Source of the DNA: Asaia bogorensis
GTDB lineage: Bacteria > Pseudomonadota > Alphaproteobacteria > Acetobacterales > Acetobacteraceae
DNA length: 64,000 bases
Direction: 5' to 3'
Assembly (NCBI GenBank): GCA_945869965.1
Contig: CAMBRC010000007.1
Coordinates: 1 to 64,000 of the forward strand
Shown here in pieces: positions 1-64,000 of this stretch. The position numbers were made by a program, and so were the translations under genes. The notes under the pieces are model-generated. The model saw nothing but the letters and a program-made list of their open reading frames with translations, ran no database searches and was not told where the DNA came from. How positions within the stretch are numbered: the stretch's first letter is position 1; the number at the start of each line of letters is the position of its first letter.

Positions 1-105
1 TACATCGAAGGCTGGTACAATCCAGTGCGGCTCCATTCGGCGCTGGGATATCGTTCGCCAATGGCCTACGAAGCAGACATGCAATCCACCGTGACCGACG
101 CCTAG
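1..105 (+). mobile_element. IS3-family transposase, C-terminal fragment
   Basis: The open frame enters from the left edge and ends at TAG 103-105. The residues YIEGWYNPVRLHSALGYRSP are the typical end of the DDE integrase domain (OrfB) of IS3-family transposases. The sequence at about 125-147 (TCTACCGAAACGGGGCAACC) is probably the terminal inverted repeat, which places the IS end just downstream of tRNA-Thr. Only the last 34 residues are visible, so the state of the rest of the element is unknown. Confidence 0.85.
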
Positions 106-152
106 CCCGCAAGCCGACAAACCGTCTACCGAAACGGGGCAACCCCAAAGAA

Positions 153-227
<75 letters not shown>

Positions 228-327
228 GCCGGACAAGACGGGCACTCCCGCATTGTGAGGCGGGTGATTAGCCGCCCGTCCCGCGCGGTGCAAGTCCCCG
301 TTTTGCACAGCCGCCCGGCACGATGCC

Positions 328-552
328 TTGACGCCTGACGGCGGGCTGGCCAAATGGTGGGCGATGGAACAGCCGCCGGCGTCCCACCCTACGCTGAAGG
401 AGCGCGCGCTGGCGGACAAGCGCGCGCGCGAAGCACGCGAAGCCGCCGCCCTGCGCGCCAATCTGTTGCGGCGCAAGGCACAGGCACGATCACGCGAGCC
501 TTCGGCACCCACTGATCCCGTGACCGCGCCCATCTCCGCCACCGAGGGTTAG
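328..552 (+). CDS. small basic hypothetical protein
   Basis: A 74-residue protein rich in Arg, Ala and Lys with a central helical segment (about residues 25-50, repeated KRAREAREAAALRANLLRRK pattern) and a Pro/Ser/Thr-rich tail. Arg/Ala-rich peptides of this type are common small hypothetical proteins in alphaproteobacteria. The start is uncertain: 328 is TTG with no clear ribosome binding site, and an in-frame ATG lies at 364 (62 residues). No function can be assigned. It lies 56 bp upstream of another unknown gene on the same strand. Confidence 0.6.
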   Translation: MTPDGGLAKWWAMEQPPASHPTLKERALADKRAREAREAAALRANLLRRKAQARSREPSAPTDPVTAPISATEG

Positions 553-608
553 TGATTCCTTGACGCCTGCCGCAGTACCGATCGCTCGGACACGGAAAAT
601 GCGTTGAA

Positions 609-1493
609 ATGATCCCGCCCGCTTCGGTTTCAGCCACCCCAGCGTTGACCCGCCCGGCCTGGACCGGCCCGGCTTCGACCGGCACCCCACCAGGCCAGGC
701 ACCCTTGCAGCCGGCGGCCGACAACGCTGCGCGCCGCGCCCTGGCCACCGGGCTGGCCCAAGGGTTGAAGCTGTTGGCCGATCACGTCCTGCCGCATGCC
801 AACGCCGCGATCGAGGTGGCCGAGCTGGCCGCGCGCGCCGAAGAACTGGCTGCGGCCGCCTGGCAACAGAGTGCGGCGCGCATCCCCGACCCCGCGGGCG
901 CGCGCGCGCTCGCCGAGTCGTTCCAGGGCTTTATCGCCGAAGCCGCCGAATTATCCGGCCGTGCCGCCCGTTCGGCGGCAGCCACGCGCGAAGTCGGCGC
1001 CACCATGGCCGGCCACGCGGCCGCCCTGCGCGAATTCGCCGCCGGCAGCGGCCCGTCCGATCTCACAGCGTTACGCGCCACACTCCGCCCGGTTGTCGCC
1101 TCGCTGGAACAACTGCCGCGGCACATGGCCGAAAGCCGCGCCATGGCGGACGACGTCGCGGGGCTCGGCGCCAAGGCGGTCGAGCTGGGTGCGCGGGCGG
1201 CGAACCTGCAGGCCAATGCCCGTCCGGCCAGCGCCACAGCGCTCGAAATCTATCGCAGCCTGCGCATCTTGGGCGACGAAGCCGCAACCCTGGCCGGCAC
1301 CATGCAGGCCGATTCCGAACGGGTGCGCAGCGCGATCGGCGGGATCGCCAGCCAGGCCGGCCGCCTCGCCACCGCCGGCCAGGACGCCGCACCCCCAGTG
1401 ACGGCGGCAAGCCGCATCGGCGCTGTGGTGACGCAGGGCCGAACTTTACAAGGAGCGACGATGGAATGGGGAACCGGCACCCGCCGCGCTTGA
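609..1493 (+). CDS. alanine-rich helical hypothetical protein
   Basis: A 294-residue protein not recognised as any family. Residues 1-35 are Pro/Ala/Thr-rich and probably disordered. The rest is a long run of Ala-rich amphipathic helices with recurring A-x2-A-x-E-L spacing, suggesting a coiled or helical-bundle architecture like that of phasins or methyl-accepting-type helices. There is no signal peptide or membrane segment. It is convergent with the SMP-30 gene, leaving 19 bp between the two stops. The frame is long and its codon bias is strongly G/C at position three. Confidence 0.65.
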   Translation: MIPPASVSATPALTRPAWTGPASTGTPPGQAPLQPAADNAARRALATGLAQGLKLLADHVLPHANAAIEVAELAARAEELAAAAWQQSAARIPDPAGARALAESFQGFIAEAAELSGRAARSAAATREVGATMAGHAAALREFAAGSGPSDLTALRATLRPVVASLEQLPRHMAESRAMADDVAGLGAKAVELGARAANLQANARPASATALEIYRSLRILGDEAATLAGTMQADSERVRSAIGGIASQAGRLATAGQDAAPPVTAASRIGAVVTQGRTLQGATMEWGTGTRRA

Positions 1494-1512
1494 GGGGTAT
1501 CCGGGCCGGCGC

Positions 1513-2427
<915 letters not shown>

Positions 2428-2564
2428 GGCGTTCCCCTCTGGCCGCGAGAGTGCGACGCCGCCCCGGCCGCGGCAAGGGATCAGACAAAGCATGACCACG
2501 GCCCGCCATTCCGCTATATCTCGCGCATAAGACGACCGCCCAAGAACACCCGGGAGACGCGGCC

Positions 2565-3812
2565 ATGAACGATGCCATCTTCGACCCCGCCACGGCCGAC
2601 CCGTACTCGATTCCGCTCGACCAGCTGAACCCGGCCCAAGCCGCGCTGTTCCAGGCCGACCGCCACTGGGCCTATTTCGAGCGCCTGCGCCGCGAAGCCC
2701 CAGTGCACTTCACCGCCGAAAGCGAGTTCGGCCCGTACTGGTCGGTGACCAAGTACAAGGACATCATGGCGGTGGACACCAACCACCAGGTGTATTCGTC
2801 GCTCTCCACCCTCGGCGGCATCGCCATCCGCGACCAGAGTGCCGACTTCCCGCTGCCGATGTTCATCGCCATGGACCCGCCGCGCCATGATGCGCAGCGC
2901 CTGGCGGTCAGCCCGATCGTCGCGCCGAGTAACCTGGCCAACCTCGAAGGCCTGATCCGCGAACGCGCCGTCATGATCCTGGATGCCCTGCCGCGCGGCG
3001 AGGCGTTCGATTTCGTCGACCGCGTCTCGATCGAGCTGACCACCCAGATGCTGGCCACCCTGTTCGACTTCCCGTTCGAGGAGCGCCGCAAGCTCACCCG
3101 CTGGTCCGACGTCGCCACCGCGGTGCCCGGCGGCGGCATTGTCGAGACCGAGGAACAGCGGCAAGCGGAGCTGCGCGAGTGCCTCGGCTATTTCATGAAC
3201 CTGTGGAACGAGCGCCTCAAGACCGGCGGCGGCAACGACCTGATCTCGATGCTCCAGTCCTCGCCGGCCACCCGCGAGATGTCGCCGCAGGAGTTCCTCG
3301 GCAACATCATCCTGCTGATCGTCGGCGGCAACGACACCACGCGCAATTCGCTGACCGGCGGCGTCTATGCCTTCAGCAAGTTCCCCGCCGAATGGGCCAA
3401 GCTGAAGGCCAACCCCGCCCTGCTGGACAGCGCGGTGCCGGAGATCATCCGCTGGCAGACCCCGCTGTCCCATATGCGCCGCACCGCGCTAGCCGATGCC
3501 GAGCTGGGCGGCCAGCAGATCAAAAAGGGCGACAAGGTGGTCATGTGGTACGTCTCGGGCAACCGCGACGAGGAGATGATCGAGCGCCCGATGGACCTGA
3601 TCATCGACCGCAAGCGCCCGCGCCAGCATCTGAGCTTCGGCTTCGGCATCCATCGCTGCGTCGGCAACCGGTTGGCGGAAATGCAGCTCAAGATCGTCTG
3701 GGAAGAGATCCTGAAGCGCGGCTTCGAGATCGAGGTGCTGGAGGAGCCGAGCCGGATCTTCTCCACCTTCATCAAGGGCTACGGCACGATGAAGGTGAAG
3801 ATCGCCGCCTGA
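2565..3812 (+). CDS. cytochrome P450, CYP153 family (alkane/fatty-acid omega-hydroxylase type)
   Basis: A 415-residue soluble P450. It shows the I-helix GGNDTTRN (254-261), the K-helix E-x-x-R at 293-296 and the haem loop FGFGIHRCVG with axial Cys365. Long stretches such as FGPYWSVTKYKDIMAV, LPMFIAMDPPRHD, WQTPLSHMRRTAL and KGDKVVMWYVSGNRD match what I recall of CYP153A alkane hydroxylases. That family hydroxylates the terminal carbon of medium-chain alkanes, alcohols or fatty acids and needs a ferredoxin and ferredoxin reductase. No redox-partner gene is adjacent, unlike the usual CYP153 operons. The start ATG follows GGGAGAC. Confidence 0.95.
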   Translation: MNDAIFDPATADPYSIPLDQLNPAQAALFQADRHWAYFERLRREAPVHFTAESEFGPYWSVTKYKDIMAVDTNHQVYSSLSTLGGIAIRDQSADFPLPMFIAMDPPRHDAQRLAVSPIVAPSNLANLEGLIRERAVMILDALPRGEAFDFVDRVSIELTTQMLATLFDFPFEERRKLTRWSDVATAVPGGGIVETEEQRQAELRECLGYFMNLWNERLKTGGGNDLISMLQSSPATREMSPQEFLGNIILLIVGGNDTTRNSLTGGVYAFSKFPAEWAKLKANPALLDSAVPEIIRWQTPLSHMRRTALADAELGGQQIKKGDKVVMWYVSGNRDEEMIERPMDLIIDRKRPRQHLSFGFGIHRCVGNRLAEMQLKIVWEEILKRGFEIEVLEEPSRIFSTFIKGYGTMKVKIAA

Positions 3813-3826
3813 GCGCCGCGGCGCGC

Positions 3827-4372
3827 ATGGCGGAGGCACCATCCGATCTCGCCGTGCTTCCCCGGCGGCTGCTGGATCGGGTGATGGACGGCTACCGGCT
3901 CGACCTCGCCGGCATCCATGGCCCTGGCCACTGGCGCCGTGTCCGCGCCAACGGCCTCGCCCTGGCCGCGCGCACGAACGGTGCCGATCCCGCGGTGATT
4001 GAGCTGTTCGCGCTGCTGCACGACAGCCGCCGCCACGACGACAACGAGGATCCCGACCACGGCGACCGCGCCGCCGCCCTCGTCCACGACCTCGCCGCAG
4101 CCGCGCTGCTCCCGCTCGACTCTGTCCGCTTGGCGCTGTTGGCCGATGCCTGTTCGCGCCACACGCGCGGCGAGGTCAGCGACGACCCCACCATTGGCTG
4201 CTGCTGGGACGCCGACCGGTTGGATCTGTCACGCCTGCTGATCCGCCCGCGCGACCGCCTCCTCAGCACCGCGGCTGCCCACGATGCCAGCGTGCAGCAC
4301 GCAGCCTGGACCAACGGCGGTACCCGCAGCCTGGTGCCCGCCGCTCCGGGCTGGCCATCCCCGCCCGGCTGA
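3827..4372 (+). CDS. HD-domain protein (metal-dependent phosphohydrolase-like)
   Basis: A 181-residue protein starting 14 bp after the P450 stop and probably co-transcribed. It carries the HD signature: GPGHWRRV with an upstream His near residue 30, ALLHDSRRHDD near 60-70 with the HD pair, and a later Asp in CCWDADRLDLSR. Related small HD proteins are uncharacterised. A longer frame runs upstream through the P450 gene but is only a shadow, because homology to HD proteins begins at this ATG. Substrate unknown. Confidence 0.8.
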   Translation: MAEAPSDLAVLPRRLLDRVMDGYRLDLAGIHGPGHWRRVRANGLALAARTNGADPAVIELFALLHDSRRHDDNEDPDHGDRAAALVHDLAAAALLPLDSVRLALLADACSRHTRGEVSDDPTIGCCWDADRLDLSRLLIRPRDRLLSTAAAHDASVQHAAWTNGGTRSLVPAAPGWPSPPG

Positions 4373-4392
4373 ACGCCGGCCAGGGGTCCCGG

Positions 4393-5541
4393 TCAAGGCC
4401 CGGCTGGCGCCGCATTCCGTGCGATGGTAACGCGCCGCACGCCGCGCTCATCGAGCCACCGCGCCCATAGCCCGAGTACAAGCGCCCCGCCGACGGTCAC
4501 CCCGATATCCACCGCCCAACTCGCCGGCGCCAGCCGCAGCGCCTGCGTCGCCCCCCAGGACACGAACAGCCCGAGGCAGAACACCTCCAGGCTGTGCCGC
4601 CCGATCACCGCCAGCCACGAAACCCCGCGCGCATGCATCCACCCCGCCGTCCGCGGCACGAAGCGCGACACCAGCCACGCCAGCGCCAGCGCATGCAGCA
4701 GCGCGCTCACCGGCAAATCCGCCTTCTCGGTGATCCACCCCGGCTGGGCAAACGGCGCCGCCCAGAGCGCGTATTCCGGCAGCGCGCCCAACAGCGCCAC
4801 CCGCACCGCCAACGCCCCGAGCAACAGCGCCACCGCGCCCGCCGTCAAGACCCGAGCCCACCGCACCGGCAGCGCCAGAGCCCGCCCGCGCAACAGCGCC
4901 CGCCGCCCCAGCCACGCACCGCCCAGGAACAGCACCTGCCAAGCCAGCGGATCATACTCCACCCCCGGCACCGCAACCCCGCTCACCTGCACCAGGACAT
5001 AGAGCCCAACCGGCGCCAGGATCGCCCAATCGCCAACCCGGCTCCACAGCAAGGCGAACCCCGGCAGCAGCAGCATCCCCCAAATGAACGTCGGCAGGAT
5101 GCCCATGAACGCCGGCTGGTGCAGCATCAGCAGGATGCCCGGCAACACCTCCAGCGGCGTGGCAAGCACGCGGCCCCATCCCAGCCGCTCGCTCTCCCCC
5201 GGAACCAGCATCCAGATGCAGGCGATGGCGATCATCAGCCCGAACAGCGCAAACACCAGCAGGTGCGTCCGGTACAGCCGCAAGGCCCGCCCCAGCATGT
5301 CCCGGGTCGCCATCCACCAGCCGTCGCGCCGCTGCTTGAGGGTGTAGACGCTGCCCAGCGTGAACCCGGACAACAGCACGAACAGCTCGGAACTGTCGGA
5401 AAACCCCCAGTTGCTGTGGATCACCCAGCCGCCGATGAACGAGAAGCCGATATGCTTGGCAAAGATGGTGAGCTGCAGGATCCCCTTGACCACATCCAGC
5501 CGCTGGTCGCGCTCCGGCTTCGCCAACGCCATGCCACTCAT
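4393..5541 (-). CDS. OpgC-domain acyltransferase-like membrane protein
   Basis: A 382-residue polytopic membrane protein with about ten hydrophobic segments. The N-terminal [18 protein letters not shown] and [17 protein letters not shown] are characteristic of OpgC, the membrane protein that succinylates osmoregulated periplasmic glucans. OpgC-like proteins in other contexts are probably general carbohydrate O-acyltransferases. No opgG/opgH genes are in the window, so the glucan assignment is inference. An alternative start is Met4. It is convergent with the HD gene. Confidence 0.85.
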
Positions 5542-5560
5542 GCCCAGACCTCCCCCAACC

Positions 5561-5596
5561 CCATTTGCCGCCCCATTTGCCGCCCCATTTGCCGCC
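5561..5596. repeat. three tandem copies of a 12-bp unit
   Basis: The unit CCATTTGCCGCC occurs three times without interruption between the start of the OpgC gene and dcd. The copies are identical, so the tract could vary in copy number. It lies in the shared upstream region of two divergent genes. No function is known. Confidence 0.9.
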
Positions 5597-5673
5597 CGGT
5601 GGCGGACCGGCTAGACCCCCCTCCCAGCGCGCGACCCACCCCCCGCTCCGCATGCCCGTATTGGAGGCCCGCC

Positions 5674-6231
5674 ATGGCCGTGATGTCCGACATCTGGATC
5701 CGCCAAATGGCGCAGGAACAAGGCATGATCGAACCTTTCGTCGAGACGCAGAAGCGCGAGGGAGTCATCAGCTACGGCCTCTCCAGCTACGGCTACGACG
5801 CGCGCGTCGCCGACGCCTTCAAGGTCTTCACCAACGTGGACTCGGCAATCGTCGATCCGAAACAGTTCAATCCAAATTCTTTTGTCGATCGCACTGGCCC
5901 GGTCTGCGTGATCCCGCCGAACAGCTTCGTGCTCGCCCACACGGTAGAGTATTTCCGCATCCCGCGCGACGTTCTCGTGATCTGCCTGGGCAAGTCCACC
6001 TACGCCCGCTGCGGCATCATCGTGAACGTCACCCCGCTGGAACCGGAATGGGAGGGCCAGGTCACCATCGAAATCAGCAACACCACCCCCCTGCCCGCCA
6101 AGATCTATGCCTTCGAGGGCATCTGCCAGTTCCTCTTCCTGCGCGGCAACGAGCCCTGCGAGACCAGCTACCGGGACAAGGCAGGAAAATATATGGGTCA
6201 ACGCGGCGTGGCACTTCCCCGGCTCGGTTAA
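5674..6231 (+). CDS. dcd: dCTP deaminase
   Basis: A 185-residue enzyme that deaminates dCTP to dUTP, supplying dUMP for dTMP synthesis. Family motifs are present: [15 protein letters not shown] near the N-terminus, [20 protein letters not shown] containing the Ser-x4-Arg catalytic region, and [12 protein letters not shown] with the catalytic Glu. The C-terminal [12 protein letters not shown] is the nucleotide-closing lid. The start at 5674 follows TTGGAGGCC. The gene lies 19 bp before murA and probably shares a transcript with it. Confidence 0.97.
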
Positions 6232-6250
6232 AGTGGTGTACTAAGTCGAC

Positions 6251-7516
6251 ATGGACAAGATAGTCATCCGCGGCGGCCGGCCGCTCTCCGGCAACATCAC
6301 GATTGGCGGCGCGAAAAACGCCGCCCTTCCCTTGATGGCCGCCGGCCTGCTGACTGCCGAGCGCCTGGTGCTGACCAATGTGCCGCTGCTGGCCGACATC
6401 CAGACCATGGCGCAATTGCTGCGCAACCATGGCGTGGCCGTCGAGCCGCAGGAAGATGACGGTCGCGTGCTGTCGATCGGCGGTGAAATCCGCAATATCG
6501 AGGCGCCATACGATATCGTGCGCAAGATGCGCGCCTCTTTCCTGGTGCTCGGCCCGATCCTGGCGCGCACCGGCGAGGCCCGGGTGTCGCTGCCCGGCGG
6601 CTGCCAGATCGGCGCCCGGCCAGTGGATCTGCACCTCAAGGGCCTGGAACAGCTCGGCGCCGAGATCAGCCTGGATGCCGGCTACGTGCTGGCCAGCGCA
6701 CCGCAAGGGCTGCGCGGGGCGACCATCGTCCTGCCCTTCCCCAGCGTCGGCGCCACCGAAAACCTGTTGATGGCGGCCACCCTGGCGAACGGCCAGACCG
6801 TCCTGGCCAACGCCGCGCGCGAGCCTGAGATCACCAACCTGGCCGAATGCCTGGCCGCCATGGGTGCCCGCATCGAGGGCATCGGCAGCGACCGCCTGGT
6901 CATCGAGGGCGTCGCCAGCCTGCACGGCGCCACCCATGCAATCATCCCCGACCGGATCGAGACCGGCTCCTATGCCTGTGCGGCCGCGATCACCGGCGGC
7001 TCGGTCCACCTCAAGGGCGCCCGGCTCGACGATCTCGGCGCCGTCGTACGCACGCTGGCCGAAGCGGGCGTCGAGATCACCGAGGAGGAGGGGGGGCTGG
7101 CCGTTCGCCGGCTGAACGGCCTGCATGGCATTGATTTCATAACCGAACCCTATCCCGGCTTCCCCACCGACATGCAGGCCCAGCTGATGGCCCTGATGTG
7201 CGTTGCCGAAGGTGCGAGCATGATCACCGAGAACATCTTCGAGGACCGCTTCGGCCACGCCGCCGAGCTGCGCCGCATGGGCGCCAACATCAAGGTCCAC
7301 GGCGCCTCGGCCATCATCCGCGGCACCCCCACCCTCTCCGGCGCCCCGGTGATGGCCAGCGACCTGCGCGCCAGCTTCGGCCTCATCGTCGCCGGCCTCG
7401 CCGCCCGCGGCGAGACGGTGGTCAACCGCGTCTACCACCTGGACCGCGGCTACGAAGCCGTCGAACAGAAGCTCGCCGCCTGCGGGGCGGACATCGAACG
7501 CGTGCACGCCCTCTAG
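6251..7516 (+). CDS. murA: UDP-N-acetylglucosamine 1-carboxyvinyltransferase
   Basis: A 421-residue MurA, the first committed enzyme of peptidoglycan synthesis, which adds enolpyruvate from PEP to UDP-GlcNAc in the cytoplasm. It shows the N-terminal [13 protein letters not shown], the catalytic loop [15 protein letters not shown] with nucleophile Cys118 (the fosfomycin target, not replaced by Asp), and the C-terminal [15 protein letters not shown]. Length matches the family. The last bases overlap the convergent SGNH gene by four. Confidence 0.98.
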
Positions 7517-8688
7517 CGGCTCAGCGCACCGCGGGCCTGCAAGCTCGCAAACACGGATTCCGCCAGCAGCGTGTTGACGGCCGCATTGTAGTGCCCCAGC
7601 GGCATGAAGAAGCCCGGGATATGCCCGTCCCCAACATGCCTGGCCAAGATCGGCCCGAAATCCAGGTGATCGATCCGCAGCCGGTTGAGGTCGTCGACGA
7701 GGTTTTCGTACGGGAATTTCCCGGTCTTGCGGTGATGACCAAGGTCGTGCCGCGTCGCGAACAGCACGACCAGCAGCGTCTGCCCGCGCGCGCGTGCGGT
7801 TTGCTGGAACGCTTGCACTATCGCCGTGCTGATTTCGAGCCCGCGCAGCGCATGGCCGCGCTGGTAGAACGTGGCAAAATCCGGCCGGCGCGCGAACAGC
7901 GAACGCATCTGGTAGCCCGCCATGTTACGCAGCACCGCGATGGAATACGGGAACGCCAGGTCAGTCACGCCGGCCGCCCCGCCGGGCTGGAAATTCTCGT
8001 CGGGAATCGGCAGGAACGGCGCGTCGAGCCCCACCGAGCGGCGGTATTCGCTCTCGCTCACCGCCATCAGCGGCACCTCCACCAAGCCGCCGCGATCATC
8101 GAGCACAAAGCGCGGCTTCATCGCATAGTGGCTGGCATGGGTAATCAGGTCCCAATTGCGCGTCAGGTTGCGCACGATGCCCTCGGACAGGTGCGTCAGG
8201 ATGACCACCGGCGCAGGGTCCGCCGTCCGGGCCAGATAGCGCATATAGGCCTGGTCGGTGCCGTAGCCCGGCACGCCGAAATTGCCGACCCGCGCGCCCG
8301 CGCGCAGCGCCAGCTGGTTGCCCCACGCCGCGGTATCATCGACTTCCGAGCCCGCCGCGTAGGAATCGCCGAACACCGCAATCCGGTCGGCCGAGGCGCG
8401 CGGATCAGGAAAGGCCGGGCTGGGCCGGGCACCCGCCGCGTCATAGGCGCCGGTCGTGTCCGCTGCCGTCGACGGCCAGCCCAGTCGCTGGTCACGCAAC
8501 GCCAGGTACTCGCCATAGGTCTTGACCGCCGCCGCCGGCTGCATGACCGGTGCCGAATACATCTTGAACCGGCTTTGCAGGACGCGCCCGGCGCCGAACG
8601 AGCAGAGTTCCACCAGCGCTGCCAGCAGGACCGCGAAGGCCGCGATGAACCCGATGCGAATGCCGCGTCGTTCAACGAGTTGCGGCAT
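7513..8688 (-). CDS. membrane-anchored SGNH/GDSL-like hydrolase
   Basis: A 391-residue protein with one N-terminal transmembrane or signal-anchor helix ([20 protein letters not shown]). The extracytoplasmic domain has an SGNH-type nucleophile motif, [13 protein letters not shown], around residue 85-97. Such domains occur in polysaccharide O-acetyl esterases and transferases (AlgX/AlgJ-like). The ATG at 8688 follows GGAGGG and is preferred over upstream in-frame starts. It is convergent with murA. OpgC, an acyltransferase, is close by, but no direct link is shown. Confidence 0.7.
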
Positions 8689-8806
8689 GTCCGTCCCTCC
8701 GATGCGTCGACGTTCCGAGCGCCAGCGCCAAAAATAGCCACCGCGCCGAAGCCCGACAAGTTCGCCCAGCCAACGCCAGGGCAATCGGGTGAGGGCTCAG
8801 GCACCA

Positions 8807-8843
8807 AGCAAGGCTCCGCCGGCAAAGGGCCGCAGGCCCTTTG
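8807..8843. repeat. GC-rich palindromic intergenic repeat
   Basis: AGCAAGGCTCCGCCGGCAAA begins the element and is followed by a perfect 9-bp stem CAAAGGGCC/GGCCCTTTG with loop GCA. The same opening sequence recurs upstream of sdaA (39643). It sits in the 337-bp divergent gap 8689-9025, which otherwise holds no gene I can support beyond the promoter of the following small gene. Confidence 0.7.
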
Positions 8844-8986
8844 ATCCCGATTCATGGGCTCGGCGCATCCTTGAGGCGGGCGTGCCTGTCTCCGGCATGC
8901 GACTGCCGCCGGTCCAGCACCGGATGCCAGCCGCGGCAATGACCGCTTCCAGTCATGGCGGATTTTTTGCACTTTAAGAAAAATTT

Positions 8987-9025
8987 TTCTTCCATTCGGC
9001 GTCTACATCGGTATATTATCCCGAA
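8987..9025 (+). promoter_or_regulatory. putative promoter placing the transcript start at the ATG
   Basis: An AT-rich island in a GC-rich region. TTCTTC at 8987-8992 could serve as a -35 element and TATATTAT at 9012-9019 as the -10. The expected start lies at about 9025-9026, the A of the downstream ATG, so the mRNA may be leaderless. AATTTTTCTT at 8982-8991 recurs at nearly the same distance before the similar gene at 43655. Confidence 0.45.
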
Positions 9026-9406
9026 ATGCCGTCTTTGTCCACCACCACCGACGCAAGCCGCCGCACCGCCCTTGCGGTGGCTGCGGAATTGCGTCTTGGC
9101 GCCGGGCTGACGGCCCTGATCCTCGCTTTGCTCGTCCGCCTGTTCGGCCGGACCGATGCGGCCTGGGATTTCCTCCCCGAACACGCAGACGACCACGCGA
9201 ACCACGCCATCACCCTGCCCACCATCGGCCGCGCGCCCCACGCCTTCTGGATCGAGTCCGGCCGATTCCCCGACTGGATTCTCCCCGGCATCCGCAACCG
9301 CGGCATGCGCCCCGCCGCGCGCCCCGCGCGCCTGCGCCCCCGTGCCCTGCCCGCCCGCACCCTGTCCGCCCGCGCGCCACCCGGCGCCCATCCCGTCCCA
9401 TGCTGA
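9026..9406 (+). CDS. small hypothetical protein with one hydrophobic helix and Arg/Pro tail
   Basis: A 126-residue protein not matched to a named family. Residues 26-42 form a hydrophobic helix with ALILALLVRLFGR, followed by an acidic/His stretch and a tail rich in Arg, Pro and Ala. The gene at 43655 has the same layout (ALIMACLARIFAR, then a Pro/Arg-rich tail) and a similar AT-rich promoter, suggesting a loose paralogue family. There is no Shine-Dalgarno sequence before the ATG, consistent with leaderless expression. The low-complexity tail means the exact end is less certain. Confidence 0.5.
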   Translation: MPSLSTTTDASRRTALAVAAELRLGAGLTALILALLVRLFGRTDAAWDFLPEHADDHANHAITLPTIGRAPHAFWIESGRFPDWILPGIRNRGMRPAARPARLRPRALPARTLSARAPPGAHPVPC

Positions 9407-9456
9407 AAGCACCCCTAACCAGGGGACGCCGACTCACGCCTCAATTTTAATGAGGT

Positions 9457-9495
9457 CCAGGGGCTCGGCCCCTGGCAGGTCTGGGCGGAGCCCAG
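9457..9495. repeat. pair of GC-rich hairpins between genes
   Basis: Two adjacent palindromes: CCAGGGG/CCCCTGG (9457-9475, loop CTCGG) and CTGGGC/GCCCAG (9481-9495, loop GGA). They lie in the 190-bp gap before hisG, downstream of the small gene that ends at 9406. Related GC-rich palindromes occur at about 28260-28440 and 56160-56260. No T-run follows, so they look like dispersed repeats or rho-independent-like structures without a tail. Confidence 0.6.
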
Positions 9496-9594
9496 CCTTC
9501 CCTTCCTCCCCCAAGCGCATCCCAGCACCCCGCTCCCCCCCGTTCCCGCGCCCGCCATGCCCGGCTATGCAACCCCCACCGCATGGAGCCACCA

Positions 9595-10293
9595 ATGACC
9601 GCCGCCTTCCGCGCCGAAGCCCTGGAGCCCGATGCTACCGGGCCATTGATCCTTGCCTTGCCCAAGGGCCGCATCCTCGCAGAATGCGCCCCGCTGCTGC
9701 ACGCCGCCGGCATTCATCCGAATCCCGACTACACCAACGAGGACTCGCGGGCCCTGCGATTCGCCACCGACGACCCCGGCCTCGATGTGGTGCGCGTGCG
9801 CAGCTTCGATGTCGCGACCTTCGTGGCGTTCGGCGCCGCCCAGATCGGCATCTGCGGCGCCGATGTGCTGATGGAATTCGACTATCCCGAGATCTACGCC
9901 CCGCTCGACCTCGGCATCGGCGCCTGCCGCGTCTCGGTCGCCGAACCGGCCGCCACCGCCGGTAGCGACGATCCCAGCACCTGGTCGCGCATCCGGGTCG
10001 CCACCAAATACCCCAACATCGCCCGCCGCCATTACGCCAGCCGCGGCATAAACGCTGATATCGTGCACCTGAACGGGGCGATGGAACTGGCCCCCGCCCT
10101 CGGCCTGACCCGCGTCATCGTCGACCTGGTCGCCACCGGCTCGACGCTGAAGGCCAATGGCCTGGTGGAAACCGAGGTGATTGCGAAGGTGACCAGCCGC
10201 CTGATCGTCAACCGCACCGCGCTGAAGACACGGCCGGAGGCGATCGGCGCGATGATCGCCCGCTTCCGAAGCGCCCTGGCCACCCTGGCATGA
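9595..10293 (+). CDS. hisG: ATP phosphoribosyltransferase, short form
   Basis: A 232-residue enzyme catalysing the first step of histidine biosynthesis, ATP + PRPP to phosphoribosyl-ATP. It has LILALPKGRI at the N-terminus, GICGADVLMEF and the PRPP loop IVDLVATGSTLKANGL. It lacks the C-terminal ACT-like domain, so it is the short form that needs HisZ as regulatory partner; hisZ is not in the window. The ATG at 9595 matches the family N-terminus better than one at 9583. It overlaps hisD by four bases (ATGA), indicating translational coupling. Confidence 0.96.
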   Translation: MTAAFRAEALEPDATGPLILALPKGRILAECAPLLHAAGIHPNPDYTNEDSRALRFATDDPGLDVVRVRSFDVATFVAFGAAQIGICGADVLMEFDYPEIYAPLDLGIGACRVSVAEPAATAGSDDPSTWSRIRVATKYPNIARRHYASRGINADIVHLNGAMELAPALGLTRVIVDLVATGSTLKANGLVETEVIAKVTSRLIVNRTALKTRPEAIGAMIARFRSALATLA

Positions 10294-11576
10294 GGCGGCT
10301 CGACACCGCCGCCACCAGCTTCGAAGCCGATTTCGCCGCCCTGCTGAACCAGGCGCGCGAGACGACTTCGAATGTCGGCGACGTCGTGGCCGCCATCATC
10401 GCCGACATCCGCGCGCGCGGCGACGAAGCCCTGTGCGACCTCACCACCCGCTTCGACCGCTTCCCCCTCACCCCCGGCCGCATCCGCATCACCGAAGCCG
10501 AGATCGACGCCGCCATCGCCACCGTCTCCCCGGCGCTGCTGGACGCCCTCGAAGTCGCCGCCACACGCATCGACCGCTTCCACCGCGCCCAGCTTCCGTC
10601 GGACCTCAAGCTGGACGACCCCGATGGCCTGACCCTGGGCATGCGCTGGAATGCACTGGACGCCGTCGGCATCTACGTCCCCGGCGGCAAGGCGGCCTAT
10701 CCCTCCTCGGTGCTGATGAACGCCATCCCCGCCCGCGCCGCCGGCGTCGCCCGCATCGCCATGTGCGTGCCGACCCCCGACAACGTGCTGAACCCGCTGG
10801 TCCTGGCCGCCGCCCGCCGCGCCGGCGTGTCCGAAATCTACCGTGTCGGCGGCGCCCAGGCCGTGGCCGCGCTGGCCTGGGGCACCGCCACCATCGCCCC
10901 GGTCGACCGCATCGTCGGCCCCGGCAACGCCTATGTCGCCGAGGCCAAGCGGCAGGTTTTCGGCCGTGTCGGCATCGACAGCATCGCCGGCCCGTCCGAA
11001 GTCGTGGTCCTGGCCGATGACGCCAACGACCCGCGCCGCATCGCCGTCGACCTGCTGGCCCAGGCCGAGCACGGCGAAGACAGTCAATCTATCTTGATTA
11101 CCACCAGCCACCGAATGGCCAACGCGGTTGCCGCCGCTGTCGCCGCCGAGATCCCGACCCTGCCCCGCGCCGCCATCGCGGGGGCCTCCTGGAAGGACTA
11201 CGGCGCGGTGATCCTGGTGCGCGACTGGGTCGAAGGCTGCGCCCTGGTCGACCGCCTCGCCCCCGAGCACCTGCAAATCATGACCGCCGATCCCGCGGAA
11301 AAATTCGCCCGCATCCGCCACGCCGGTGCCGCCTTCCTCGGCGCCTTCACCCCCGAGGCGGTCGGCGATTATGTCGCCGGCCCAAACCACGTCCTGCCAA
11401 CCGGCCGCACCGCCCGTTTCGCCTCCGGGCTCTCGGTGTTCGACTTCCTCAAGCGCACCACCTGGATCGCCGCCACCCCCGCCGGCCTGTCCCGCATCGG
11501 CCCCGCCGCCATCGCGCTCGCCGAGGCCGAGGGATTGCAAGCCCACGCCCGCAGCATCGCACTCCGCCTCAACTAG
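10290..11576 (+). CDS. hisD: histidinol dehydrogenase
   Basis: A 428-residue zinc enzyme that oxidises L-histidinol to histidine in two NAD-dependent steps. Recognised motifs are [53 protein letters not shown] and [10 protein letters not shown], followed by [13 protein letters not shown] with a zinc/catalytic His and PEHLQIM later. Length is normal. It is coupled to hisG. The infA gene follows 84 bp downstream, and this order is typical of alphaproteobacteria. Confidence 0.97.
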
Positions 11577-11660
11577 GCTTTGCTTGACCTTGACGGGCGC
11601 GCTGATCATGGTGCGCCCGAACCGCCGCCCCCATACCCTCACGCCAGCAAAAGAGACCTG

Positions 11661-11879
11661 ATGTCCAAAGAAGACATGATCGAGTTCAGCGGCACCGTGA
11701 TGGAGTTGCTCCCCAACGCGATGTTCCGCGTGAAACTCGACAATGAGCACTCCATCCTGGCCCACACCAGCGGCAAGATGCGCAAGAACCGCATCCGCGT
11801 GCTGGCCGGCGACCGCGTAAATGTCGAGATGACGCCGTACGACCTCAGCAAGGGCCGGATCACGTTTCGGTTCAAATAG
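11661..11879 (+). CDS. infA: translation initiation factor IF-1
   Basis: A 72-residue S1/OB-fold protein that binds the ribosomal A site during initiation. The sequence contains [40 protein letters not shown] and a GRITFRFK end, all near-invariant in IF-1. The ATG follows AAAGAGACCTG. The maf gene begins at the base after the stop. Confidence 0.98.
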
Positions 11880-11880
11880 C

Positions 11881-12450
11881 TTGCCGCCGCTCATCCTGGC
11901 CTCGGCCAGCCCGCGCCGGCTGGCATTGCTGGCGCAGATCGGCATCACCCCGGATGCCGTCCTCCCTACCGATATCGACGAGACCCCGCGCAAGGCTGAG
12001 CCGCCTCGCCTGCTCGTCCAGCGCTTGGCCCGTGCCAAGGCCGATGCCGCCGCCCGCCCCGATGCCTTCATCCTGGCAGCAGACACCGTGGTCGCCCTCG
12101 GCCGCCGCATCCTGCCCAAGGCCGAGACCGAAGCCGAGGCTCGCGCCTGCCTCACCCTGCTCTCGGGCCGCCGGCACAGCGTGCTGACGGCGGTGGTCCT
12201 GCAAGCGCCGGACGGCCGCCGCGCCGAACGCCTGGTCGACAGCACCGTCGGCTTCGCCCGCCTGACCCCGCCGCAGATCGAGGCCTACCTCGCCAGCGGC
12301 GAATGGCGCGGCAAGGCCGGCGGCTATGCCATCCAGGGCGCCGCCGCCGCCCATATCCGCTTCGTCTCCGGCAGCCATTCCAACGTCGTCGGCCTGCCAT
12401 TGTTCGAGACCGCCCAACTCCTGCGCGGCCTGGGATACCCGCTCCCGTGA
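11881..12450 (+). CDS. maf: Maf-type nucleoside triphosphate pyrophosphatase
   Basis: A 189-residue Maf/YceF house-cleaning pyrophosphatase that hydrolyses non-canonical or m5U/UTP-type nucleotides. The motif LILASASPRR is at the N-terminus, ILAADTVVALGRRILPK in the centre and GKAGGYAIQG with FVSGSHSNVVGLPL near the end. The start is TTG one base after the infA stop. It overlaps the ribonuclease gene by four bases. The subfamily (YhdE-like versus YceF-like) is not resolved. Confidence 0.94.
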   Translation: MPPLILASASPRRLALLAQIGITPDAVLPTDIDETPRKAEPPRLLVQRLARAKADAAARPDAFILAADTVVALGRRILPKAETEAEARACLTLLSGRRHSVLTAVVLQAPDGRRAERLVDSTVGFARLTPPQIEAYLASGEWRGKAGGYAIQGAAAAHIRFVSGSHSNVVGLPLFETAQLLRGLGYPLP

Positions 12451-13544
12451 TCATCCGCGTCGCCACCAGCCCCGGCGAAATCCGCGCCGTGGCCTGTGAC
12501 GCGCAAGGCCCGCTCGACTATGCGATCGAACGCCCTGGCGCTCCGGATGGCGTCGGCGACCTGCACCGCGGCCGGATCACCGCCCGGCTGCCGGCACTCG
12601 CGGGCAGTTTTGTCCGCCTGCATGACGGCAGCGACGGCTTCCTGCCCGACAGCGCCAGCGGCGGCGCGCCGGAAGGCACCATCCTGGCGGTATGCGTCAC
12701 CCGCGCCGCCCAGGGCGGCAAGGGCCCGCGCCTGACCGCCAAATGCGCCGCCGAACCCGGGCCGGTTGCCCTGCTGCGCCGCGGCCCAGGGGCGGTGGCG
12801 CGCCTTGCCGGATTGCATCCCGCGGCACCGATCGAAATCGATGACGCCGCACTGTTCGCCGTGCTGCGGCCCGGTAGCGGGGAACGCCTGGTTCGAGTAG
12901 CATGTGCCTTTGACGATTCGCTGGAGTCCATCCTGGAGGCATTGGCCGAGTCCGATACCGCCCTGCCCGGCGGCGCCCGCATGACCATCCACCCGACCCC
13001 GGCCCTGACCGCCATCGACATGGACCTCGCTGCTGCCAGCGCCGGCCGCGGCGGCAAGGCACGCACCCATGACCAGGCCAACCGCGCCGCCCTGCCCGCG
13101 CTGGCGCGCCAGGTCCGGCTGCGCAACCTGTCCGGTGCCATCGTCGTCGACCTGGCAGGGCTCAGCGCCAAGCGCCGTGCCGCACTCGGTCCGGCATTCG
13201 CCGACGCCCTGGCCAACGATCCGCTCGAACCGCGCTTTCTCGGCTTCTCCGCCCTCGGCCTCGGCGAGATCCTGCGCCCGCGCGTCCACCCGCCGCTGCA
13301 TGAGTTGCTGTCCGGCCCCCATGCCGCCGGGCTCGCGGCCCTGCGCCACGCAGCCCGCCAGGCCGCCAGCCGGCCGCATGTGCGCCTCGCGCTTTGCGCC
13401 ACCCCGGCTGTGATCGCCGCGCTGCAGGCCGACCCGGTGGCCCTGCCGGCTTTCACCGCCCGCGCCGGCCACGCCTTGACCCTGCGGACGGCCGCCACGC
13501 CGCCAGCGACGGCCTGGCGCATCGAAGAAGCCACGCATGGCTGA
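12447..13544 (+). CDS. rng: ribonuclease E/G family protein
   Basis: A 365-residue protein resembling RNase G, with an N-terminal S1-like part (residues about 35-85, GDLHRGRITARLPALAGSFVRL) and a DNase I-like catalytic part containing RNLSGAIVVDLAGL (the Asp is in the metal-binding position) and a later PLHELLSGPH. It is shorter than E. coli RNase G, as usual in the alphaproteobacterial infA-maf-rng-yacG block. The GTG start overlaps the maf stop and the 3' end overlaps yacG by eight bases. Confidence 0.88.
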   Translation: MIIRVATSPGEIRAVACDAQGPLDYAIERPGAPDGVGDLHRGRITARLPALAGSFVRLHDGSDGFLPDSASGGAPEGTILAVCVTRAAQGGKGPRLTAKCAAEPGPVALLRRGPGAVARLAGLHPAAPIEIDDAALFAVLRPGSGERLVRVACAFDDSLESILEALAESDTALPGGARMTIHPTPALTAIDMDLAAASAGRGGKARTHDQANRAALPALARQVRLRNLSGAIVVDLAGLSAKRRAALGPAFADALANDPLEPRFLGFSALGLGEILRPRVHPPLHELLSGPHAAGLAALRHAARQAASRPHVRLALCATPAVIAALQADPVALPAFTARAGHALTLRTAATPPATAWRIEEATHG

Positions 13545-13722
13545 CCCGCGCCCGCCCGCCGCGCCGCGCCCATGCCCGATTTGCCACAAGCCCGCGACCC
13601 CACGAGATCGCCCGTTCTGCAGCCCGCGCTGCGCCGAGATCGATCTCGGCCGCTGGTTCGGCGAGACATATCGAATTCCAACCGCCGAGAAAGACGGACC
13701 CGACGACGATATGACGGGTTGA
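13537..13722 (+). CDS. yacG: DNA gyrase inhibitor YacG (zinc ribbon)
   Basis: A 61-residue protein with the YacG zinc site CPICHKPA...FCSPRCAEIDLGRWFGETYRIP. YacG binds GyrB and inhibits gyrase; it is encoded at the end of this conserved cluster. The start overlaps the upstream ribonuclease gene. The tRNA-Phe gene follows 51 bp downstream. Confidence 0.96.
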   Translation: MADPRPPAAPRPCPICHKPATPRDRPFCSPRCAEIDLGRWFGETYRIPTAEKDGPDDDMTG

Positions 13723-13773
13723 TTGCATCTGCCGGGCGGGCTATTCCCTCCCCCGCCAACGACTTGACGGTAT

Positions 13774-13849
13774 GCCCAGGTAGCTCAGTTGGTAGAGCAT
13801 GCGACTGAAAATTGCAGTGTCGGTGGTTCGATTCCACTCCTGGGCACCA
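13774..13849 (+). tRNA. tRNA-Phe (anticodon GAA), integration target
   Basis: A 76-nt cloverleaf with acceptor stem GCCCAGG/CCTGGGC, anticodon stem TGCGA/TTGCA around loop CTGAAAA (anticodon GAA, with a G-T pair in the stem), T-arm GGTTCGATTCC and encoded CCA. Its 3' end lies inside the 18-bp direct repeat that bounds the adjacent mobile element, so integration kept the gene intact. Confidence 0.96.
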
Positions 13850-13851
13850 TT
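13834..13851 (+). repeat. attachment site, tRNA side (attL)
   Basis: CCACTCCTGGGCACCATT covers the T-arm 3' strand, acceptor 3' strand, CCA and two following bases of tRNA-Phe. It is identical to 22566-22583. Confidence 0.88.
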
Positions 13852-13861
13852 TCTTACATAA

Positions 13862-13889
13862 TTATCAAGCATTTTCAAATACTTGATAA
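13862..13889. repeat. AT-rich inverted repeat after tRNA-Phe
   Basis: TTATCAAG and CTTGATAA form perfect 8-bp arms, with ATTT/AAAT continuing the pairing inside one mismatch. It lies 12 bp after the tRNA in element DNA. It may be a recombination-protein or repressor site; with no T-tract it is a poor terminator. Confidence 0.6.
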
Positions 13890-13903
13890 CTTTAAACGAA
13901 CCC

Positions 13904-13923
13904 TCCCCCACGATTTCCCCCAC
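13904..13923. promoter_or_regulatory. putative integrase arm-type sites, left end
   Basis: Two direct copies of TCCCCCAC, at 13904-13911 and 13916-13923, lie 53 bp inside the left attachment site. Three copies of the same octamer lie inside the right end at 22404-22432. Short direct repeats flanking both att cores are the usual arrangement of tyrosine-integrase arm sites; the assignment is inference. Confidence 0.5.
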
Positions 13924-14076
13924 AAACGCCATTTGATACCCACCTGCGATGAAGCATTCAGGTGATGGCGTTCGGCAATTTCATGCGTGGCGTGAGAGGA
14001 CATCGACCGCCTCTTGATTGCCTTCGTATGATGACATGGCGCATTTGAGTGACGTTCGAATTGGGAGGGATGGAGA

Positions 14077-14511
14077 ATGACGAAGTGGTGGGTTAGTGCA
14101 ACCGCTTGTCTATCAGCAACTTGGTTGTTGGCTGGTTGCGCCGATGTGCGACAGTCTGACCTAGACTCCTGGGTGGGTCAGCCCGTTGCAGTTCTCGAAA
14201 CACACCCTGCGTTCATCGCGATGCCTGTCGTACGAACGACAGCATCAGACGGAACAGCAATTTGGAATTACGTCAATGGCCACAGCGCTGCGGAATGCTC
14301 GGGGGGAGGGACCGTATTTGCTGGAAATATCGCATTGCACTCATATAATAGCTTCACTTCATGCATGCAGAGATTTTCGGCCTGTAACAATATTTTTATT
14401 ATAAGGAGCGGGAGGGTAGTTCAATATTCGCCCGTAGGTAGTGGTGGGGCGAGATGTATGACAGATGATAGAGTTCGGCCTGGGGCCGCAATTGGAGGGA
14501 CTTCAATTTAA
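14077..14511 (+). CDS. predicted lipoprotein of unknown function
   Basis: A 144-residue protein with a signal peptide ending in a lipobox (WLLAGC, lipidated Cys21). The mature part contains DSWVGQPVAVLETHP, a Trp-Asn-Tyr strand and four further Cys residues (AECSGG, SFTSCMQ, SACNN, ARCMT) that may form disulfides in the periplasm. The start ATG follows GGGAGGGATGGAGA. The region is less GC-rich than the chromosome and lies just inside the left end of the element, so it is probably acquired cargo. Function unknown. Confidence 0.85.
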   Translation: MTKWWVSATACLSATWLLAGCADVRQSDLDSWVGQPVAVLETHPAFIAMPVVRTTASDGTAIWNYVNGHSAAECSGGGTVFAGNIALHSYNSFTSCMQRFSACNNIFIIRSGRVVQYSPVGSGGARCMTDDRVRPGAAIGGTSI

Positions 14512-14805
14512 ATTTCTGAGAAAAGGCTGACAGTTCTCCCCCGAGACACGCGCTTCCCGATAGCCACACCATCCCATTGGCTGCGACGGCAACCACGAAG
14601 TCAGCATTCCGTCAGGCACCGACATCAACCGCCCCGGCTTCCGCAACAGCCAATCGGCAAAGCGAAGCTCCCGCATGATCGCTTGCCCGTCGCTGCTCCG
14701 CATTCCGTGCCGCCAATTGCCATGGCGTCGTGCGTGAGCGGGTCCGGGCTTTTGCCGCAGTGCCCGGAATGCAGCCCATCCCACAGGGCGGTTGTGCCCG
14801 CTCAA
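14503..14805 (-). CDS. small basic hypothetical protein of the element
   Basis: A possible 100-residue protein read from TTG at 14805, whose bases overlap the stop of the upstream gene (TTGA). It is Arg/His-rich, with NRPVGWAAFRALRQKPG and RHGNWRHGMRS then MRELRFADWLLR. It would be the last gene of the minus-strand operon and overlaps the convergent lipoprotein by nine bases. No family recognised. The tight coupling supports it; the weak start codon argues against. Confidence 0.4.
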   Translation of the reverse strand: MSGHNRPVGWAAFRALRQKPGPAHARRHGNWRHGMRSSDGQAIMRELRFADWLLRKPGRLMSVPDGMLTSWLPSQPMGWCGYREARVSGENCQPFLRNLN

Positions 14806-15068
14806 CGGCGCGCCTCCGGCCACAGCGCGTCCCCCACCGCCGCCAAAGGCGCCGCCGCATGAACGAAACGTGCCACCGCCTCCGAAACCGCCTCTATGCT
14901 CCGATCTCCAACGGGCAACAGCGCCAGCCGTTCCAAGCCGGCCAGCGTATTCGGGCTGATCTCAATCCAAGCCCAAATCACCCCGCGCCGTCGCCTGTCG
15001 CGATAGGCCCGTGCTCGGTCCCGGTTCCGCACCCTTCGGGCTTCCGTCGCCTCTGCTTCCGTCATCAC
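14802..15068 (-). CDS. small hypothetical protein (Arg-rich N-terminus)
   Basis: An 88-residue protein with a strongly basic N-terminal helix (EATEARRVRNRDRARAYRDRRRRG) and a C-terminal half with SPNTLAGLERLALLPVGDRS. The start is GTG at 15068 or ATG at 15065, placed right at the stop of the previous gene. The basic segment suggests nucleic-acid binding. Not recognised as a named family. Confidence 0.6.
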   Translation of the reverse strand: MMTEAEATEARRVRNRDRARAYRDRRRRGVIWAWIEISPNTLAGLERLALLPVGDRSIEAVSEAVARFVHAAAPLAAVGDALWPEARR

Positions 15069-15069
15069 G

Positions 15070-15420
15070 CTACGGTTCTCCGTCGATTTCGTGCCGTTTG
15101 TGGCGTGCGGCGTTACCCAACCTGCCAGGTCGCCGCCCCCCCGCCATCAGCGCCACTGCGGCGGCACCATCAGCATGCACAGCCGCCAGCGCGGCGGATT
15201 CAACCTCTGCCCAAAGGTCGGCGGGCATTTCAACGCCCGCAGCCCCATCCGCCGCCATCGGTGCCGATACATCAAGCCGCGATCCCGAAAGCCGTCGCAC
15301 TACCACCCGCACCACCACCACGCCGCAGCGCAGCGCAACCACAACGCGAGGGGTCCGAAATTCGCCAGGGGGCACCTTCACCGCCACGATTTCCAGCAGG
15401 ATTGGCTTCGTCACGCCCAT
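15070..15420 (-). CDS. hypothetical protein of the element
   Basis: A 116-residue frame starting at ATG 15420, one base after the stop of the preceding gene (TGACATG), so coupling is likely. It has a hydrophobic beta-rich N-terminal half (GVTKPILLEIVAVKVPPGEF, RVVVALRCGVVVVRVVVRRL) and an Ala-rich second half with ADLWAEVESAALAAV. No family assigned. It belongs to the run of small genes downstream of the DUF927 gene. Confidence 0.55.
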   Translation of the reverse strand: MGVTKPILLEIVAVKVPPGEFRTPRVVVALRCGVVVVRVVVRRLSGSRLDVSAPMAADGAAGVEMPADLWAEVESAALAAVHADGAAAVALMAGGRRPGRLGNAARHKRHEIDGEP

Positions 15421-15421
15421 G

Positions 15422-15811
15422 TCAGCGCCACCCCGGCCACACATCGGCATAGGCGGCCCGCTCGGCCACCTCCCGCCGTGCGCCGCAGTCGTGTTCCATG
15501 ATCGCGGCCCGTTCCTCGAATGCGTCGCGCAGGTCCGGCGGCCAGGTCGCCATCGCAGCCAGGATCGCCGCGCTTGACGGGATCGAACCGGGATGCGGCG
15601 CCCAAACCAGCGGCCCGGCCAGCTTCGTCGCCGTTCCATCGCATTCATGCGTGTTTCCACTGGCAACGGTGGCCACGCTGGCAACATCGGCAGTTCTCTG
15701 CGGGGTTGTGGGTGTTGCCACCTCTTCGCCGGCACTGGCAACAGTGGCAACGCTCCGCGCAGCGCGGGCGGCACGCCAGCCGGCCAACAGGTCCGGGCGC
15801 GAGGCATTCAT
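15422..15811 (-). CDS. hypothetical protein with VATVAS-type repeats
   Basis: A 129-residue protein starting at ATG 15811, overlapping the DUF927 stop by four bases (ATGA). Residues about 20-52 read SVATVAS...VASVATVAS and are encoded by an iteron-like GTTGCCA array. The C-terminal half is SSAAILAAMATWPPDLRDAFEERAAI followed by EVAERAAYADV and looks helical. The N-terminus (NASRPD) resembles the start of the gene at 20415 (AASRPD). Function unknown. Confidence 0.6.
   Translation of the reverse strand: MNASRPDLLAGWRAARAARSVATVASAGEEVATPTTPQRTADVASVATVASGNTHECDGTATKLAGPLVWAPHPGSIPSSAAILAAMATWPPDLRDAFEERAAIMEHDCGARREVAERAAYADVWPGWR
15661..15751. repeat. iteron-like cluster A (TGGCAAC/GTTGCCA)
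   Basis: Copies of TGGCAAC at 15661, 15679 and two near 15735-15750, with a degenerate copy at 15670, are spaced in 9-bp steps and face an inverted GTTGCCA at 15714-15720. They flank GCAGTTCTCTGCGG. The same arrangement occurs at 20467-20558. Spaced short repeats next to replication genes suggest an origin or regulatory site; function is inference. Confidence 0.6.
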
Positions 15812-17601
15812 TCCCCAACCTCGCCCGACAGAATGGCGTCGCGCACCGCGTAGCAGCGCACCGGCTCCGATGCTCCCACACGCTCCGACTTCGTCCAGCG
15901 CGCGGCATCCTGCCGCACAAGGTAGCCGGCACGATGGACAGCCGCCGCCGACGCCCTAGGGTCCAATCCAGCCACCACCTCGCTTCGCCAAACGTCCGGC
16001 TGGATCAGATAAAGCCATCCATCCCCGTCGTGTTTCTTCCACCCGGCGCGGCTGAATACCGGCCGGGCGTTGCCGGCATCGTCGCCGCCCACAATCTGAA
16101 AGCGCCCGTCGCCATGGGTTGCGATGAACCGGCGCACCGCCGCCACCGCTGCGGCATCTTCGGCGGCGCCGTTGCCGCCTTGCCGGGCGCCGCGCCACGC
16201 GAGGAAGCAAGCCGCCGCCGCCCGTTCCGCCTCGCCCGACGGCCAAGGCAGAATGCCGGCCTCAATCGCCAACTCGCCTGCCGCAGCCACCAGGCCAAAG
16301 CGGCCCGCCGCCCGGCGCACCTGCCCATCCGCACCCTCTGGCACATGCTCGGCCACAAAAGCGGCTTGCACCTCCCGCGCGGCGGTTGCGAACTGCTCGG
16401 GGTCGGCCGCCAAGTATTCCAGCCACGTATGCCCCGCCGTGCCGTAGAAACGGCCCGCAGCAGTCTTGATGGCATCGGCCAGTGCCGCCGCCTTGGAATG
16501 TCCATGCAGCGCCTCAAACAACCCGTGCAGCCCGGTATCGGCGGGGATATCCAACACCCGCACCTCTTGCCCGGCCCGCACCCGCTTAGGGCCGCCCCTC
16601 GCCTCGGCCAGCCGATCGGCAATGCCTTCCTCGCCGGTCGAAAGGAACAGGGTCCGCCATTCAGCCGCCCGCCGCGCGCTGCCGTCGCGCCCGGCCCGGC
16701 CTTTGCCGGCGCCGTTCGCTAGCATGTAGGCAGCGGCGGCCACCGTCTCGGCGCCCGCCTCGCCCATTTCATCAAGGCACAGCAGAAGGTCGCAATGCGC
16801 CGCCGCCACCGCCTCTAGCGCGTTGTCGGTGCTGCGCCAGCTTCGGCACCAGCCGCGCAGCCCGCCGCCGCCCCATACGCTCCCGGCCGCGTGCAGCGCC
16901 GTCGATTTGCCGACGCTGGAAGGCCCGCGAAAATGAAAGCCGCCGCTCTCGGCATTCACCAGCCCCAACAGCGGCGCCGCCACGGCGGCAGACAGTGCGA
17001 AGGCGAGGCGCGAGTTTCCCACCGCCACGGCAGCCACACCCTGTTGCCAGTCGGCCAGCGTGCCGAATTGCGCAAGCGGCGGCATTGCCTCCGGCCGCTC
17101 GGTTTGCAGCGTCACCCGCCTGTCTCCGGCGTCCCCGATGGTTTCGCCGGGCAACACGAATACGCACCCGCCGGGCACATCATGCCAGCCGATGCGCGGC
17201 ACCACATGCACACGCTCGCGCGGGTCGCAGCGGGTCAGATACTCGGCCAGCTTCTCCCGCGCCTTGCGGCCCGGCGCCATGAACAACCCGCCATCAAGAA
17301 GATGCGCCCGCACTTCCTGCCCATCGCCGGCCAACATGGCCCGTGGCATTGCCCATTCGTGGCGCAGCCCGTTCGGGTCGGTCCATTCCAGCAATGCACC
17401 CCACGCCCGCCCGCTGGCGTCGTGTGTCGCCGCAACCACCCGCAGCGGGCCGCAGACTAGCAGCGGCGAGTCTTCGGGTTTTTCGGGAACGAAGAAAACC
17501 CCCTCCGCCGTCAACCGAAAGCCATGTGGCAATGGGTTGCGCCCCGCACCCTCGGCATTGCTGGCGCGCAGTTTCTCGAAAGCGTCCCCCGCGTCATCCA
17601 T
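15808..17601 (-). CDS. DUF927-domain helicase-like protein
   Basis: A 597-residue protein with the plasmid/phage DUF927 domain. The P-loop is GPSSVGKST (Walker A, around residue 230) and LLLCLDEMGEAG carries the Walker B acidic residues. Upstream, HVVPRIGWHDVPGG and FVLPGETIG match the family's N-terminal part. DUF927 proteins occur beside primase-like proteins in integrated elements and are probable replicative helicases. It overlaps the primase-like gene by eight bases, and both belong to the minus-strand replication operon. Confidence 0.88.
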   Translation of the reverse strand: MDDAGDAFEKLRASNAEGAGRNPLPHGFRLTAEGVFFVPEKPEDSPLLVCGPLRVVAATHDASGRAWGALLEWTDPNGLRHEWAMPRAMLAGDGQEVRAHLLDGGLFMAPGRKAREKLAEYLTRCDPRERVHVVPRIGWHDVPGGCVFVLPGETIGDAGDRRVTLQTERPEAMPPLAQFGTLADWQQGVAAVAVGNSRLAFALSAAVAAPLLGLVNAESGGFHFRGPSSVGKSTALHAAGSVWGGGGLRGWCRSWRSTDNALEAVAAAHCDLLLCLDEMGEAGAETVAAAAYMLANGAGKGRAGRDGSARRAAEWRTLFLSTGEEGIADRLAEARGGPKRVRAGQEVRVLDIPADTGLHGLFEALHGHSKAAALADAIKTAAGRFYGTAGHTWLEYLAADPEQFATAAREVQAAFVAEHVPEGADGQVRRAAGRFGLVAAAGELAIEAGILPWPSGEAERAAAACFLAWRGARQGGNGAAEDAAAVAAVRRFIATHGDGRFQIVGGDDAGNARPVFSRAGWKKHDGDGWLYLIQPDVWRSEVVAGLDPRASAAAVHRAGYLVRQDAARWTKSERVGASEPVRCYAVRDAILSGEVGE

Positions 17602-18616
17602 GGCGGCGCTCCCGCCGCTCTACCTCGCGGGCGGCCACCCATGCCACCACCCGGCCGGCCGCATCCTCGGGGACACCCAGCGCCCGCCCCTCGGCCACCA
17701 CGGCGGCCAGCACTTCGGCGGGGTCATCGCCACAGCGCAACCGCTGCCCCGCCATCCGCGCCAGTTTGCGCCGATGCTCCTGCGGTGCTGCGAATTTGTC
17801 GGCGGCGGAGCGCACAAGGCCGGGGATACTCTCGAAACGGTCCTGCCACCGTTCATCGCGGGCCGGCTCGGGCTGCGCCAGCATCAGCCACCGGAGCAGC
17901 CCCACCGTTGCCGCTGCCGACATGCCCCGCCCGATGCAGCGAGCCGCCATCGAGCAGAGTTCGGCGTGATAACCTTCGCCCGACACAATGCATCGCACCA
18001 GTTCGGCATCTTCGCGTTCTTCGCCGTTTGATCCCGGCGCGGAGTTGTTTGCTCCCGGCAACACCCGCAACAGGTCCACCACCTCGCCGGAAATATCGGC
18101 CAGCGCGTCGGGATGATCGGGCAGCCGCTGCCCGGTCACGGTCAGATACCGGGCGGCCCCGCGGTAAATCTCAATCGCCAGCCCGTCCGGTGTAGTGCCC
18201 TTGCGGGAGATAGAAGCGGCCACCGTGTCCACTTTGCCGATGATGCGGAGCCCGGCACCGCTCGGCGTGCGCTCGGCATACGTGCCGCCGCACATCTCAA
18301 GCAACCGCACGGCCGCCGGGGAGAAAACGCCTTCCCCGTCAATGCAGCGGTCGAGGTCGAGGAAGCACAGCGACGGCACGGCGGCGGAAACAACGCCAAT
18401 CCCGCCGTAGGGATGGCGATAGGCCCGCGCATTGGCCAACTTCCTCGCCTCCGCCAGCGTGCCCCAAGTGCGCGGATCGGTCGAAGAACCGGCCTTGCCC
18501 GTGTGCGGGCTCATCGGCACCTTGCGCCGCTCCTTCCCCATGTAGGCCCAGCACACCCAGGCCGGTGCATCGGCATATGGCATCAGGCAGGCCGGAATGA
18601 CATTCGGGGCGGCCAT
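17594..18616 (-). CDS. primase/polymerase-like replication protein of the element
   Basis: A 340-residue protein. The N-terminal half resembles plasmid and phage primase-polymerase proteins: WVCWAYMGKERRKVPMSPHTG, WGTLAEARKLA, GIGVVSAAVPSLCFLDLDRCID (the DLD acidic pair fits a metal-binding site) and TYAERTPSGAGLRIIG. The C-terminal half is helical and may bind DNA or the DUF927 partner. The ATG at 18616 is set by overlap with the upstream gene's stop; a longer upstream frame is not supported. Confidence 0.8.
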   Translation of the reverse strand: MAAPNVIPACLMPYADAPAWVCWAYMGKERRKVPMSPHTGKAGSSTDPRTWGTLAEARKLANARAYRHPYGGIGVVSAAVPSLCFLDLDRCIDGEGVFSPAAVRLLEMCGGTYAERTPSGAGLRIIGKVDTVAASISRKGTTPDGLAIEIYRGAARYLTVTGQRLPDHPDALADISGEVVDLLRVLPGANNSAPGSNGEEREDAELVRCIVSGEGYHAELCSMAARCIGRGMSAAATVGLLRWLMLAQPEPARDERWQDRFESIPGLVRSAADKFAAPQEHRRKLARMAGQRLRCGDDPAEVLAAVVAEGRALGVPEDAAGRVVAWVAAREVERRERRHG

Positions 18617-18933
18617 CACGACGCCCCCCCTTCCAGCCGCCGCTTGCACACCAGCGCGTCGGCAACCGACGCGAAGGCCAGGCCAACGGCCCCGCCCCGC
18701 GCCAACACCGCCATTGCCAGCGCCTCCCCTTTGCGATCCGGCCATGTTTCGCCGGGATCGTGCGTCACCAGTGCCGACAACCCGCCGGGCCGCCGCAGGC
18801 TGTCGAACCGCGCCCACTCGGGATCGGCGGCCAGCATGACGCACCCGCGGCAATCCGCCGAGGTCGGGAGGTAATAGAGCCGCACTGCGCCGCCATGTGG
18901 CAACCGCAGACGGGATGATACTTCTGTGCCCAT
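18616..18933 (-). CDS. small hypothetical protein of the element
   Basis: A 105-residue protein whose ATG at 18933 follows AAGGAG with seven bases of spacing, preferred over an upstream GTG/ATG. It contains YYLPTSADCRGCVMLAAD with two Cys, HDPGETWPDRKGEALAMAV and a C-terminal ADALVCKRRLEGG. Similar short proteins sit before primase genes in integrated elements, but no function is known. It overlaps the primase-like gene by three bases. Confidence 0.6.
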   Translation of the reverse strand: MGTEVSSRLRLPHGGAVRLYYLPTSADCRGCVMLAADPEWARFDSLRRPGGLSALVTHDPGETWPDRKGEALAMAVLARGGAVGLAFASVADALVCKRRLEGGAS

Positions 18934-19065
18934 GGCACGCTCCTTTTCAAAGGAAGCGGGCGCGGATGTGCTGGAACCGGGATGCGCGACGGTGTAGAAA
19001 GCGGATGCAACAACGCCTTCCGCCACCGCCGCCGGGTTCGCAATCACATGCTGGCCCGGCGGTTT

Positions 19066-19293
19066 CTATTCGGCGCCCAACATCCTGCGCAGCGAGGCGC
19101 CATCGGCCAGCCGGCGCCCGCCACTGCGGAACAACCGCAGCTCGCCGGCAGCGGCCCGGCGCCGCAGCGTGGGGATGCTCAATCCCGATATGCGGGCGGC
19201 ATCTTGCAGGGTGTAGGTAATCGCCTCCCGCAGCGGGGCGGGGCGTTCCTCGGGGCGGCGCTTGCGGCCCTTTTCTCGTTTCGTGGTGCTCAA
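19066..19293 (-). CDS. excisionase/AlpA-like helix-turn-helix protein
   Basis: A 75-residue protein with a basic N-terminal tail and a MerR/excisionase-type winged HTH: YTLQDAARISGLSIPTLRRR followed by a wing, GELRLFRSGGRR. Such proteins bend DNA at att sites or activate integrase genes. It is the first gene of the replication operon's upstream part. Direct evidence that it controls excision is absent. Confidence 0.8.
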   Translation of the reverse strand: MSTTKREKGRKRRPEERPAPLREAITYTLQDAARISGLSIPTLRRRAAAGELRLFRSGGRRLADGASLRRMLGAE

Positions 19294-19431
19294 CGTGGTC
19301 CCTCATGGACAAGCCCGAGCGGGAGTGCTGCGGGGTGACCACGAGGTGCATCATCGCGAAATCGGGCGCCTAAATCGGATAGTGGACAGTCAGCCCAGAA
19401 AAGCGGGCGATGCTTGCGGGCGCTGCCCGAA

Positions 19432-20415
19432 TTAGCCGCCTGTCGTGGTCTTCGGCGCCCCGCGCGTTCCCTTCAAGTGTGGGGGTAATTCTGTCCACGC
19501 GTCACGCGCGGCTTGCTGGCCGCTTCCGGTTTTCTCGGCACAGTCGCGGATTGCCACGTCTCGCTTCCACCCGGGTGCGGTCACGTTCCGCTTCATCCAC
19601 ATTCGCGCATCGGCCTGTTTTTCTTCGCGGGGTCGGCGCGCGTTGCCATTCGCGCCACTGACGGTTTGCGATGCCGCGGCCAATTGTTCCTTTGCAGGCA
19701 TCTCCTGCGCCCACCACGCACGGAACGCCGTCCGACTGATTTCCACGCGGCCCCTTGAGGTCGACGAAATGCTTGGTAGGTAGCACTCAAGTCGGCCGGA
19801 CAAGAAAGCTGAGACCGCGTGTTTCCCAGACCATGGCTGAGGCGGAATGGCGTGCGAGTATCCATAGTCATCCCGCAATTGCGCTTGAAGCACACCATCC
19901 GCCAACGCCTGCCAAACCAGTTTGCGTGCTTGCTCGCCAGCGATACCTTTACGTCCTTGCAATTCGGTCCAGGTAACCGGAGAGGTAGCGAGTTCGCTGG
20001 CAAAGCTGTCTGCCCCTCGCATACTTTGAACGGCGGACACGAGGCGGTCCACGCTCTCGCGTTTCGATGGGGGCAGCCTGTCATATCTTGAAGTGACGGT
20101 TTCAACCGCGTCTTGCCTGGAAAACAGCGGCGTTATCGGTGGCGGCAATCGGCTTATCGGATGCGGCCTTACGCGGTCCGTTATGGAAACGGAGGCTGCT
20201 TGCGCGCCGCGAACCCGCCCCCGTTGCTCCAATTTCACGACTGCAACAGGCGTCGCCGCGTGCATCGCCTCTGGATCAAGGTCCGTTGCAACGGCCTTCA
20301 CAGCATCAAGCAACGAGATAAAGCCCGTCGGTACTATCAACTGCGCCTCCGATGCGCTCTCCGAAGGGAAAGGCGACGGGGCGGCCCGGTCGGAGTCCGG
20401 GCGCGAGGCGGCCAA
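19432..20415 (-). CDS. hypothetical protein of the element
   Basis: A frame of 327 residues starting at TTG 20415; a stop lies 24 bp upstream and no ATG is available in frame, so the start is uncertain. It contains FISLLDAVKAVATDLDP near the N-terminus, a central RYDRLPPSKRESVDRL region and a C-terminal ARDAWTELPPHLKGTRGAPK that suggests a conserved family found in integrated elements. The body is hydrophilic with no membrane segment. An opposite-strand frame (20093-20689) is judged a shadow. Function unknown. Confidence 0.65.
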   Translation of the reverse strand: MAASRPDSDRAAPSPFPSESASEAQLIVPTGFISLLDAVKAVATDLDPEAMHAATPVAVVKLEQRGRVRGAQAASVSITDRVRPHPISRLPPPITPLFSRQDAVETVTSRYDRLPPSKRESVDRLVSAVQSMRGADSFASELATSPVTWTELQGRKGIAGEQARKLVWQALADGVLQAQLRDDYGYSHAIPPQPWSGKHAVSAFLSGRLECYLPSISSTSRGRVEISRTAFRAWWAQEMPAKEQLAAASQTVSGANGNARRPREEKQADARMWMKRNVTAPGWKRDVAIRDCAEKTGSGQQAARDAWTELPPHLKGTRGAPKTTTGG

Positions 20416-20466
20416 ACCATGCCCCGTCCGATTCGCATTCTACATGACCCCGCGCGCCGGTTCATC

Positions 20467-20558
20467 CGTTGCCAGCGTTGCCACCCCCGGCAACGCCACT
20501 GGCAACGCTGAAATGTCGCAGTTTTCTGCGGTTGTTGCCACCGTTGCCAGCGTTGCCA
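20467..20558. repeat. iteron-like cluster B (GTTGCCA/TGGCAAC)
   Basis: CGTTGCCA at 20467, 20476, 20542 and 20551 (9-bp steps) plus GTTGCCA at 20534, with two inverted GGCAACG copies at 20489 and 20501, surround GCAGTTTTCTGCGG. Cluster A at 15661 has the same core and flanking inverted repeats. It lies in the 170-bp gap upstream of the gene starting at 20415. Confidence 0.65.
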
Positions 20559-20585
20559 GCGTTTACAGAGGTAAATTGCCCGGAC

Positions 20586-20942
20586 TCACTTCGGCTTCAG
20601 GATTCCGAGCGGGTCGCGCTGAACACTTGGCGCAATCTGAATTACCGGAAGACCTGCCCCATACCGCGCAACAATTTCACCCGGCTTAGTTCCAGGCGTT
20701 AAGTTACCTTCGAACACAATCATATGAAATCCAGGATTTTCTTTAGTCCCGAACGATCGAATCCAATGATAGACCGCGCCAGTTTGTGTATCTAGTATCA
20801 TAACGTCTTGCGATAGCACGTCAGTTCGATCCATCAAGGGCACCGCTTGGTATCGCCCGATACGTTCGTCTGCTAAGGTGACGGTCGTAAATAGGGAAAC
20901 CGCTATGATGAAACCTGCTAACCCAGCGATCTTGGTTGCCAT
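20586..20942 (-). CDS. secreted small protein of unknown function
   Basis: A 118-residue protein with a signal peptide (KIAGLAGFIIAVSLFTTVTLA, cleavage after about residue 24). The mature part is a beta-rich domain with YQAVPLMDR, MILDTQTGAVYHW and GTKPGEIVARYGAGLP. The pattern DTQTGAVYHW resembles small periplasmic proteins carried on islands. It is less GC-rich than the host. It lies between the integrase and the iteron cluster and is probably cargo. Confidence 0.8.
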   Translation of the reverse strand: MATKIAGLAGFIIAVSLFTTVTLADERIGRYQAVPLMDRTDVLSQDVMILDTQTGAVYHWIRSFGTKENPGFHMIVFEGNLTPGTKPGEIVARYGAGLPVIQIAPSVQRDPLGILKPK

Positions 20943-20981
20943 ACCGTAGTTCTCCCCTGCTATCTTCTCATGCGCCGGCCA

Positions 20982-22370
20982 TTAAATCGCGGCTTTGCTA
21001 GCATGGCCAGCCGCGTTTGCAGGGGCGGTCGTGCAATGCTCGGCCCATTGCTGCATCAGCGCCACGCGTCGGGCAAATAGGTCGGAGCGCCGATAGGCCC
21101 CCGACACCTTGTTGCCCACTTCATGCGCCAATGCCTTTTCAGCCGCGTCCCGTTCCTCGGGGCAGGTATCGTCAACCCAAGTGCTAAACGATGAGCGCAG
21201 CCCATGCGGCACCGCCGCGCGCCCGTCGGCATCGCGCCAGGGCGGCGGCATGTCGGCGGGCGCATCGCCGTTCATCCGGCGCAGAACGGCACTCAACGCC
21301 ATGTCAGACAGCGGCGTGGTTCGCCGCACACTCGGGAAAATCAGCGCATCGCGGGCCAGCGCCGCCAGTTTCGGAAGGTCGGAAACCTGCGCCGTGGTGC
21401 CGTTCGCCACCGCATAGGCGCGGGCCAGCGTCTCAAGCGCGGCATCGGGGAGTGGCACGCGATGCGGCAACACATCGTCGGAACGCTTCCCCTTCATCAT
21501 CTGGCCCGGAACCGTCAACGTCGGCATCCCGTCAAACGTAAGCCAACTCCACCGCGCGTTGCGGACTTCGCCGGAGCGCAACGCCGTCAACGCCACCAGC
21601 CGCAGCGCCAGCGCGCCCAAGCCCTGCACCCTGTCGAGTGCCGCCATGAAAGCCGGCATCCGCGCCCATGGCAGCGCGGGTTGCCCGCGCCCGCCCGGCA
21701 GCTTCGGCAGGCCGGCAAGCCGCAGCATCCGGACATCGGCGGGGTTGTCATTCGGGCGCCAGCCATGCGCGGCGGCGTAGCGCAACACGATGGAAATTCG
21801 GAGCAGCACTTTCCGCGCCGTCTCCGGCCGGAGGGCCCACACGGAGGCAATGGCCCGGCGCACCGCCGCCCGGTCGATTTCGGCAATCGGCATGTCGCCC
21901 AGCGTCGGGAGGGCCCAGCGTTCCAGCGAAGATGCCCAATTCGTCGCGGAACGGGCGTTCTTAAACTCGCCCGCCCTCGCCGCGATGCACTCGGCTGCAA
22001 TGTTGCGGAACGTCCGCGCCTTCGCTACCTCGGCCGCTTCCCGCTGCGCCACCCGCTCGGCAATCTGGCGCTTGCGTTCCTCGGCGGGATCGGTCCCCGC
22101 CTCCGCCAACTTGCGGGCGGCAACCGCCTTGCCGCGAGCTTCCTTGAGACTCACGGAAGGGTATCCGCCTAGCCCGATATCCTTGCGCTTGCCGGCCATC
22201 GTCAATCGGCACAACCACACCTTCGGGCCGGTGCCACCAGGTCGGCCAAGCCGCTCCGGGCGGTCAGGATGCACCTCTAGCAGCAACCCGCCGCCATCGC
22301 TCAGACGATAAACCCGCTCCCGGCCCTTCGCTGCCCGGATCGTCGCGTCATCAAGGTTGCCTTGCGCCAT
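20982..22370 (-). CDS. tyrosine recombinase (P4-type integrase)
   Basis: A 462-residue integrase. The N-terminal DUF4102/arm-binding domain has YRLSDGGGLLLEVHP and KDIGLGGYPSVSLKEAR. The core-binding part follows at about 130-230. The catalytic residues are visible: R in LTALRSGEVRNARW, H-x-x-R in PHGLRSSFSTW, H in ALAHEVGNKV and the nucleophile Tyr in GAYRRSDL. It catalyses site-specific recombination at the tRNA-Phe 3' end. The gene is adjacent to the distal attachment site and transcribed toward the element interior. Confidence 0.96.
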   Translation of the reverse strand: MAQGNLDDATIRAAKGRERVYRLSDGGGLLLEVHPDRPERLGRPGGTGPKVWLCRLTMAGKRKDIGLGGYPSVSLKEARGKAVAARKLAEAGTDPAEERKRQIAERVAQREAAEVAKARTFRNIAAECIAARAGEFKNARSATNWASSLERWALPTLGDMPIAEIDRAAVRRAIASVWALRPETARKVLLRISIVLRYAAAHGWRPNDNPADVRMLRLAGLPKLPGGRGQPALPWARMPAFMAALDRVQGLGALALRLVALTALRSGEVRNARWSWLTFDGMPTLTVPGQMMKGKRSDDVLPHRVPLPDAALETLARAYAVANGTTAQVSDLPKLAALARDALIFPSVRRTTPLSDMALSAVLRRMNGDAPADMPPPWRDADGRAAVPHGLRSSFSTWVDDTCPEERDAAEKALAHEVGNKVSGAYRRSDLFARRVALMQQWAEHCTTAPANAAGHASKAAI

Positions 22371-22403
22371 GGCTTTGCCCCGTGTCGTGCGGTTGGGAAC
22401 CTG

Positions 22404-22432
22404 TCCCCCACATCCCCCACTCTATCCCCCAC
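22404..22432. promoter_or_regulatory. putative integrase arm-type sites, right end
   Basis: Three direct copies of TCCCCCAC at 22404-22411, 22413-22420 and 22425-22432 lie just upstream of the integrase start and 134 bp inside the right attachment site. Two copies sit at the left end. The interval 22371-22690 otherwise holds only the att site and no supported gene. Confidence 0.5.
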
Positions 22433-22565
22433 ACATCTGCTCTGCAACATCACTTCGGCGCATAGAGGATCATGCTGGCCATTTTGTCAGAACAAAGAGG
22501 AATTATGCAGGATATGGGCAGATTTCTTGAGGTCGCATGGCCCGGCTTGATTCGATTGAATGGTG

Positions 22566-22583
22566 CCACTCCTGGGCACCATT
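22566..22583 (+). repeat. attachment site, distal side (attR)
   Basis: Exact copy of CCACTCCTGGGCACCATT from the tRNA-Phe 3' end. Upstream bases TTCGATT echo the tRNA T-loop but are separated from the core by an extra GAATGGTG, so the identity to the tRNA is confined to these 18 bp. Confidence 0.88.
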
Positions 22584-22690
22584 CCCCCAATCCCACGACA
22601 CCGATTGCGGCGCAACTGCGCCAAGGCTGGTCGTGTTGTTGCCATGGCGCGGGCGCAAGGTTTGCGCGCTCAAACCCGTTGGGGGCTCGC

Positions 22691-22825
22691 ATGACCATTC
22701 GTCGGCTTGGCAGTCTGATTGTCGGCGCGTTGCTGTTGCTTTCGCTGGGGGCATGCGTTGTGCGCGACCATCATGGTGGGCCTGGGCATCATCGGGACCG
22801 GCCGGCCGGTCATTGGCGGCGCTAG
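22691..22825 (+). CDS. small lipoprotein, 44 residues
   Basis: MTIRRLGSLIVGALLLLSLG is a signal peptide followed by the lipobox Cys (LGAC). The mature peptide is only about 23 residues, rich in His and Arg (VVRDHHGGPGHHRDRPAGHW). It resembles entericidin-like or other tiny lipoproteins and could bind metal through its His clusters, which is inference. It follows attR and is chromosomal. A hairpin GGTTTG/CAAACC at 22659-22676 precedes it. It overlaps the convergent dehydrogenase stop by four bases. Confidence 0.65.
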   Translation: MTIRRLGSLIVGALLLLSLGACVVRDHHGGPGHHRDRPAGHWRR

Positions 22826-23727
22826 GCTTCGCCGTCCAGGTCGCGGAACGGGGCACCGGCCATCTGGGCCAGGATGCCGGGCAGGGTTGGCAGGAAGCGT
22901 TCGCCGTGGCCGGCATCGACGACGGTCGCGATGGTGCGGCTCACGGCGTCGGCCATGCCGGTGGGGGCGCCGACGGCGTGGGCCAGGGCGCGGTAGGTTT
23001 CCAGCACGTTTTGACCCATCCATAGCTTGCCGCGGCCGTGGCTGTCGTCGCCGGCGCGGATCCAAGGCGCGATCCAGGAGAACATCACGCTGTTGGAGCC
23101 GCCGGCCTCGATGACGGCGGCCAGGGCGTTGAGGTCGACACCCATCTTGGCGGCCGTGGCGAAGGTTTCGCTGATGATGACGGCGTTGCTGAAGCTGACG
23201 AAATTGTTCACCAGCTTGACCGTGAGCGCCGAGCCCAGCGGGCCGCATTCAACGATGGTGTCGGCGTAGCACGCGACGATCGGGTGGATGCGGGCGATCA
23301 CGGCGGGGGCGCCGCCGAGCATGCTGGACAGCTTTCCCTCCTCGGCTTCCCTGGGGGTGCGGCCGACCGGGCCATCGACCATGGCGGCATGGCGTTGGGC
23401 CAGTTGCGCGCCGAGGCCGCGAGTGGTTTCGGGCAGGCCGGTACTGGCGTCCAGCACCACCATGCCCGGGCGGACCAGCGGCAACAGGGCGCCGATCAAC
23501 GCCTCGACTTCGGCAACACCGGGCAGGAACAGAACAATCACGTCGCTCGCGGCTGCCAACCCGACGAGGTCGGTCACCTCGGTGGCACCGCGCGCGACCA
23601 GGTCGTCCACCGGTGCCCGGTTGCGATGGCCCAGCACCGCGAGCGGAAAGCCCTTGAGCAGAATATGCTTGGCCGCGCCATGCCCCATCAGCCCCGGGCC
23701 GACAAACCCCACCCGCATCATATCCAT
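22822..23727 (-). CDS. NAD(P)-dependent beta-hydroxyacid dehydrogenase (HIBADH family)
   Basis: A 301-residue enzyme with the N-terminal Rossmann motif VGFVGPGLMGHGAAKHIL, the substrate-binding segment MVDGPVGRTPREAEEGKL and the catalytic-Lys helix ALTVKLVNNFV. The family includes 3-hydroxyisobutyrate, tartronate-semialdehyde and glyoxylate/succinate-semialdehyde reductases; the substrate is not determined. The usual DAPVSGG substrate motif appears here as DGPVGRT. Upstream is the CobW gene on the same strand (61 bp gap). Confidence 0.92.
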   Translation of the reverse strand: MDMMRVGFVGPGLMGHGAAKHILLKGFPLAVLGHRNRAPVDDLVARGATEVTDLVGLAAASDVIVLFLPGVAEVEALIGALLPLVRPGMVVLDASTGLPETTRGLGAQLAQRHAAMVDGPVGRTPREAEEGKLSSMLGGAPAVIARIHPIVACYADTIVECGPLGSALTVKLVNNFVSFSNAVIISETFATAAKMGVDLNALAAVIEAGGSNSVMFSWIAPWIRAGDDSHGRGKLWMGQNVLETYRALAHAVGAPTGMADAVSRTIATVVDAGHGERFLPTLPGILAQMAGAPFRDLDGEA

Positions 23728-23788
23728 CCCGGCACCCCTCCCTCAGCCGGCGCGAGCATGCGCAGGCCGCACGAAAGCGGCAAGCGCA

Positions 23789-24847
23789 TCAGGCGGCAAC
23801 CACTCCGGCCTCACGCAGCGTCGCCTCCAGCTCCTCGCGACCGAGGTCACGCGTGATGAACACCAGGCGCGAACGCCGATCCGCATCCGGCCAGGCCGAT
23901 AGTCGCACGGGTGGATGGAAGATGTGGTGCACCCCATGCACCGCCAACGGCGCATCCTCGCCCACCACGTTAAGGATGCCCTTGACCCGCAACAGATCCG
24001 CCCCGCGCAAATGCCGCAGTGCCGCCAGCCAGCGCGACACCAGATCCCACGCCAGCGGCGCGTCGAAGGTCAGGCAGAAGGCCTGGATCCGCGCATCATG
24101 CGGGCCATGGTCGTGATGGGCGTGCTCGTGGTGATGGTCGTGATCATGCCCGCCATAGGCCGCCTCGTTCAACCAACGGCGCACATCCGCGGTCTTGCGC
24201 GCGGGATCGAACAGCGCTGCACCGAACAGCCGGTCGGGCGCGATCTCGCCATGCGCCACAGCAATGATCGCCGCCGCCGGATTCAGCGCCGCCAGCCGCG
24301 CACCCAATGCCGCAATCGTCGCATCATCCACCAGGTCGGATTTCGTCAGCAGCAACCGGTCGGCAATTGCCACCTGCTTCACCGCCTCTGCATGCTCATC
24401 CAACTGTCGCATCGCATTCGCCGCATCGACCGTCACCACAACGGCGTCAAGCCGCACGAAATGGCTCACCAGTGGATTGGCCAACAGCAGCTGCACCACC
24501 GGCGCCGGGTCCGCCAGCCCCGTCGTTTCCACCAGCACGCGCGCGAAATGCGGTATCTCTCCCGAATCCCGCCGCGCCAGCAGCATCCGCAGCGTCTCCT
24601 CCAGATCGCTCCGCACGGTGCAACAGATGCACCCGTTGGCCATCACCGCGACCTCGCCGTCCAACCGCTCGACCAGCAGGTGATCCAGCCCGATCTCGCC
24701 AAATTCATTGATGATCACGGCGCTGTCGGCCATGCCCTCGGCCCGCAGCAACCGGTTCAGCAGCGTCGTCTTGCCGCTGCCGAGAAACCCGGTGATCATC
24801 GATACCGGCGTCCGTGCGGCCGAGCGGTCGGGCTCGAACAGGCTCAT
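23789..24847 (-). CDS. CobW/COG0523-family GTPase (metallochaperone-like)
   Basis: A 352-residue G3E GTPase. The P-loop is GFLGSGKTTLLN, the switch region INEFGEIGLD, the metal site CxCC appears as GCICCTV, and the guanine motif is LTKSD. A His-rich loop (GGHDHDHHHEHAHHDHG) precedes the C-terminal CobW domain. COG0523 proteins deliver Zn, Co or other metals to target enzymes; the His loop suggests zinc. No Zur-type operator is obvious in its 167-bp upstream region. It is divergent from the cyclase gene. Confidence 0.95.
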   Translation of the reverse strand: MSLFEPDRSAARTPVSMITGFLGSGKTTLLNRLLRAEGMADSAVIINEFGEIGLDHLLVERLDGEVAVMANGCICCTVRSDLEETLRMLLARRDSGEIPHFARVLVETTGLADPAPVVQLLLANPLVSHFVRLDAVVVTVDAANAMRQLDEHAEAVKQVAIADRLLLTKSDLVDDATIAALGARLAALNPAAAIIAVAHGEIAPDRLFGAALFDPARKTADVRRWLNEAAYGGHDHDHHHEHAHHDHGPHDARIQAFCLTFDAPLAWDLVSRWLAALRHLRGADLLRVKGILNVVGEDAPLAVHGVHHIFHPPVRLSAWPDADRRSRLVFITRDLGREELEATLREAGVVAA

Positions 24848-25014
24848 ATGTTTCTCCCTCGTGCGTCCCCGGTGACGTTGCCCAAGCGGCTAGGTTATAG
24901 TGGACGCGCCAGCCAACTCGATGCCACTGTGCATTTCGGCAACCATCATGCCGCACTGGCCCGCCCAAGTCATCCGCGACAGCAAGGTCGCGATAAAAAT
25001 AAGGGGAAACTGCC

Positions 25015-26103
25015 ATGAACCGCACCACAGTTCCGCCACAGGATGCGCCGGAAGCGCCCGAGCGTCGCGGCTTCTTCCGCACTGCGGCCGTCGGCGCCGC
25101 TGGCGCCCTGGCCGGGGCCACCCACGGCAAGTTCGGCCTCTCGCCGATCACCCCGGCCCAGGCCCAAGGGGCCGCCGTCGCCCCGCCCCGCACCGCCGAG
25201 CGCGCCTGGTGGCCGTCCAAATGGGGTGCGGCCGACGAAGCCGGCAGCACCAACCACATCACCCCAGCCAAGGTGCTGGACGCCATGCGCTGGGTGCGCG
25301 ACGGCAAGATCTACAAGATCGGCCGAACCTACGAGCAGGGCATGCCGCTGTTCGGCGCCCGCGCCTTCACCCTGCGCATCCCCGGCGGCCCCACCGGCGG
25401 CCCGTTCGGCGAGAACCGCCTCGTCTATCATGACGACTTTCTCGCCACCGAGATCGGCCAGGTCGGCACCCAATTCGACGGCCTCGGCCATATCGGCATC
25501 CAGATGGGCCGCGACGGCGACCGCAACGAGATGCGCTTTTACAACGGCTTCTCGGTCCAGGACATCTCCGACGCCTACGGCCTCAAGAAGCTGGGCACGG
25601 AAAAGCTCAAGCCCATCGTCACCCGCGGCCATCTCGTCGACATCGCCGCCGTGAAGGGCGCGATGATGGATGCCGGTCAGGAAATCACACTGGCCGACCT
25701 GCGTGCGGCCCTTGCCCGCCAGAACATGCAGGAAGCCGACATCAAGCCCGGCGACGGCATCTTCTTCAATACCGGCTGGGGCAGCCTCTGGATGAAGAAC
25801 AACGACCGCTACAACAACGGCGAGCCGGGCATGGGCATGGAACTGGCCCGCTGGGTCATCGAAAAGGACCTCTGCATCACCGGCGCCGACACCTGGGCGG
25901 TCGAAGTGGTGCCCAACCCGGACAAGGGCCTCGCTTTCCCCGTGCACGCCGAACTGCAAACCAAGCATGGCATCGTCAATCACGAAAACATGGTGTTCGA
26001 CGACCTGATTGCCGACCGCAAATACCAGTTCGTCTACATGTTCACCCCGTCGCCGATCAAAGGCGCCACCGGCAGCAACGGCTGTCCCATCGCCCTGACC
26101 TGA
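25015..26103 (+). CDS. cyclase-family (kynurenine formamidase-like) exported protein
   Basis: A 362-residue protein. Residues 18-22 (RRGFFR) followed by a hydrophobic Ala-rich stretch form a twin-arginine signal, so export as a folded protein is likely. The mature domain belongs to the metal-dependent cyclase family: VGTQFDGLGHIG replaces the classic HxGTHxDxPxH with Gln at two His positions, a subfamily trait, and DIAAVKG, GDGIFFNTGW and TGADTWAVEVVP follow. The reaction is unknown, with amide or lactone hydrolysis most likely. The ATG follows AGGGGAAACTGCC. Confidence 0.88.
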   Translation: MNRTTVPPQDAPEAPERRGFFRTAAVGAAGALAGATHGKFGLSPITPAQAQGAAVAPPRTAERAWWPSKWGAADEAGSTNHITPAKVLDAMRWVRDGKIYKIGRTYEQGMPLFGARAFTLRIPGGPTGGPFGENRLVYHDDFLATEIGQVGTQFDGLGHIGIQMGRDGDRNEMRFYNGFSVQDISDAYGLKKLGTEKLKPIVTRGHLVDIAAVKGAMMDAGQEITLADLRAALARQNMQEADIKPGDGIFFNTGWGSLWMKNNDRYNNGEPGMGMELARWVIEKDLCITGADTWAVEVVPNPDKGLAFPVHAELQTKHGIVNHENMVFDDLIADRKYQFVYMFTPSPIKGATGSNGCPIALT

Positions 26104-26147
26104 TCGCTACGCCCTCGCCCGCGCTGGGCGAGGGCACCCCGCGCGGC

Positions 26148-27329
26148 CTATCGCCGCAGCAGCAGCACCCCGACCACGAGCCCCGGCAGCCCGCACACCA
26201 GGAAGCCAATGCCGGGGTTGCCGGTCACGCCGAGGATCAGCGCGTAGACCAGCGGCAGTAACAACCCGCCCAATTGCCCGAACGACAGCACCCCGCCCGT
26301 CGCAGCCCCCGGATTGCCCGGCGGGGCCAGCCGTACGCATTCGCTCAGCACCACGCCATGCCATGACATCACCGTGGCGCTCAATGCGATCGCCACCGCA
26401 CCCGTCAGCCACACCGGCCAGTCCTGCGCGATCAAGCCCAGCGCCGCCGCACCCGCGGCCATGCCAATCGCCAGCCACGCCATCAGCAGCCGCGGCGCCA
26501 CGTATCGGCCGCAGATCCAGCCCCAGAAGATGCGGCCGGGGACGGCGACGATCATCGCCAGCGAATACATCGCCCCCGCCCCCTCCAGCCCATAGCCAAG
26601 TGCCGTGAGGGTGATGACGAAATACGAGGTGAACACCGTCTGCAGCCCGTTGAACGCAAAGCACGCCAGCCCAAGCGTGCGCAGCGGCCGCGCCCGCAGC
26701 ACCGCAGCGATGGTGCGGGGGATGTCGCGCCACTTCACGGGGTAGCCAGGCTGGCGGTCGGCGTCGAACTCGCGGTGGAACGGCTCCAGCATCAGCACGA
26801 ACACAAAACACGCCGCCGCCGTCACCAGCATGGCGCCGCGCCAGCCCCAAAGCCCGGTCAGGAACGGGCCCAGCAGCCCCGCCAGCAGCAACGCGGCCGG
26901 CACCGCCGTCTGCTTGACCGCGAAGACCAACGGCATCAGCCGCGGCTCGGTGTAGCGCGCCAGCAGATGCGAACTCGCCGGCGTGGACATCGCCGAACCG
27001 CCAGCGCCGACAATCGCCGCCAAGGCCCACAGCGTCAGCCAGCCCGAGGTCGACATCGCCAACCCGACCGCCACCGCCAGCAACGCCGCCTGGCTCACCC
27101 TGAGCGCACCATGGCGCAGAATGAAACTGCCGCAGCCGAGTTGGAACGCGAGCGAGGCAATTGCCCCAATGGCGACATAGACGCCCAGCCAGGCCGGATC
27201 GATCCCAAGATCGGTGACGATGGCCGGGGCCAGGATCGGCGGCAGGCCGCGGCCGACCGTGGCGAAGGTCTGTTGGACCGACATTGCGCCCAAGGCGAGC
27301 AGAAGAAGCGTGGTCGGGCGCGATGGCAT
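26148..27329 (-). CDS. MFS transporter
   Basis: A 393-residue polytopic protein with about twelve hydrophobic segments, GRGLPPILAPAIVTDLG in the first periplasmic loop and a cytoplasmic loop between helices 6 and 7 (EPFHREFDADRQPGYPVKWRDIPR). It is a secondary transporter of the major facilitator superfamily in the inner membrane. The substrate is unknown; neighbouring catabolic genes suggest an organic acid. The double-hairpin repeat 27359-27468 occupies its immediate upstream region. Confidence 0.92.
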   Translation of the reverse strand: MPSRPTTLLLLALGAMSVQQTFATVGRGLPPILAPAIVTDLGIDPAWLGVYVAIGAIASLAFQLGCGSFILRHGALRVSQAALLAVAVGLAMSTSGWLTLWALAAIVGAGGSAMSTPASSHLLARYTEPRLMPLVFAVKQTAVPAALLLAGLLGPFLTGLWGWRGAMLVTAAACFVFVLMLEPFHREFDADRQPGYPVKWRDIPRTIAAVLRARPLRTLGLACFAFNGLQTVFTSYFVITLTALGYGLEGAGAMYSLAMIVAVPGRIFWGWICGRYVAPRLLMAWLAIGMAAGAAALGLIAQDWPVWLTGAVAIALSATVMSWHGVVLSECVRLAPPGNPGAATGGVLSFGQLGGLLLPLVYALILGVTGNPGIGFLVCGLPGLVVGVLLLRR

Positions 27330-27358
27330 CGGCGCTAAGACAAGGGGAAGGAAGGATA

Positions 27359-27468
27359 TTCTTTTTTGAAAAAAAGAACCAAAAAACTTTTATTCATTGG
27401 AGATGAACGGCGGCACGGAGCGCAAATGGATAAAGGTCTTTTTGCTTCTTTTTCTACAGAAAAAGAAG
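27359..27468. repeat. AT-rich double-hairpin repeat, copy 1
   Basis: Left hairpin TTCTTTTTTG/AAAAAAAGAA (27359-27378) followed by CCAAAAAACTTT. Right hairpin CTTCTTTTTCT/ACAGAAAAAGAAG (27445-27468) preceded by an AAAG...CTTTTTG arm. The two units face each other. The right unit ends 22 bp after the stop of the dienelactone hydrolase gene (minus strand), so it can act as its intrinsic terminator. Confidence 0.85.
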
Positions 27469-27490
27469 TCTTCTCCTCGCTTCCCATGCG

Positions 27491-28231
27491 CTACCCGATC
27501 CGCCGACGGTAGAGCGCGATCAGCCGCTCCCAGTGCCGCTCGGCCGAGGCGATGTCGTAGATCTTCCGCTCGGGAAACGCGAAGCCGTGATGGGCGCCGG
27601 GGTACATCTCCAACTCGCCGCAGACCTCGGCAGCGTCGAACAGCGATTTCAGCTCGGCCACCATCGGCAGCGGGGCGAGTTCGTCGTGCTCGGCACAGGC
27701 GATGTAAAGCTCCGCCGTGCCCTGGGCCAAGGTCAGATGGGGGCTCTCCTCGGCGTCGCTGACCAGCCAGGTGCCGTAGAACGAGGCGGCGGCGGCGATG
27801 CGCAGACCGAAGCGGGCGGCGGCGGCCAGGGCGTAAGGCCCGCTCATGCAGTAGCCGTGCACGCCAACCGGGCCAGGCTTGGCGGGCGCGAAGCCGTCGA
27901 CAAAGCGCAACATGGCGGCGACGTCGTCCATGACCGGGGGGATGGTCATCTTGGTGCGGATCGCGCGCATGCGATCGCGCTCGGGGTCGCCCATCGCCAA
28001 GACGCCGGGGCCGAACTTGGTGTCCCGCCCCGCGCGGTAATACAGGTTCGGCAGGAGCAGGCAGTAGCCCGCCGTGCCGAGGCGCCTTGCCATCAGGTAA
28101 AGCTCTTCGCGGATGCCGGGCGCATCCATCAGCATCAGCACGACAGGATGCGGGCCGCCGCGCTCGGGGTGGACGATGAAGGTCTCCATCGCCCCGGCGG
28201 CGGTGGGCACGTCCAGAATCTGCTCGATCAT
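27491..28231 (-). CDS. dienelactone hydrolase family protein
   Basis: A 246-residue alpha/beta hydrolase. The nucleophile is Cys in VHGYCMSGPYALAA, the acid Asp in CAEHDELAPLP and the His in GAHHGFAFPER, the Cys-Asp-His triad of dienelactone hydrolases (chlorocatechol and related pathways). Ester or lactone hydrolysis in the cytoplasm is expected. ATG 28231 with GGGGAGCC upstream is chosen over a longer frame. It is transcribed after the gamma-glutamyltransferase gene with a repeat-filled 212-bp gap. Confidence 0.93.
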   Translation of the reverse strand: MIEQILDVPTAAGAMETFIVHPERGGPHPVVLMLMDAPGIREELYLMARRLGTAGYCLLLPNLYYRAGRDTKFGPGVLAMGDPERDRMRAIRTKMTIPPVMDDVAAMLRFVDGFAPAKPGPVGVHGYCMSGPYALAAAARFGLRIAAAASFYGTWLVSDAEESPHLTLAQGTAELYIACAEHDELAPLPMVAELKSLFDAAEVCGELEMYPGAHHGFAFPERKIYDIASAERHWERLIALYRRRIG

Positions 28232-28249
28232 CGTGGTTGGCTCCCCGGT

Positions 28250-28442
28250 AAGAAACGCGAGGGCTCTGCCCTCGACCCGCTGGGGCCCGAGGCCCCAGAC
28301 CCTCATTCGTCTAAGCGCCTTCGGTTTAGGGGGGCATCGAGGTCTTCATCAAGCACCGAGCAGGCCCCCAAGCGCTTAAAGGTTGAGGGGCCAGGGACCT
28401 CGGGTCCCTGGTGGGGTCCAGGGGCAAAGCCCCTGGCCTTGC
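28250..28442. repeat. cluster of GC-rich palindromes
   Basis: The gap between two minus-strand genes holds several palindromes: GAGGGCTCTGCCCTC, TGGGGCCCGAGGCCCCA, CCAGGGACCTCGGGTCCCTGG and CCAGGGGCAAAGCCCCTGG. They resemble those at 9457 and about 56160. No gene is seen. They may be mobile or repetitive extragenic palindromes and could stop transcription from the gene ending at 28444. Confidence 0.65.
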
Positions 28443-28443
28443 T

Positions 28444-30042
28444 TCAGGGCGCCACCACGTAGCTATCGCGGCGGGGGTCGGCGGCGCCGGTGAGGGCACC
28501 GTTTTCCGGGTCGATGGCGACCGCCTGCATGCCGCCGACCTGCATGGTGAAGTCAGCCGCCGAGGTGGCACCATGACCGCGGCGAACCAGGGCGGCGACG
28601 ACTTCCGAGCGTATGCGGCCTTCGACATCGACCTTGGTGCCGTCCCAGAGGCGGCCGCGCGGGGCGGCGATGGCGTCCTGGATATCCAGGCCGTAATCGA
28701 CGTACTGGACCAGCGCCTGGACCTGGGTTTGCATGATGCCGTAGCTGCCGGGGGTGCCGATGGCCAGCACCAGCTTGCCGTCGCGCAGGCCGATGGAGGG
28801 GGAGACGCAAAGGGCGATTTCGCCGCCGGCGACCAGGGGGGCGCGGCCGCCGGTGTCGACTTCGGACCAGTAGAGGAAGTTGTTCATGCAGACGCCGGTG
28901 CCGGGGATGACGATACCGCTGCCGAAGCCGGCGCCGAGGGACTGGGTAATGCAGACGGCGTTGCCGAACTTGTCGGCGATGGACAGGGAGGTGGTGTGTT
29001 CCTTGTTCAGGTCGATGGGTTGGGGGGTGACGAATTGCTCGGTCGGGCCGCTGATCGGCTTGCCATCGGCGACGCGGGCGCGCAGGGCGGCGACGTGGGT
29101 GTCGGACAGGATCTCGGCGAGTTCGGCGGGATTGGGGTTGTTGCGCGCGATGCGGACGCCGGCGGCGAGGCGGATGGCGCGGTAGACGGTGTCCAGGTGG
29201 TCGACGCCATTGCGTTCCATGGCACCGAGGTTGAAGCCTTCCAGAATGCGCAGCGTCAGCAGCCACTGGAAACCCTCGCTGGGCGGGCACATGGTGTGCA
29301 TCTTCAGCCCGCGATAATCGACACTGACCGGATCGACCCACACCGGCTTGACCGCCGCCAGGTCCTCCTCGGTGATGCAGCCACCGATCGATTGCAGATA
29401 GGTCGCCATCGCCTTGCCCAACGGCCCGCCGTAGAGATGGCCGGGGCCATGCGCGACGATGGCTTCGTAGGTGGCGGCGAGGTCGGGCTGTTTCAAAACC
29501 TGCCCCTGTTTCACCACACCTTTGCCGAAGGCATAGACACGGTTCAGCTCGGCGTATTGCGGGTGGTCGGCGAGCGAGACGCAGGATTGGTTGGTCAGCT
29601 CCACATTGAACCGCCCCAGCGGGTAGCCGTCCCGCGCCAGCGCGATCGCCGGGGCGAACACCTCGGCCAGCGACAGCTTGCCATGCGCGCGCACCAGCTC
29701 GCACCATCCGGCCAGGTTGCCCGGCGTGCCGGAGGCGAGCGGGTGGCGGACGATCTGCTCGCGTTCAGCGAACTTGCCGACCGGGAATTTCGAGGGGATG
29801 CGCGGGGCGTAGTTCAGGCAGCGGACGCGTTGTTCGGCCGCGATATAGCAGGTGGCATAGCCCAGCCCGGCCAGCCCGGACATGTAGGGCTCGACGACGT
29901 TGAGTGCCGCGGTGGTCGCGGCAGCGGCGTCAAAAGCGTTGCCGCCCATGGCGAGGATGCGCGCACCAGCCGCAGCGGCCAGCGGGTGGGCCGCGGCGAC
30001 CATGCCGTGTACCGATGAGACGATGGGGCGTTTGCCGTCCAT
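28444..30042 (-). CDS. gamma-glutamyltransferase family protein
   Basis: A 532-residue Ntn-hydrolase. The self-cleavage and nucleophile Thr is in EHTTSLSIADKFGNAV, giving large and small subunits. GMVAAAHPLAAAAGARIL and GGNAFDAAAATTAALNVVEP are the family N-terminus and MNNFLYWSEVDTGG lies downstream of the nucleophile. No signal peptide is visible, so it is probably a cytoplasmic paralogue that may act on another amide, such as a cephalosporin-type or capsule substrate. It is in the minus-strand run with the sugar kinase. Confidence 0.93.
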   Translation of the reverse strand: MDGKRPIVSSVHGMVAAAHPLAAAAGARILAMGGNAFDAAAATTAALNVVEPYMSGLAGLGYATCYIAAEQRVRCLNYAPRIPSKFPVGKFAEREQIVRHPLASGTPGNLAGWCELVRAHGKLSLAEVFAPAIALARDGYPLGRFNVELTNQSCVSLADHPQYAELNRVYAFGKGVVKQGQVLKQPDLAATYEAIVAHGPGHLYGGPLGKAMATYLQSIGGCITEEDLAAVKPVWVDPVSVDYRGLKMHTMCPPSEGFQWLLTLRILEGFNLGAMERNGVDHLDTVYRAIRLAAGVRIARNNPNPAELAEILSDTHVAALRARVADGKPISGPTEQFVTPQPIDLNKEHTTSLSIADKFGNAVCITQSLGAGFGSGIVIPGTGVCMNNFLYWSEVDTGGRAPLVAGGEIALCVSPSIGLRDGKLVLAIGTPGSYGIMQTQVQALVQYVDYGLDIQDAIAAPRGRLWDGTKVDVEGRIRSEVVAALVRRGHGATSAADFTMQVGGMQAVAIDPENGALTGAADPRRDSYVVAP

Positions 30043-30080
30043 GGGACTATCCTGGTGTTCTTGTCGTTGAAGTTGATAGG

Positions 30081-30992
30081 TCAGCCTGGACCGGACCGCG
30101 CATCATCGCAAGCCAGCGAGGCGCGAGCCAGCCGGGCGGCTGCCAGCGCCGCATCGGTCATCGCCATGCGCAGCGCCACGTCAGGCAAGGCCGCATGCAT
30201 CGCCTGGGAAATCGCCGGATGCAGCCCCGCGGCCCGCCCCAACAGCACGACATCGCGCGGGCCTTCGCTGGCAATCAACGCGCGGGCCAGCACGGCGAGC
30301 TCGCGCCCGGCCTCGTGCAGGATCGCGAGTGCCGCCGGGTCGGCCTCGGCCATCTCGGCGACCACCTGCGCCAGCAGCGCGACGGCGGTACGGCCGCCGC
30401 CATAGACATGCGCGCGCATAGTATTCCAACTGTCGTCGCCAACCGCCACGAACAGCGCGCGGCCAAGCGGCCCGGGGTCCTCCGCCCGGTCGATGCGGCG
30501 GTACACCAGGTTCAGCGCCGCGCGGGCGATGGCAAAGGCCGAACCGGCATCGTCGATCAGAATGCCGCGCCCGCCAACGCGCAGCACCGTCCCGTCGGCG
30601 CGGATGTGCATGCCGACCGAGCCGGTGCCGGCATAGACCACGTGCCCCTGCCCCGGCTTGAACACGGCGTGGTAGCCGATCCAGAGATCGTCCTGGACCT
30701 CGATGCGCGCGGGGTCGATGCGCACGGCCTCGGACAGCAAGCCGCGCGCCGCAGCAGCCTCGGCCGAATCGCCGGTCAGCCCGGTAATGCCGGCGATCAC
30801 GGCGCCGATGCGCAAATCGGCGACGGCGGCGCCAAGTTCACCGGCGAAGGCCTCGAAGCCGGCCCGGGCTTCGGGCAGGAACAGGTGGCCGGTGACGGGG
30901 GCGAACTCCCCGCGCGCCACGCTCTGGCCGGTGCGGTCGCAGACAGCCCAGCGGACGGCGGTGCCGCCGGCGTCGATGCCCAGGAAGTTCAT
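30081..30992 (-). CDS. BadF/BadG/BcrA/BcrD-type ATPase (N-acetylglucosamine-kinase-like)
   Basis: A 303-residue ASKHA-fold kinase. The phosphate-1 loop is FLGIDAGGTAVRWAV, a central Asp lies in EVQDDLWIGYHAV and the adenosine motif region in VVYAGTGSVGMHIRAD. GlcNAc kinases of this family phosphorylate amino sugars. Its neighbour upstream encodes ManNAc-6-phosphate epimerase (NanE), so ManNAc or GlcNAc is a reasonable substrate. A double-hairpin repeat separates it from nanE, suggesting independent or attenuated expression. Confidence 0.88.
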   Translation of the reverse strand: MNFLGIDAGGTAVRWAVCDRTGQSVARGEFAPVTGHLFLPEARAGFEAFAGELGAAVADLRIGAVIAGITGLTGDSAEAAAARGLLSEAVRIDPARIEVQDDLWIGYHAVFKPGQGHVVYAGTGSVGMHIRADGTVLRVGGRGILIDDAGSAFAIARAALNLVYRRIDRAEDPGPLGRALFVAVGDDSWNTMRAHVYGGGRTAVALLAQVVAEMAEADPAALAILHEAGRELAVLARALIASEGPRDVVLLGRAAGLHPAISQAMHAALPDVALRMAMTDAALAAARLARASLACDDARSGPG

Positions 30993-31033
30993 GCGGCGGC
31001 CTGTGCGTCAGGAAGGCAAGCGGTAGAAAGAAT

Positions 31034-31149
31034 CTTCTTTTTGTGAACAAAAAGAAGCAAAAAAACTTTTTCCGTTGGCGCCGGGCAAGGCGATCCACCG
31101 GGGCCAAATGAATGAAGTTTTTTTGCTTCTTTTTGTTCACAAAAAGAAG
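31034..31149. repeat. AT-rich double-hairpin repeat, copy 2
   Basis: Hairpin CTTCTTTTTGT/GAACAAAAAGAAG (31034-31057) and its exact reverse complement (31126-31149), each with an adjoining CAAAAAAACTT arm, form a near-40-bp perfect inverted repeat around a GC-rich loop. It begins 15 bp after the nanE stop and ends 41 bp before the kinase start. Confidence 0.9.
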
Positions 31150-31164
31150 ATTCTTGCCTTCGCT

Positions 31165-31833
31165 TCATCGCGCCGCCGCCGCAAAACGCCGGGTGATCTC
31201 GCGCGGGTTGGTGATCGCGGTGCCGACCACCACGGCATAGGCGCCCAACTCGAACGCCCGCGCCACCTGGGCCGGCGTGTCGAAACGCCCCTCGGCCACC
31301 ACCGGCACCCGACAGCGCGCGGCCAGGGCGGCGAGCAATTCCAGGTCCGGCCCGATGATGGCGGCGCGTGCCGCGGTGTAGCCGGCCAGCGTGGTGCCGA
31401 CATAGTCCGCGCCGAGGGCCGCCGCCGCCAGGCCTTCCTCCAAGGTGGCAATATCGGCCATCACCGCCACGCCGAGTTCAGCCTTGATGCGTGCAATCAG
31501 CGTGGCCACCGGCTCGCCGTCACGGGTGCCCGGCGTGCAATCCAGTGCAACCACATCGCAGCCGGCCGCAGCAATCGCCGCGGCGTCCGCGAAGCCCGGG
31601 GTGATGTAGACGTCGAAACCTTCCTGCCAGCGCTTCAGCAATCCGATCAGCGGCACCGCAACCGCTGGCCGGATCGCCGCGATATCGGCCACACCGTCGG
31701 CCCGGATGCCGGCGGCACCGCCGTCCACCGCCGCCCGCGCCATCGCGCGCATGAACGGTGCCCCATGCAGCGGATTGTCCTCGCGCGCCTGGCAGGACAC
31801 CACCAGGCTGCCACGGCCCAACGCCAGCCTCAT
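31165..31833 (-). CDS. nanE: N-acetylmannosamine-6-phosphate 2-epimerase
   Basis: A 222-residue TIM-barrel protein of the NanE family, converting ManNAc-6-P to GlcNAc-6-P in sialic-acid and ManNAc catabolism. Motifs: LVVSCQAREDNPLHG at the N-terminus, GAAGIRADGVADI, VYITPGFADA, VVALDCTPGTRDGEP (catalytic Lys is normally nearby in VAVMADIAT) and VVAEGRFDTPAQVARAFELGA. ATG 31833 follows the upstream M20 gene by 10 bp, so they are likely coupled. No sialic-acid lyase or transporter is in the window. Confidence 0.9.
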   Translation of the reverse strand: MRLALGRGSLVVSCQAREDNPLHGAPFMRAMARAAVDGGAAGIRADGVADIAAIRPAVAVPLIGLLKRWQEGFDVYITPGFADAAAIAAAGCDVVALDCTPGTRDGEPVATLIARIKAELGVAVMADIATLEEGLAAAALGADYVGTTLAGYTAARAAIIGPDLELLAALAARCRVPVVAEGRFDTPAQVARAFELGAYAVVVGTAITNPREITRRFAAAAR

Positions 31834-31843
31834 TTCGCCAGCC

Positions 31844-33001
31844 TCACGCCTTGGCGAGCTTCTGCTCGACAATGGACGCATACAGCGCCGATCCGTAAGG
31901 CGTGCACTCGTCGTTGAAGTTATAAGCAGGATTGTGCAACTGCGCGGAATCGCCGTTGCCGACCTGGATATAGGCGCCCGGCACCTTCTCCATCATGAAG
32001 CTGAAATCCTCGCTGCCCATGCCGGGCGGCTTGGCGCGGTCGACGCGGTCATTGCCGGAGACGGCGGCGGCGGCATCGGCGAGCTCGGTGGTGCGGTCGG
32101 GGTCGTTGATCAGCGGCGCGAAGATGAAACGAAAATCGACCTCCGCCGTCGCGCCAAATCCTTCGGCCACGCCCTTGGCAATGCGCTTCATACCCTCTTC
32201 CATCTGCGTCATCACCTCGCGCTTGAAGGCGCGGCAGGTGCCGGAGATGATGGCGGTCTGCGGGATCACGTTATAGGCGTCGCCGCCGACGATCTTGGTG
32301 ACACTCAGCACCGCGGTATCCGCCGGGGCGATATTCCTCGAAACGATCGATTGCAGCGCTGTGGTGATGTGGCTGCACACCAGCACCGGGTCGATGCTGG
32401 CCTCGGGCCGCGCGCCATGGCTGCCGCGCCCGGTCACCGTGATGTCGAAAAACGCCCCGCCCGCCGCCGACGGCCCCGGCGAGATGGCGAATTCACCCAC
32501 CGCCATGCCCGGCCGGTTATGCATGGCGTAGATGGCATCGCAGGGAAACCGCTCGAACAGGCGGTCCTCCAGCATCGCCAGCGCGCCGCCCATGCCCTCT
32601 TCGCCGGGCTGGAAGATGAAGTGCACCGTGCCGCGAAAACTATCCGATTGCGCCAGATATCGCGCAGCCCCCAGCAGCATCGTCGTGTGCCCGTCATGCC
32701 CGCACGCATGCATCCGGCCCGGCGTGTTGCTGCGGTAATCAAGGTTGGTCTGCTCATCCATCGGCAGGCAGTCCATATCCGCGCGCAGCCCCACGCTCGG
32801 CCCCTCGCCGCGCTTGAGAACACCGACAACCCCGGTGCGCCCGACGCCCTCATGCACCTCGATGCCCCAGGAGCGCAGCTTCTCCGCCACGATCCCCGCC
32901 GTGCGGACCTCCTCCATGCCGATCTCCGGATGGGCATGCAAATCGCGCCGGATGGCGGTCAGTTCGTCGTGGAAGGTGCGGATGGTGTCGATGGCGGACA
33001 T
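31844..33001 (-). CDS. M20-family amidohydrolase (hippurate hydrolase-like)
   Basis: A 385-residue metal-dependent amidohydrolase. Metal ligands appear in MHACGHDGHTTMLLGAA, FQPGEEGMGG, the N-terminal RADMDCLP and a late GSEDFSFM. The family hydrolyses N-acyl amino acids, hippurate or N-acetyl-diamino substrates. The gene lies directly before nanE, so an N-acetyl-amino-sugar or amino acid substrate is possible. A paralogue lies at 34239-35435. Confidence 0.94.
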   Translation of the reverse strand: MSAIDTIRTFHDELTAIRRDLHAHPEIGMEEVRTAGIVAEKLRSWGIEVHEGVGRTGVVGVLKRGEGPSVGLRADMDCLPMDEQTNLDYRSNTPGRMHACGHDGHTTMLLGAARYLAQSDSFRGTVHFIFQPGEEGMGGALAMLEDRLFERFPCDAIYAMHNRPGMAVGEFAISPGPSAAGGAFFDITVTGRGSHGARPEASIDPVLVCSHITTALQSIVSRNIAPADTAVLSVTKIVGGDAYNVIPQTAIISGTCRAFKREVMTQMEEGMKRIAKGVAEGFGATAEVDFRFIFAPLINDPDRTTELADAAAAVSGNDRVDRAKPPGMGSEDFSFMMEKVPGAYIQVGNGDSAQLHNPAYNFNDECTPYGSALYASIVEQKLAKA

Positions 33002-33046
33002 GCGGGGACTCCCTGGGCTGGCCGCGAGTATGCCAGGGTGGCCTGA

Positions 33047-33415
33047 TCAGTCCAGCGGCGCCGCCAACCCAAGCCGTTGTGCCGCCGCACGCAGCCGCCG
33101 GTCGCGGGTCCACAACAACGCATCCGCGCTCAACCGCGTCGCCGCCAGCAGATGCGCGTCGATCCAGCCGATCCCCTGACCAAACAACCGATAACGCTCG
33201 ACGAACCCCATCACCTCCTCATCCGAAGCCACGCCGGCCCGCGGCAGGTCCGCCATGGCACGCAGCACCACATCGCGCCGATGCAAGCTTCCCATTGCGA
33301 TCTCGCCCAGCACCGCCGGATGGACCAGAACCTCAACCCGCTCAAGGCGGGCCGAGAGGCTGGGCAGTTCCGCGCGCAGATGGTCAGCCCAGACCGAGGA
33401 ATCGACCAGGATCAG
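33047..33415 (-). CDS. PIN-domain toxin, VapC-like (possible CTG start)
   Basis: A 122-residue PIN domain if translation starts at CTG 33415, whose bases overlap the antitoxin stop as CTGA. The N-terminus LILVDSSVWADHL carries the invariant Asp, with GEIAMGS, IGWIDAHLLAATRL and LLWTRDRRLRAAA later. A start at an internal GTG or ATG would delete the catalytic Asp. VapC proteins are Mg-dependent RNases, usually attacking tRNA or rRNA. The previous gene is the matching antitoxin. Confidence 0.85.
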   Translation of the reverse strand: MILVDSSVWADHLRAELPSLSARLERVEVLVHPAVLGEIAMGSLHRRDVVLRAMADLPRAGVASDEEVMGFVERYRLFGQGIGWIDAHLLAATRLSADALLWTRDRRLRAAAQRLGLAAPLD

Positions 33416-33633
33416 GCAGCGTTCCCTTCATCCGGGTCCCCATCATCCAGGCGCCGACGCGGCGGCAGCGCAAAACCTGGCTCGCTGCCGCCCAATCGGG
33501 CCATCCGGCGCGAACTCTCCCGCTCGATCAGCGCCCGCAGCGCCTCGCGCACCAGCGCGGATTTTTCATACACGCCGGTCAACGCCTGGGCGCGGTCGAG
33601 CAGGTCATCATCCAAAGCGAGGGTGGTGCGCAT
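33412..33633 (-). CDS. VapB-like antitoxin
   Basis: A 73-residue protein starting MRTTLALDDDLLDRAQALTG, the typical ribbon-helix-helix N-terminus of DUF2191/VapB antitoxins, then EKSALVREALRALIERESSRR. The Arg- and Asp-rich tail would bind and inhibit the toxin. ATG 33633 is favoured over upstream in-frame codons. It probably represses its own promoter in the gap 33634-33690. Confidence 0.88.
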   Translation of the reverse strand: MRTTLALDDDLLDRAQALTGVYEKSALVREALRALIERESSRRMARLGGSEPGFALPPRRRLDDGDPDEGNAA

Positions 33634-33690
33634 GCCGAGACTCCTCAAGGCATCAATATGGGCATCATCTGATGCGCATTTCAATGCCGA

Positions 33691-34242
33691 TCAGATGTCC
33701 TGGGCCGCCCGCTCCGCCACCGCCGCCGCCGCGTCGAACGCCGCCTCCAGCCCGGCATGGCTGCCGCGCACCCCGTCCACCACGGCGCGCGCCCAGCCGA
33801 CATATTCCAGCCGCCGCGCCACCGTCCAATTGGCCGGCGGGCTCGCCGCCATGGCGCGCAAATTGCTGGTCTTGTCCGCCAGCTTCAGCAGCTTGGCGCG
33901 CACCGGCTTGCCCGGCGCGAGATCGACCTGCGCCTGCTTGCGCACCGCCTTCGGCAGCGATTTGTCATCGGTCACCGCCTCGACCAGGGCGCGCACATCG
34001 GCACCGAACGCGGCCTCGATGGTATCCCCGGACACCTCGCAATCCTCAATGGCGTCATGCAACAGGGCGGCGATCACCAGGTCGCCATCCGCCCCCCCGG
34101 TCGCCTCGCCAACCAGCCGCGCGACCTCCAGCAGATGGTTGATATACGGCTCCTGCGCCGCCCCCTTGCGGCGCTGCCCAACATGCCAATCCGCCGCCAT
34201 CTCGGCCGCCCGCAGCACCCGCAACAGATCGGACGCGCTCAC
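33691..34242 (-). CDS. HD-domain hydrolase, MESH1/SpoT-like
   Basis: A 183-residue HD protein with RRKGAAQEPYINHLLEVA, ALLHDAIEDCEVSGDTIEAAFG and KLADKTSNLRAMA. The HDxxED motif and the KLADKxxNL helix match the Mn-dependent (p)ppGpp hydrolase domain of SpoT and stand-alone MESH1 small hydrolases. It therefore probably hydrolyses ppGpp or a similar nucleotide. It overlaps the M20 gene start region by four bases (ATGA) and lies 57 bp before the VapBC-type pair. Confidence 0.88.
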   Translation of the reverse strand: MSASDLLRVLRAAEMAADWHVGQRRKGAAQEPYINHLLEVARLVGEATGGADGDLVIAALLHDAIEDCEVSGDTIEAAFGADVRALVEAVTDDKSLPKAVRKQAQVDLAPGKPVRAKLLKLADKTSNLRAMAASPPANWTVARRLEYVGWARAVVDGVRGSHAGLEAAFDAAAAVAERAAQDI

Positions 34243-35435
34243 GCCACCCCTCGCGGCAGCTTGCGCTGCGTCAACTCGCAGAACATCGCCGCCCCCAACG
34301 GAATCGCCGCGTCGTTGAAGTCATAGCCCGGATTATGCACCTGCACCCCGGTCGCACCCGCCTCGCCCGGCGCCACATTGCCCAGGTTGATATACGCCCC
34401 AGGCGCCTTTTCCATCACGAACGAAAAATCCTCCGAAGCCATGATGAACCCATTATTCGTGTTCACATTCTCCGCGCCCACCACCGCCCCGGCCGCCGCC
34501 ACGATGTCATCAAACGCCACGGCATCATTGACCAGCGGCGCAAAGATCAGCCGGAAATCCACCTCCGCCGTCGCCCCGAACCCGGCCGCGATCCCCGGCG
34601 CAATCCGCCGCATCGCCGCCTCCACCACCTCCATCGTCGAGCGCAGCGCCGTGCGCACCGTCCCCCGCAGCACCGCGGTATCCGGAATAACGTTATAGGC
34701 ATCACCCGACTGGATCACCGTCACCGAAACCACCGCCGTCTCGGCCGGCGGCACATTTCGAGAAACGATCGATTGCAACGCCGTATTCATGTGACAAGCC
34801 ACCAGCACGGGATCAATCCCCTGCTCCGGCAGCGCCCCATGCGCCCCGCGCCCGCGCACCGTGATGTCAAAAAACGCCCCCGACGCCATCGCCGCCCCGC
34901 GCCTTATGGCAAACTTCCCCACCGGCAACCCCGGCGAATTATGCAGCCCATAGACAAAGTTGCACGGAAACCGCTCCAGCAACCCATCCTTCAGCATCGC
35001 CAGCGCACCCCCCAGCCCCTCCTCCGCCGGCTGAAAGATGAAATTCACCGTCCCGTTGAAATCGCCATGCTGCGAAAGATACCGCGCCGCCGCCAACAGG
35101 ATCGTCGTATGCCCATCATGCCCGCAGGCATGCATCACCCCCGGAACAGTCGACGAATACGCCCGCCCCGTCGCCTCAACGATCGGCAACGCATCCATAT
35201 CCGCCCGCAACCCGATCGAAGCCTGGCCGTTGCCCCGCCGCAACACCCCCACCACCCCGGTGCCCCCCACCCCGGTATGCACCTCGATCCCCCACTCCTT
35301 CAGCTTCGCCGCCACGATCGCCGCCGTCCGCGTCTCGGTAAACCCGATCTCGGGATGGGCGTGGATGTCCTGGCGGATCGCGGTGAACTCGGGATGCCAC
35401 TGGCGCAGCGTATCGAGAGGGGCGGACTTGGTCAT
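34239..35435 (-). CDS. M20-family amidohydrolase, second paralogue
   Basis: A 398-residue paralogue of the enzyme at 31844-33001, with GVMHACGHDGHTTILLAAA, FQPAEEGLGG, RADMDALP and ASEDFSFV holding the metal-binding residues. Many segments are shared between the two, such as DIHAHPEIG and GDAYNVIP, pointing to duplication. It is translationally coupled to the MESH1-like gene. Substrate unknown. Confidence 0.94.
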   Translation of the reverse strand: MTKSAPLDTLRQWHPEFTAIRQDIHAHPEIGFTETRTAAIVAAKLKEWGIEVHTGVGGTGVVGVLRRGNGQASIGLRADMDALPIVEATGRAYSSTVPGVMHACGHDGHTTILLAAARYLSQHGDFNGTVNFIFQPAEEGLGGALAMLKDGLLERFPCNFVYGLHNSPGLPVGKFAIRRGAAMASGAFFDITVRGRGAHGALPEQGIDPVLVACHMNTALQSIVSRNVPPAETAVVSVTVIQSGDAYNVIPDTAVLRGTVRTALRSTMEVVEAAMRRIAPGIAAGFGATAEVDFRLIFAPLVNDAVAFDDIVAAAGAVVGAENVNTNNGFIMASEDFSFVMEKAPGAYINLGNVAPGEAGATGVQVHNPGYDFNDAAIPLGAAMFCELTQRKLPRGVA

Positions 35436-35517
35436 GATCGGGGCTCCAGCGTGAGAAATGGAGTATGGGGGGAGGTGGGCGCGACGACAATTCAGGGGTC
35501 GTTCAACGATCGGAAGG

Positions 35518-36306
35518 CTATTTGTTGGTCCTTCTGCTATCTATGATACGCAGAAGGTGATTGGCGAGCAGGACAATCTCCGCGGCTTCGTCGGGATCAG
35601 CGAGCGCCACAAACCGATGAGAGTGTGGATTTTTGTATGATCCGATCGCACCGGCGAAGAGCGCGGATCGCGCATCACGCTCACCTTTTTCTGTTTTATG
35701 GTCCGTGAGTGGACCTGATTGAGCATCAAATGCTTTTCTCATTAGGGCAACACCAATCAGCTCATGCCCTAACATTGATGCTTCGCAAACAGCAACTTCA
35801 ACGGCCTTCATCGACTCAAATACGGCAGTGTCATATTTTCCTCTATGATAGAGTGACCAGACATCCTCTCTGATGGCAGGATGGAGCGACTCTTTCGGCA
35901 ACTTTCGATGTGACAATACCTTTGTTGGATCGGTTTGTTGTGCGAGCAATCTTGCCTTACGGCTCAGGATCCGGATGGTGTCAGGTGATATAAATCCGGG
36001 ATCTCTGATCAGTAAAGCTGCTCCTTCTAACCAAGCCCATGCTTCCCGTATTGCTGTTTCGACCTCATGCCGCGGGTGTCCCGGATAGGCACCCGAGTTT
36101 CCGTGGAATTCGCGACTTTGCAGTTTTTGAACCATTGCATCTACGGACATGGGAGTGCCAGGGTACGTGCCGCGCCAGCTAACAAGAGCAGGCAGCATTC
36201 TCACGCCCAACTCGTCGGGCTCAAGCGCGCATAGAACAGCAGGCTCTGGAAAAATCTCAGGAATCGTGACCATCGAACCGTAATGCCTTACCAACTTTCC
36301 ATGCAC
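35518..36306 (-). CDS. TIGR02391 (Ymh) family protein of atypical composition
   Basis: A 262-residue protein. The C-terminal half matches the TIGR02391 family: REDVWSLYHRGKYDTAVFESMKAVEVAV, GVALMRKAFDAQSGPL, AGAIGSYKNPHSHRFVAL and a helical end EIVLLANHLLRIID. The NP-x2-H motif is the family hallmark; the preceding Arg is Lys here. The N-terminal half is unknown. Codon use is visibly poorer in G/C than neighbours, suggesting transfer. TIGR02391 genes often sit among defence genes, but none is adjacent. Start may be Met12 (36273). Confidence 0.85.
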   Translation of the reverse strand: MHGKLVRHYGSMVTIPEIFPEPAVLCALEPDELGVRMLPALVSWRGTYPGTPMSVDAMVQKLQSREFHGNSGAYPGHPRHEVETAIREAWAWLEGAALLIRDPGFISPDTIRILSRKARLLAQQTDPTKVLSHRKLPKESLHPAIREDVWSLYHRGKYDTAVFESMKAVEVAVCEASMLGHELIGVALMRKAFDAQSGPLTDHKTEKGERDARSALFAGAIGSYKNPHSHRFVALADPDEAAEIVLLANHLLRIIDSRRTNK

Positions 36307-36328
36307 TTACATCAACCGCGAAAACTAA

Positions 36329-37309
36329 ATGAGTTCGTCCGCCATGCACATCACCCGCCTCCTCCCCCACCCGATCATCACCCCTGACCTCCACCCCAGC
36401 CTCGGCCCCAACATCCAGGGCCCCTCCCTGATCCGCGTCCCCGCCTGGGTCCCCAACCCCCTCGGCCGCTACTACCTCTATTTCGCCGACCACAAAGGTA
36501 GCTACATCCGCCTCGCCCACGCCAACACCCTCACCGGCCCCTGGACCGTCCACGTCCCCGGCGCGCTGCACCTCACCGACTCCCTCTTCCCCACCACACC
36601 CCCGGCCGCCACCCCCGAACAACTCGCCACCGTCGAAGCCCGCATGAAACAGGCCGGCATGGTCATCTCCCACAACGTCCTGACCGAAGCCACCACCCCC
36701 CACATCGCCTCCCCCGACCTCCACATCGACCACGCAAACCGCCGCATCGTGATGTATTTCCACGGCCTCACCGGCGTCGGCGAACAAGCCTCCCGAGTCG
36801 CCCTCTCACCCGACGGCCTAAGCTTCACCGCCCGCCCCGAACTCGTCGGCCGCACCTACATGCGCGCCTTCCCCCACGCCGCCATGACCTACGCCCTGGC
36901 CATGCCCGGCGTCTTCTCCCGCTCCGCCGACGGCCTCTCCGGCTTCACCGAAGGCCCCACCCTGTTCAACCCCAACATGCGCCACGCCGCCCTGCTCCAG
37001 TGCGGCCAAACCCTGCACGTCTTCTGGACCCAGGTCGGCGACGCCCCGGAATCAATCCTCCACAGCACCATCGACCTGTCCGGCGACTGGACCACCTGGC
37101 GCGAATCCCCCGCCCAAATCGTCCTAAGCCCCGAACACGACTGGGAAGGTGCCAACGCCCCCCGCACCCCCTCGATCCGCAGCACCGCCTACGGCCACGT
37201 CAACCAGCTCCGCGACCCCGCCATCTTCGAAGAAGACGGCCGCGTCTACCTGCTCTACGCAGTCGCCGGCGAAAGTGGCATCGCCATCGCGCAAATCGAA
37301 GGACTATAG
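36329..37309 (+). CDS. beta-propeller, glycosyl-hydrolase-43-like protein
   Basis: A 326-residue protein resembling five-bladed propeller glycosidases: GPSLIRVPAWVPNPLGRYYLYFADHKG, HIASPDLHIDHANRRIVMYFHG, GVFSRSADGLSGFT and LRDPAIFEEDGRVYLLYAVAGE. The repeated YLYFADH/VMYFHG/LLYAV blades are typical, but catalytic residues could not be assigned. No signal peptide. The start may be ATG 36329 or Met6. It is convergent with the protease gene, with repeat copy 3 between. Confidence 0.8.
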   Translation: MSSSAMHITRLLPHPIITPDLHPSLGPNIQGPSLIRVPAWVPNPLGRYYLYFADHKGSYIRLAHANTLTGPWTVHVPGALHLTDSLFPTTPPAATPEQLATVEARMKQAGMVISHNVLTEATTPHIASPDLHIDHANRRIVMYFHGLTGVGEQASRVALSPDGLSFTARPELVGRTYMRAFPHAAMTYALAMPGVFSRSADGLSGFTEGPTLFNPNMRHAALLQCGQTLHVFWTQVGDAPESILHSTIDLSGDWTTWRESPAQIVLSPEHDWEGANAPRTPSIRSTAYGHVNQLRDPAIFEEDGRVYLLYAVAGESGIAIAQIEGL

Positions 37310-37318
37310 GAAAGCACG

Positions 37319-37432
37319 TTCTTTTTTGAAAAAAAGAACCAAAAAACTTTCATCCCTTGGGCTCGGCATCAACACCACCAACCCAGCCAAGGTCCGGAAA
37401 GTCTTTTTGCTTCTTTTTCTGCAGAAAAAGAA
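37319..37432. repeat. AT-rich double-hairpin repeat, copy 3 (convergent genes)
   Basis: Left hairpin TTCTTTTTTG/AAAAAAAGAA (37319-37338) and right hairpin TTCTTTTTCTG/CAGAAAAAGAA (37411-37432), with the CCAAAAAACTTT arm after the left. Each hairpin lies nine bases after a stop codon (37309 on plus, 37442 on minus), as expected for two terminators. Confidence 0.9.
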
Positions 37433-37441
37433 AACTCCCTC

Positions 37442-38416
37442 CTACCGCGTGCAAACCACCCGAACCGTCGCCTGCCGCGCCAACTCCAACGCCGCCTCCA
37501 CCCCCATCACCACCGGCACCACCCCTTCGCGCACCGCCCACTGCGACAACAGTGCCAGCATCGGCACCGCCCCAGGACCAATCGCCAGCCCATCGGTCGA
37601 AACCCCGGCAATGTCGCTCACCCGCCGCGAATCGAACACCGCCTTGGACATCGCCACCACCCGCCCGCTCGCCACATCCACCACCGGCCCGCCGCTATAC
37701 CCAAACGTCACATCCCGGCTGCGGAACCAAACCAGCCGCGACGGATCCGTCTCCGCCCGCACCCGCCCCTCGAACGCATCATTGCTCAGCCGCGCCCACG
37801 TCTCGTTCGGCGTATCGGGCAACGAGCCCGCCGGAAATCCCAACACAAACAACCGGCTTGCCTGCCGCGACGGCGGTGCCACCGGCAGCCAGGCCGGCGA
37901 CGTCAACCCCGCTACCTCCAGCACCGCCACGTCATTGGCGGCATCCATCGCCAGCACCCGGGCATCCTCCGGCCGCATATACCCCGACATCACCCGCACC
38001 CCGCGACAGCCCCGCACCACATGCTCGGCGGTGAGGATCGTCCCGCGGCTGGTCACAAAAAACCCAGTGCCATTCGACCAACCCGCCGGTCGCGGCCGCA
38101 ACAATCCTTCAATCCCCACCGGCGGATCGGGCGCCACCGGCGGCGGCGGCACGGGCCTCGGCGCCGGCGTGGCGCGCGGCGCCGCAGCCACCGCGGGCGG
38201 CACCGACCGAGGCGCCGCCGGCACCGCGGCCACTGGCGGCACCACCTGCGGCACCACCTCGGGCGCCACCATCGGCCGCGCCGGCGACAACACCCGCTTC
38301 ATCAGCGGCGCCAAATCAAACAGCGGCTTCTCCGGCAGCACCAAAGCCGCCCCGGCTGCCACCACCGACAGCCCCAGCGACAAACCGACCAGCGGTGCCA
38401 TCCAGCCTTGCATCAA
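37442..38416 (-). CDS. membrane-anchored trypsin-like serine protease
   Basis: A 324-residue protein. A hydrophobic N-terminal anchor (LVGLSLGLSVVAAGAALVL) is followed by a Pro/Ala/Val-rich linker up to about residue 105 and then a chymotrypsin-fold domain. The triad is visible: His in ILTAEHVVRGC, Asp in AANDVAVLEVAG and Ser in FGYSGGPVVDV. Cys residues flank the active-site region. It should act in the periplasm like a short Deg-type protease without PDZ domains. The start is ATG 38416 or the next Met. Confidence 0.88.
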   Translation of the reverse strand: MMQGWMAPLVGLSLGLSVVAAGAALVLPEKPLFDLAPLMKRVLSPARPMVAPEVVPQVVPPVAAVPAAPRSVPPAVAAAPRATPAPRPVPPPPVAPDPPVGIEGLLRPRPAGWSNGTGFFVTSRGTILTAEHVVRGCRGVRVMSGYMRPEDARVLAMDAANDVAVLEVAGLTSPAWLPVAPPSRQASRLFVLGFPAGSLPDTPNETWARLSNDAFEGRVRAETDPSRLVWFRSRDVTFGYSGGPVVDVASGRVVAMSKAVFDSRRVSDIAGVSTDGLAIGPGAVPMLALLSQWAVREGVVPVVMGVEAALELARQATVRVVCTR

Positions 38417-38447
38417 ACCAGCCTAGCGCCAGGTTGTTACGAACCAG

Positions 38448-39566
38448 TTACGGCGCCGGCACCCCATGCCCCAACCGCGGCGCCCCGCGCCGTATGCCCG
38501 GCCGAACCCCATCCAGCGAAATCGGCAACGCGGTGAGCGAAAAATCCTCCCCCGGCACCGCCTGCATCATCCCCAGCGCCTGCACCTGCGGCTCCGCCAA
38601 CGCCTCCGGCAAGCTATGGATCGGCGAAACCGGCACTCCCGCCGCATCCAGCACCGCCACCCAATGCGCTCGCGTCTGCACCGCCAAAATCGGGCAAAGC
38701 TCCGCAAACAACGCCGCCTTGTTGATCAACCGCCCGCGATTGCTGGCAAACCGCGCATCCTCAACCCAATCCCCCCGCCCGCACGCCGTCGCCAATTTCG
38801 CAAACAGCCGGTCATTCCCCGCACAAATCAACACCGGCCCATCCGCCGCCTCAAACGCCTCATACGGCGTCAGAACCGGATGCCCCGACCGATGCCGCTC
38901 CGGCATCTGCCCGGTATTGACGAACGCATCCGCCTTCTGCCCCGCCCACATCATCGCCGTCTCCAACAGCGACCCCTGCACCATCCCCCCGCGCCCGGTC
39001 TCGGTCCGCCGGTGCAACAGCGCCATGATCCCGATCACCATCCACATCGCCGTGCCCTGGTCGCACACCGCCGGCGCGCACCGCATCGGCGGATCCCCCT
39101 CCCCGCCATTCATGCTCGAAAGCCCCGAATACCCCTGCATCAACGGCTCGAACCCCGGCCGCATCGCCATCGGCCCCATATGCCCGAACGCCGAAATCGC
39201 CCCATGGATCAGCCTGGGAAACCGCGCGCACAGCGTCGCCCCATCCACCCCCAGCGCCTCCGGCACCCCCGGCCGCAAATTATGCACCAGGATATCCGCC
39301 GTCTCCGCCAACCCATACAGCTCCGCCCGCCCAGCCTCGGACTGCAAATCAATCGCCCGCGACGCCTTGCCCCGATTGAAAATGTGAAACGTCAGCGCAT
39401 CGCCATACCGGAAATCCGGCCCCATCCGCCGGGCATCATCCCCCCCCTCCGGCCGCTCCACCTTGATCACCTCGGCGCCCAGATCAGCAAAGATCGCCCC
39501 CACAAAAGGCCCCGCCAAAACCTGCCCCAACTCAATCACCCGCAACCCCGCCAAAATCCCCGGCAT
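38448..39566 (-). CDS. CaiB/BaiF-family CoA transferase
   Basis: A 372-residue class III CoA transferase. ELGQVLAGPFVGAIFADLGAEVIKVERP is the N-terminal hallmark, then MGPDFRYGDALTFHIFNRGK, VHNLRPGVPEALGV (nearby catalytic Asp expected in QSEAG/DPPMRC region) and the C-terminal PEALAEPQVQALGM. These enzymes exchange CoA between acyl-CoA and free acids. ATG 39566 is preferred over 39590 because GGGAGGG precedes it. Substrate unknown. Confidence 0.92.
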   Translation of the reverse strand: MPGILAGLRVIELGQVLAGPFVGAIFADLGAEVIKVERPEGGDDARRMGPDFRYGDALTFHIFNRGKASRAIDLQSEAGRAELYGLAETADILVHNLRPGVPEALGVDGATLCARFPRLIHGAISAFGHMGPMAMRPGFEPLMQGYSGLSSMNGGEGDPPMRCAPAVCDQGTAMWMVIGIMALLHRRTETGRGGMVQGSLLETAMMWAGQKADAFVNTGQMPERHRSGHPVLTPYEAFEAADGPVLICAGNDRLFAKLATACGRGDWVEDARFASNRGRLINKAALFAELCPILAVQTRAHWVAVLDAAGVPVSPIHSLPEALAEPQVQALGMMQAVPGEDFSLTALPISLDGVRPGIRRGAPRLGHGVPAP

Positions 39567-39642
39567 CCCGCCCTCCCTAAACGCGTCCATCAGGTCTACC
39601 CTGCCCGCCAGCCATCAGGAAGCAACCATGCGCAAGCCAGAA

Positions 39643-39695
39643 AGCAAGGCTCCGCCGGCAAGGGGCCGCCGGCCCCTTGCCGCCGGAGGCTTGCT
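39643..39695 (+). repeat. long GC-rich hairpin covering the sdaA ribosome site
   Basis: Arms of 25 bases (39643-39667 and 39671-39695) pair at 23 positions around loop GCC. The right arm contains GGAGG (39685-39689), the probable sdaA ribosome-binding site, four bases before the arm end. The left arm begins AGCAAGGCTCCGCCGGCAA, the same as at 8807. The element may be a repeat whose insertion made the leader self-complementary. Confidence 0.8.
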
Positions 39696-39698
39696 TCC

Positions 39699-41050
<1,352 letters not shown>

Positions 41051-41057
<7 letters not shown>

Positions 41058-42187
41058 CCGGACCCCCCACGATCCGTACCGGTCACGTCCTGGCCCTGCG
41101 CCTGTTCGACGCCGCCGACCGCATCGACCTCGAACAGGCCGAAGCCCTCTGGCGCCGATACGCCGCCGGCGCCGCCCGCCGCCACGGCCTCGCCGCCACC
41201 TCCCCCAAGGCCGTCTCCTTCGGCGTCCCCCCCCTCACCCTCACCCTGCCATCCCACACCCTTTCGCTCGCCGGCCGCACCATCGAAGCCGCCATGACCG
41301 CCCGGCTTTACGATTTCGGCGCCATCACCCTGGCCCTGCGTGTCCCCGCCGACGGCCTGCCCTGGGCCGATTTCGTCGCCCTGATCAACGAAGTCGACAC
41401 CGCTGTCGGCCCCGAAGCCCCAATCGCCCCCTGGGACGCCGCCCTGGCCGCGCTCACCGCCGCCCTGGCCGGCGCCCTGCGCCAACTCACCGAGGCCCGC
41501 GTCCAGGAAGATTACTTGGTCGGCGTAGTCCATGCGCTCGACCAGCAAGGGGGCGACAACACCCCCACCGCCGAAGCCCTGCTCGCCAGCGTCGACCTCG
41601 CCGCCCTGCTCTCCGGCGAACACCGCCCCCTCTCGGCCGCCGCCCGCGCCGACCTGCTCCGCCACCGATTCTCGTACTACGAAGACGACCTCGTCGTCCT
41701 CACCTGGGACCGCGCCTTCGTCTACGAACCGCGCGGCGACGCCGACGTGACCGACGTCATCGAAGTCGCCAACGCCCAGCTCCTGGAAATGCGCTACTAC
41801 GACGAACTCCTGGATGCCGAACTGCCGCGCATGAACGCCCACGTCGCCGCCGCCCGCAGCGGCCTCAACCCGCTCGCCGCCCGCCGATACGCCGGCCTCG
41901 CTCGTCGGCTTTACAGCCTGGTAGCGGACGTCACCGAACTCACCGAACGCGTCGACAACGCGCTCCAGGTCACCGAAGACGTCTACCTCGCCCGCGTCTA
42001 CGCCGCCGCCCTGGACCAGTTCCGCGTCGCCGCCGTCACCGCCGCAGTGAACCGCAAACTCGCCATCATGCGCGAAACCTACACCGCGCTGTACGACGAA
42101 GCCGCCGGCGCCCGCGCCGAAGTCCTCGAAATCGCCATCGTCGTGCTGATCATGTTCGAAATCGTCATGGCCTTCGTGCGCGGATGA
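41051..42187 (+). CDS. RMD1-family (DUF155) protein with C-terminal membrane anchor
   Basis: A 378-residue protein. The hallmark FSYYEDDLVVLTWDRAFVYEP lies near residue 220-240, followed by long helices RLYSLVADVTELTERVDNALQ and VNRKLAIMRETYTALYDE. The C-terminal EIAIVVLIMFEIVMAFV is a membrane anchor. DUF155 proteins occur in bacteria and eukaryotes (yeast Rmd1 near mitochondria) and their biochemical role is unknown. Its ATG overlaps the sdaA stop, so the two are translated from one message. Confidence 0.88.
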
Positions 42188-42395
42188 CGCCAAGCCCCTT
42201 CTCCGTCGGCACCACCACCATCCCCCCATCAACCCCCCGGCCCCGCGCCACCAGCCCGCGCTCGTGCGCCTCCTCCCACACCGTCAGCCGGGGACAATTC
42301 GTCCGCCAAACCTCCAGCGCCTCGGCATAGGCCCGCGGTTCCGCCGCCAGCCAGGCGACGAAGTCGGCGATCAAGGGCTCCAGCGTCTCGGACAT
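42165..42395 (-). CDS. small hypothetical protein
   Basis: A 76-residue protein with ETLEPLIADFVAWLAAEPRAYAEALEVWRTNCPRLTVWEEA, then a basic strand-like end ARGRGVDGGMVVVPTEKGLG. The pattern resembles a conserved small family with a helical N-terminus and a winged tail; function unknown. It is convergent with the RMD1 gene with a 23-base overlap, and repeat copy 4 lies 35 bp upstream. Confidence 0.7.
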   Translation of the reverse strand: MSETLEPLIADFVAWLAAEPRAYAEALEVWRTNCPRLTVWEEAHERGLVARGRGVDGGMVVVPTEKGLGVIRARRP

Positions 42396-42430
42396 CGCAC
42401 CCTCCAGCTAAAAAGGGGAAAGCAAGGATT

Positions 42431-42572
42431 CTTCTTTTTGTGAACAAAAAGAAGCAAAAAAACTTTATCCACTCGCTCCCTTGCCGTCATTGCCTACGAA
42501 CCGAAAGTCTCACCTCCTTCACCAGCGCCTCGGAAAAAAGTTTTTTTGCTTCTTTTTGTTCACAAAAAGAAG
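42431..42572. repeat. AT-rich double-hairpin repeat, copy 4
   Basis: Hairpin CTTCTTTTTGT/GAACAAAAAGAAG (42431-42454) and its exact reverse complement (42549-42572), each with a CAAAAAAACTT-type arm, around an unusually long loop of about 70 bases. It ends seven bases after the stop of the methyltransferase gene, so it can terminate that transcript. Confidence 0.88.
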
Positions 42573-42579
42573 ACTCTTC

Positions 42580-43464
42580 CTACCACTTGCCTTCGCGCGA
42601 CACCCCCGCCGAAATGCCGAGCGCACCAGCCGGCCGCGGCATCGCCACCACGTTGACGGCGCGTTGGCCCGGGCGCAATTCCCGCAGCACGCTGGCGACA
42701 TCGGCGAACGGAACCAGGCTACCTTCGTGGACGAAGTCATAGCCGATGCCCTCCAGCATCCGCAGCAGCCGCTCGCTGGACGCCACCTGGTCGCTCGCGA
42801 CACCCTGGTAGAGTTCGAAATGCAGCGCCGGGCGAAACCGGCGCAGTGTTTCGATGCCGCCAACGAACACCTTCTCCTCCATGCCGTCGGTGTCGCACTT
42901 GATGAAGTCCAGCCGCTCGACCGGGTGTTCCGCCAGGTAGCCGTCCAGCGTCAGCATCCGGATCGACTGGCGCTCGGTGGCAACGGTATTGTCGAGCCAA
43001 TAGCCGTACGGGATGTCGGCCTCCTCGCACAGTTCCGCCGCGTCCGACAGGCCAGCGTGCACGGTCTCGATCTGCGCCAGCCCATTGAGCTCGACATTGG
43101 CGCGCAGCCGCCGATAGGTCCATGCCGTCGGCTCGAAGCCGATCACCCTGCCCCGCTCCCCGACGCACCCGGCCAGCACCAGGGTGATGAAGCCGATATT
43201 GGCACCGACATCCAGGGCCACGCCGCCGGCCGGCACCAGTTTGCCGATCGTGGCCACCGTGTCGGGCTCCCACCCGCCGGTGAAATAGATGTTGGTATCG
43301 ATCCGCTGCTTCAGGTCGATATTCATCCGGAATGCGCCAACTTGGTGGACAAACATGCCGCGCCTGTAAAGCCGCACCAGCCGTGTGAGCACCAACGCCA
43401 GCAGGCGCCCCAAATGGGGATGGAATGGGCTGCGGCGATAGGCCCCGATAGCATAGCCGATCAC
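42580..43464 (-). CDS. FkbM-family SAM-dependent methyltransferase
   Basis: A 294-residue protein from GTG 43464 (an ATG at 43554 adds 30 residues that look unrelated). The SAM motif is ALDVGANIGFITLVLAG, followed by VIGFEPTAWTYRRLRANVELNG and DFIKCDTDGMEEKVFVGG, characteristic of FkbM-type O-methyltransferases that modify glycans or natural products. The C-terminal half contains LHFELYQGV. No glycosyltransferase is next to it. Cytoplasmic; acceptor unknown. Confidence 0.88.
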   Translation of the reverse strand: MIGYAIGAYRRSPFHPHLGRLLALVLTRLVRLYRRGMFVHQVGAFRMNIDLKQRIDTNIYFTGGWEPDTVATIGKLVPAGGVALDVGANIGFITLVLAGCVGERGRVIGFEPTAWTYRRLRANVELNGLAQIETVHAGLSDAAELCEEADIPYGYWLDNTVATERQSIRMLTLDGYLAEHPVERLDFIKCDTDGMEEKVFVGGIETLRRFRPALHFELYQGVASDQVASSERLLRMLEGIGYDFVHEGSLVPFADVASVLRELRPGQRAVNVVAMPRPAGALGISAGVSREGKW

Positions 43465-43619
43465 CTGCGATCTCCCGTTGGCACACGGGAACGATAGCCA
43501 ACAATCCGCCCGGCGCCAACGATTGCACACCGCGAAGCCGGAACTTTCCGCCAATCGACCATGTCACTTTCAATCAACCCACCGCAAAAGAAAATTTTTG
43601 CTAGAGACGATAATTTTTC

Positions 43620-43655
43620 TTGACAAAACGCGAGTTTTCCGGCAATATTTCCTTA
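43620..43655 (+). promoter_or_regulatory. putative promoter for a possible leaderless mRNA
   Basis: TTGACA at 43620-43625 and AATATT at 43644-43649 are spaced 18 bp apart. The transcript would begin at about 43655-43657, the A of the ATG of the downstream gene, so no leader remains. AATTTTTCTT at 43612-43621 recurs at 8982-8991 before the similar small gene at 9026. Confidence 0.55.
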
Positions 43656-44122
43656 TGAAGGATCATCCTCCCTCCCTCGGCGACAAGTTCGCCCGCCTGC
43701 GCGACAGCGCGCGGGCAGGGGAGGAGAAGTGTGCCCGGATTCCGGCCTCCATCCACGCCCTGATTATGGCCTGCCTGGCCCGCATCTTCGCCCGCCTGGA
43801 ACAGCTTTTCCTGCTCTGGCAGTCCGGCCAACTGCCCCCGCCCCAAGCCCATGCCACCCAGCACCCGATATCACGCCGGGACTCCGCCCGCCGGAGCGAG
43901 GCCCCGCGCCGCAAGGTCCACAGCGCCGATCCGCCCGCATCCCAACCCGTCTCTCAACCCGCCGCATCGCCCAGCCGCGCCCGGCACATCCGCCATCCCG
44001 GCGCGACCAGCGCGTTACCGCCCGGCACCGCCCCCTTACGCCCACGTCCCGCGCGTGACCCTCCGCCCGCAAGATCCGCCGAAACACCCCTTAGGCCGGG
44101 TCGCTCAACCGCGCCGTTTTAA
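43655..44122 (+). CDS. small hypothetical protein with Pro/Arg-rich tail
   Basis: A 155-residue protein. Residues 30-50 form a hydrophobic helix (IHALIMACLARIFARLEQLF), and the rest is Pro-, Arg-, Ser- and Ala-rich and likely disordered. It parallels the gene at 9026 in the ALI-x-A-x-L-x-R-x-F-x-R motif and in its promoter. No Shine-Dalgarno sequence precedes the ATG. The ORF ends at a hairpin shared with the convergent TauE gene. No known family. Confidence 0.55.
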   Translation: MKDHPPSLGDKFARLRDSARAGEEKCARIPASIHALIMACLARIFARLEQLFLLWQSGQLPPPQAHATQHPISRRDSARRSEAPRRKVHSADPPASQPVSQPAASPSRARHIRHPGATSALPPGTAPLRPRPARDPPPARSAETPLRPGRSTAPF

Positions 44123-44142
44123 TTACGTTATCGTAATTAAAT
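44119..44142. terminator. bidirectional terminator hairpin
   Basis: TTTAATTACG/CGTAATTAAA form a perfect 10-bp stem with loop TTAT between two convergent genes (stops at 44122 and 44142). The A/T-rich base gives a T-rich 3' side in both directions. Confidence 0.7.
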
Positions 44143-44885
44143 CACCCCTGCGCCAGCAGCCAAGCCCCCTGCCCCAGATAATACACCGCAATCACCGTAA
44201 TCACCCGGTCCGCCCAGGTGCGAAACTGCTTGTCCGTCATCGCCTCCAGAATCCGCCGCGCCAGCGTCGTCCCCGCCATCGAAGCCGCCACCGCCAACCC
44301 CAGCATGACGGGATCAAGCCCGACGCCACCCGCCACCAGCGCCCCGAAATACACCAGCTTGGAGAAATGCCCCGCCACCTGGCACACCGCCTTGGTCGCC
44401 ACGATCTGCCGCCGCTCCATCCCCCCGCCCAGGAAAAACGTATCCAGCAACGGTCCCGACACCCCGCACACCAGCATCAGCGACATGCAAACCCCGCCCA
44501 TCGCCACCCCATGCCCCGCCACCAGCGGATTGGGCTTGATCGAGACCGGCAACAGCCGAAACAAAAACGGCGTCACTCCCAACATCAGCAGCGCCACCGC
44601 CTTCTCCGGCACCCACTGGAACACCGACCAAACCGCCAGCGCCGCCAGGTTGCCGATCAAGAAAAACCCCACCGGCCGCCAGTTGATATGCCGCCGCCAC
44701 AACACCGCCCGCCACGCATTGGACGCCATCTGCGTCACCGCATGCAACGCCATCGCCGCCGGCAACGGCATCACCGCCAGCAAAACCCCCATCAGGACCA
44801 TGCCGCCAGCCATGCCGAAAATGCCCGACAGAAACGCCGTGAACAGCATCACGCCGGTCAACCCGGCGATCATCAATGCTGACAC
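44142..44885 (-). CDS. TauE/SafE-type membrane transporter
   Basis: A 247-residue inner-membrane protein with about eight hydrophobic helices and the TSUP N-terminal motif GIFGMAGGMVLMGVL; a second, half-turn repeat contains CGVSGPLLDTFFLGGG. Members export or import sulfite, sulfonates or other anions. The GTG start is right after the aldo/keto reductase stop, giving a two-gene operon. Substrate unknown. Confidence 0.9.
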   Translation of the reverse strand: MSALMIAGLTGVMLFTAFLSGIFGMAGGMVLMGVLLAVMPLPAAMALHAVTQMASNAWRAVLWRRHINWRPVGFFLIGNLAALAVWSVFQWVPEKAVALLMLGVTPFLFRLLPVSIKPNPLVAGHGVAMGGVCMSLMLVCGVSGPLLDTFFLGGGMERRQIVATKAVCQVAGHFSKLVYFGALVAGGVGLDPVMLGLAVAASMAGTTLARRILEAMTDKQFRTWADRVITVIAVYYLGQGAWLLAQG

Positions 44886-45893
44886 TCAGCCGATCCGAAC
44901 CGCCGAAGCCCGCCGCTCGCGCATCCCGTCCTCCATCGTCCGGGGATACCGCAACGGCAACACGGACACCGCATCCAGCCGCGCCTTCATCTCCCCCGGC
45001 AACCGCCAGCCCACCGCCTGCAACGTCTCCTCGATCTGGCCCTGGTTGCGCGCCCCGACAATCGCCGAAGTGACAAACCCCTGGTCCAGCACCCACCGCA
45101 ACGCCACCTGCGCCGGGCTGCGCCCCAGCTCGGCCGCCACCTCCAACAGGGTGGCCAGCACGTTGGTATGGTCGGGGTGGAAGAACTTCATCGGAAACGC
45201 CCAGCCCTCCTCACTGCGCGACCCCGTCGCCTGCGCCTGCCCCGGCTGGTACTTCCCGGACAGATACCCGCCCGCCAAAGGCGACCAAACCACCACGCCC
45301 AGCCCCTTCGTCTCACAGACCGGCACGATCTCCTGCTCGATATCCCGCACCACCAGGCTGTACTGCGGCTGATAGCACTCGAACCGCGCCAGCCCCTTGG
45401 TGTCCGAAATCCACAGCGCCTCCATCAGCCGCCACGCCTCATAGTTGCTGGTCGCCGCGTAACGGATCTTGCCTTGCCTCACCAGGTCATCGAGCGCCCG
45501 CAACGACTCCTCCAGCGGCGTCTGGTGGTCGACATGATGCAGATAGTAGATATCGAGATAATCCGTCCCCAACCGCCGCAAACTATCCTCGACCGCCTGC
45601 ATGATATGCGCCCGCGACGCCCCGGAATCGTTCGGCCCCGGCCCCATCGGATTGAACACCTTGCTCGCCAGAACCACCCGCCGCCGCCGTCCCTTCAGCA
45701 GCATGCCCAGGATGCTCTCGCTCTCGCCGCCATTGTAAGCGTTCGCCGTGTCGAGAAAGTTCACCCCGGCATCCAGACAGGCATCCAGGATCCGCCCGGC
45801 CTCCCCTTCATCAGCGCCATGACCGAAGGTCATCGTGCCGAGACAGATCTCGGACACCTTCAGCCCACTGCGCCCCATCCGGCGGTATTCCAT
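44886..45893 (-). CDS. aldo/keto reductase
   Basis: A 335-residue NADPH-dependent reductase. The start ATG 45893 follows GGAGAG. Catalytic tetrad positions are visible: Asp and Tyr in LDTANAYNGGESES, Lys in VVLASKVFNPMG and His in YLHHVDHQTPLEES. The C-terminal NADPH site is QGFVTSAIVGARNQGQIEET. It resembles oxidoreductases acting on sugars and aromatic carbonyls. It lies in a two-gene operon with the TauE gene and is divergent from the GMC array with 109 bp between. Confidence 0.94.
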   Translation of the reverse strand: MEYRRMGRSGLKVSEICLGTMTFGHGADEGEAGRILDACLDAGVNFLDTANAYNGGESESILGMLLKGRRRRVVLASKVFNPMGPGPNDSGASRAHIMQAVEDSLRRLGTDYLDIYYLHHVDHQTPLEESLRALDDLVRQGKIRYAATSNYEAWRLMEALWISDTKGLARFECYQPQYSLVVRDIEQEIVPVCETKGLGVVVWSPLAGGYLSGKYQPGQAQATGSRSEEGWAFPMKFFHPDHTNVLATLLEVAAELGRSPAQVALRWVLDQGFVTSAIVGARNQGQIEETLQAVGWRLPGEMKARLDAVSVLPLRYPRTMEDGMRERRASAVRIG

Positions 45894-46002
45894 GCGTCTC
45901 TCCATCCAATCGTAGCCCCAACCCTGCGACGCCCGGCGCCCGTTGACAACCACGCTCGGCCGGCTTCGACTGGCGCAGGAGCAGACGATCCGGGAGCGCC
46001 TG

Positions 46003-47601
46003 ATGGCCGACATGGCTGACGTTGTGATCATCGGCGCCGGCGCCTCTGGGGGCGCCGCCGCGTGGAGCCTGGCCGACACCAAGATGCGCATCGTCTGCCT
46101 GGAACAGGGCGACTGGATGAAGCCGGACGAATACCCAACCTCCGGCCGCGACTGGGAGGCCCGCCAGCTCGGTGATTTCGCCATCTCGCCCAACCGCCGG
46201 GCACGGCCGACCGACTACCCGATCAACGAAGACAACTCGCCAATCCTGGTCGGCAACTTCAACGGCGTCGGCGGCGGCACGGTGCTCTATGCCGGCCACT
46301 TTCCCCGCCTTCACCCGAGCGACTTCCGGGTGAAGTCGCTGGACGGCATCGCCGATGACTGGCCGATCGACTACGCCACCCTCGCCCCCTTCTACGACCA
46401 GAACGACCGCATCACCGGCGTCTCCGGCCTCGCCGGCGACCCCGCCTACCCACCCCACGAAGCCCAGATGCCCCCCCTCCCGCTCGGCCGCTCCGGCGAG
46501 ATCCTGGGGGCCGCGATCAACAAGCTCGGCTGGCACTGGTGGCCCAGCGACAGCGCCATCGCGTCCGAGGATTACGAGGGTCGTGCGCGCTGCATCAACC
46601 TCGCCCACTGCACCTCCGGCTGTGCCCAGGGAGCCAAGGCGAGCACCGACATCACCTATTGGCCCGCCGCCATCCGCGCGGGTGTCGAACTGCGCACCCG
46701 GGCGCGCGTCCGAGAAGTCACGGTCGGCGATGACGGCATGGCCAACGGCGTCATCTACTACGACACCGATGGCCGCGAATGCTTCATCGGCGCCCATATC
46801 GTCATCATGGCATGCAACGCCATCGGCACATCGCGCATCCTGCTGAACTCGAAATCGGCGAAGTTCCCGGACGGACTGGCCAATTCCAGCGGGCTGGTGG
46901 GCCGCAACCTGATGTTCCACCCTTATGCCTCGATCATGGGGTATTTCGACGAACCCACCGATGGCTGGCGCGGGCCGGGCAACACGATGTGGAGCCATCA
47001 GTTCTACGAGACCGACCCGACGCGGGGCTTTCTGCGCGGCTACATTTTCGAGATGGTGCGTGGCCAGAACCCGGTGATGTCCGCCATCCTCGGCATGGCT
47101 GGCGGCATGGTGCCATGGGGGGCCGATCACCATGCCGCCTATCGCAAACTCGCGGGCCGGCGCACCGGGATGGTGGCGATCTGCGAGGACCTGCCGGAGT
47201 TGCATAACCGGGTGACGCTCGATCCCGTGCTGACCGATGGCCACGGCATCCCCGCGCCGAAAATCGACTACACGCTGTCAGAAAATTCGCGGCGCATGCT
47301 TGACCATGCGGTGGCCCGCGGCACCGATATCCTCACGGCCGCCGGCGCGCGCGACATTCTCAGCGAAGCGCCGATCCGCACCAATGGCGTGCACATGATG
47401 GGCACCGCGCGAATGGGCCTGGACCCCGCTCGCTCGGTGGTCAACGAATGGGGCCGGGCGCATGACGTGAAGAACCTGTTCGTGGTCGATGGCTCGATCT
47501 TCGTCACCTCGGCGGGCGTGAACCCGACGCGGACGATCCAGGCGCTGTCGCTCTACATCAGCGACCAGATCAAGCAACGCTTGGCCACGCTGTTCGATTG
47601 A
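46003..47601 (+). CDS. GMC-family FAD dehydrogenase, array member 1
   Basis: A 532-residue flavoprotein. The N-terminal FAD motif is VVIIGAGASGGAAAWSLA, with NFNGVGGGTVLYAG next. RARCINLAHCTSGCAQGAK holds three Cys spaced C-x5-C-x3-C, as in FAD glucose dehydrogenase with a [3Fe-4S] cluster. The C-terminal catalytic part is GVHMMGTARMG...NEWGRAHDVKNLFVVDGSIF and GVNPTRTIQ, supplying the His/Asn pair. No signal peptide. It opens the tandem operon; GGAG precedes the ATG, and member 2 starts five bases after its stop. Confidence 0.95.
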   Translation: MADMADVVIIGAGASGGAAAWSLADTKMRIVCLEQGDWMKPDEYPTSGRDWEARQLGDFAISPNRRARPTDYPINEDNSPILVGNFNGVGGGTVLYAGHFPRLHPSDFRVKSLDGIADDWPIDYATLAPFYDQNDRITGVSGLAGDPAYPPHEAQMPPLPLGRSGEILGAAINKLGWHWWPSDSAIASEDYEGRARCINLAHCTSGCAQGAKASTDITYWPAAIRAGVELRTRARVREVTVGDDGMANGVIYYDTDGRECFIGAHIVIMACNAIGTSRILLNSKSAKFPDGLANSSGLVGRNLMFHPYASIMGYFDEPTDGWRGPGNTMWSHQFYETDPTRGFLRGYIFEMVRGQNPVMSAILGMAGGMVPWGADHHAAYRKLAGRRTGMVAICEDLPELHNRVTLDPVLTDGHGIPAPKIDYTLSENSRRMLDHAVARGTDILTAAGARDILSEAPIRTNGVHMMGTARMGLDPARSVVNEWGRAHDVKNLFVVDGSIFVTSAGVNPTRTIQALSLYISDQIKQRLATLFD

Positions 47602-47606
47602 GCGCG

Positions 47607-49205
47607 ATGAACGAGCCCGTCGACATCCTCATCATCGGTGCCGGCGCTTCCGGGGCGGCCTTTGCCTGGGCGATGACCGAGACGCGGATGCGCATCGTCT
47701 GCCTGGAACAGGGCGAATGGACCAAGCCCGCGGAGTTCCCGGCCACGCGGCGCGATGTCGAGGCGCGCAACGGCGGCGATTTCGCCATCAGCCCGAACCG
47801 GCGCCAGCGTGTGACCGACTATCCGATCCACGAGGACGGCTCCTGCATCAAGGTTGCGAACTTCAACGGCGTGGGCGGCGGCACGGTGCTGTACGGCGCA
47901 CATACGCCGCGTTTTCATCCGAGCGATTTCCGGGTGAAGTCGCTGGACGGCATCGCCGATGACTGGCCGATCGACTACGCCACGCTGGCGCCGTTCTACG
48001 ATATCAACGACCGGATGATGGGCGTCTCGGGCCTGGCCGGTGATCCCGCCTATCCCGGCAAGACCGTGCCGATGAAGCCGCTGCCGATGGGGCGGGCCAG
48101 CGAAACCCTTGGGCGCGGCTTCAACAAGCTGGGGTGGCATTGGTGGCCGAGCGACAGCACGATTGCGTCCGAGGAGTACGAGGGAAGGCCGGCCTGTATC
48201 AATCTCGGCCAGTGCACCGCCGGCTGCGCGCAGGGGGCGAAGGGCAGCACGGATATCACCTATTGGCCGCAGGCCATCCGAGCGGGAGTGGAGCTGCGCA
48301 CGCGCTGCCGGGTGCGGGAGATTACGCTGGGGCCGGACGGCATGGCGAATGGCACGATCTACTACGATGCCGACGGCCGGGAGGTTTTCCAGGCGGCGCA
48401 TATCGTGGTGATGGCGTGCAACGGCATCGGCACGCCGCGCATCCTGTTGAACTCGAAGTCGGAGCGGTTCCCGAACGGGCTGGCCAATTCGTCGGACCAG
48501 GTCGGGCGGAACCTGATGTTCCATCCCTATGTCAGCATCTTCGGCTATTTCGATCATGAACTGGATGGCGAGCGCGGGCCGGACAATGCCATGTGGAGCC
48601 ACGAGTTCTACGAGACCGACGAGAGCCGGGGGTTCAAGCGCGGCTTCATCTGGGAGTTCTCACGCGGCGAGGGCACGGCGGCGCTGGCGCTTGACGGCAC
48701 GGCCAATGGGTTGATCCCCTGGGGCACCGGGCATCATGCGGCGTATCGGCGCTATCACCGGCGCGGGACGGGATTGGGGGCGATCCTGGAGGACCTGCCG
48801 GAGCCGCATAATCGGGTGACGCTTGATCCCGCGCTGACGGATACTGACGGCATTCCGGCGCCGCGCATCGCCTATACGCTGAGCGAGAACAGCCGGCGGA
48901 TGATCGACTTCGCCATTGCGCGCGGCACCGAGGTGTTGACGGCGGCCGGGGCGTATCGGGTGGAATCCGAGGGGCCGCTGCCCTATGGCGGCTGGCACCT
49001 GATGGGCACCGCGCGCATGGGCACGAACCCGGCGACATCGGTGGTCAATGAATGGGGCCGGGCGCATGATGTGAAGAATCTGTTCATCGTCGACGGCTCG
49101 ATCTTTGTCACCTCGGCCGGGGTGAACCCGACCCCCACCATCCAGGCGCTGGCGCTGTATATCGCCGACCAGATAAAGCAGCGCCTGGACACCTTGTTCG
49201 AGTAG
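47607..49205 (+). CDS. GMC-family FAD dehydrogenase, array member 2
   Basis: A 532-residue paralogue: DILIIGAGASGAAFAWAM at the N-terminus, cluster Cys at 197, 203 and 207 in ACINLGQCTAGCAQGAK, and GGWHLMGTARMG with GVNPTPTIQ at the C-terminus. The ATG at 47607 is chosen over an upstream in-frame TTG (47598) because it matches the length of the other N-termini. It lies five bases after member 1, and no strong ribosome site is visible, so reinitiation is likely. The NRRQRVTDYPI segment differs from neighbours, which may affect substrate choice. Confidence 0.94.
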   Translation: MNEPVDILIIGAGASGAAFAWAMTETRMRIVCLEQGEWTKPAEFPATRRDVEARNGGDFAISPNRRQRVTDYPIHEDGSCIKVANFNGVGGGTVLYGAHTPRFHPSDFRVKSLDGIADDWPIDYATLAPFYDINDRMMGVSGLAGDPAYPGKTVPMKPLPMGRASETLGRGFNKLGWHWWPSDSTIASEEYEGRPACINLGQCTAGCAQGAKGSTDITYWPQAIRAGVELRTRCRVREITLGPDGMANGTIYYDADGREVFQAAHIVVMACNGIGTPRILLNSKSERFPNGLANSSDQVGRNLMFHPYVSIFGYFDHELDGERGPDNAMWSHEFYETDESRGFKRGFIWEFSRGEGTAALALDGTANGLIPWGTGHHAAYRRYHRRGTGLGAILEDLPEPHNRVTLDPALTDTDGIPAPRIAYTLSENSRRMIDFAIARGTEVLTAAGAYRVESEGPLPYGGWHLMGTARMGTNPATSVVNEWGRAHDVKNLFIVDGSIFVTSAGVNPTPTIQALALYIADQIKQRLDTLFE

Positions 49206-49215
49206 GAAACCGCAA

Positions 49216-50835
49216 GTGGCTGACGACATCGTCGACGTTCTCATCATCGGTGCCGGTGCCTCCGGGGCGGCCGTGGCCTGGAGCCTGGCCGACACCAAGA
49301 TGCGCATCGTCTGCCTGGAACAGGGCGGCTGGATGAAGCCCTCCGAGTATCCCTCGACCGGGCGGGACTGGGAGGCGCGGGCGATGGGGGACTACTCGAC
49401 CAGTCCGAACCGGCGTGGCCGACCTGAGGATTATCCGATCAACGACGATGCCTCACCGATCAAGGTGGTGAACTTCAACGGCGTCGGCGGCGGGACGGTG
49501 ATGTACACCGCGCATTGGCCGCGCCTGCATCCGTCCGATTTCCGCACCAAGACGCTGGACGGCGTCGGCGATGACTGGCCGGTCAGCTACGACATGCTGG
49601 AACCGTATTACAACCAGAACGACCGCATGATGGGGGTGTCCGGCATGGCTGGCGACCCCGCCTATCCGCCCAATGGCGTGGCACAGAGCAACCGGCGGCT
49701 GATGCCCGCTTTACCGCTGGGGCGGTCCGGGAAGATCTGGGGCGAGGCGATGAACAAGCTCGGCTGGCACTGGTGGCCATCGGACGCCACCATTGCCACC
49801 GAGGACTACGAGGGCCGCGCCAAGTGCATCAATCTCGGCCATTGCACGCCTGGGTGTGCGCAGGGGGCGAAGGGCAGCACGGACATCACCTATTGGCCGA
49901 TTGCCATTCGGGCGGGGGTGGAGCTGCGCACGCATTGCCGGGTCAAGCGGATCGTGACCGGCGAGGACGGCATGGCAACCGGAGTGGAGTATTTCGATAA
50001 GGACGGCGCGCTGCATTTCCAGGCGGCGCATGTCGTGGTGGTGGCATGCAACGGCATCGGCACCCCGCGGCTGTTGCTGAACTCGGCGAGCGAACGCCAT
50101 CCGAACGGGCTGGCCAATTCGTCGGACCAGGTGGGGCGGAACCTGATGTTCCATCCGTATATCCAGGTCTTCGGCTATATGGACGAGGAGGTGGACGGCA
50201 ATCGCGGGCCGCCGCTCAACCTGTGGAGCCACGAGTTCTACGAGACCGATCCGGCGCGGGATTTCAAGCGCGGCTACATGCTGCAGATCGGCCGCGGCAA
50301 CGGGACGGTGGCCGAGGCGATCGCCAGCCACGAGAATGGGCGCCTGCCCTGGGGGGCGGAGCACCATGCGCGGTTTCGCAAACTCGCCTATCGCAAGCTG
50401 AACCTTTCCGTGGTGGTGGACGATTTGCCGGAGGCGCATAACCGGGTGACGCTCGATCCCGTGCTGACCGACAGCAGCGGCATTCCCGCCCCGAAGGTGG
50501 AATACACCATCGGCGAGAACTCGCGGCGGATGATCGAGCACGGGGTGGAGCGCTGCAAGACGGTGCTGCGCACGGCGGGCGCGCGGGATATCGGGGTGCA
50601 GTACCCGATCGTCTTCGGTGGCTGGCACAATCTCGGCACCGCGCGCATGGGCGAGGACCCCGGGACCTCGGTGGTCAATGGCTGGGGGCGGGCGCATGAC
50701 GTGAAGAACCTGTTCATCGTCGACGGCTCGATCTTCGTCACCGCCGGCGCCGTGAACCCGACCTCAACCATCCAGGCCCTCGCGCTCTACATCGCCGACC
50801 AGATGAAGCAGCGCCTGGACAATTTGTTCGATTGA
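49216..50835 (+). CDS. GMC-family FAD dehydrogenase, array member 3
   Basis: A 539-residue paralogue starting at GTG after TAGGAAACC. It has VLIIGAGASGAAVAWSLA, NFNGVGGGTVMYTAHWPRLHP, KCINLGHCTPGCAQGAK (the three Cys) and GGWHNLGTARMG. It is slightly longer because of an insertion before the substrate-lid segment (PNGVAQSNRRLMPALPLG). It shares several signature segments with member 4 (VKRI, LNLSVVVDD), and these two look the most alike in the array. Confidence 0.95.
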   Translation: MADDIVDVLIIGAGASGAAVAWSLADTKMRIVCLEQGGWMKPSEYPSTGRDWEARAMGDYSTSPNRRGRPEDYPINDDASPIKVVNFNGVGGGTVMYTAHWPRLHPSDFRTKTLDGVGDDWPVSYDMLEPYYNQNDRMMGVSGMAGDPAYPPNGVAQSNRRLMPALPLGRSGKIWGEAMNKLGWHWWPSDATIATEDYEGRAKCINLGHCTPGCAQGAKGSTDITYWPIAIRAGVELRTHCRVKRIVTGEDGMATGVEYFDKDGALHFQAAHVVVVACNGIGTPRLLLNSASERHPNGLANSSDQVGRNLMFHPYIQVFGYMDEEVDGNRGPPLNLWSHEFYETDPARDFKRGYMLQIGRGNGTVAEAIASHENGRLPWGAEHHARFRKLAYRKLNLSVVVDDLPEAHNRVTLDPVLTDSSGIPAPKVEYTIGENSRRMIEHGVERCKTVLRTAGARDIGVQYPIVFGGWHNLGTARMGEDPGTSVVNGWGRAHDVKNLFIVDGSIFVTAGAVNPTSTIQALALYIADQMKQRLDNLFD

Positions 50836-50840
50836 GCACC

Positions 50841-52442
50841 ATGAGCGAGCCCGTCGACATCCTGATCATCGGCGCCGGCGCCTCGGGGGCGGCAGCTGCC
50901 TGGTCGCTGGCCGAGACGAAGATGCGTATCGTCTGTCTGGAACAGGGCGGCTGGGTGACGCCCGGCGACTACCCAGCCAATGGGCGGGACTGGGAGGCGC
51001 GGGCGACCGGCGATTTCTCACCCAGCCCGAACCGGCGCGGGCGGCCGGAGGATTATCCGGTCAATGACGATGCCTCGCCGATCAAGATCCTGAACTTCAA
51101 CGGCGTCGGCGGCGGGACGATCATGTACACCGCGCATTGGCCGCGGCTGCATCCGAGCGATTTCCGCACCCGCACACTGGATGGTGTCGGCGCGGACTGG
51201 CCAGTCAGCTATGCCCAGCTCACCCCGTTCTATGATCTCAACGACCGGATGATGGGCGTGTCCGGCCTGGCCGGCGATCCCGCCTATCCCGCGGGCAAGA
51301 CGCCGCAGATGCCGCCGCATGCGCTGGGCCGCTCGGGGGCGGTGTGGGGCGAGGCGTTCAACAAGTTGGGCTGGCATTGGTGGCCGTCGGACAACACGGC
51401 GGCGACCGAGGAATACGAGGGCCGGGCCAAGTGCATCAACCTCGCCCATTGCACCCCCGGCTGTGCCCAGGGGGCGAAGGCCAGCGTGGACATCACCTAT
51501 TGGCCCGCGGCGATCCGGGCGGGGGTGGAACTGCGGACCCATTGCCGGGTCAAGCGCATCACCACCGGCGATGACGGCCTAGCCACCGGCGCCGAGTATT
51601 TCGACAGCGACGGCAAGCTGTGCTTCCAGGCGGCGCATGTCGTCATCGTCGCCTGCAACGGCATCGGCACGCCCCGGCTGTTGCTCGCCTCGGCCAGCGA
51701 GCGGCACCCGAACGGGCTGGCCAATTCATCCGGCCAAGTCGGGCGCAACCTGATGCTGCATCCCTATGTCTCGGTCTACGGCTATGTCGACCAGGAGGTG
51801 GACGGCAATCGCGGCCCGCCGCTGTCGCTGTGGAGCCACGAGTTCTATGAGACCGACCCGGCGCGGGATTTCAAGCGTGGCTACATCTTCCAGATCGCCC
51901 GCGGCGCCGGACCAGTGCTGGAAGCGACCACCAGCTTCGAGCATGGCCGCCTACCCTGGGGGGCCGGGCATCACGCGGTGATGCGCAGGTTGCACTATCG
52001 CCGGCTGAACCTGTCGATTGTGGTTGATGACATTCCGGAGGCGCATAACCGGGTGACGCTCGATCCCGTGCTGACCGACAGCCATGGCATCGCGGCCCCG
52101 AAGGTCGAGTATGTCGTTGGCGAGAACAGCCGGCGGATGATTGCGCATGGCGTGGAGAAGGCCTCGCTGCTGCTCGCCACCGCGGGCGCGCGCGATATCT
52201 CGGTGGTGGACCCGATCCCGCTGTCGGGCTTTCACAACCTGGGCACCGCGCGCATGGGGGCGGACCCGACCCGCTCGGTGGTCAACGAATGGGGCCGGGC
52301 GCATGATGTGAAGAACCTGTTCGTCATCGACGGCAGCCTGTTCGTCACCGCCGGCGGGGTGAACCCGACCTCCACCATCCAGGCCCTGGCGCTCTATGTC
52401 GCGGATGCGATGAAGCAGCGCCTGGCCACTCTGTTCGATTGA
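50841..52442 (+). CDS. GMC-family FAD dehydrogenase, array member 4
   Basis: A 533-residue paralogue with DILIIGAGASGAAAAWSLA, GGGTIMYTAHWPRLHP, KCINLAHCTPGCAQGAK and GFHNLGTARMG. It starts five bases after member 3; an in-frame TTG (50832) overlaps the previous stop, but the ATG is preferred. Its tail DAMKQRLATLFD is shared by the array. Sequence features group it with member 3, suggesting a later duplication of that pair. Confidence 0.95.
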   Translation: MSEPVDILIIGAGASGAAAAWSLAETKMRIVCLEQGGWVTPGDYPANGRDWEARATGDFSPSPNRRGRPEDYPVNDDASPIKILNFNGVGGGTIMYTAHWPRLHPSDFRTRTLDGVGADWPVSYAQLTPFYDLNDRMMGVSGLAGDPAYPAGKTPQMPPHALGRSGAVWGEAFNKLGWHWWPSDNTAATEEYEGRAKCINLAHCTPGCAQGAKASVDITYWPAAIRAGVELRTHCRVKRITTGDDGLATGAEYFDSDGKLCFQAAHVVIVACNGIGTPRLLLASASERHPNGLANSSGQVGRNLMLHPYVSVYGYVDQEVDGNRGPPLSLWSHEFYETDPARDFKRGYIFQIARGAGPVLEATTSFEHGRLPWGAGHHAVMRRLHYRRLNLSIVVDDIPEAHNRVTLDPVLTDSHGIAAPKVEYVVGENSRRMIAHGVEKASLLLATAGARDISVVDPIPLSGFHNLGTARMGADPTRSVVNEWGRAHDVKNLFVIDGSLFVTAGGVNPTSTIQALALYVADAMKQRLATLFD

Positions 52443-52447
52443 GCACT

Positions 52448-54046
52448 ATGAGCGAACCCGTCGACATCCTGATCATCGGTTCCGGCGCCTCGGGGGCGGC
52501 GTTTGCCTGGTCGATGGCGGACACCAAGATGCGCATCGTCTGCCTGGAACAGGGCGACTGGGTGAAGCCGACCGACTATCCGGCCAATGGGCGGGATTGG
52601 GAGGCAAGGCGCTACGGCGATTCCGACATCATGGCCAATCGGCGCCAATTGCCAGCGGACTACCCGATCAATGACGCCAACTCGATCGTCAAGATCGCAA
52701 CGTACAACGCCGTCGGTGGCGGCACGGTGCATTACGCGGCCCATTTCCCGCGGCTGCATCCGAGCGACTTCCGGGTGAAGTCGCTGGACGGCGTGGCCGA
52801 TGACTGGCCGATCAACTATCGCACGCTGGAGCCGTTCTTTGCCGAGAACGACCAGATGATGGGGGTTGCCGGGCTGGCGGGTGACCCCGCCTATCCCGCC
52901 CACACGCCGCCCCTGCCGCCGGTGCCGCTCGGCCCCTCCGGCACGCGCGCGGCCGAGGCGTTGAACCGGCTGGGCTGGCATTGGTGGCCGTCGGACTCCG
53001 CCATCGCCACGGTGGAGCATGACGGCCGCGCAGCCTGTATCAATCTGGGCCATTGCCTGCCGGGCTGTGCCCAAGGGGCGAAGGGCAGCACCGACATCAC
53101 CTATTGGCCGCGGGCGATCCGCGCCGGCGTGGAGCTGCGCACCAACTGCCGTGTGCGTGAGATCACCGTGGGCGACGACGGGATGGCGACCGGCGCGATC
53201 TACTATGACCGCGACGGGCGCGAAGTCTTCCAGCCCGCCCATGTCGTGGTGATGGCCGCCAACGGGATCGGCACGCCACGGCTGCTGCTCAACTCGGTGT
53301 CCCAGGCGTTCCCCAATGGGCTCGCCAATTCATCGGGCCAGGTCGGGCGCAACCTGATGCTCCATCCCTGGCCGATCATCCATGGCTGGGTCGATGACAG
53401 GCTGGAGGGCCAGCGCGGTCCCGTCGTCTCGCTCTGGAGCAAGCAGTTCTACGAAACCGACCCAAACCGCGACTTCGTCCGTGGCTACATGCTGCAATTC
53501 GGCCGCGGACCGGGGCCCGTGGGCGAGGCGATGACCGGCGTGGAAGCCGGGCGCATACCCTGGGGGCCCGGCCACCACGCCGCGATGCGCCGGTTCAACA
53601 ACCACCGCTTCCATGTCGGCGTGGCCTGTGACGACCTGCCGGAGGCCCATAACCGGATCACGCTGGACCCCGTGTTGAAGGACGCGCATGGCATTCCCGC
53701 CCCGCGCATCGACTACACGATGTCCGAGAACACGCGGCGCATGATGGAACACGGCATCGCGCGGGCCACAGAGATCATGCGCGAAGCCGGTGCCCACACG
53801 ATTGCCGTCTCGCGCGAGGTGCTGAACTATCCCGGCCACCTGCTCGGCACCGCGCGCATGGTCCGCGATCCCTGGACCTCCGTGGTGAACGAATGGGGCC
53901 GCAGCCACGACGTGAAGAACCTGTTCATCATCGACGGCTCGGTCTTCGTCACCGGCGGCGGCGTGAACCCGACCTCGACCATCCAGGCCATAGCACTCTA
54001 CATTGCCGATCAGATGAAACAGCGGCTCGACACGCTGTTCGATTGA
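52448..54046 (+). CDS. GMC-family FAD dehydrogenase, array member 5
   Basis: A 532-residue paralogue. The FAD motif DILIIGSGASGAAFAWSMA has Ser in place of Ala, the cluster motif is ACINLGHCLPGCAQGAK, and the catalytic part is YPGHLLGTARMVRDP with GVNPTSTIQ. It differs most in the middle, with MLHPWPIIHGWVDDR and SKQFYET, and its C-terminal GTARM-V lacks the usual Gly, so it may act on a distinct substrate. Confidence 0.94.
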   Translation: MSEPVDILIIGSGASGAAFAWSMADTKMRIVCLEQGDWVKPTDYPANGRDWEARRYGDSDIMANRRQLPADYPINDANSIVKIATYNAVGGGTVHYAAHFPRLHPSDFRVKSLDGVADDWPINYRTLEPFFAENDQMMGVAGLAGDPAYPAHTPPLPPVPLGPSGTRAAEALNRLGWHWWPSDSAIATVEHDGRAACINLGHCLPGCAQGAKGSTDITYWPRAIRAGVELRTNCRVREITVGDDGMATGAIYYDRDGREVFQPAHVVVMAANGIGTPRLLLNSVSQAFPNGLANSSGQVGRNLMLHPWPIIHGWVDDRLEGQRGPVVSLWSKQFYETDPNRDFVRGYMLQFGRGPGPVGEAMTGVEAGRIPWGPGHHAAMRRFNNHRFHVGVACDDLPEAHNRITLDPVLKDAHGIPAPRIDYTMSENTRRMMEHGIARATEIMREAGAHTIAVSREVLNYPGHLLGTARMVRDPWTSVVNEWGRSHDVKNLFIIDGSVFVTGGGVNPTSTIQAIALYIADQMKQRLDTLFD

Positions 54047-54055
54047 GGAACACCG

Positions 54056-55666
54056 ATGCCCCAGCTTGACCCCGTCGACGTGCTCATCATCGGCTCCGGT
54101 GCTTCCGGCGCCGCCGTGGCCTGGAGCCTGGCCGACACCAAGATGCGAATCCTCTGCCTGGAACAGGGGGATTGGCAGAACCCGACCGACTATCCCTCGA
54201 ACGGCCGGGACTGGGAGGCGCGGCAGTTCAACGATATGGCGACCTCGCCGAACCGCCGCCAGCTCTGGTCGGACTATCCGGTCAACGACGACAACTCGCC
54301 GATCAAGGTGCTGAACTTCAATGCCGTCGGCGGCAGCACCATCCTGTATGCGGCGCATTACCCGCGGCTGCATCCGTCCGACTTCAAGGTGAAGTCGCTG
54401 GACGGCGTGGCCGATGACTGGCCGGTGGACTACCACCAGCTCGAACCCTTCTTCGCCGAGAATGACCGCATGACGGGCGTGTCCGGCATGACGGGCGATC
54501 CCGCCTATCCGCCCCAGAAAACGCCGCCGATGGAGCCGCTGCCGATGGGCCGCTCCGGGCGCATGCTGGGCGAGGCGATGAACCGGCTGGGCTGGCACTG
54601 GTGGCCCAGCGATTGCGCAGTGACCACGCGGGAATACGAGGGCCGCGCGCCCTGCATCAACCTCGGCCACTGCATCGCCGGCTGTGCCCAGGGCGCCAAG
54701 GCCAGCACCGACATCACCTATTGGCCCGCCGCGATCCGCGCCGGCGTCGAACTGCGCACCCGGGCGCGCGTGCGCGAGATCACCGTGGACCCTGCCACCG
54801 GCATGGCCAATGGCGTGATCTACTATGACCGCGACGGGGTGGAGCAGTTCCAGCCCGCCCATGTCGTGGTGGTCGCCGCCAACGGCATCGGCACGCCGCG
54901 GCTGTTGCTGAACTCGAAATCGGAGCGCTTCCCGAACGGCCTGGCCAATTCCTCCGGGCTCGTCGGCAAGAACCTGATGTTCCATCCCTATGCCAGCATC
55001 TGGGGCTATTTCAACGAGGAGACGGACGGCAATCGCGGCCCACCGCTGTCGCTTTGGAGCCACGAATTCTACGAGTCCGATCCGTCGCGAGGTTTCGTGC
55101 GTGGCTATTCCTGGCAGTTCGGCCGCGGCGTCGGCGCGATCCTGGAGGCGCAACAATCAATGGCCTCCGGCCGCCTGCCCTGGGGCGCCGAACACCACGC
55201 CGTATATCGGAAACTCTACAACCGCCGCATGAACATCGCCGCCATCTGCGAGGACCTGCCGGAGGAGCATAACCGCGTCACCCTCGATCCCGTGCTGAAG
55301 GACGCCCACGGCATCCCCGCCCCGAAGATCGACTACACGATCAGCGAAAACTCCAACCGCATGCTCAACCACGCCATCGCGCGGGCCACGGAGGCGCTGC
55401 GCGAAGCCGGCGCGTACGACATCGGCGTCGAGCGCCCGATCCTGAACGGCGGCTGGCACCTGCTCGGCACCGCCCGCATGGGCACCGACCCCACCCGCTC
55501 CGTCGTCAACGATTGGGGCCGCACCCATGACGTGAAGAACCTGTTCATCGTCGACGGCTCGATCTTCACCACCTCCGGCGGCGTCAACCCAACCTCCACC
55601 ATCCAGGCCCTGGCACTCTACATCGCCGATCAGATGAAGCAGCGCCTCGCCACTTTGTTCGATTGA
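54056..55666 (+). CDS. GMC-family FAD dehydrogenase, array member 6
   Basis: A 536-residue paralogue with GAGGAA before the ATG. It has DVLIIGSGASGAAVAWSLA, NFNAVGGSTILYAAHYPRLHP, PCINLGHCIAGCAQGAK and GGWHLLGTARMGTDPTRSVVNDWGR. It is the last dehydrogenase and is followed after 11 bp by the small-subunit gene. All six share a C-terminal QRL(D/A)TLF ending except for small variations. Confidence 0.95.
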   Translation: MPQLDPVDVLIIGSGASGAAVAWSLADTKMRILCLEQGDWQNPTDYPSNGRDWEARQFNDMATSPNRRQLWSDYPVNDDNSPIKVLNFNAVGGSTILYAAHYPRLHPSDFKVKSLDGVADDWPVDYHQLEPFFAENDRMTGVSGMTGDPAYPPQKTPPMEPLPMGRSGRMLGEAMNRLGWHWWPSDCAVTTREYEGRAPCINLGHCIAGCAQGAKASTDITYWPAAIRAGVELRTRARVREITVDPATGMANGVIYYDRDGVEQFQPAHVVVVAANGIGTPRLLLNSKSERFPNGLANSSGLVGKNLMFHPYASIWGYFNEETDGNRGPPLSLWSHEFYESDPSRGFVRGYSWQFGRGVGAILEAQQSMASGRLPWGAEHHAVYRKLYNRRMNIAAICEDLPEEHNRVTLDPVLKDAHGIPAPKIDYTISENSNRMLNHAIARATEALREAGAYDIGVERPILNGGWHLLGTARMGTDPTRSVVNDWGRTHDVKNLFIVDGSIFTTSGGVNPTSTIQALALYIADQMKQRLATLFD

Positions 55667-55677
55667 GGATCAGCCCG

Positions 55678-56154
55678 ATGTCCAACACCGTCTCCGCCCC
55701 GAACCCCGCCTGGGGCGACCCCAATCTCACCGACGCGGAAAAGCGCACCCTGGCCGCCATGTGCGCCCGCATGATCCCGGCCAGCGCCGAATTCAAAGTG
55801 CCTGGCGCCGATGACACGCTGATCCAGGCCGATATCGCCAAGAGCCTGGGCCGCGACGCCACAGCCGTGCACAACGCCCTGGCCAAACTCGAAACCCTCG
55901 CCGGCGGCAGCCTCGCCGACCTGCCCATCGACAAACAGGAAGAGGTCTGCGCCACCCTGCGCACGGAGGGCGGCATGGACCTCACCCTGCTCACCCGCAT
56001 CATCCTGCAATGCTACTACCGCGACGACCGCGTGATGATCTCGCTCGGCATGGAACCGCGGCCGCCGTTTCCCAAGGGGCATGTGTTGCCGCAGGGGGAC
56101 TGGTCACTGCTTGATCCCGTGCGGGCGCGAGGGAAGATCTGGCGGGACGCGTAA
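55678..56154 (+). CDS. gluconate 2-dehydrogenase subunit 3-like small subunit
   Basis: A 158-residue protein of the subunit-3 type. TDAEKRTLAAMCARMIPA is near the N-terminus, and RDDRVMISLGMEPRPPFPKG with VLPQGDWSLLDPVRARGKIWRDA form the C-terminal portion. In gluconate and fructose dehydrogenases this subunit carries a twin-arginine signal and escorts the FAD subunit across the membrane. Here the N-terminus (SNTVSAPNPAWGDPN) has no Tat motif, so a cytoplasmic role is likely. ATG follows GAGGATCAGC. It closes the operon. Confidence 0.85.
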   Translation: MSNTVSAPNPAWGDPNLTDAEKRTLAAMCARMIPASAEFKVPGADDTLIQADIAKSLGRDATAVHNALAKLETLAGGSLADLPIDKQEEVCATLRTEGGMDLTLLTRIILQCYYRDDRVMISLGMEPRPPFPKGHVLPQGDWSLLDPVRARGKIWRDA

Positions 56155-56159
56155 GGCAA

Positions 56160-56262
56160 GGGGCGCTGCCCCAGACCCGTTTATACTTCCTTGCATGAGG
56201 TCCAGAGGTGCGGTCCCTGGCGGGTTAGGGCACGTGCGGCCTTGCTTGCTTGCCTTTGGGCC
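56160..56262. repeat. GC-rich palindromic repeats after the GMC array
   Basis: GGGGCGCTGCCCC (56161-56173) and AGGTCC/GGTCCC-type segments lie downstream of the last array gene and before the hydrolase stop at 56270. They resemble repeats near 9457 and 28250. One could end array transcription; there is no T-tract to prove it. Confidence 0.5.
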
Positions 56263-56269
56263 CAGACCC

Positions 56270-57325
56270 TCAGGACTTCGGACGAATGCGATAGCTGAAG
56301 CGTGCAGGGATCCATTCGCGCCCTGCAATCGCCTCGGCCGGGGTGCCGGCGATCACCGCGCGGATATCGGTCAGAACCTCGGGCCGCTTGCGGTAATACT
56401 GATGTCGCGCATCAGTGATCGGCGACGTCTCCGACACGTCCGTGCAATCAACCAACGTCACCTTCTGCGGCAGCGAGGTCAGGGTGCGCGGCCCGGTCGA
56501 GCCCAGCCGGTCCGGATTGCCCTTGGTCACATCGCTGATCGTCATTGCCCGGTCGTTGCGCGCGAAATAGACATGCACCGCCTCGCCCAGCTCCGGCAGG
56601 CGGGCAAGCTTGTCAGCATGCTCGAACGCGTCGTCGTCCTCATCCGCCGCCATCAAGGAGATGTTTTTGAACACCCGCGGCAGCGCCTTGCCGCCCAATT
56701 CGCTGATCATCGCCTGCAGCGTGTTGCGCAGCACATAGTTGCCCATCGAGTGTGCGACCAAGTGGATATTGCGGCCGCACAACTCTTCCTTGGTCAGCTT
56801 GCGCAGATAGGCAATGAACGTCAGCAGCGCACGCGACACCGCCTTGGCCGAGCTGCGTGCATCGTCGCGGTCGGAGGCATAGGCGATGATCGGCACGATA
56901 TTGCCGTCCGACGGCCAGGCGAACACCGCGGTTTCCAGCGGATTTGCCTTGGTGCCCCACTGGGTCTTGATCTCTGCCGCGTTGGACAGGGCATTCGGCA
57001 TGTCGCAGGCATAGCCGTGCAGCATCAGCACGAGGTCGGCCTTGTTCGCCACCATCTTCGCACGAAGCCCGTTGAACACCGCGGCGCTGCCGAGCACCTG
57101 GGCCGCATCGGCGGGCACCCCCGGCGCGCCCTTGATCGCCTCGGGTGCCACCGATAGCTTGGAGACGCCAAAGGGATTGCCCTTCTTCTGCGCCAGCATC
57201 TCGGCGGTGCCATAGCGCACCCAGAGCGGGGAGAGCTGGTTCAGCCCGCTGCCGAAGCCGATCACCTCACCATCCCGCAGGATCTCGTCGCGGTTGGTCG
57301 CGAAGTGCACTGTCACCCCCGCCAT
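56270..57325 (-). CDS. alpha/beta hydrolase, DUF900 family
   Basis: A 351-residue hydrolase. ATG 57325 follows AAGGGGA; a longer upstream frame is not supported. Its fold shows LVLMLHGYACD with oxyanion His-Gly, the nucleophile in LVAHSMGNYVL, and a late His in DARHQYYRK. DUF900 proteins are serine hydrolases of unknown substrate, often exported, but this one has no signal peptide. It is convergent with the GMC operon. Confidence 0.85.
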   Translation of the reverse strand: MAGVTVHFATNRDEILRDGEVIGFGSGLNQLSPLWVRYGTAEMLAQKKGNPFGVSKLSVAPEAIKGAPGVPADAAQVLGSAAVFNGLRAKMVANKADLVLMLHGYACDMPNALSNAAEIKTQWGTKANPLETAVFAWPSDGNIVPIIAYASDRDDARSSAKAVSRALLTFIAYLRKLTKEELCGRNIHLVAHSMGNYVLRNTLQAMISELGGKALPRVFKNISLMAADEDDDAFEHADKLARLPELGEAVHVYFARNDRAMTISDVTKGNPDRLGSTGPRTLTSLPQKVTLVDCTDVSETSPITDARHQYYRKRPEVLTDIRAVIAGTPAEAIAGREWIPARFSYRIRPKS

Positions 57326-57410
57326 CGCACGTCCCCTTCTTTGTCCCAGGTGGCAACGATAGCGCCGCAGCTCCGCCATGTGCCAGACATTCCACAGCAC
57401 AAGGTGGCGA

Positions 57411-58051
57411 TCACCTCCCCTCGCCCCGCAACGGCAATCCGGGATCGCTGGCCACCATGGACCCGCGCCCACGCATATGTCCCCACCATCCCGTAAGCCG
57501 CGGAAAATCCGCCAGCATCGCCGCCCCGTCTCGCGCGGCGACAAAATACGCCATCATCGGCCCCAGATGCAGGTCCGCCAGGCTCAGCCGGTCGCCCACA
57601 AGCCACCTCCCCTCAACCACCGCCTCCAGCGCCCGCAACACCACCAACGAACCTGCCAGGCCCTCCCTGATCTCGGCCGCGTCCGCCGCAGCCGCAGGGC
57701 GAAACGCCGCATGCGAAAACACCTGCGCACCATTGGCCAATAGCCATAGCTGTCGACGATCGAGATCACCTGCTGCATCCGCCCCTGCGCCTGCGCGCCC
57801 TCGGGCACCAGCCGCACCCCGGGAAATGCCACGTCGACATATCGCGCAATCGCCGATGTTTCGTAGACTACGAACCCATCGTGCCGCAGCGCAGGCACCC
57901 GCCCAAACGGATGCAGAGCCAGGTACCAGGCCGGCACCTCGGCAAACGGATCCACCTCCAGATGCTCGAACGCAACGCCCTTTTCCAACAGCACCAGCCG
58001 CGCAATCCGGAGATAAACACTGTGGTGATAGCCGATCAGTTCAACACCCAT
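57411..58051 (-). pseudogene. glutathione S-transferase family gene with a frameshift
   Basis: Two frames together cover a normal GST of about 214 residues. The first (from ATG 58051) has an N-terminal thioredoxin-fold domain: LIGYHHSVYLRIARLVLLEKG, HPFGRVPALRHDG with the cis-Pro, and YETSAIARYVD. It breaks after YWPMV at about 57725. The second frame continues with QVFSHAAFRPA and ends with LVGDRLSLADLHLGPMMA. One missing base (CGCAG for CGCCAG) explains the break. It could be a real pseudogene or a sequencing error. Confidence 0.8.
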
Positions 58052-58160
58052 GCCGCCCTCCCCATGAACCGCCGCGCAGCGGCCGGCCGATGTGCGAGCC
58101 CCCGCTTGACCCCCCACCGCCACCGCGCTCAATTGCCGTCATCACCGAACCGAGCGCCCT

Positions 58161-59327
58161 ATGTCCCTCATCCGCACTGAAATCGAAACCCTCGAAGACT
58201 CCCCCATCGTCGAGGTCTGGCGCATGGGCTACGGCGACCCCGACGTCATCGGCATGTTCGCCGGCGAGCCTGACGTCCCCACCCCGCAATTCATCCGCGA
58301 CGCCGCCGCCAAGTCGCTGGCCGAGGGCAACACCTTCTACACCCCCAACCGCGGCATCCCCGGCATGGGGGACGCCATCAGCCGCTACATCAAGCGCACC
58401 TGGAACGTCGACGTCCCGGAATCCCGCATAGCACTCACCGCGTCGGGCATGTCCGCCGTCATGATGATCGCCCAAGGCACCGCGCAATCCGGCGACAACG
58501 TCGTCGCCATCACCCCGTCCTGGCCCAACATCCTGCGCGCCATGCAAATCAACGGCGCCGAAGTGCGCGAAGTCGCCATGACCCCCGGCAATGCCGGCTG
58601 GCAGCTCGACCTCGACGCCGTCTTCGCCCAGTGCGACGCCCAGACCCGCGTCATCTACCTCGCCTCCCCCGGCAACCCGACGGGATGGATGATCCCGCGC
58701 GACCAGGCCGAGCGCCTTCTCGCCTTCGCCCGCGAAAACAACATCGCCATCCTGTCCGACGAGGTCTACCACCGCACCGTCTACGGCATGAACGCCGCCT
58801 TCTCCTTCCTGGAGATCGCCAAACCCACCGACCCCGTCTTCATCGCCAATTCCTTCTCCAAGGCCTGGGCCATGCCCGGCTGGCGCCTCGGCTGGATCGT
58901 CTATCCCGAGGGCCACAAGGACAGTTTCGAGAAACTGATCCAGTTCAACACCTCCGGCGCCCCCGCCTTCACCCAGCACGCCGCCATCGTGGCACTGGAC
59001 CAGGGCGAGGATTTCGTGAAGGAGTTCGCCGCCCGCTGCGACGCCGGCCGCCAGGTGATCAACGAGCGCCTCGGCCGCATGAAGCGGGTGCGTAACATCC
59101 CCAGCGAGGGCGCCTTCTACGCCATGTTCTCGATCGAAGGCGTCACCGACACGCTCCAGTTCTGCAAGCGCGCCGTGGTCGAGGCGAAGATCGGCATGGC
59201 CCCGGGCACCAGCTTCGGGAAGGGCTCCGAGCACTACATACGCCTGTGCTACGCCAAGGCGCCGGCGCTGCTGCACACCGCGATGGATCGGCTGGAAACG
59301 TTCCTGGAAACCTACCAGGAGAAGTAA
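58161..59327 (+). CDS. PLP-dependent aminotransferase, class I/II
   Basis: A 388-residue fold-type I aminotransferase. The PLP-binding region is visible: SPGNPTGWMIP, DEVYHRTVYG with cofactor-contact Asp/Tyr, and the Schiff-base Lys in NSFSKAWAMPGWRLGW; the carboxylate-binding Arg is in HYIRLCYA. It transfers an amino group from an amino acid to a 2-oxo acid; the specific substrate is unknown. No operon partner upstream; repeat copy 5 starts three bases after its stop. Confidence 0.95.
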   Translation: MSLIRTEIETLEDSPIVEVWRMGYGDPDVIGMFAGEPDVPTPQFIRDAAAKSLAEGNTFYTPNRGIPGMGDAISRYIKRTWNVDVPESRIALTASGMSAVMMIAQGTAQSGDNVVAITPSWPNILRAMQINGAEVREVAMTPGNAGWQLDLDAVFAQCDAQTRVIYLASPGNPTGWMIPRDQAERLLAFARENNIAILSDEVYHRTVYGMNAAFSFLEIAKPTDPVFIANSFSKAWAMPGWRLGWIVYPEGHKDSFEKLIQFNTSGAPAFTQHAAIVALDQGEDFVKEFAARCDAGRQVINERLGRMKRVRNIPSEGAFYAMFSIEGVTDTLQFCKRAVVEAKIGMAPGTSFGKGSEHYIRLCYAKAPALLHTAMDRLETFLETYQEK

Positions 59328-59330
59328 GAA

Positions 59331-59429
59331 CTTCTTTTTCTGTAGAAAAAGAAGCAAAAAGACTTTCATCCATTTGCCCAGCGCCCTAACGGATAAAAGT
59401 TTTTTGGTTCTTTTTTTCAAAAAAGAACC
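59331..59429. repeat. AT-rich double-hairpin repeat, copy 5
   Basis: Left hairpin CTTCTTTTTCTG/TAGAAAAAGAAG (59331-59354) with a GCAAAAAGACTTT arm, and right hairpin GGTTCTTTTT/AAAAAAGAACC (59406-59429) with an AAAAGTTTTTT arm. It combines a copy-3-like arm type in reverse order. It follows the aminotransferase stop by three bases and is 53 bp from the MFS start. Confidence 0.88.
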
Positions 59430-59482
59430 CTTGCTTCCCTTCCCCTTGGCTTCTGCTACCCTCACCCCACGGGGAAGAAACC

Positions 59483-60700
59483 ATGCAGTCGATTGAAAGC
59501 CGCGAGTCCTGGCGCGCCGCCTTTGGTGTGCTCGCCATCCTCTCGGTGGTCCATGGCACCCCCCTGATCCTCGTCATCTCGATGAAGGCCATCGCCGCGG
59601 ACCTCGACGTACCGCGCGGCGTGCCTGCCCTGGCGGCCGCGTTGCAGAGCTTCGGCGCCGGGATTGGCGGCATCATGCTGGGCTGGATCGCCGATCGGCT
59701 GGGTGCGCGCGCCATGGCGGTGTTCGGCGGCTTGGCGGTCTCCGCCGGGCTGGTCGTCGCCACCCAGGGCGGCACCTGGGGCCTGTATATTGGTTTTGGC
59801 GTGCTGGTCGGCCTGCTTGGCAACGGCGCACTCGGCGCACCCCTGCTGATCTATGTCAGCCGCTGGTTCGACCGCCGGCGCGGCACCGCGCTGGCGTTGG
59901 TCAGCGCCGGCCAATACGTCGCCGGCACGATCTGGCCGACCATCTTCGAACGCGGCCTGGACCATTGGGGCTGGCGCGCCACCGCCTGGGCTTTCGCCGC
60001 CGTGGTCGCGGCCGTCACCATCCCGGTGGCGCTCGTCACCCTGCGCCCGCCCCCGGTCATCCCGCCCGGCGGCCACCACGGCGGCGACCCTATCGCGGGC
60101 GCGCGGGTGCTTGGCCTGCGCCCTGGTTTCGTGCTGTTCCTGCTCAGCCTTGGCATCTTCCTGTGCTGCGTGCCGATGGCCCAGCCCACCGTCCACCTGG
60201 TCAGCTTCTGCACCGACCTCGGCATCTCGGCCACGCGCAGTGCCGCGATGCTCTCGGTGCTTCTCGCCTGCGCTTTCGTCAGCCGCCAGTTCTGGGGCTG
60301 GCTGGCCGACCGCATCGGCGGCCTGCGCGCCATCCTGCTCGGCTCGATCTGTCAAACCGTCGCCCTGGCGCTGTTCCTTTCCACCCAGGACGAGGTCGGG
60401 CTCTTCGCCGTCGCCGCCGCCTTCGGCCTGGGTTTCGCCGGGCTGGTGCCGAACTACATCCTCGCCGCCCGCGCCTTGTTCCCCGCCGCCGAGGCCGGCT
60501 GGCGCATCCCGATCATGATGTTCGGCGGCCTGCTCGGCATGGCCGCCGGCGGCTGGATGGGCGGCCTGATCTACGACGCCGCCGGTAGCTATGCCCCCAG
60601 CTTCGCCATCGGGGTTGCCGCCAACATCCTCAACATCGCCGTCATCGGCTTCCTGGTCAGCCGGCTGCCGCGAACCGGCTTTCGCCTGGCGCCGGCATAG
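59483..60700 (+). CDS. MFS transporter
   Basis: A 405-residue membrane protein with twelve predicted helices. The segment GWIADRLGARAMAVFGGLA is the loop 2-3 motif, RWFDRRRGTALALVSAGQYVAG matches helix 4 of oxalate/formate-antiporter-type MFS proteins, and helices continue to the C-terminus (AANILNIAVIGFLVS). It probably imports a small carboxylate, which is inference. ATG follows ACGGGGAAGAAACC. It overlaps the convergent Hint gene by 44 bases. Confidence 0.92.
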   Translation: MQSIESRESWRAAFGVLAILSVVHGTPLILVISMKAIAADLDVPRGVPALAAALQSFGAGIGGIMLGWIADRLGARAMAVFGGLAVSAGLVVATQGGTWGLYIGFGVLVGLLGNGALGAPLLIYVSRWFDRRRGTALALVSAGQYVAGTIWPTIFERGLDHWGWRATAWAFAAVVAAVTIPVALVTLRPPPVIPPGGHHGGDPIAGARVLGLRPGFVLFLLSLGIFLCCVPMAQPTVHLVSFCTDLGISATRSAAMLSVLLACAFVSRQFWGWLADRIGGLRAILLGSICQTVALALFLSTQDEVGLFAVAAAFGLGFAGLVPNYILAARALFPAAEAGWRIPIMMFGGLLGMAAGGWMGGLIYDAAGSYAPSFAIGVAANILNIAVIGFLVSRLPRTGFRLAPA

Positions 60701-62728
60701 CCTCGACGGGCAGGTGATACCGCAGCAGCGCCGGGCAGTATAACGACACCGCGCTGCCCGGCCGCACCCGCAGCGACGCCTCGCCCGCCATCCAGCGCAA
60801 GCTGCCCTCGCTCGCCAGCCAGCCCATGCCGAAGCAGGCATCGTCCAGCGCCACGTCCTGCCCATCCACCCGCAACGCGGCCACCGCCACGCCCAACCGG
60901 CGCCAGTCATCGCTCCCCGGGTCCAGCTCCGCCGGCCGCACGCTGCGCGAGGCCAGCACCAGGCGCTCCACCCCCGCCGGCACCGCCACATGCCACCACC
61001 CATCCTCCCGGCGCGGCATCACCCGCCGGCCGCCACCCCGGATCATCAGCCCCGGATCATCCGTCATGCCATGCCCCAGCCCGGCCAGCCGCTCAAGCAA
61101 CCCCGCCCGCACCGCCATCACCTCAGGACCCGCGATGCACAGCCCCGCGCATCCCTTCGCGGCCCAGATCGCCCGCGCCGCCGCTTCATCCGGCAGGCGC
61201 CGCATCGCAGCACCGCCATTGGCAAAGTCGCCGCGATTGCCGGTATCCAGATAACTCTCCGCCGGCAGCCCGTCGGCCAGCAGGATGTCGTGCGCATCGA
61301 GCTCCACATGCCACCACTCAACCTCGCGCGCCGGCTCCTGCACCACGGACGCCCCGTTCACCAGATACCGCACCGGGATCAGCACGTCCCCGGCATACAC
61401 CGCATGGTCGGGCGACAGCACCACATCCCGCGCTGGCACGCCGTGGGCAAAAGCATCGCGCCGCACCCGCACCGGCTGCACATCCTGCGGCCGGCGATGG
61501 CGGCTGCCGTCGATCCGCCGATGCCCCAGCCAAGCCACGCGCCGCAGCCGCCCGTCATGCGTCACCACATGATCGCCCGCCGCCAGGCGCTCGACCGGCA
61601 CCCGCCCGAACGGGGTCATGATCCCGGTTCCGGTGAGGAAGCACGGCGGTGCCTGGATGCTGCTAAACGCGATGTTGTCCAAAAAGACGGAATTCATATT
61701 GGTCCTGGAGCCGGACATCCGCTGCGATGCGATGTTAGTCAGCCCTGAGAATGCCGTGAACAAAGCTGAGGACGAAATCGACACCTGATGCTTCGCACCA
61801 ACCTGAACGTGGAAGGCGTCATAGCCCCTGAGCACCACGTTCTGCGAGAACGGCGTAGTCAGTCGCATCGAGCTGATCGAGAAGAGATTTCCGTCGACGA
61901 AGCCGAGGTCGACCGAGGTTTCGTAAGAGAGAGAGAGCCGACGTACACGTTGCCGTGCGACGGATCGGCATAGGCTCCAGTGATCGCGCCATCGACTTTG
62001 AGCTGGTAAGATGAACTGCCACTCACCCGATAAATAACATTCCCCGATGAAGAAAAATTGTTGCCGCGGCTGATGAAATTCGCGCTGGTGCCGAAGGTCA
62101 CCACGGTACCTCCCAGCGACAGCACCGCGCCATAGCTTGCCGCGAGCGCCACATCCACCACCAGCGCCGCGGTCACATCGCCGGCGCGAACCTCAAGCTC
62201 CCAATCGCCCCCCCGCGCCGCCGCCCCGGTCAGGTCGTTGGACGCGGCAATATCCGCACCCGTCGCAATCGCCAGGTCCCCCACCAGCGCGGATGCGGCG
62301 CCGACATCACAGCCATAGAACAGAATGTCGCCATCCGCCGCCATCGCGGCCCCGATCACCGCCAGCGTCTCCGCATGCGCGCCCAAGCTCGCCTGGGTCA
62401 GCCGCACCGACCCCAGCGCAACCTCGCCAGCGGCCCCATGGGTGATGATATGCAGCGCGGCAACCCCGCTGCGCCCGGCCAGCACCGCCGCGATCTGCGC
62501 CAGCCCGTCACCCGCCACGTCCAGCACATGGACCTCACGCCCGTCCCGCACCCCGGCGATCAGTGTCCCGAGGTCAGGCAAGTCGCCGGCCAGGAACACC
62601 ACCTCGCGCGCATGCACCCCGTCCGCGCCGGCATCCGGCCCCAGCATCACCAGGTCGAACGCCTCCGGCAGCGCCCCGGCCCACAGCTCCGCGCGCCGGC
62701 CATCGCCCGCCAAACCCTGTCGTGCCAT
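60657..62728 (-). pseudogene. DUF4347-Hint surface protein gene split at a dinucleotide repeat
   Basis: Two overlapping frames read as one protein of about 689 residues. The first (from ATG 62728) has a DUF4347 domain: VHVLDVAGDGLAQIAAVL, IITHGAAGEVALG, ILFYGCDVGA and IATGADIAASNDLTG. It then reads YVGSLSLT and ends out of frame. The second carries YETSVDLGFVDGNLFSISS (in the corrected frame), then a Hint-type domain with CFLTGTGIMTPFGRVPVERLAAGD, DVVLSPDHAVYAGDVLIPVR and NGAS. The break is an (AG)6 tract at 61926-61937; (AG)5 restores the frame. Confidence 0.8.
61926..61937. repeat. (AG)6 dinucleotide tract, possible phase-variation site
   Basis: Six AG units (CT on the coding strand) fall within VGSLSL. 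Five units give the frame SLSYETSVDL, whereas six units end 24 codons later. This is the kind of tract where slipped-strand mispairing switches a surface gene on and off, or a sequencing error. Confidence 0.6.
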
Positions 62729-63680
62729 CGATCCCGCTCCCGGCCGCGCTCCCGCCCGGCGAACGGAATGCCATCGGGCGACACTGCGGCGACCTGGTTT
62801 CCAGAAGGTTAATGGCGCGCACCAAATCGCCGCACCGCGCCGCGCGTGAATCCTTCGCCTGCGCCGCGATCACATGCGCCGCACTGCCGGCGGTCTCGGT
62901 CCAGAACGACATGCGGGCGAACTTGTCGAACAGATCCGGCGGAATCACCGCCCGCCGCGGCGTGAATCCCACCTTGCGCCGCACCGTATGCAGCCCCGGC
63001 ACCCCCAGCTCGATGTCGAACGCTTCGGCATCATATTCGACATTTTCGAAATCATGCGCGAACGGCGCCTCGTCCAGGAACCGGTAGACCAGCGGCATCA
63101 CCTTCTCCGGCGCGCGGGCCAGAAACTCGTAATCCACGACCAGCAGCGCCCGCGCCTGCGCCCCATAGAACGCCTCGCGCAGCGCCGACCAGGCATTGCC
63201 CACCAGCTGGTCATGCTGCGCCAACCCCTCCAACCGGCTATACACCGTGCTGCGGTTCGGATTGCCCGGGAACAGCCGCGTGTTCTCGAACGGATTGGCG
63301 CGATACAGCACCTCGATGCTGTCCATCACCCAGGCGACATTGCGCACACAGGCAATCACCCGCGCCTCGGGAAACAGGTCCAGCAGCGCCGGCAACCGCG
63401 CCGTCCAGCCGCGATTGGTGTCGAACACCACCGGCGCCGCGACATTGGCATAGAACGAGGTGAACAACCCGCGCAGCACCCGCCGGCGCTGCTCGGTGCT
63501 TACCACGAGGGCAAACTCGCTCCCGCCGCTGACCTGCGCCAGCACCGCATTGAGCATTGCCCCCACCGGACTGGTCATGCCGGCATGAAAACGCGGATTC
63601 TGCCGCAGGATCGCCGACAACAGCGTCGAGCCCGATCGCGGCAAGCCCGAAATGAAATGAAAGTGCGGCACGGCGTCCAT
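62574..63680 (-). CDS. P-loop sulfotransferase-like protein
   Basis: A 368-residue protein. The PAPS 5'-phosphosulfate loop is ISGLPRSGSTLLSAILRQNP near the N-terminus and the 3'-phosphate region includes CVRNVAWVMDSIEVLYR. A further segment VVDYEFLARAPEKVMPLVYRFLDE is typical. The last 90 residues are Gly/Ala-rich and read into the DUF4347 gene, which starts 155 bp before this stop in another frame. Normal relatives probably end nearer residue 290, so the true stop may have been lost. It would sulfonate a glycan or lipid. Confidence 0.8.
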   Translation of the reverse strand: MDAVPHFHFISGLPRSGSTLLSAILRQNPRFHAGMTSPVGAMLNAVLAQVSGGSEFALVVSTEQRRRVLRGLFTSFYANVAAPVVFDTNRGWTARLPALLDLFPEARVIACVRNVAWVMDSIEVLYRANPFENTRLFPGNPNRSTVYSRLEGLAQHDQLVGNAWSALREAFYGAQARALLVVDYEFLARAPEKVMPLVYRFLDEAPFAHDFENVEYDAEAFDIELGVPGLHTVRRKVGFTPRRAVIPPDLFDKFARMSFWTETAGSAAHVIAAQAKDSRAARCGDLVRAINLLETRSPQCRPMAFRSPGGSAAGSGIDGTTGFGGRWPARGAVGRGAAGGVRPGDAGAGCRRGRGACARGGVPGRRLA

Positions 63681-63784
63681 CGTCGGCGGCCCCCCGGGAA
63701 CGCTGACCGGGTAGCCCAGGCGGAGTATCAGTGCAAGATTGTCACAAAAAGACTGGGCTCTGCCCAGGTCTTCGCTTCCTTGGA

Positions 63785-64000
63785 CTACTTGTTCTCCGGC
63801 ACCCCCGCCTCGGCCAGCGCCGCCGCCTGCCGCGCCGCCACCGCTTCGGCATCGAAACCTTCGATCAGCTCGCGATACAGCTTCGACCAGTTGAGCTGTG
63901 CCTTCAGCCGCAGGAACACCCCGCCCAGCCCGATCGCGCTGCGATCCATCAACACGAACTCGCGCGGCGGCCGCACCCCCCCAGTGCGCTTCAGCCCGGC
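63785..64000 (-). CDS. ABC1/UbiB-family kinase, C-terminal fragment
   Basis: The open frame runs off the right edge. The visible end has REFVLMDRSAIGLGGVFLRL and LNWSKLYRELIEGFD, which match the C-terminal end of the ABC1 (AarF/UbiB-type) atypical kinase family. About 71 residues are seen. The family includes UbiB, needed for ubiquinone synthesis. Which subgroup this belongs to cannot be told from the tail. Confidence 0.75.
   Translation of the reverse strand, partial: AGLKRTGGVRPPREFVLMDRSAIGLGGVFLRLKAQLNWSKLYRELIEGFDAEAVAARQAAALAEAGVPENK

Follow-up and report, generated by a model that had tools for sequence, protein, structure and literature searches.

Six tandem GMC flavoprotein genes followed by a single small gene in Asaia bogorensis

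The fructose dehydrogenase of Gluconobacter has one large subunit. The enzyme is membrane-bound according to the titles of its PDB entries (7w2j and 8jej), and a haem c electron-transfer subunit is described for it in an excerpt of PMC9727119. The FAD glucose dehydrogenase of Burkholderia cepacia (BcGDH; PDB 6a2u) combines a catalytic subunit, whose FAD is linked to His105, with a Tat-bearing small subunit and a three-haem cytochrome c subunit. As given in an excerpt of PMC6719666, Cys212, Cys218 and Cys222 are the ligands of its [3Fe-4S] cluster, His476 and Asn519 form the catalytic pair, and the C-terminal loop of the small subunit binds beside the cluster. According to the same excerpt, enzymes of this group need their small subunit if the catalytic subunit is to be expressed in functional form.

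We analysed a stretch of 64,000 nucleotides of Asaia bogorensis DNA (contig CAMBRC010000007.1; hereafter the window), in which one small gene (55678-56154, plus strand) comes after six intact GMC flavoprotein genes (g1–g6, 46003-55666, plus strand). The features of the locus are as follows.

44886-45905, minus strand: divergent neighbouring open reading frame, presumably an aldo/keto reductase; no part in the mechanism is claimed for it
45906-46002, no strand: intergenic region separating g1 from the divergent aldo/keto reductase gene; likely to hold the array promoter
46003-47601, plus strand: g1, GMC FAD/[3Fe-4S] dehydrogenase catalytic subunit, 532 aa (Pfam, motifs, PDB match)
47607-49205, plus strand: g2, GMC paralogue, 532 aa (Pfam, tree, motifs)
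49216-50835, plus strand: g3, GMC paralogue with a GTG start, 539 aa (Pfam, tree, motifs)
50841-52442, plus strand: g4, GMC paralogue, 533 aa (Pfam, tree, motifs)
52448-54046, plus strand: g5, GMC paralogue, 532 aa (Pfam, motifs)
54056-55666, plus strand: g6, GMC paralogue, 536 aa (Pfam, orthologs, PDB fold match)
55678-56154, plus strand: putative small subunit, distantly related to subunit 3 of gluconate dehydrogenase, 158 aa

With the annotated starts, the gaps from g1 to the small gene are 5, 10, 5, 5, 9 and 11 bp. The open reading frames bear out the sequence-only reading of this DNA, which had described six full-length, closely spaced GMC genes on the plus strand with a single small gene after them. 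The small gene also has an alternative in-frame TTG start at 55663, which would give a protein of 163 aa. The six GMC proteins all score above both Pfam GMC cut-offs, share 64–79% identity with one another, and keep the FAD motif, C-x5-C-x3-C, the catalytic His and NPTxTI. Pairwise dN/dS values between orthologs are 0.04–0.23 for all six GMC genes and argue against decay of the array; the remaining doubt concerns g5, in which the window has HLLGTARMVRDPW (RMG to RMV) where nine other aligned g5 orthologs have RMG. The catalytic His and Asn of g5 are intact despite the loss of this conserved glycine, and apart from this blemish the earlier claim that all six copies keep their FAD, Cys and catalytic motifs and none looks decayed is confirmed.

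The closest solved sequences to g6, g1 and g5 are BcGDH (6a2u_B) and the large subunits of fructose dehydrogenases (g1 matches 6a2u at 5.1e-55). The g6 model has fructose dehydrogenase or BcGDH structures as its top nine PDB matches (TM 0.83–0.86; 0.84–0.86 for 7w2j and 8jej, with which the large-subunit fold and motifs are common), and the next, pyranose oxidases and C-glycoside oxidases, have the GMC fold in common at lower similarity (TM about 0.64). Judged by the sequences of g6, g5 and g1 and by the predicted fold of g6, the catalytic subunits group with fructose and FAD glucose dehydrogenases, and to this extent the proposed analogy to gluconate and fructose dehydrogenases holds. The C-x5-C-x3-C motif of all six proteins aligns with Cys212, Cys218 and Cys222 of BcGDH (Cys200, Cys206 and Cys210 in g6) and would supply the three cluster ligands, and the His476/Asn519 pair is found in all six (by motifs, and by alignment for g6). 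The RGP of the BcGDH contact loop is likewise kept in all six paralogue groups. BcGDH has an alpha–gamma disulfide, whereas none of g1–g6 has a Cys at the Cys213 position. At the position of the FAD-linking His105, His is present in g5 only; the residue is Leu in g1, g2 and g6 and Met in g3 and g4. The residues flanking the catalytic His (GV-H-M in g1, GW-H-L in g2, GW-H-N in g3, GF-H-N in g4, PG-H-L in g5 and GW-H-L in g6) vary from copy to copy and are largely invariant among the orthologs of each copy. They are identical in g2 and g6, and therefore six distinct substrates are not required.

The small protein scored 18.7–18.8 bits against PF13618 (Gluconate_2-dh3), under the cut-off of 23.4; searches at this level also gave weak helix-turn-helix matches. 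PF13618 was matched at E <= 0.05 by 7 of 32 members of the small-protein family, and a relative located beside related GMC genes (L044) passes the cut-off. In hhalign, the small family aligned with 25 canonical PF13618 proteins at 66%, compared with 0.1–1.1% for 20 column-shuffled controls, and four intermediates bridged the two groups with 98% to the small family and 93% to canonical PF13618. Sequence searches of the PDB gave no convincing match for the small protein or for L044, nor did the small-protein model give a convincing fold match; the absence of the BcGDH and fructose dehydrogenase small chains from the listed matches is uninformative. At the sequence level, the earlier description of the small protein as subunit-3-like is weakly supported, and it is probably a distant relative of subunit 3. 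Its conserved C-terminal part reads CYYRDDRV...PFPKG...GDWSLLDPVRAR..WR. In the assembly of this organism (97% complete), the small gene was seen once and PF13618 had no match at E <= 0.001; the six complete catalytic genes do have a single linked small gene, as had been claimed.

A Tat signal (hitchhiker export) was not found on the small protein. Specifically, the stretch ahead of the IP anchor is 16–44 residues long in 118 of 120 anchored small-family proteins (duplicates included), compared with 55–96 in 23 of 25 canonical proteins, the other two of which (22 and 260) look mis-anchored. Twin arginines are present in the open frame of all 25 canonical proteins, a lenient count as the open frame was searched and the start chosen to take in the Arg pair. 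A stricter screen (twin Arg plus hydrophobic stretch) flagged 23/25 canonical and 11/120 small-family proteins; in those of the 11 that were inspected, the two arginines are placed immediately ahead of helix 1, within it or further on, and we judged them to be false positives. No open reading frame of at least 80 codons with two CXXCH motifs is present in the window or elsewhere on its contig, and the three single-CXXCH frames of this length in the window lie 25 kb or more from the array; a multihaem cytochrome c subunit encoded with the array was not found on the whole contig. The array thus differs from BcGDH in its six catalytic genes, a small protein without room for a Tat signal and a contig without a multihaem gene. 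The lack of a Tat signal, of a frame with two CXXCH motifs and, in five of the six copies, of the FAD-linking His leaves the likeness to a periplasmic, cytochrome-c-coupled enzyme unsupported.

The window has the order g1–g6 followed by the small gene intact, and so do three other species of the genus (L045, L048 and L049). This identical order in separate genomes rules out an assembly artefact, and because the six genes are intact and in the same order in these members, with dN/dS of 0.04–0.23, the array is more than a chance arrangement. Smaller arrays contain five GMC genes (L081), three (L050 and L051), at least two (L090, where g4 and g6 were seen) or one (L091 and L092). Among the best 80 of 520 relatives, a single GMC gene is the norm (62/80 loci, some being cut by contig ends, with matches below 50% identity and those on the opposite strand excluded), and 78/80 have a same-strand GMC gene around the small gene, mostly adjacent. 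This set of 80 loci overlaps with a second set of 34 (for example, L045 is L085). Surveys of the class and the family, which scored up to three candidates per genome and indicate presence rather than array size, were positive for 13/385 and 48/397 genomes, respectively. An ortholog of g1 occurs in 8/9 genomes of the genus. The most constrained paralogue is g6, which is 90–98% identical to its orthologs in L045–L051 and L081–L091 and adjoins the small gene in each of these loci. In the tree, ortholog clades are well supported for five of the six paralogues (node support for g3 was 0.0), g2 is the sister of g1, and g3 that of g4. These clades, with 82–98% identity between orthologs against 64–79% between paralogues, rule out a recent tandem amplification. 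The series of array sizes suggests stepwise growth from an ordinary arrangement of one catalytic and one small gene, the end with g6 and the small gene staying fixed. Among the titles listed by literature searches, no paper on such arrays appeared.

The array promoter is likely to sit in 45906-46002, where a scan limited to the sigma-70 type found no site (1.9 expected by chance). A single transcript across the window array is plausible and would not be general among relatives, since spacers of 120–244 bp separate GMC genes in two of the three other complete arrays; four folded spacers of related arrays formed strong hairpins. The aldo/keto reductase neighbour is 89–91% identical in L045, L048 and L049, and was not seen within 1.5 kb upstream of g2 in L081. 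Single pairs in other Alphaproteobacteria, such as those of Neorhizobium (L040) and Dankookia (L092), resemble the array in the adjacency of both protein families and the equally short N-terminus of the small protein; they differ in having one catalytic gene, and several lie in sugar catabolic gene runs. A mandelate-racemase-type gene belongs to the same run in all six annotated relatives that were opened (54–68% identity), and sugar ABC transporter and aldehyde dehydrogenase genes do so in five of them. None of the sugar genes that flank single-copy relatives was found beside the six-gene array.

Our preferred reading, with a probability of roughly 0.55, is that the array encodes six catalytic subunits that act separately, probably in the cytoplasm and on different substrates, each of them paired with the one small subunit. 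It builds on what is established, namely the gene content, order, conservation, motifs and predicted fold. Each catalytic subunit would pair with the common small subunit, whose conserved C-terminal part may pack next to the [3Fe-4S] cluster in the manner of the BcGDH gamma subunit. The pairs would stay in the cytoplasm because the small subunit lacks a Tat signal, and may oxidise different sugar-like alcohols, passing electrons from FAD through the [3Fe-4S] cluster to an acceptor other than any cytochrome c encoded beside the array. Alternatively, the small protein could be a transient folding or cluster-protection factor with many clients, the catalytic proteins working alone. This fits the repeated occurrence of loci where a single small gene accompanies two to six GMC genes, the genomes with an unlinked GMC copy and yet one small gene (e.g., G020 and G208), and the requirement for the small subunit in functional expression (PMC6719666, excerpt). 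The nearly constant same-strand, mostly adjacent GMC gene and the strongly conserved C-terminal part, which suggests a lasting interface, speak against it, and we regard it as unlikely, though a serious contender.

The proposal of the sequence-only reading, one modular dehydrogenase in which catalytic subunits would take turns on a single small subunit and so change the substrate, draws on the six-to-one gene ratio, the short gaps and the RGP conserved throughout the six groups. The GMC genes follow one another with no other gene in between, hence no local switch was seen at the array, two relatives have hairpin spacers, and an adjoining cytochrome gene is absent; six independent pairs fit the same data without switching, so that this proposal is not borne out and appears improbable. 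Little more can be said for a redundant dosage array, in which copies of the same activity give more enzyme: the fold and motifs are common to all six and g2 and g6 are alike beside the catalytic His, but the paralogues diverged long ago and both the active site and the FAD-linking position carry group-fixed residues, making it a poor candidate. That the small protein is some other partner or regulator, unrelated to subunit 3, is very unlikely: the sub-threshold PF13618 score, the few family members matching at E <= 0.05 and the missing fold match would allow it, and the hhalign bridge formed by relatives, L044 among them, that lie next to related GMC genes opposes it.

The preferred reading of six catalytic–small pairs raises the question of the electron acceptor of the [3Fe-4S] cluster, given no export signal and no adjoining cytochrome gene. 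For the organism, six old, differently tuned copies would probably widen the range of compounds oxidised inside the cell. A more far-reaching and less likely reading is a natural swap-in series, a cytoplasmic branch of FAD/[3Fe-4S] sugar dehydrogenases whose six catalytic subunits would share one small subunit without a signal, differ in substrate and flavin chemistry (covalent in g5, non-covalent in the other five) and use an acceptor other than cytochrome c. BcGDH-type enzymes serve direct-electron-transfer glucose sensing (PMC9727119, excerpt), and a natural set of six catalytic subunits, 64–79% identical and with a constant partner, would make it possible to ask which residues determine the substrate, the flavin linkage and the binding of the partner.

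Six complete GMC flavoprotein genes (g1–g6) and a small, putatively subunit-3-like gene form an array in the window.
46003 to 55666, plus strand: six complete GMC genes g1–g6, head-to-tail
55678-56154, plus strand: small gene, directly after g6
The ORFs agree with the coordinates, sizes and GMC spacing of the sequence-only reading. The gaps along the array are 5, 10, 5, 5, 9, and 11 bp. The six proteins share pairwise identities of 64–79%, all pass the Pfam GMC cut-offs, and all retain the FAD motif, C-x5-C-x3-C, the catalytic His, and NPTxTI. The neighbors of the array, named from their sequences, are presumably genes for an MFS transporter and an aminotransferase as well as a permease and an aldo/keto reductase. 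At 53837-53881, g5 has RMVRDPW versus RMG in nine other aligned orthologs; the conserved glycine is missing in our genome only among the ten.

Of 249 family genomes, 34 carry the small gene, and the 34 loci fetched (L045–L078) were compared. As the sequence-only reading had described for the window, six GMC genes were recovered intact and in order with the small gene in three loci (L045, L048, and L049), indicating that the arrangement is conserved. The array is interrupted by a contig end in two loci (L046 and L047), two have g4-g5-g6 (L050 and L051), six have two GMC genes, and 21 have a single one. The small gene is sandwiched by the two GMC genes in five of the six two-gene loci (L054, L056, L059, L063, and L067). 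An ortholog of g1 is present in eight of nine genus genomes; the exception, G250, is 68% complete and is by coordinates the genome of locus L081, where g2-g6 are present. A permease within the 1.5 kb upstream of L081 g2 corresponds by eye to the window's permease beyond the aldo/keto reductase. The array lies on one contig in four of the eight g1-bearing genomes and on two contigs in the other four, and these split arrays are consistent with six genes. Two genus members (G033 and G119) have a second, separate pair of GMC and small genes (L075 and L076), which our genome lacks. A separate scan used one genome per species (84,980 species), and 62 of the best 80 loci of 520 relatives have one GMC gene on the small-gene strand. 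In L090, g4 adjoins g6 with g5 absent between them; this locus has at least two GMC genes, and its contig starts 630 bp upstream of g4. L091 and a Dankookia rubra isolate (L092) each have one GMC gene and the small gene, with g6 as the best match (93% and 76%, respectively). No description of such an array was found in the open-licence papers searched.

In a FastTree phylogeny of 72 proteins, g1, g2, g4, g5, and g6 form ortholog clades across array-bearing loci (support 0.998–1.0), and the g3 sequences group together with a node support of 0.0. The sister pairs are g1/g2 (0.953) and g3/g4 (1.0), while g5 clusters with single-copy genes from other genera (0.989). Pairwise dN/dS values of orthologs range from 0.04 to 0.23 across the six GMC genes, being lowest for g6 (0.04–0.10), and are 0.06–0.34 for the small gene. 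From these clades and dN/dS values, we infer that the six copies are old, distinct, and maintained.

The top solved sequences for g6, g1, and g5 were Burkholderia cepacia FAD glucose dehydrogenase (BcGDH, 6a2u_B) and the large subunits of Gluconobacter fructose dehydrogenase (FDH). The first nine fold matches of the predicted g6 model (pLDDT 84) were FDH or BcGDH with TM scores of 0.83–0.86, followed by ~0.64. The BcGDH report assigns Cys212, Cys218, and Cys222 as cluster ligands, Cys213 to a disulfide with the small subunit, His105 as the deemed site of the covalent FAD bond, and His476/Asn519 as the likely catalytic pair (PMC6719666). The cluster-ligand positions and the catalytic pair are kept in g1–g6. 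None of the six has a Cys at the Cys213 position; the BcGDH report states that the cysteines of the inter-subunit disulfide are not conserved (PMC6719666). The His105 position is His in g5 and other residues in the remaining five. It is His in 10/10 distinct g5 orthologs and in 0/153 other motif-bearing sequences (duplicates included). Of the seven entries that lacked the motif, five were fragments or unrelated sequences.

The residues around the catalytic His are GV-H-M in the g1 group (4/4), GW-H-L in g2 (5/5), GW-H-N in g3 (6/6), GF-H-N or GW-H-N in g4 (5/10 each), PG-H-L in g5 (10/10), GW-H-L in g6 (11/11), and GW-H-L (81/103) or PG-H-L (18/103) in other relatives. The two residues preceding this His occupy the positions of Asn475 and Asn474 of BcGDH, for which glucose recognition was proposed (PMC6719666). 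The differences around the His suggest that at least g1, g3/g4, g5, and g2/g6 differ in substrate. Fifteen positions (raw count) are invariant inside every group with at least three residues among groups, and the RGP of the BcGDH contact loop (333-342) is retained in all six groups.

Near relatives (54–68% to g6) lie on plasmids within sugar gene runs, which differ from the neighbors of the window array. The context sample was 9 of 20 of 740 records, including the unannotated L042. All six annotated near-relative loci contain a mandelate-racemase-type gene, five carry genes for an aldehyde dehydrogenase and a sugar ABC transporter, and one has 2-dehydro-3-deoxygalactonokinase and 2-dehydro-3-deoxy-6-phosphogalactonate aldolase genes. 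No such dehydratase was seen in two more distant relatives (L163 and L164).

Inverted repeats forming hairpins with CTTNGCGNCTTGGCGG arms lie between GMC genes in two relatives.
L045:9063-9182, hairpin-forming inverted repeat
L045:10791-10920, hairpin-forming inverted repeat
L048:10627-10755, hairpin-forming inverted repeat
L048:12361-12505, hairpin-forming inverted repeat
L045/L085 and L048/L086 have three spacers each of 120–244 bp between GMC genes, and the four folded have strong hairpins (z −5.4 to −7.4). Genome-wide matches to the hairpin pattern number 15+15 and 16+16 in G033 and G171; our genome has one and G119 none, and the reversed-pattern control gave 0. The g6–small junction is 11–12 bp in the five arrays compared. 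Since the window junctions are short (5–11 bp) versus these hairpin spacers, transcription of the array, including whether it is one transcript, may differ between species.

The small protein scored 18.7 bits against PF13618 (Gluconate_2-dh3), below the cut-off of 23.4, and 7/32 small-family members matched at E ≤ 0.05. With hhalign, the small family gave 66% against 25 canonical PF13618 proteins and 98% against a set of four intermediates, which gave 93% against the canonical proteins; 20 column-shuffled controls gave 0.1–1.1%. The small family has 16–44 residues (median 23) N-terminal to the IP anchor (118/120 with the anchor), and the canonical proteins have 55–96 in 23/25. Twin Arg was found in 25/25 canonical proteins by a lenient search; a stricter screen was positive for 23/25 and also for 11/120 small-family proteins. 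In the small protein, 19/25 invariant columns fall in the C-terminal half, and residues 131-158 have low confidence in a single-chain model (mean pLDDT 51–60), as would be expected of a segment folding on a partner. The C-terminus of the BcGDH gamma subunit sits beside the cluster (PMC6719666).

The assembly containing the window (G000:C7) is 4.7 Mb in 209 contigs and 97% complete. GMC_oxred_C occurs in 15 places, six of them being the array, and a single further place, on contig C87, aligns with g6 over nearly the whole length. This seventh GMC gene (L079:6962-8554) is 45% identical and has C-x5-C-x3-C. Neither its surroundings nor the rest of our genome outside the array yielded a further copy of the small gene. 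PF13618 had no match in our genome at E ≤ 0.001, unlike 42 of 80 family genomes that passed its cut-off.

The sequence-only reading had considered a modular dehydrogenase that switches substrates, but switching inside one complex is unnecessary. The likeliest reading is that the array encodes six separate catalytic subunits, probably cytoplasmic, with one small subunit common to all.
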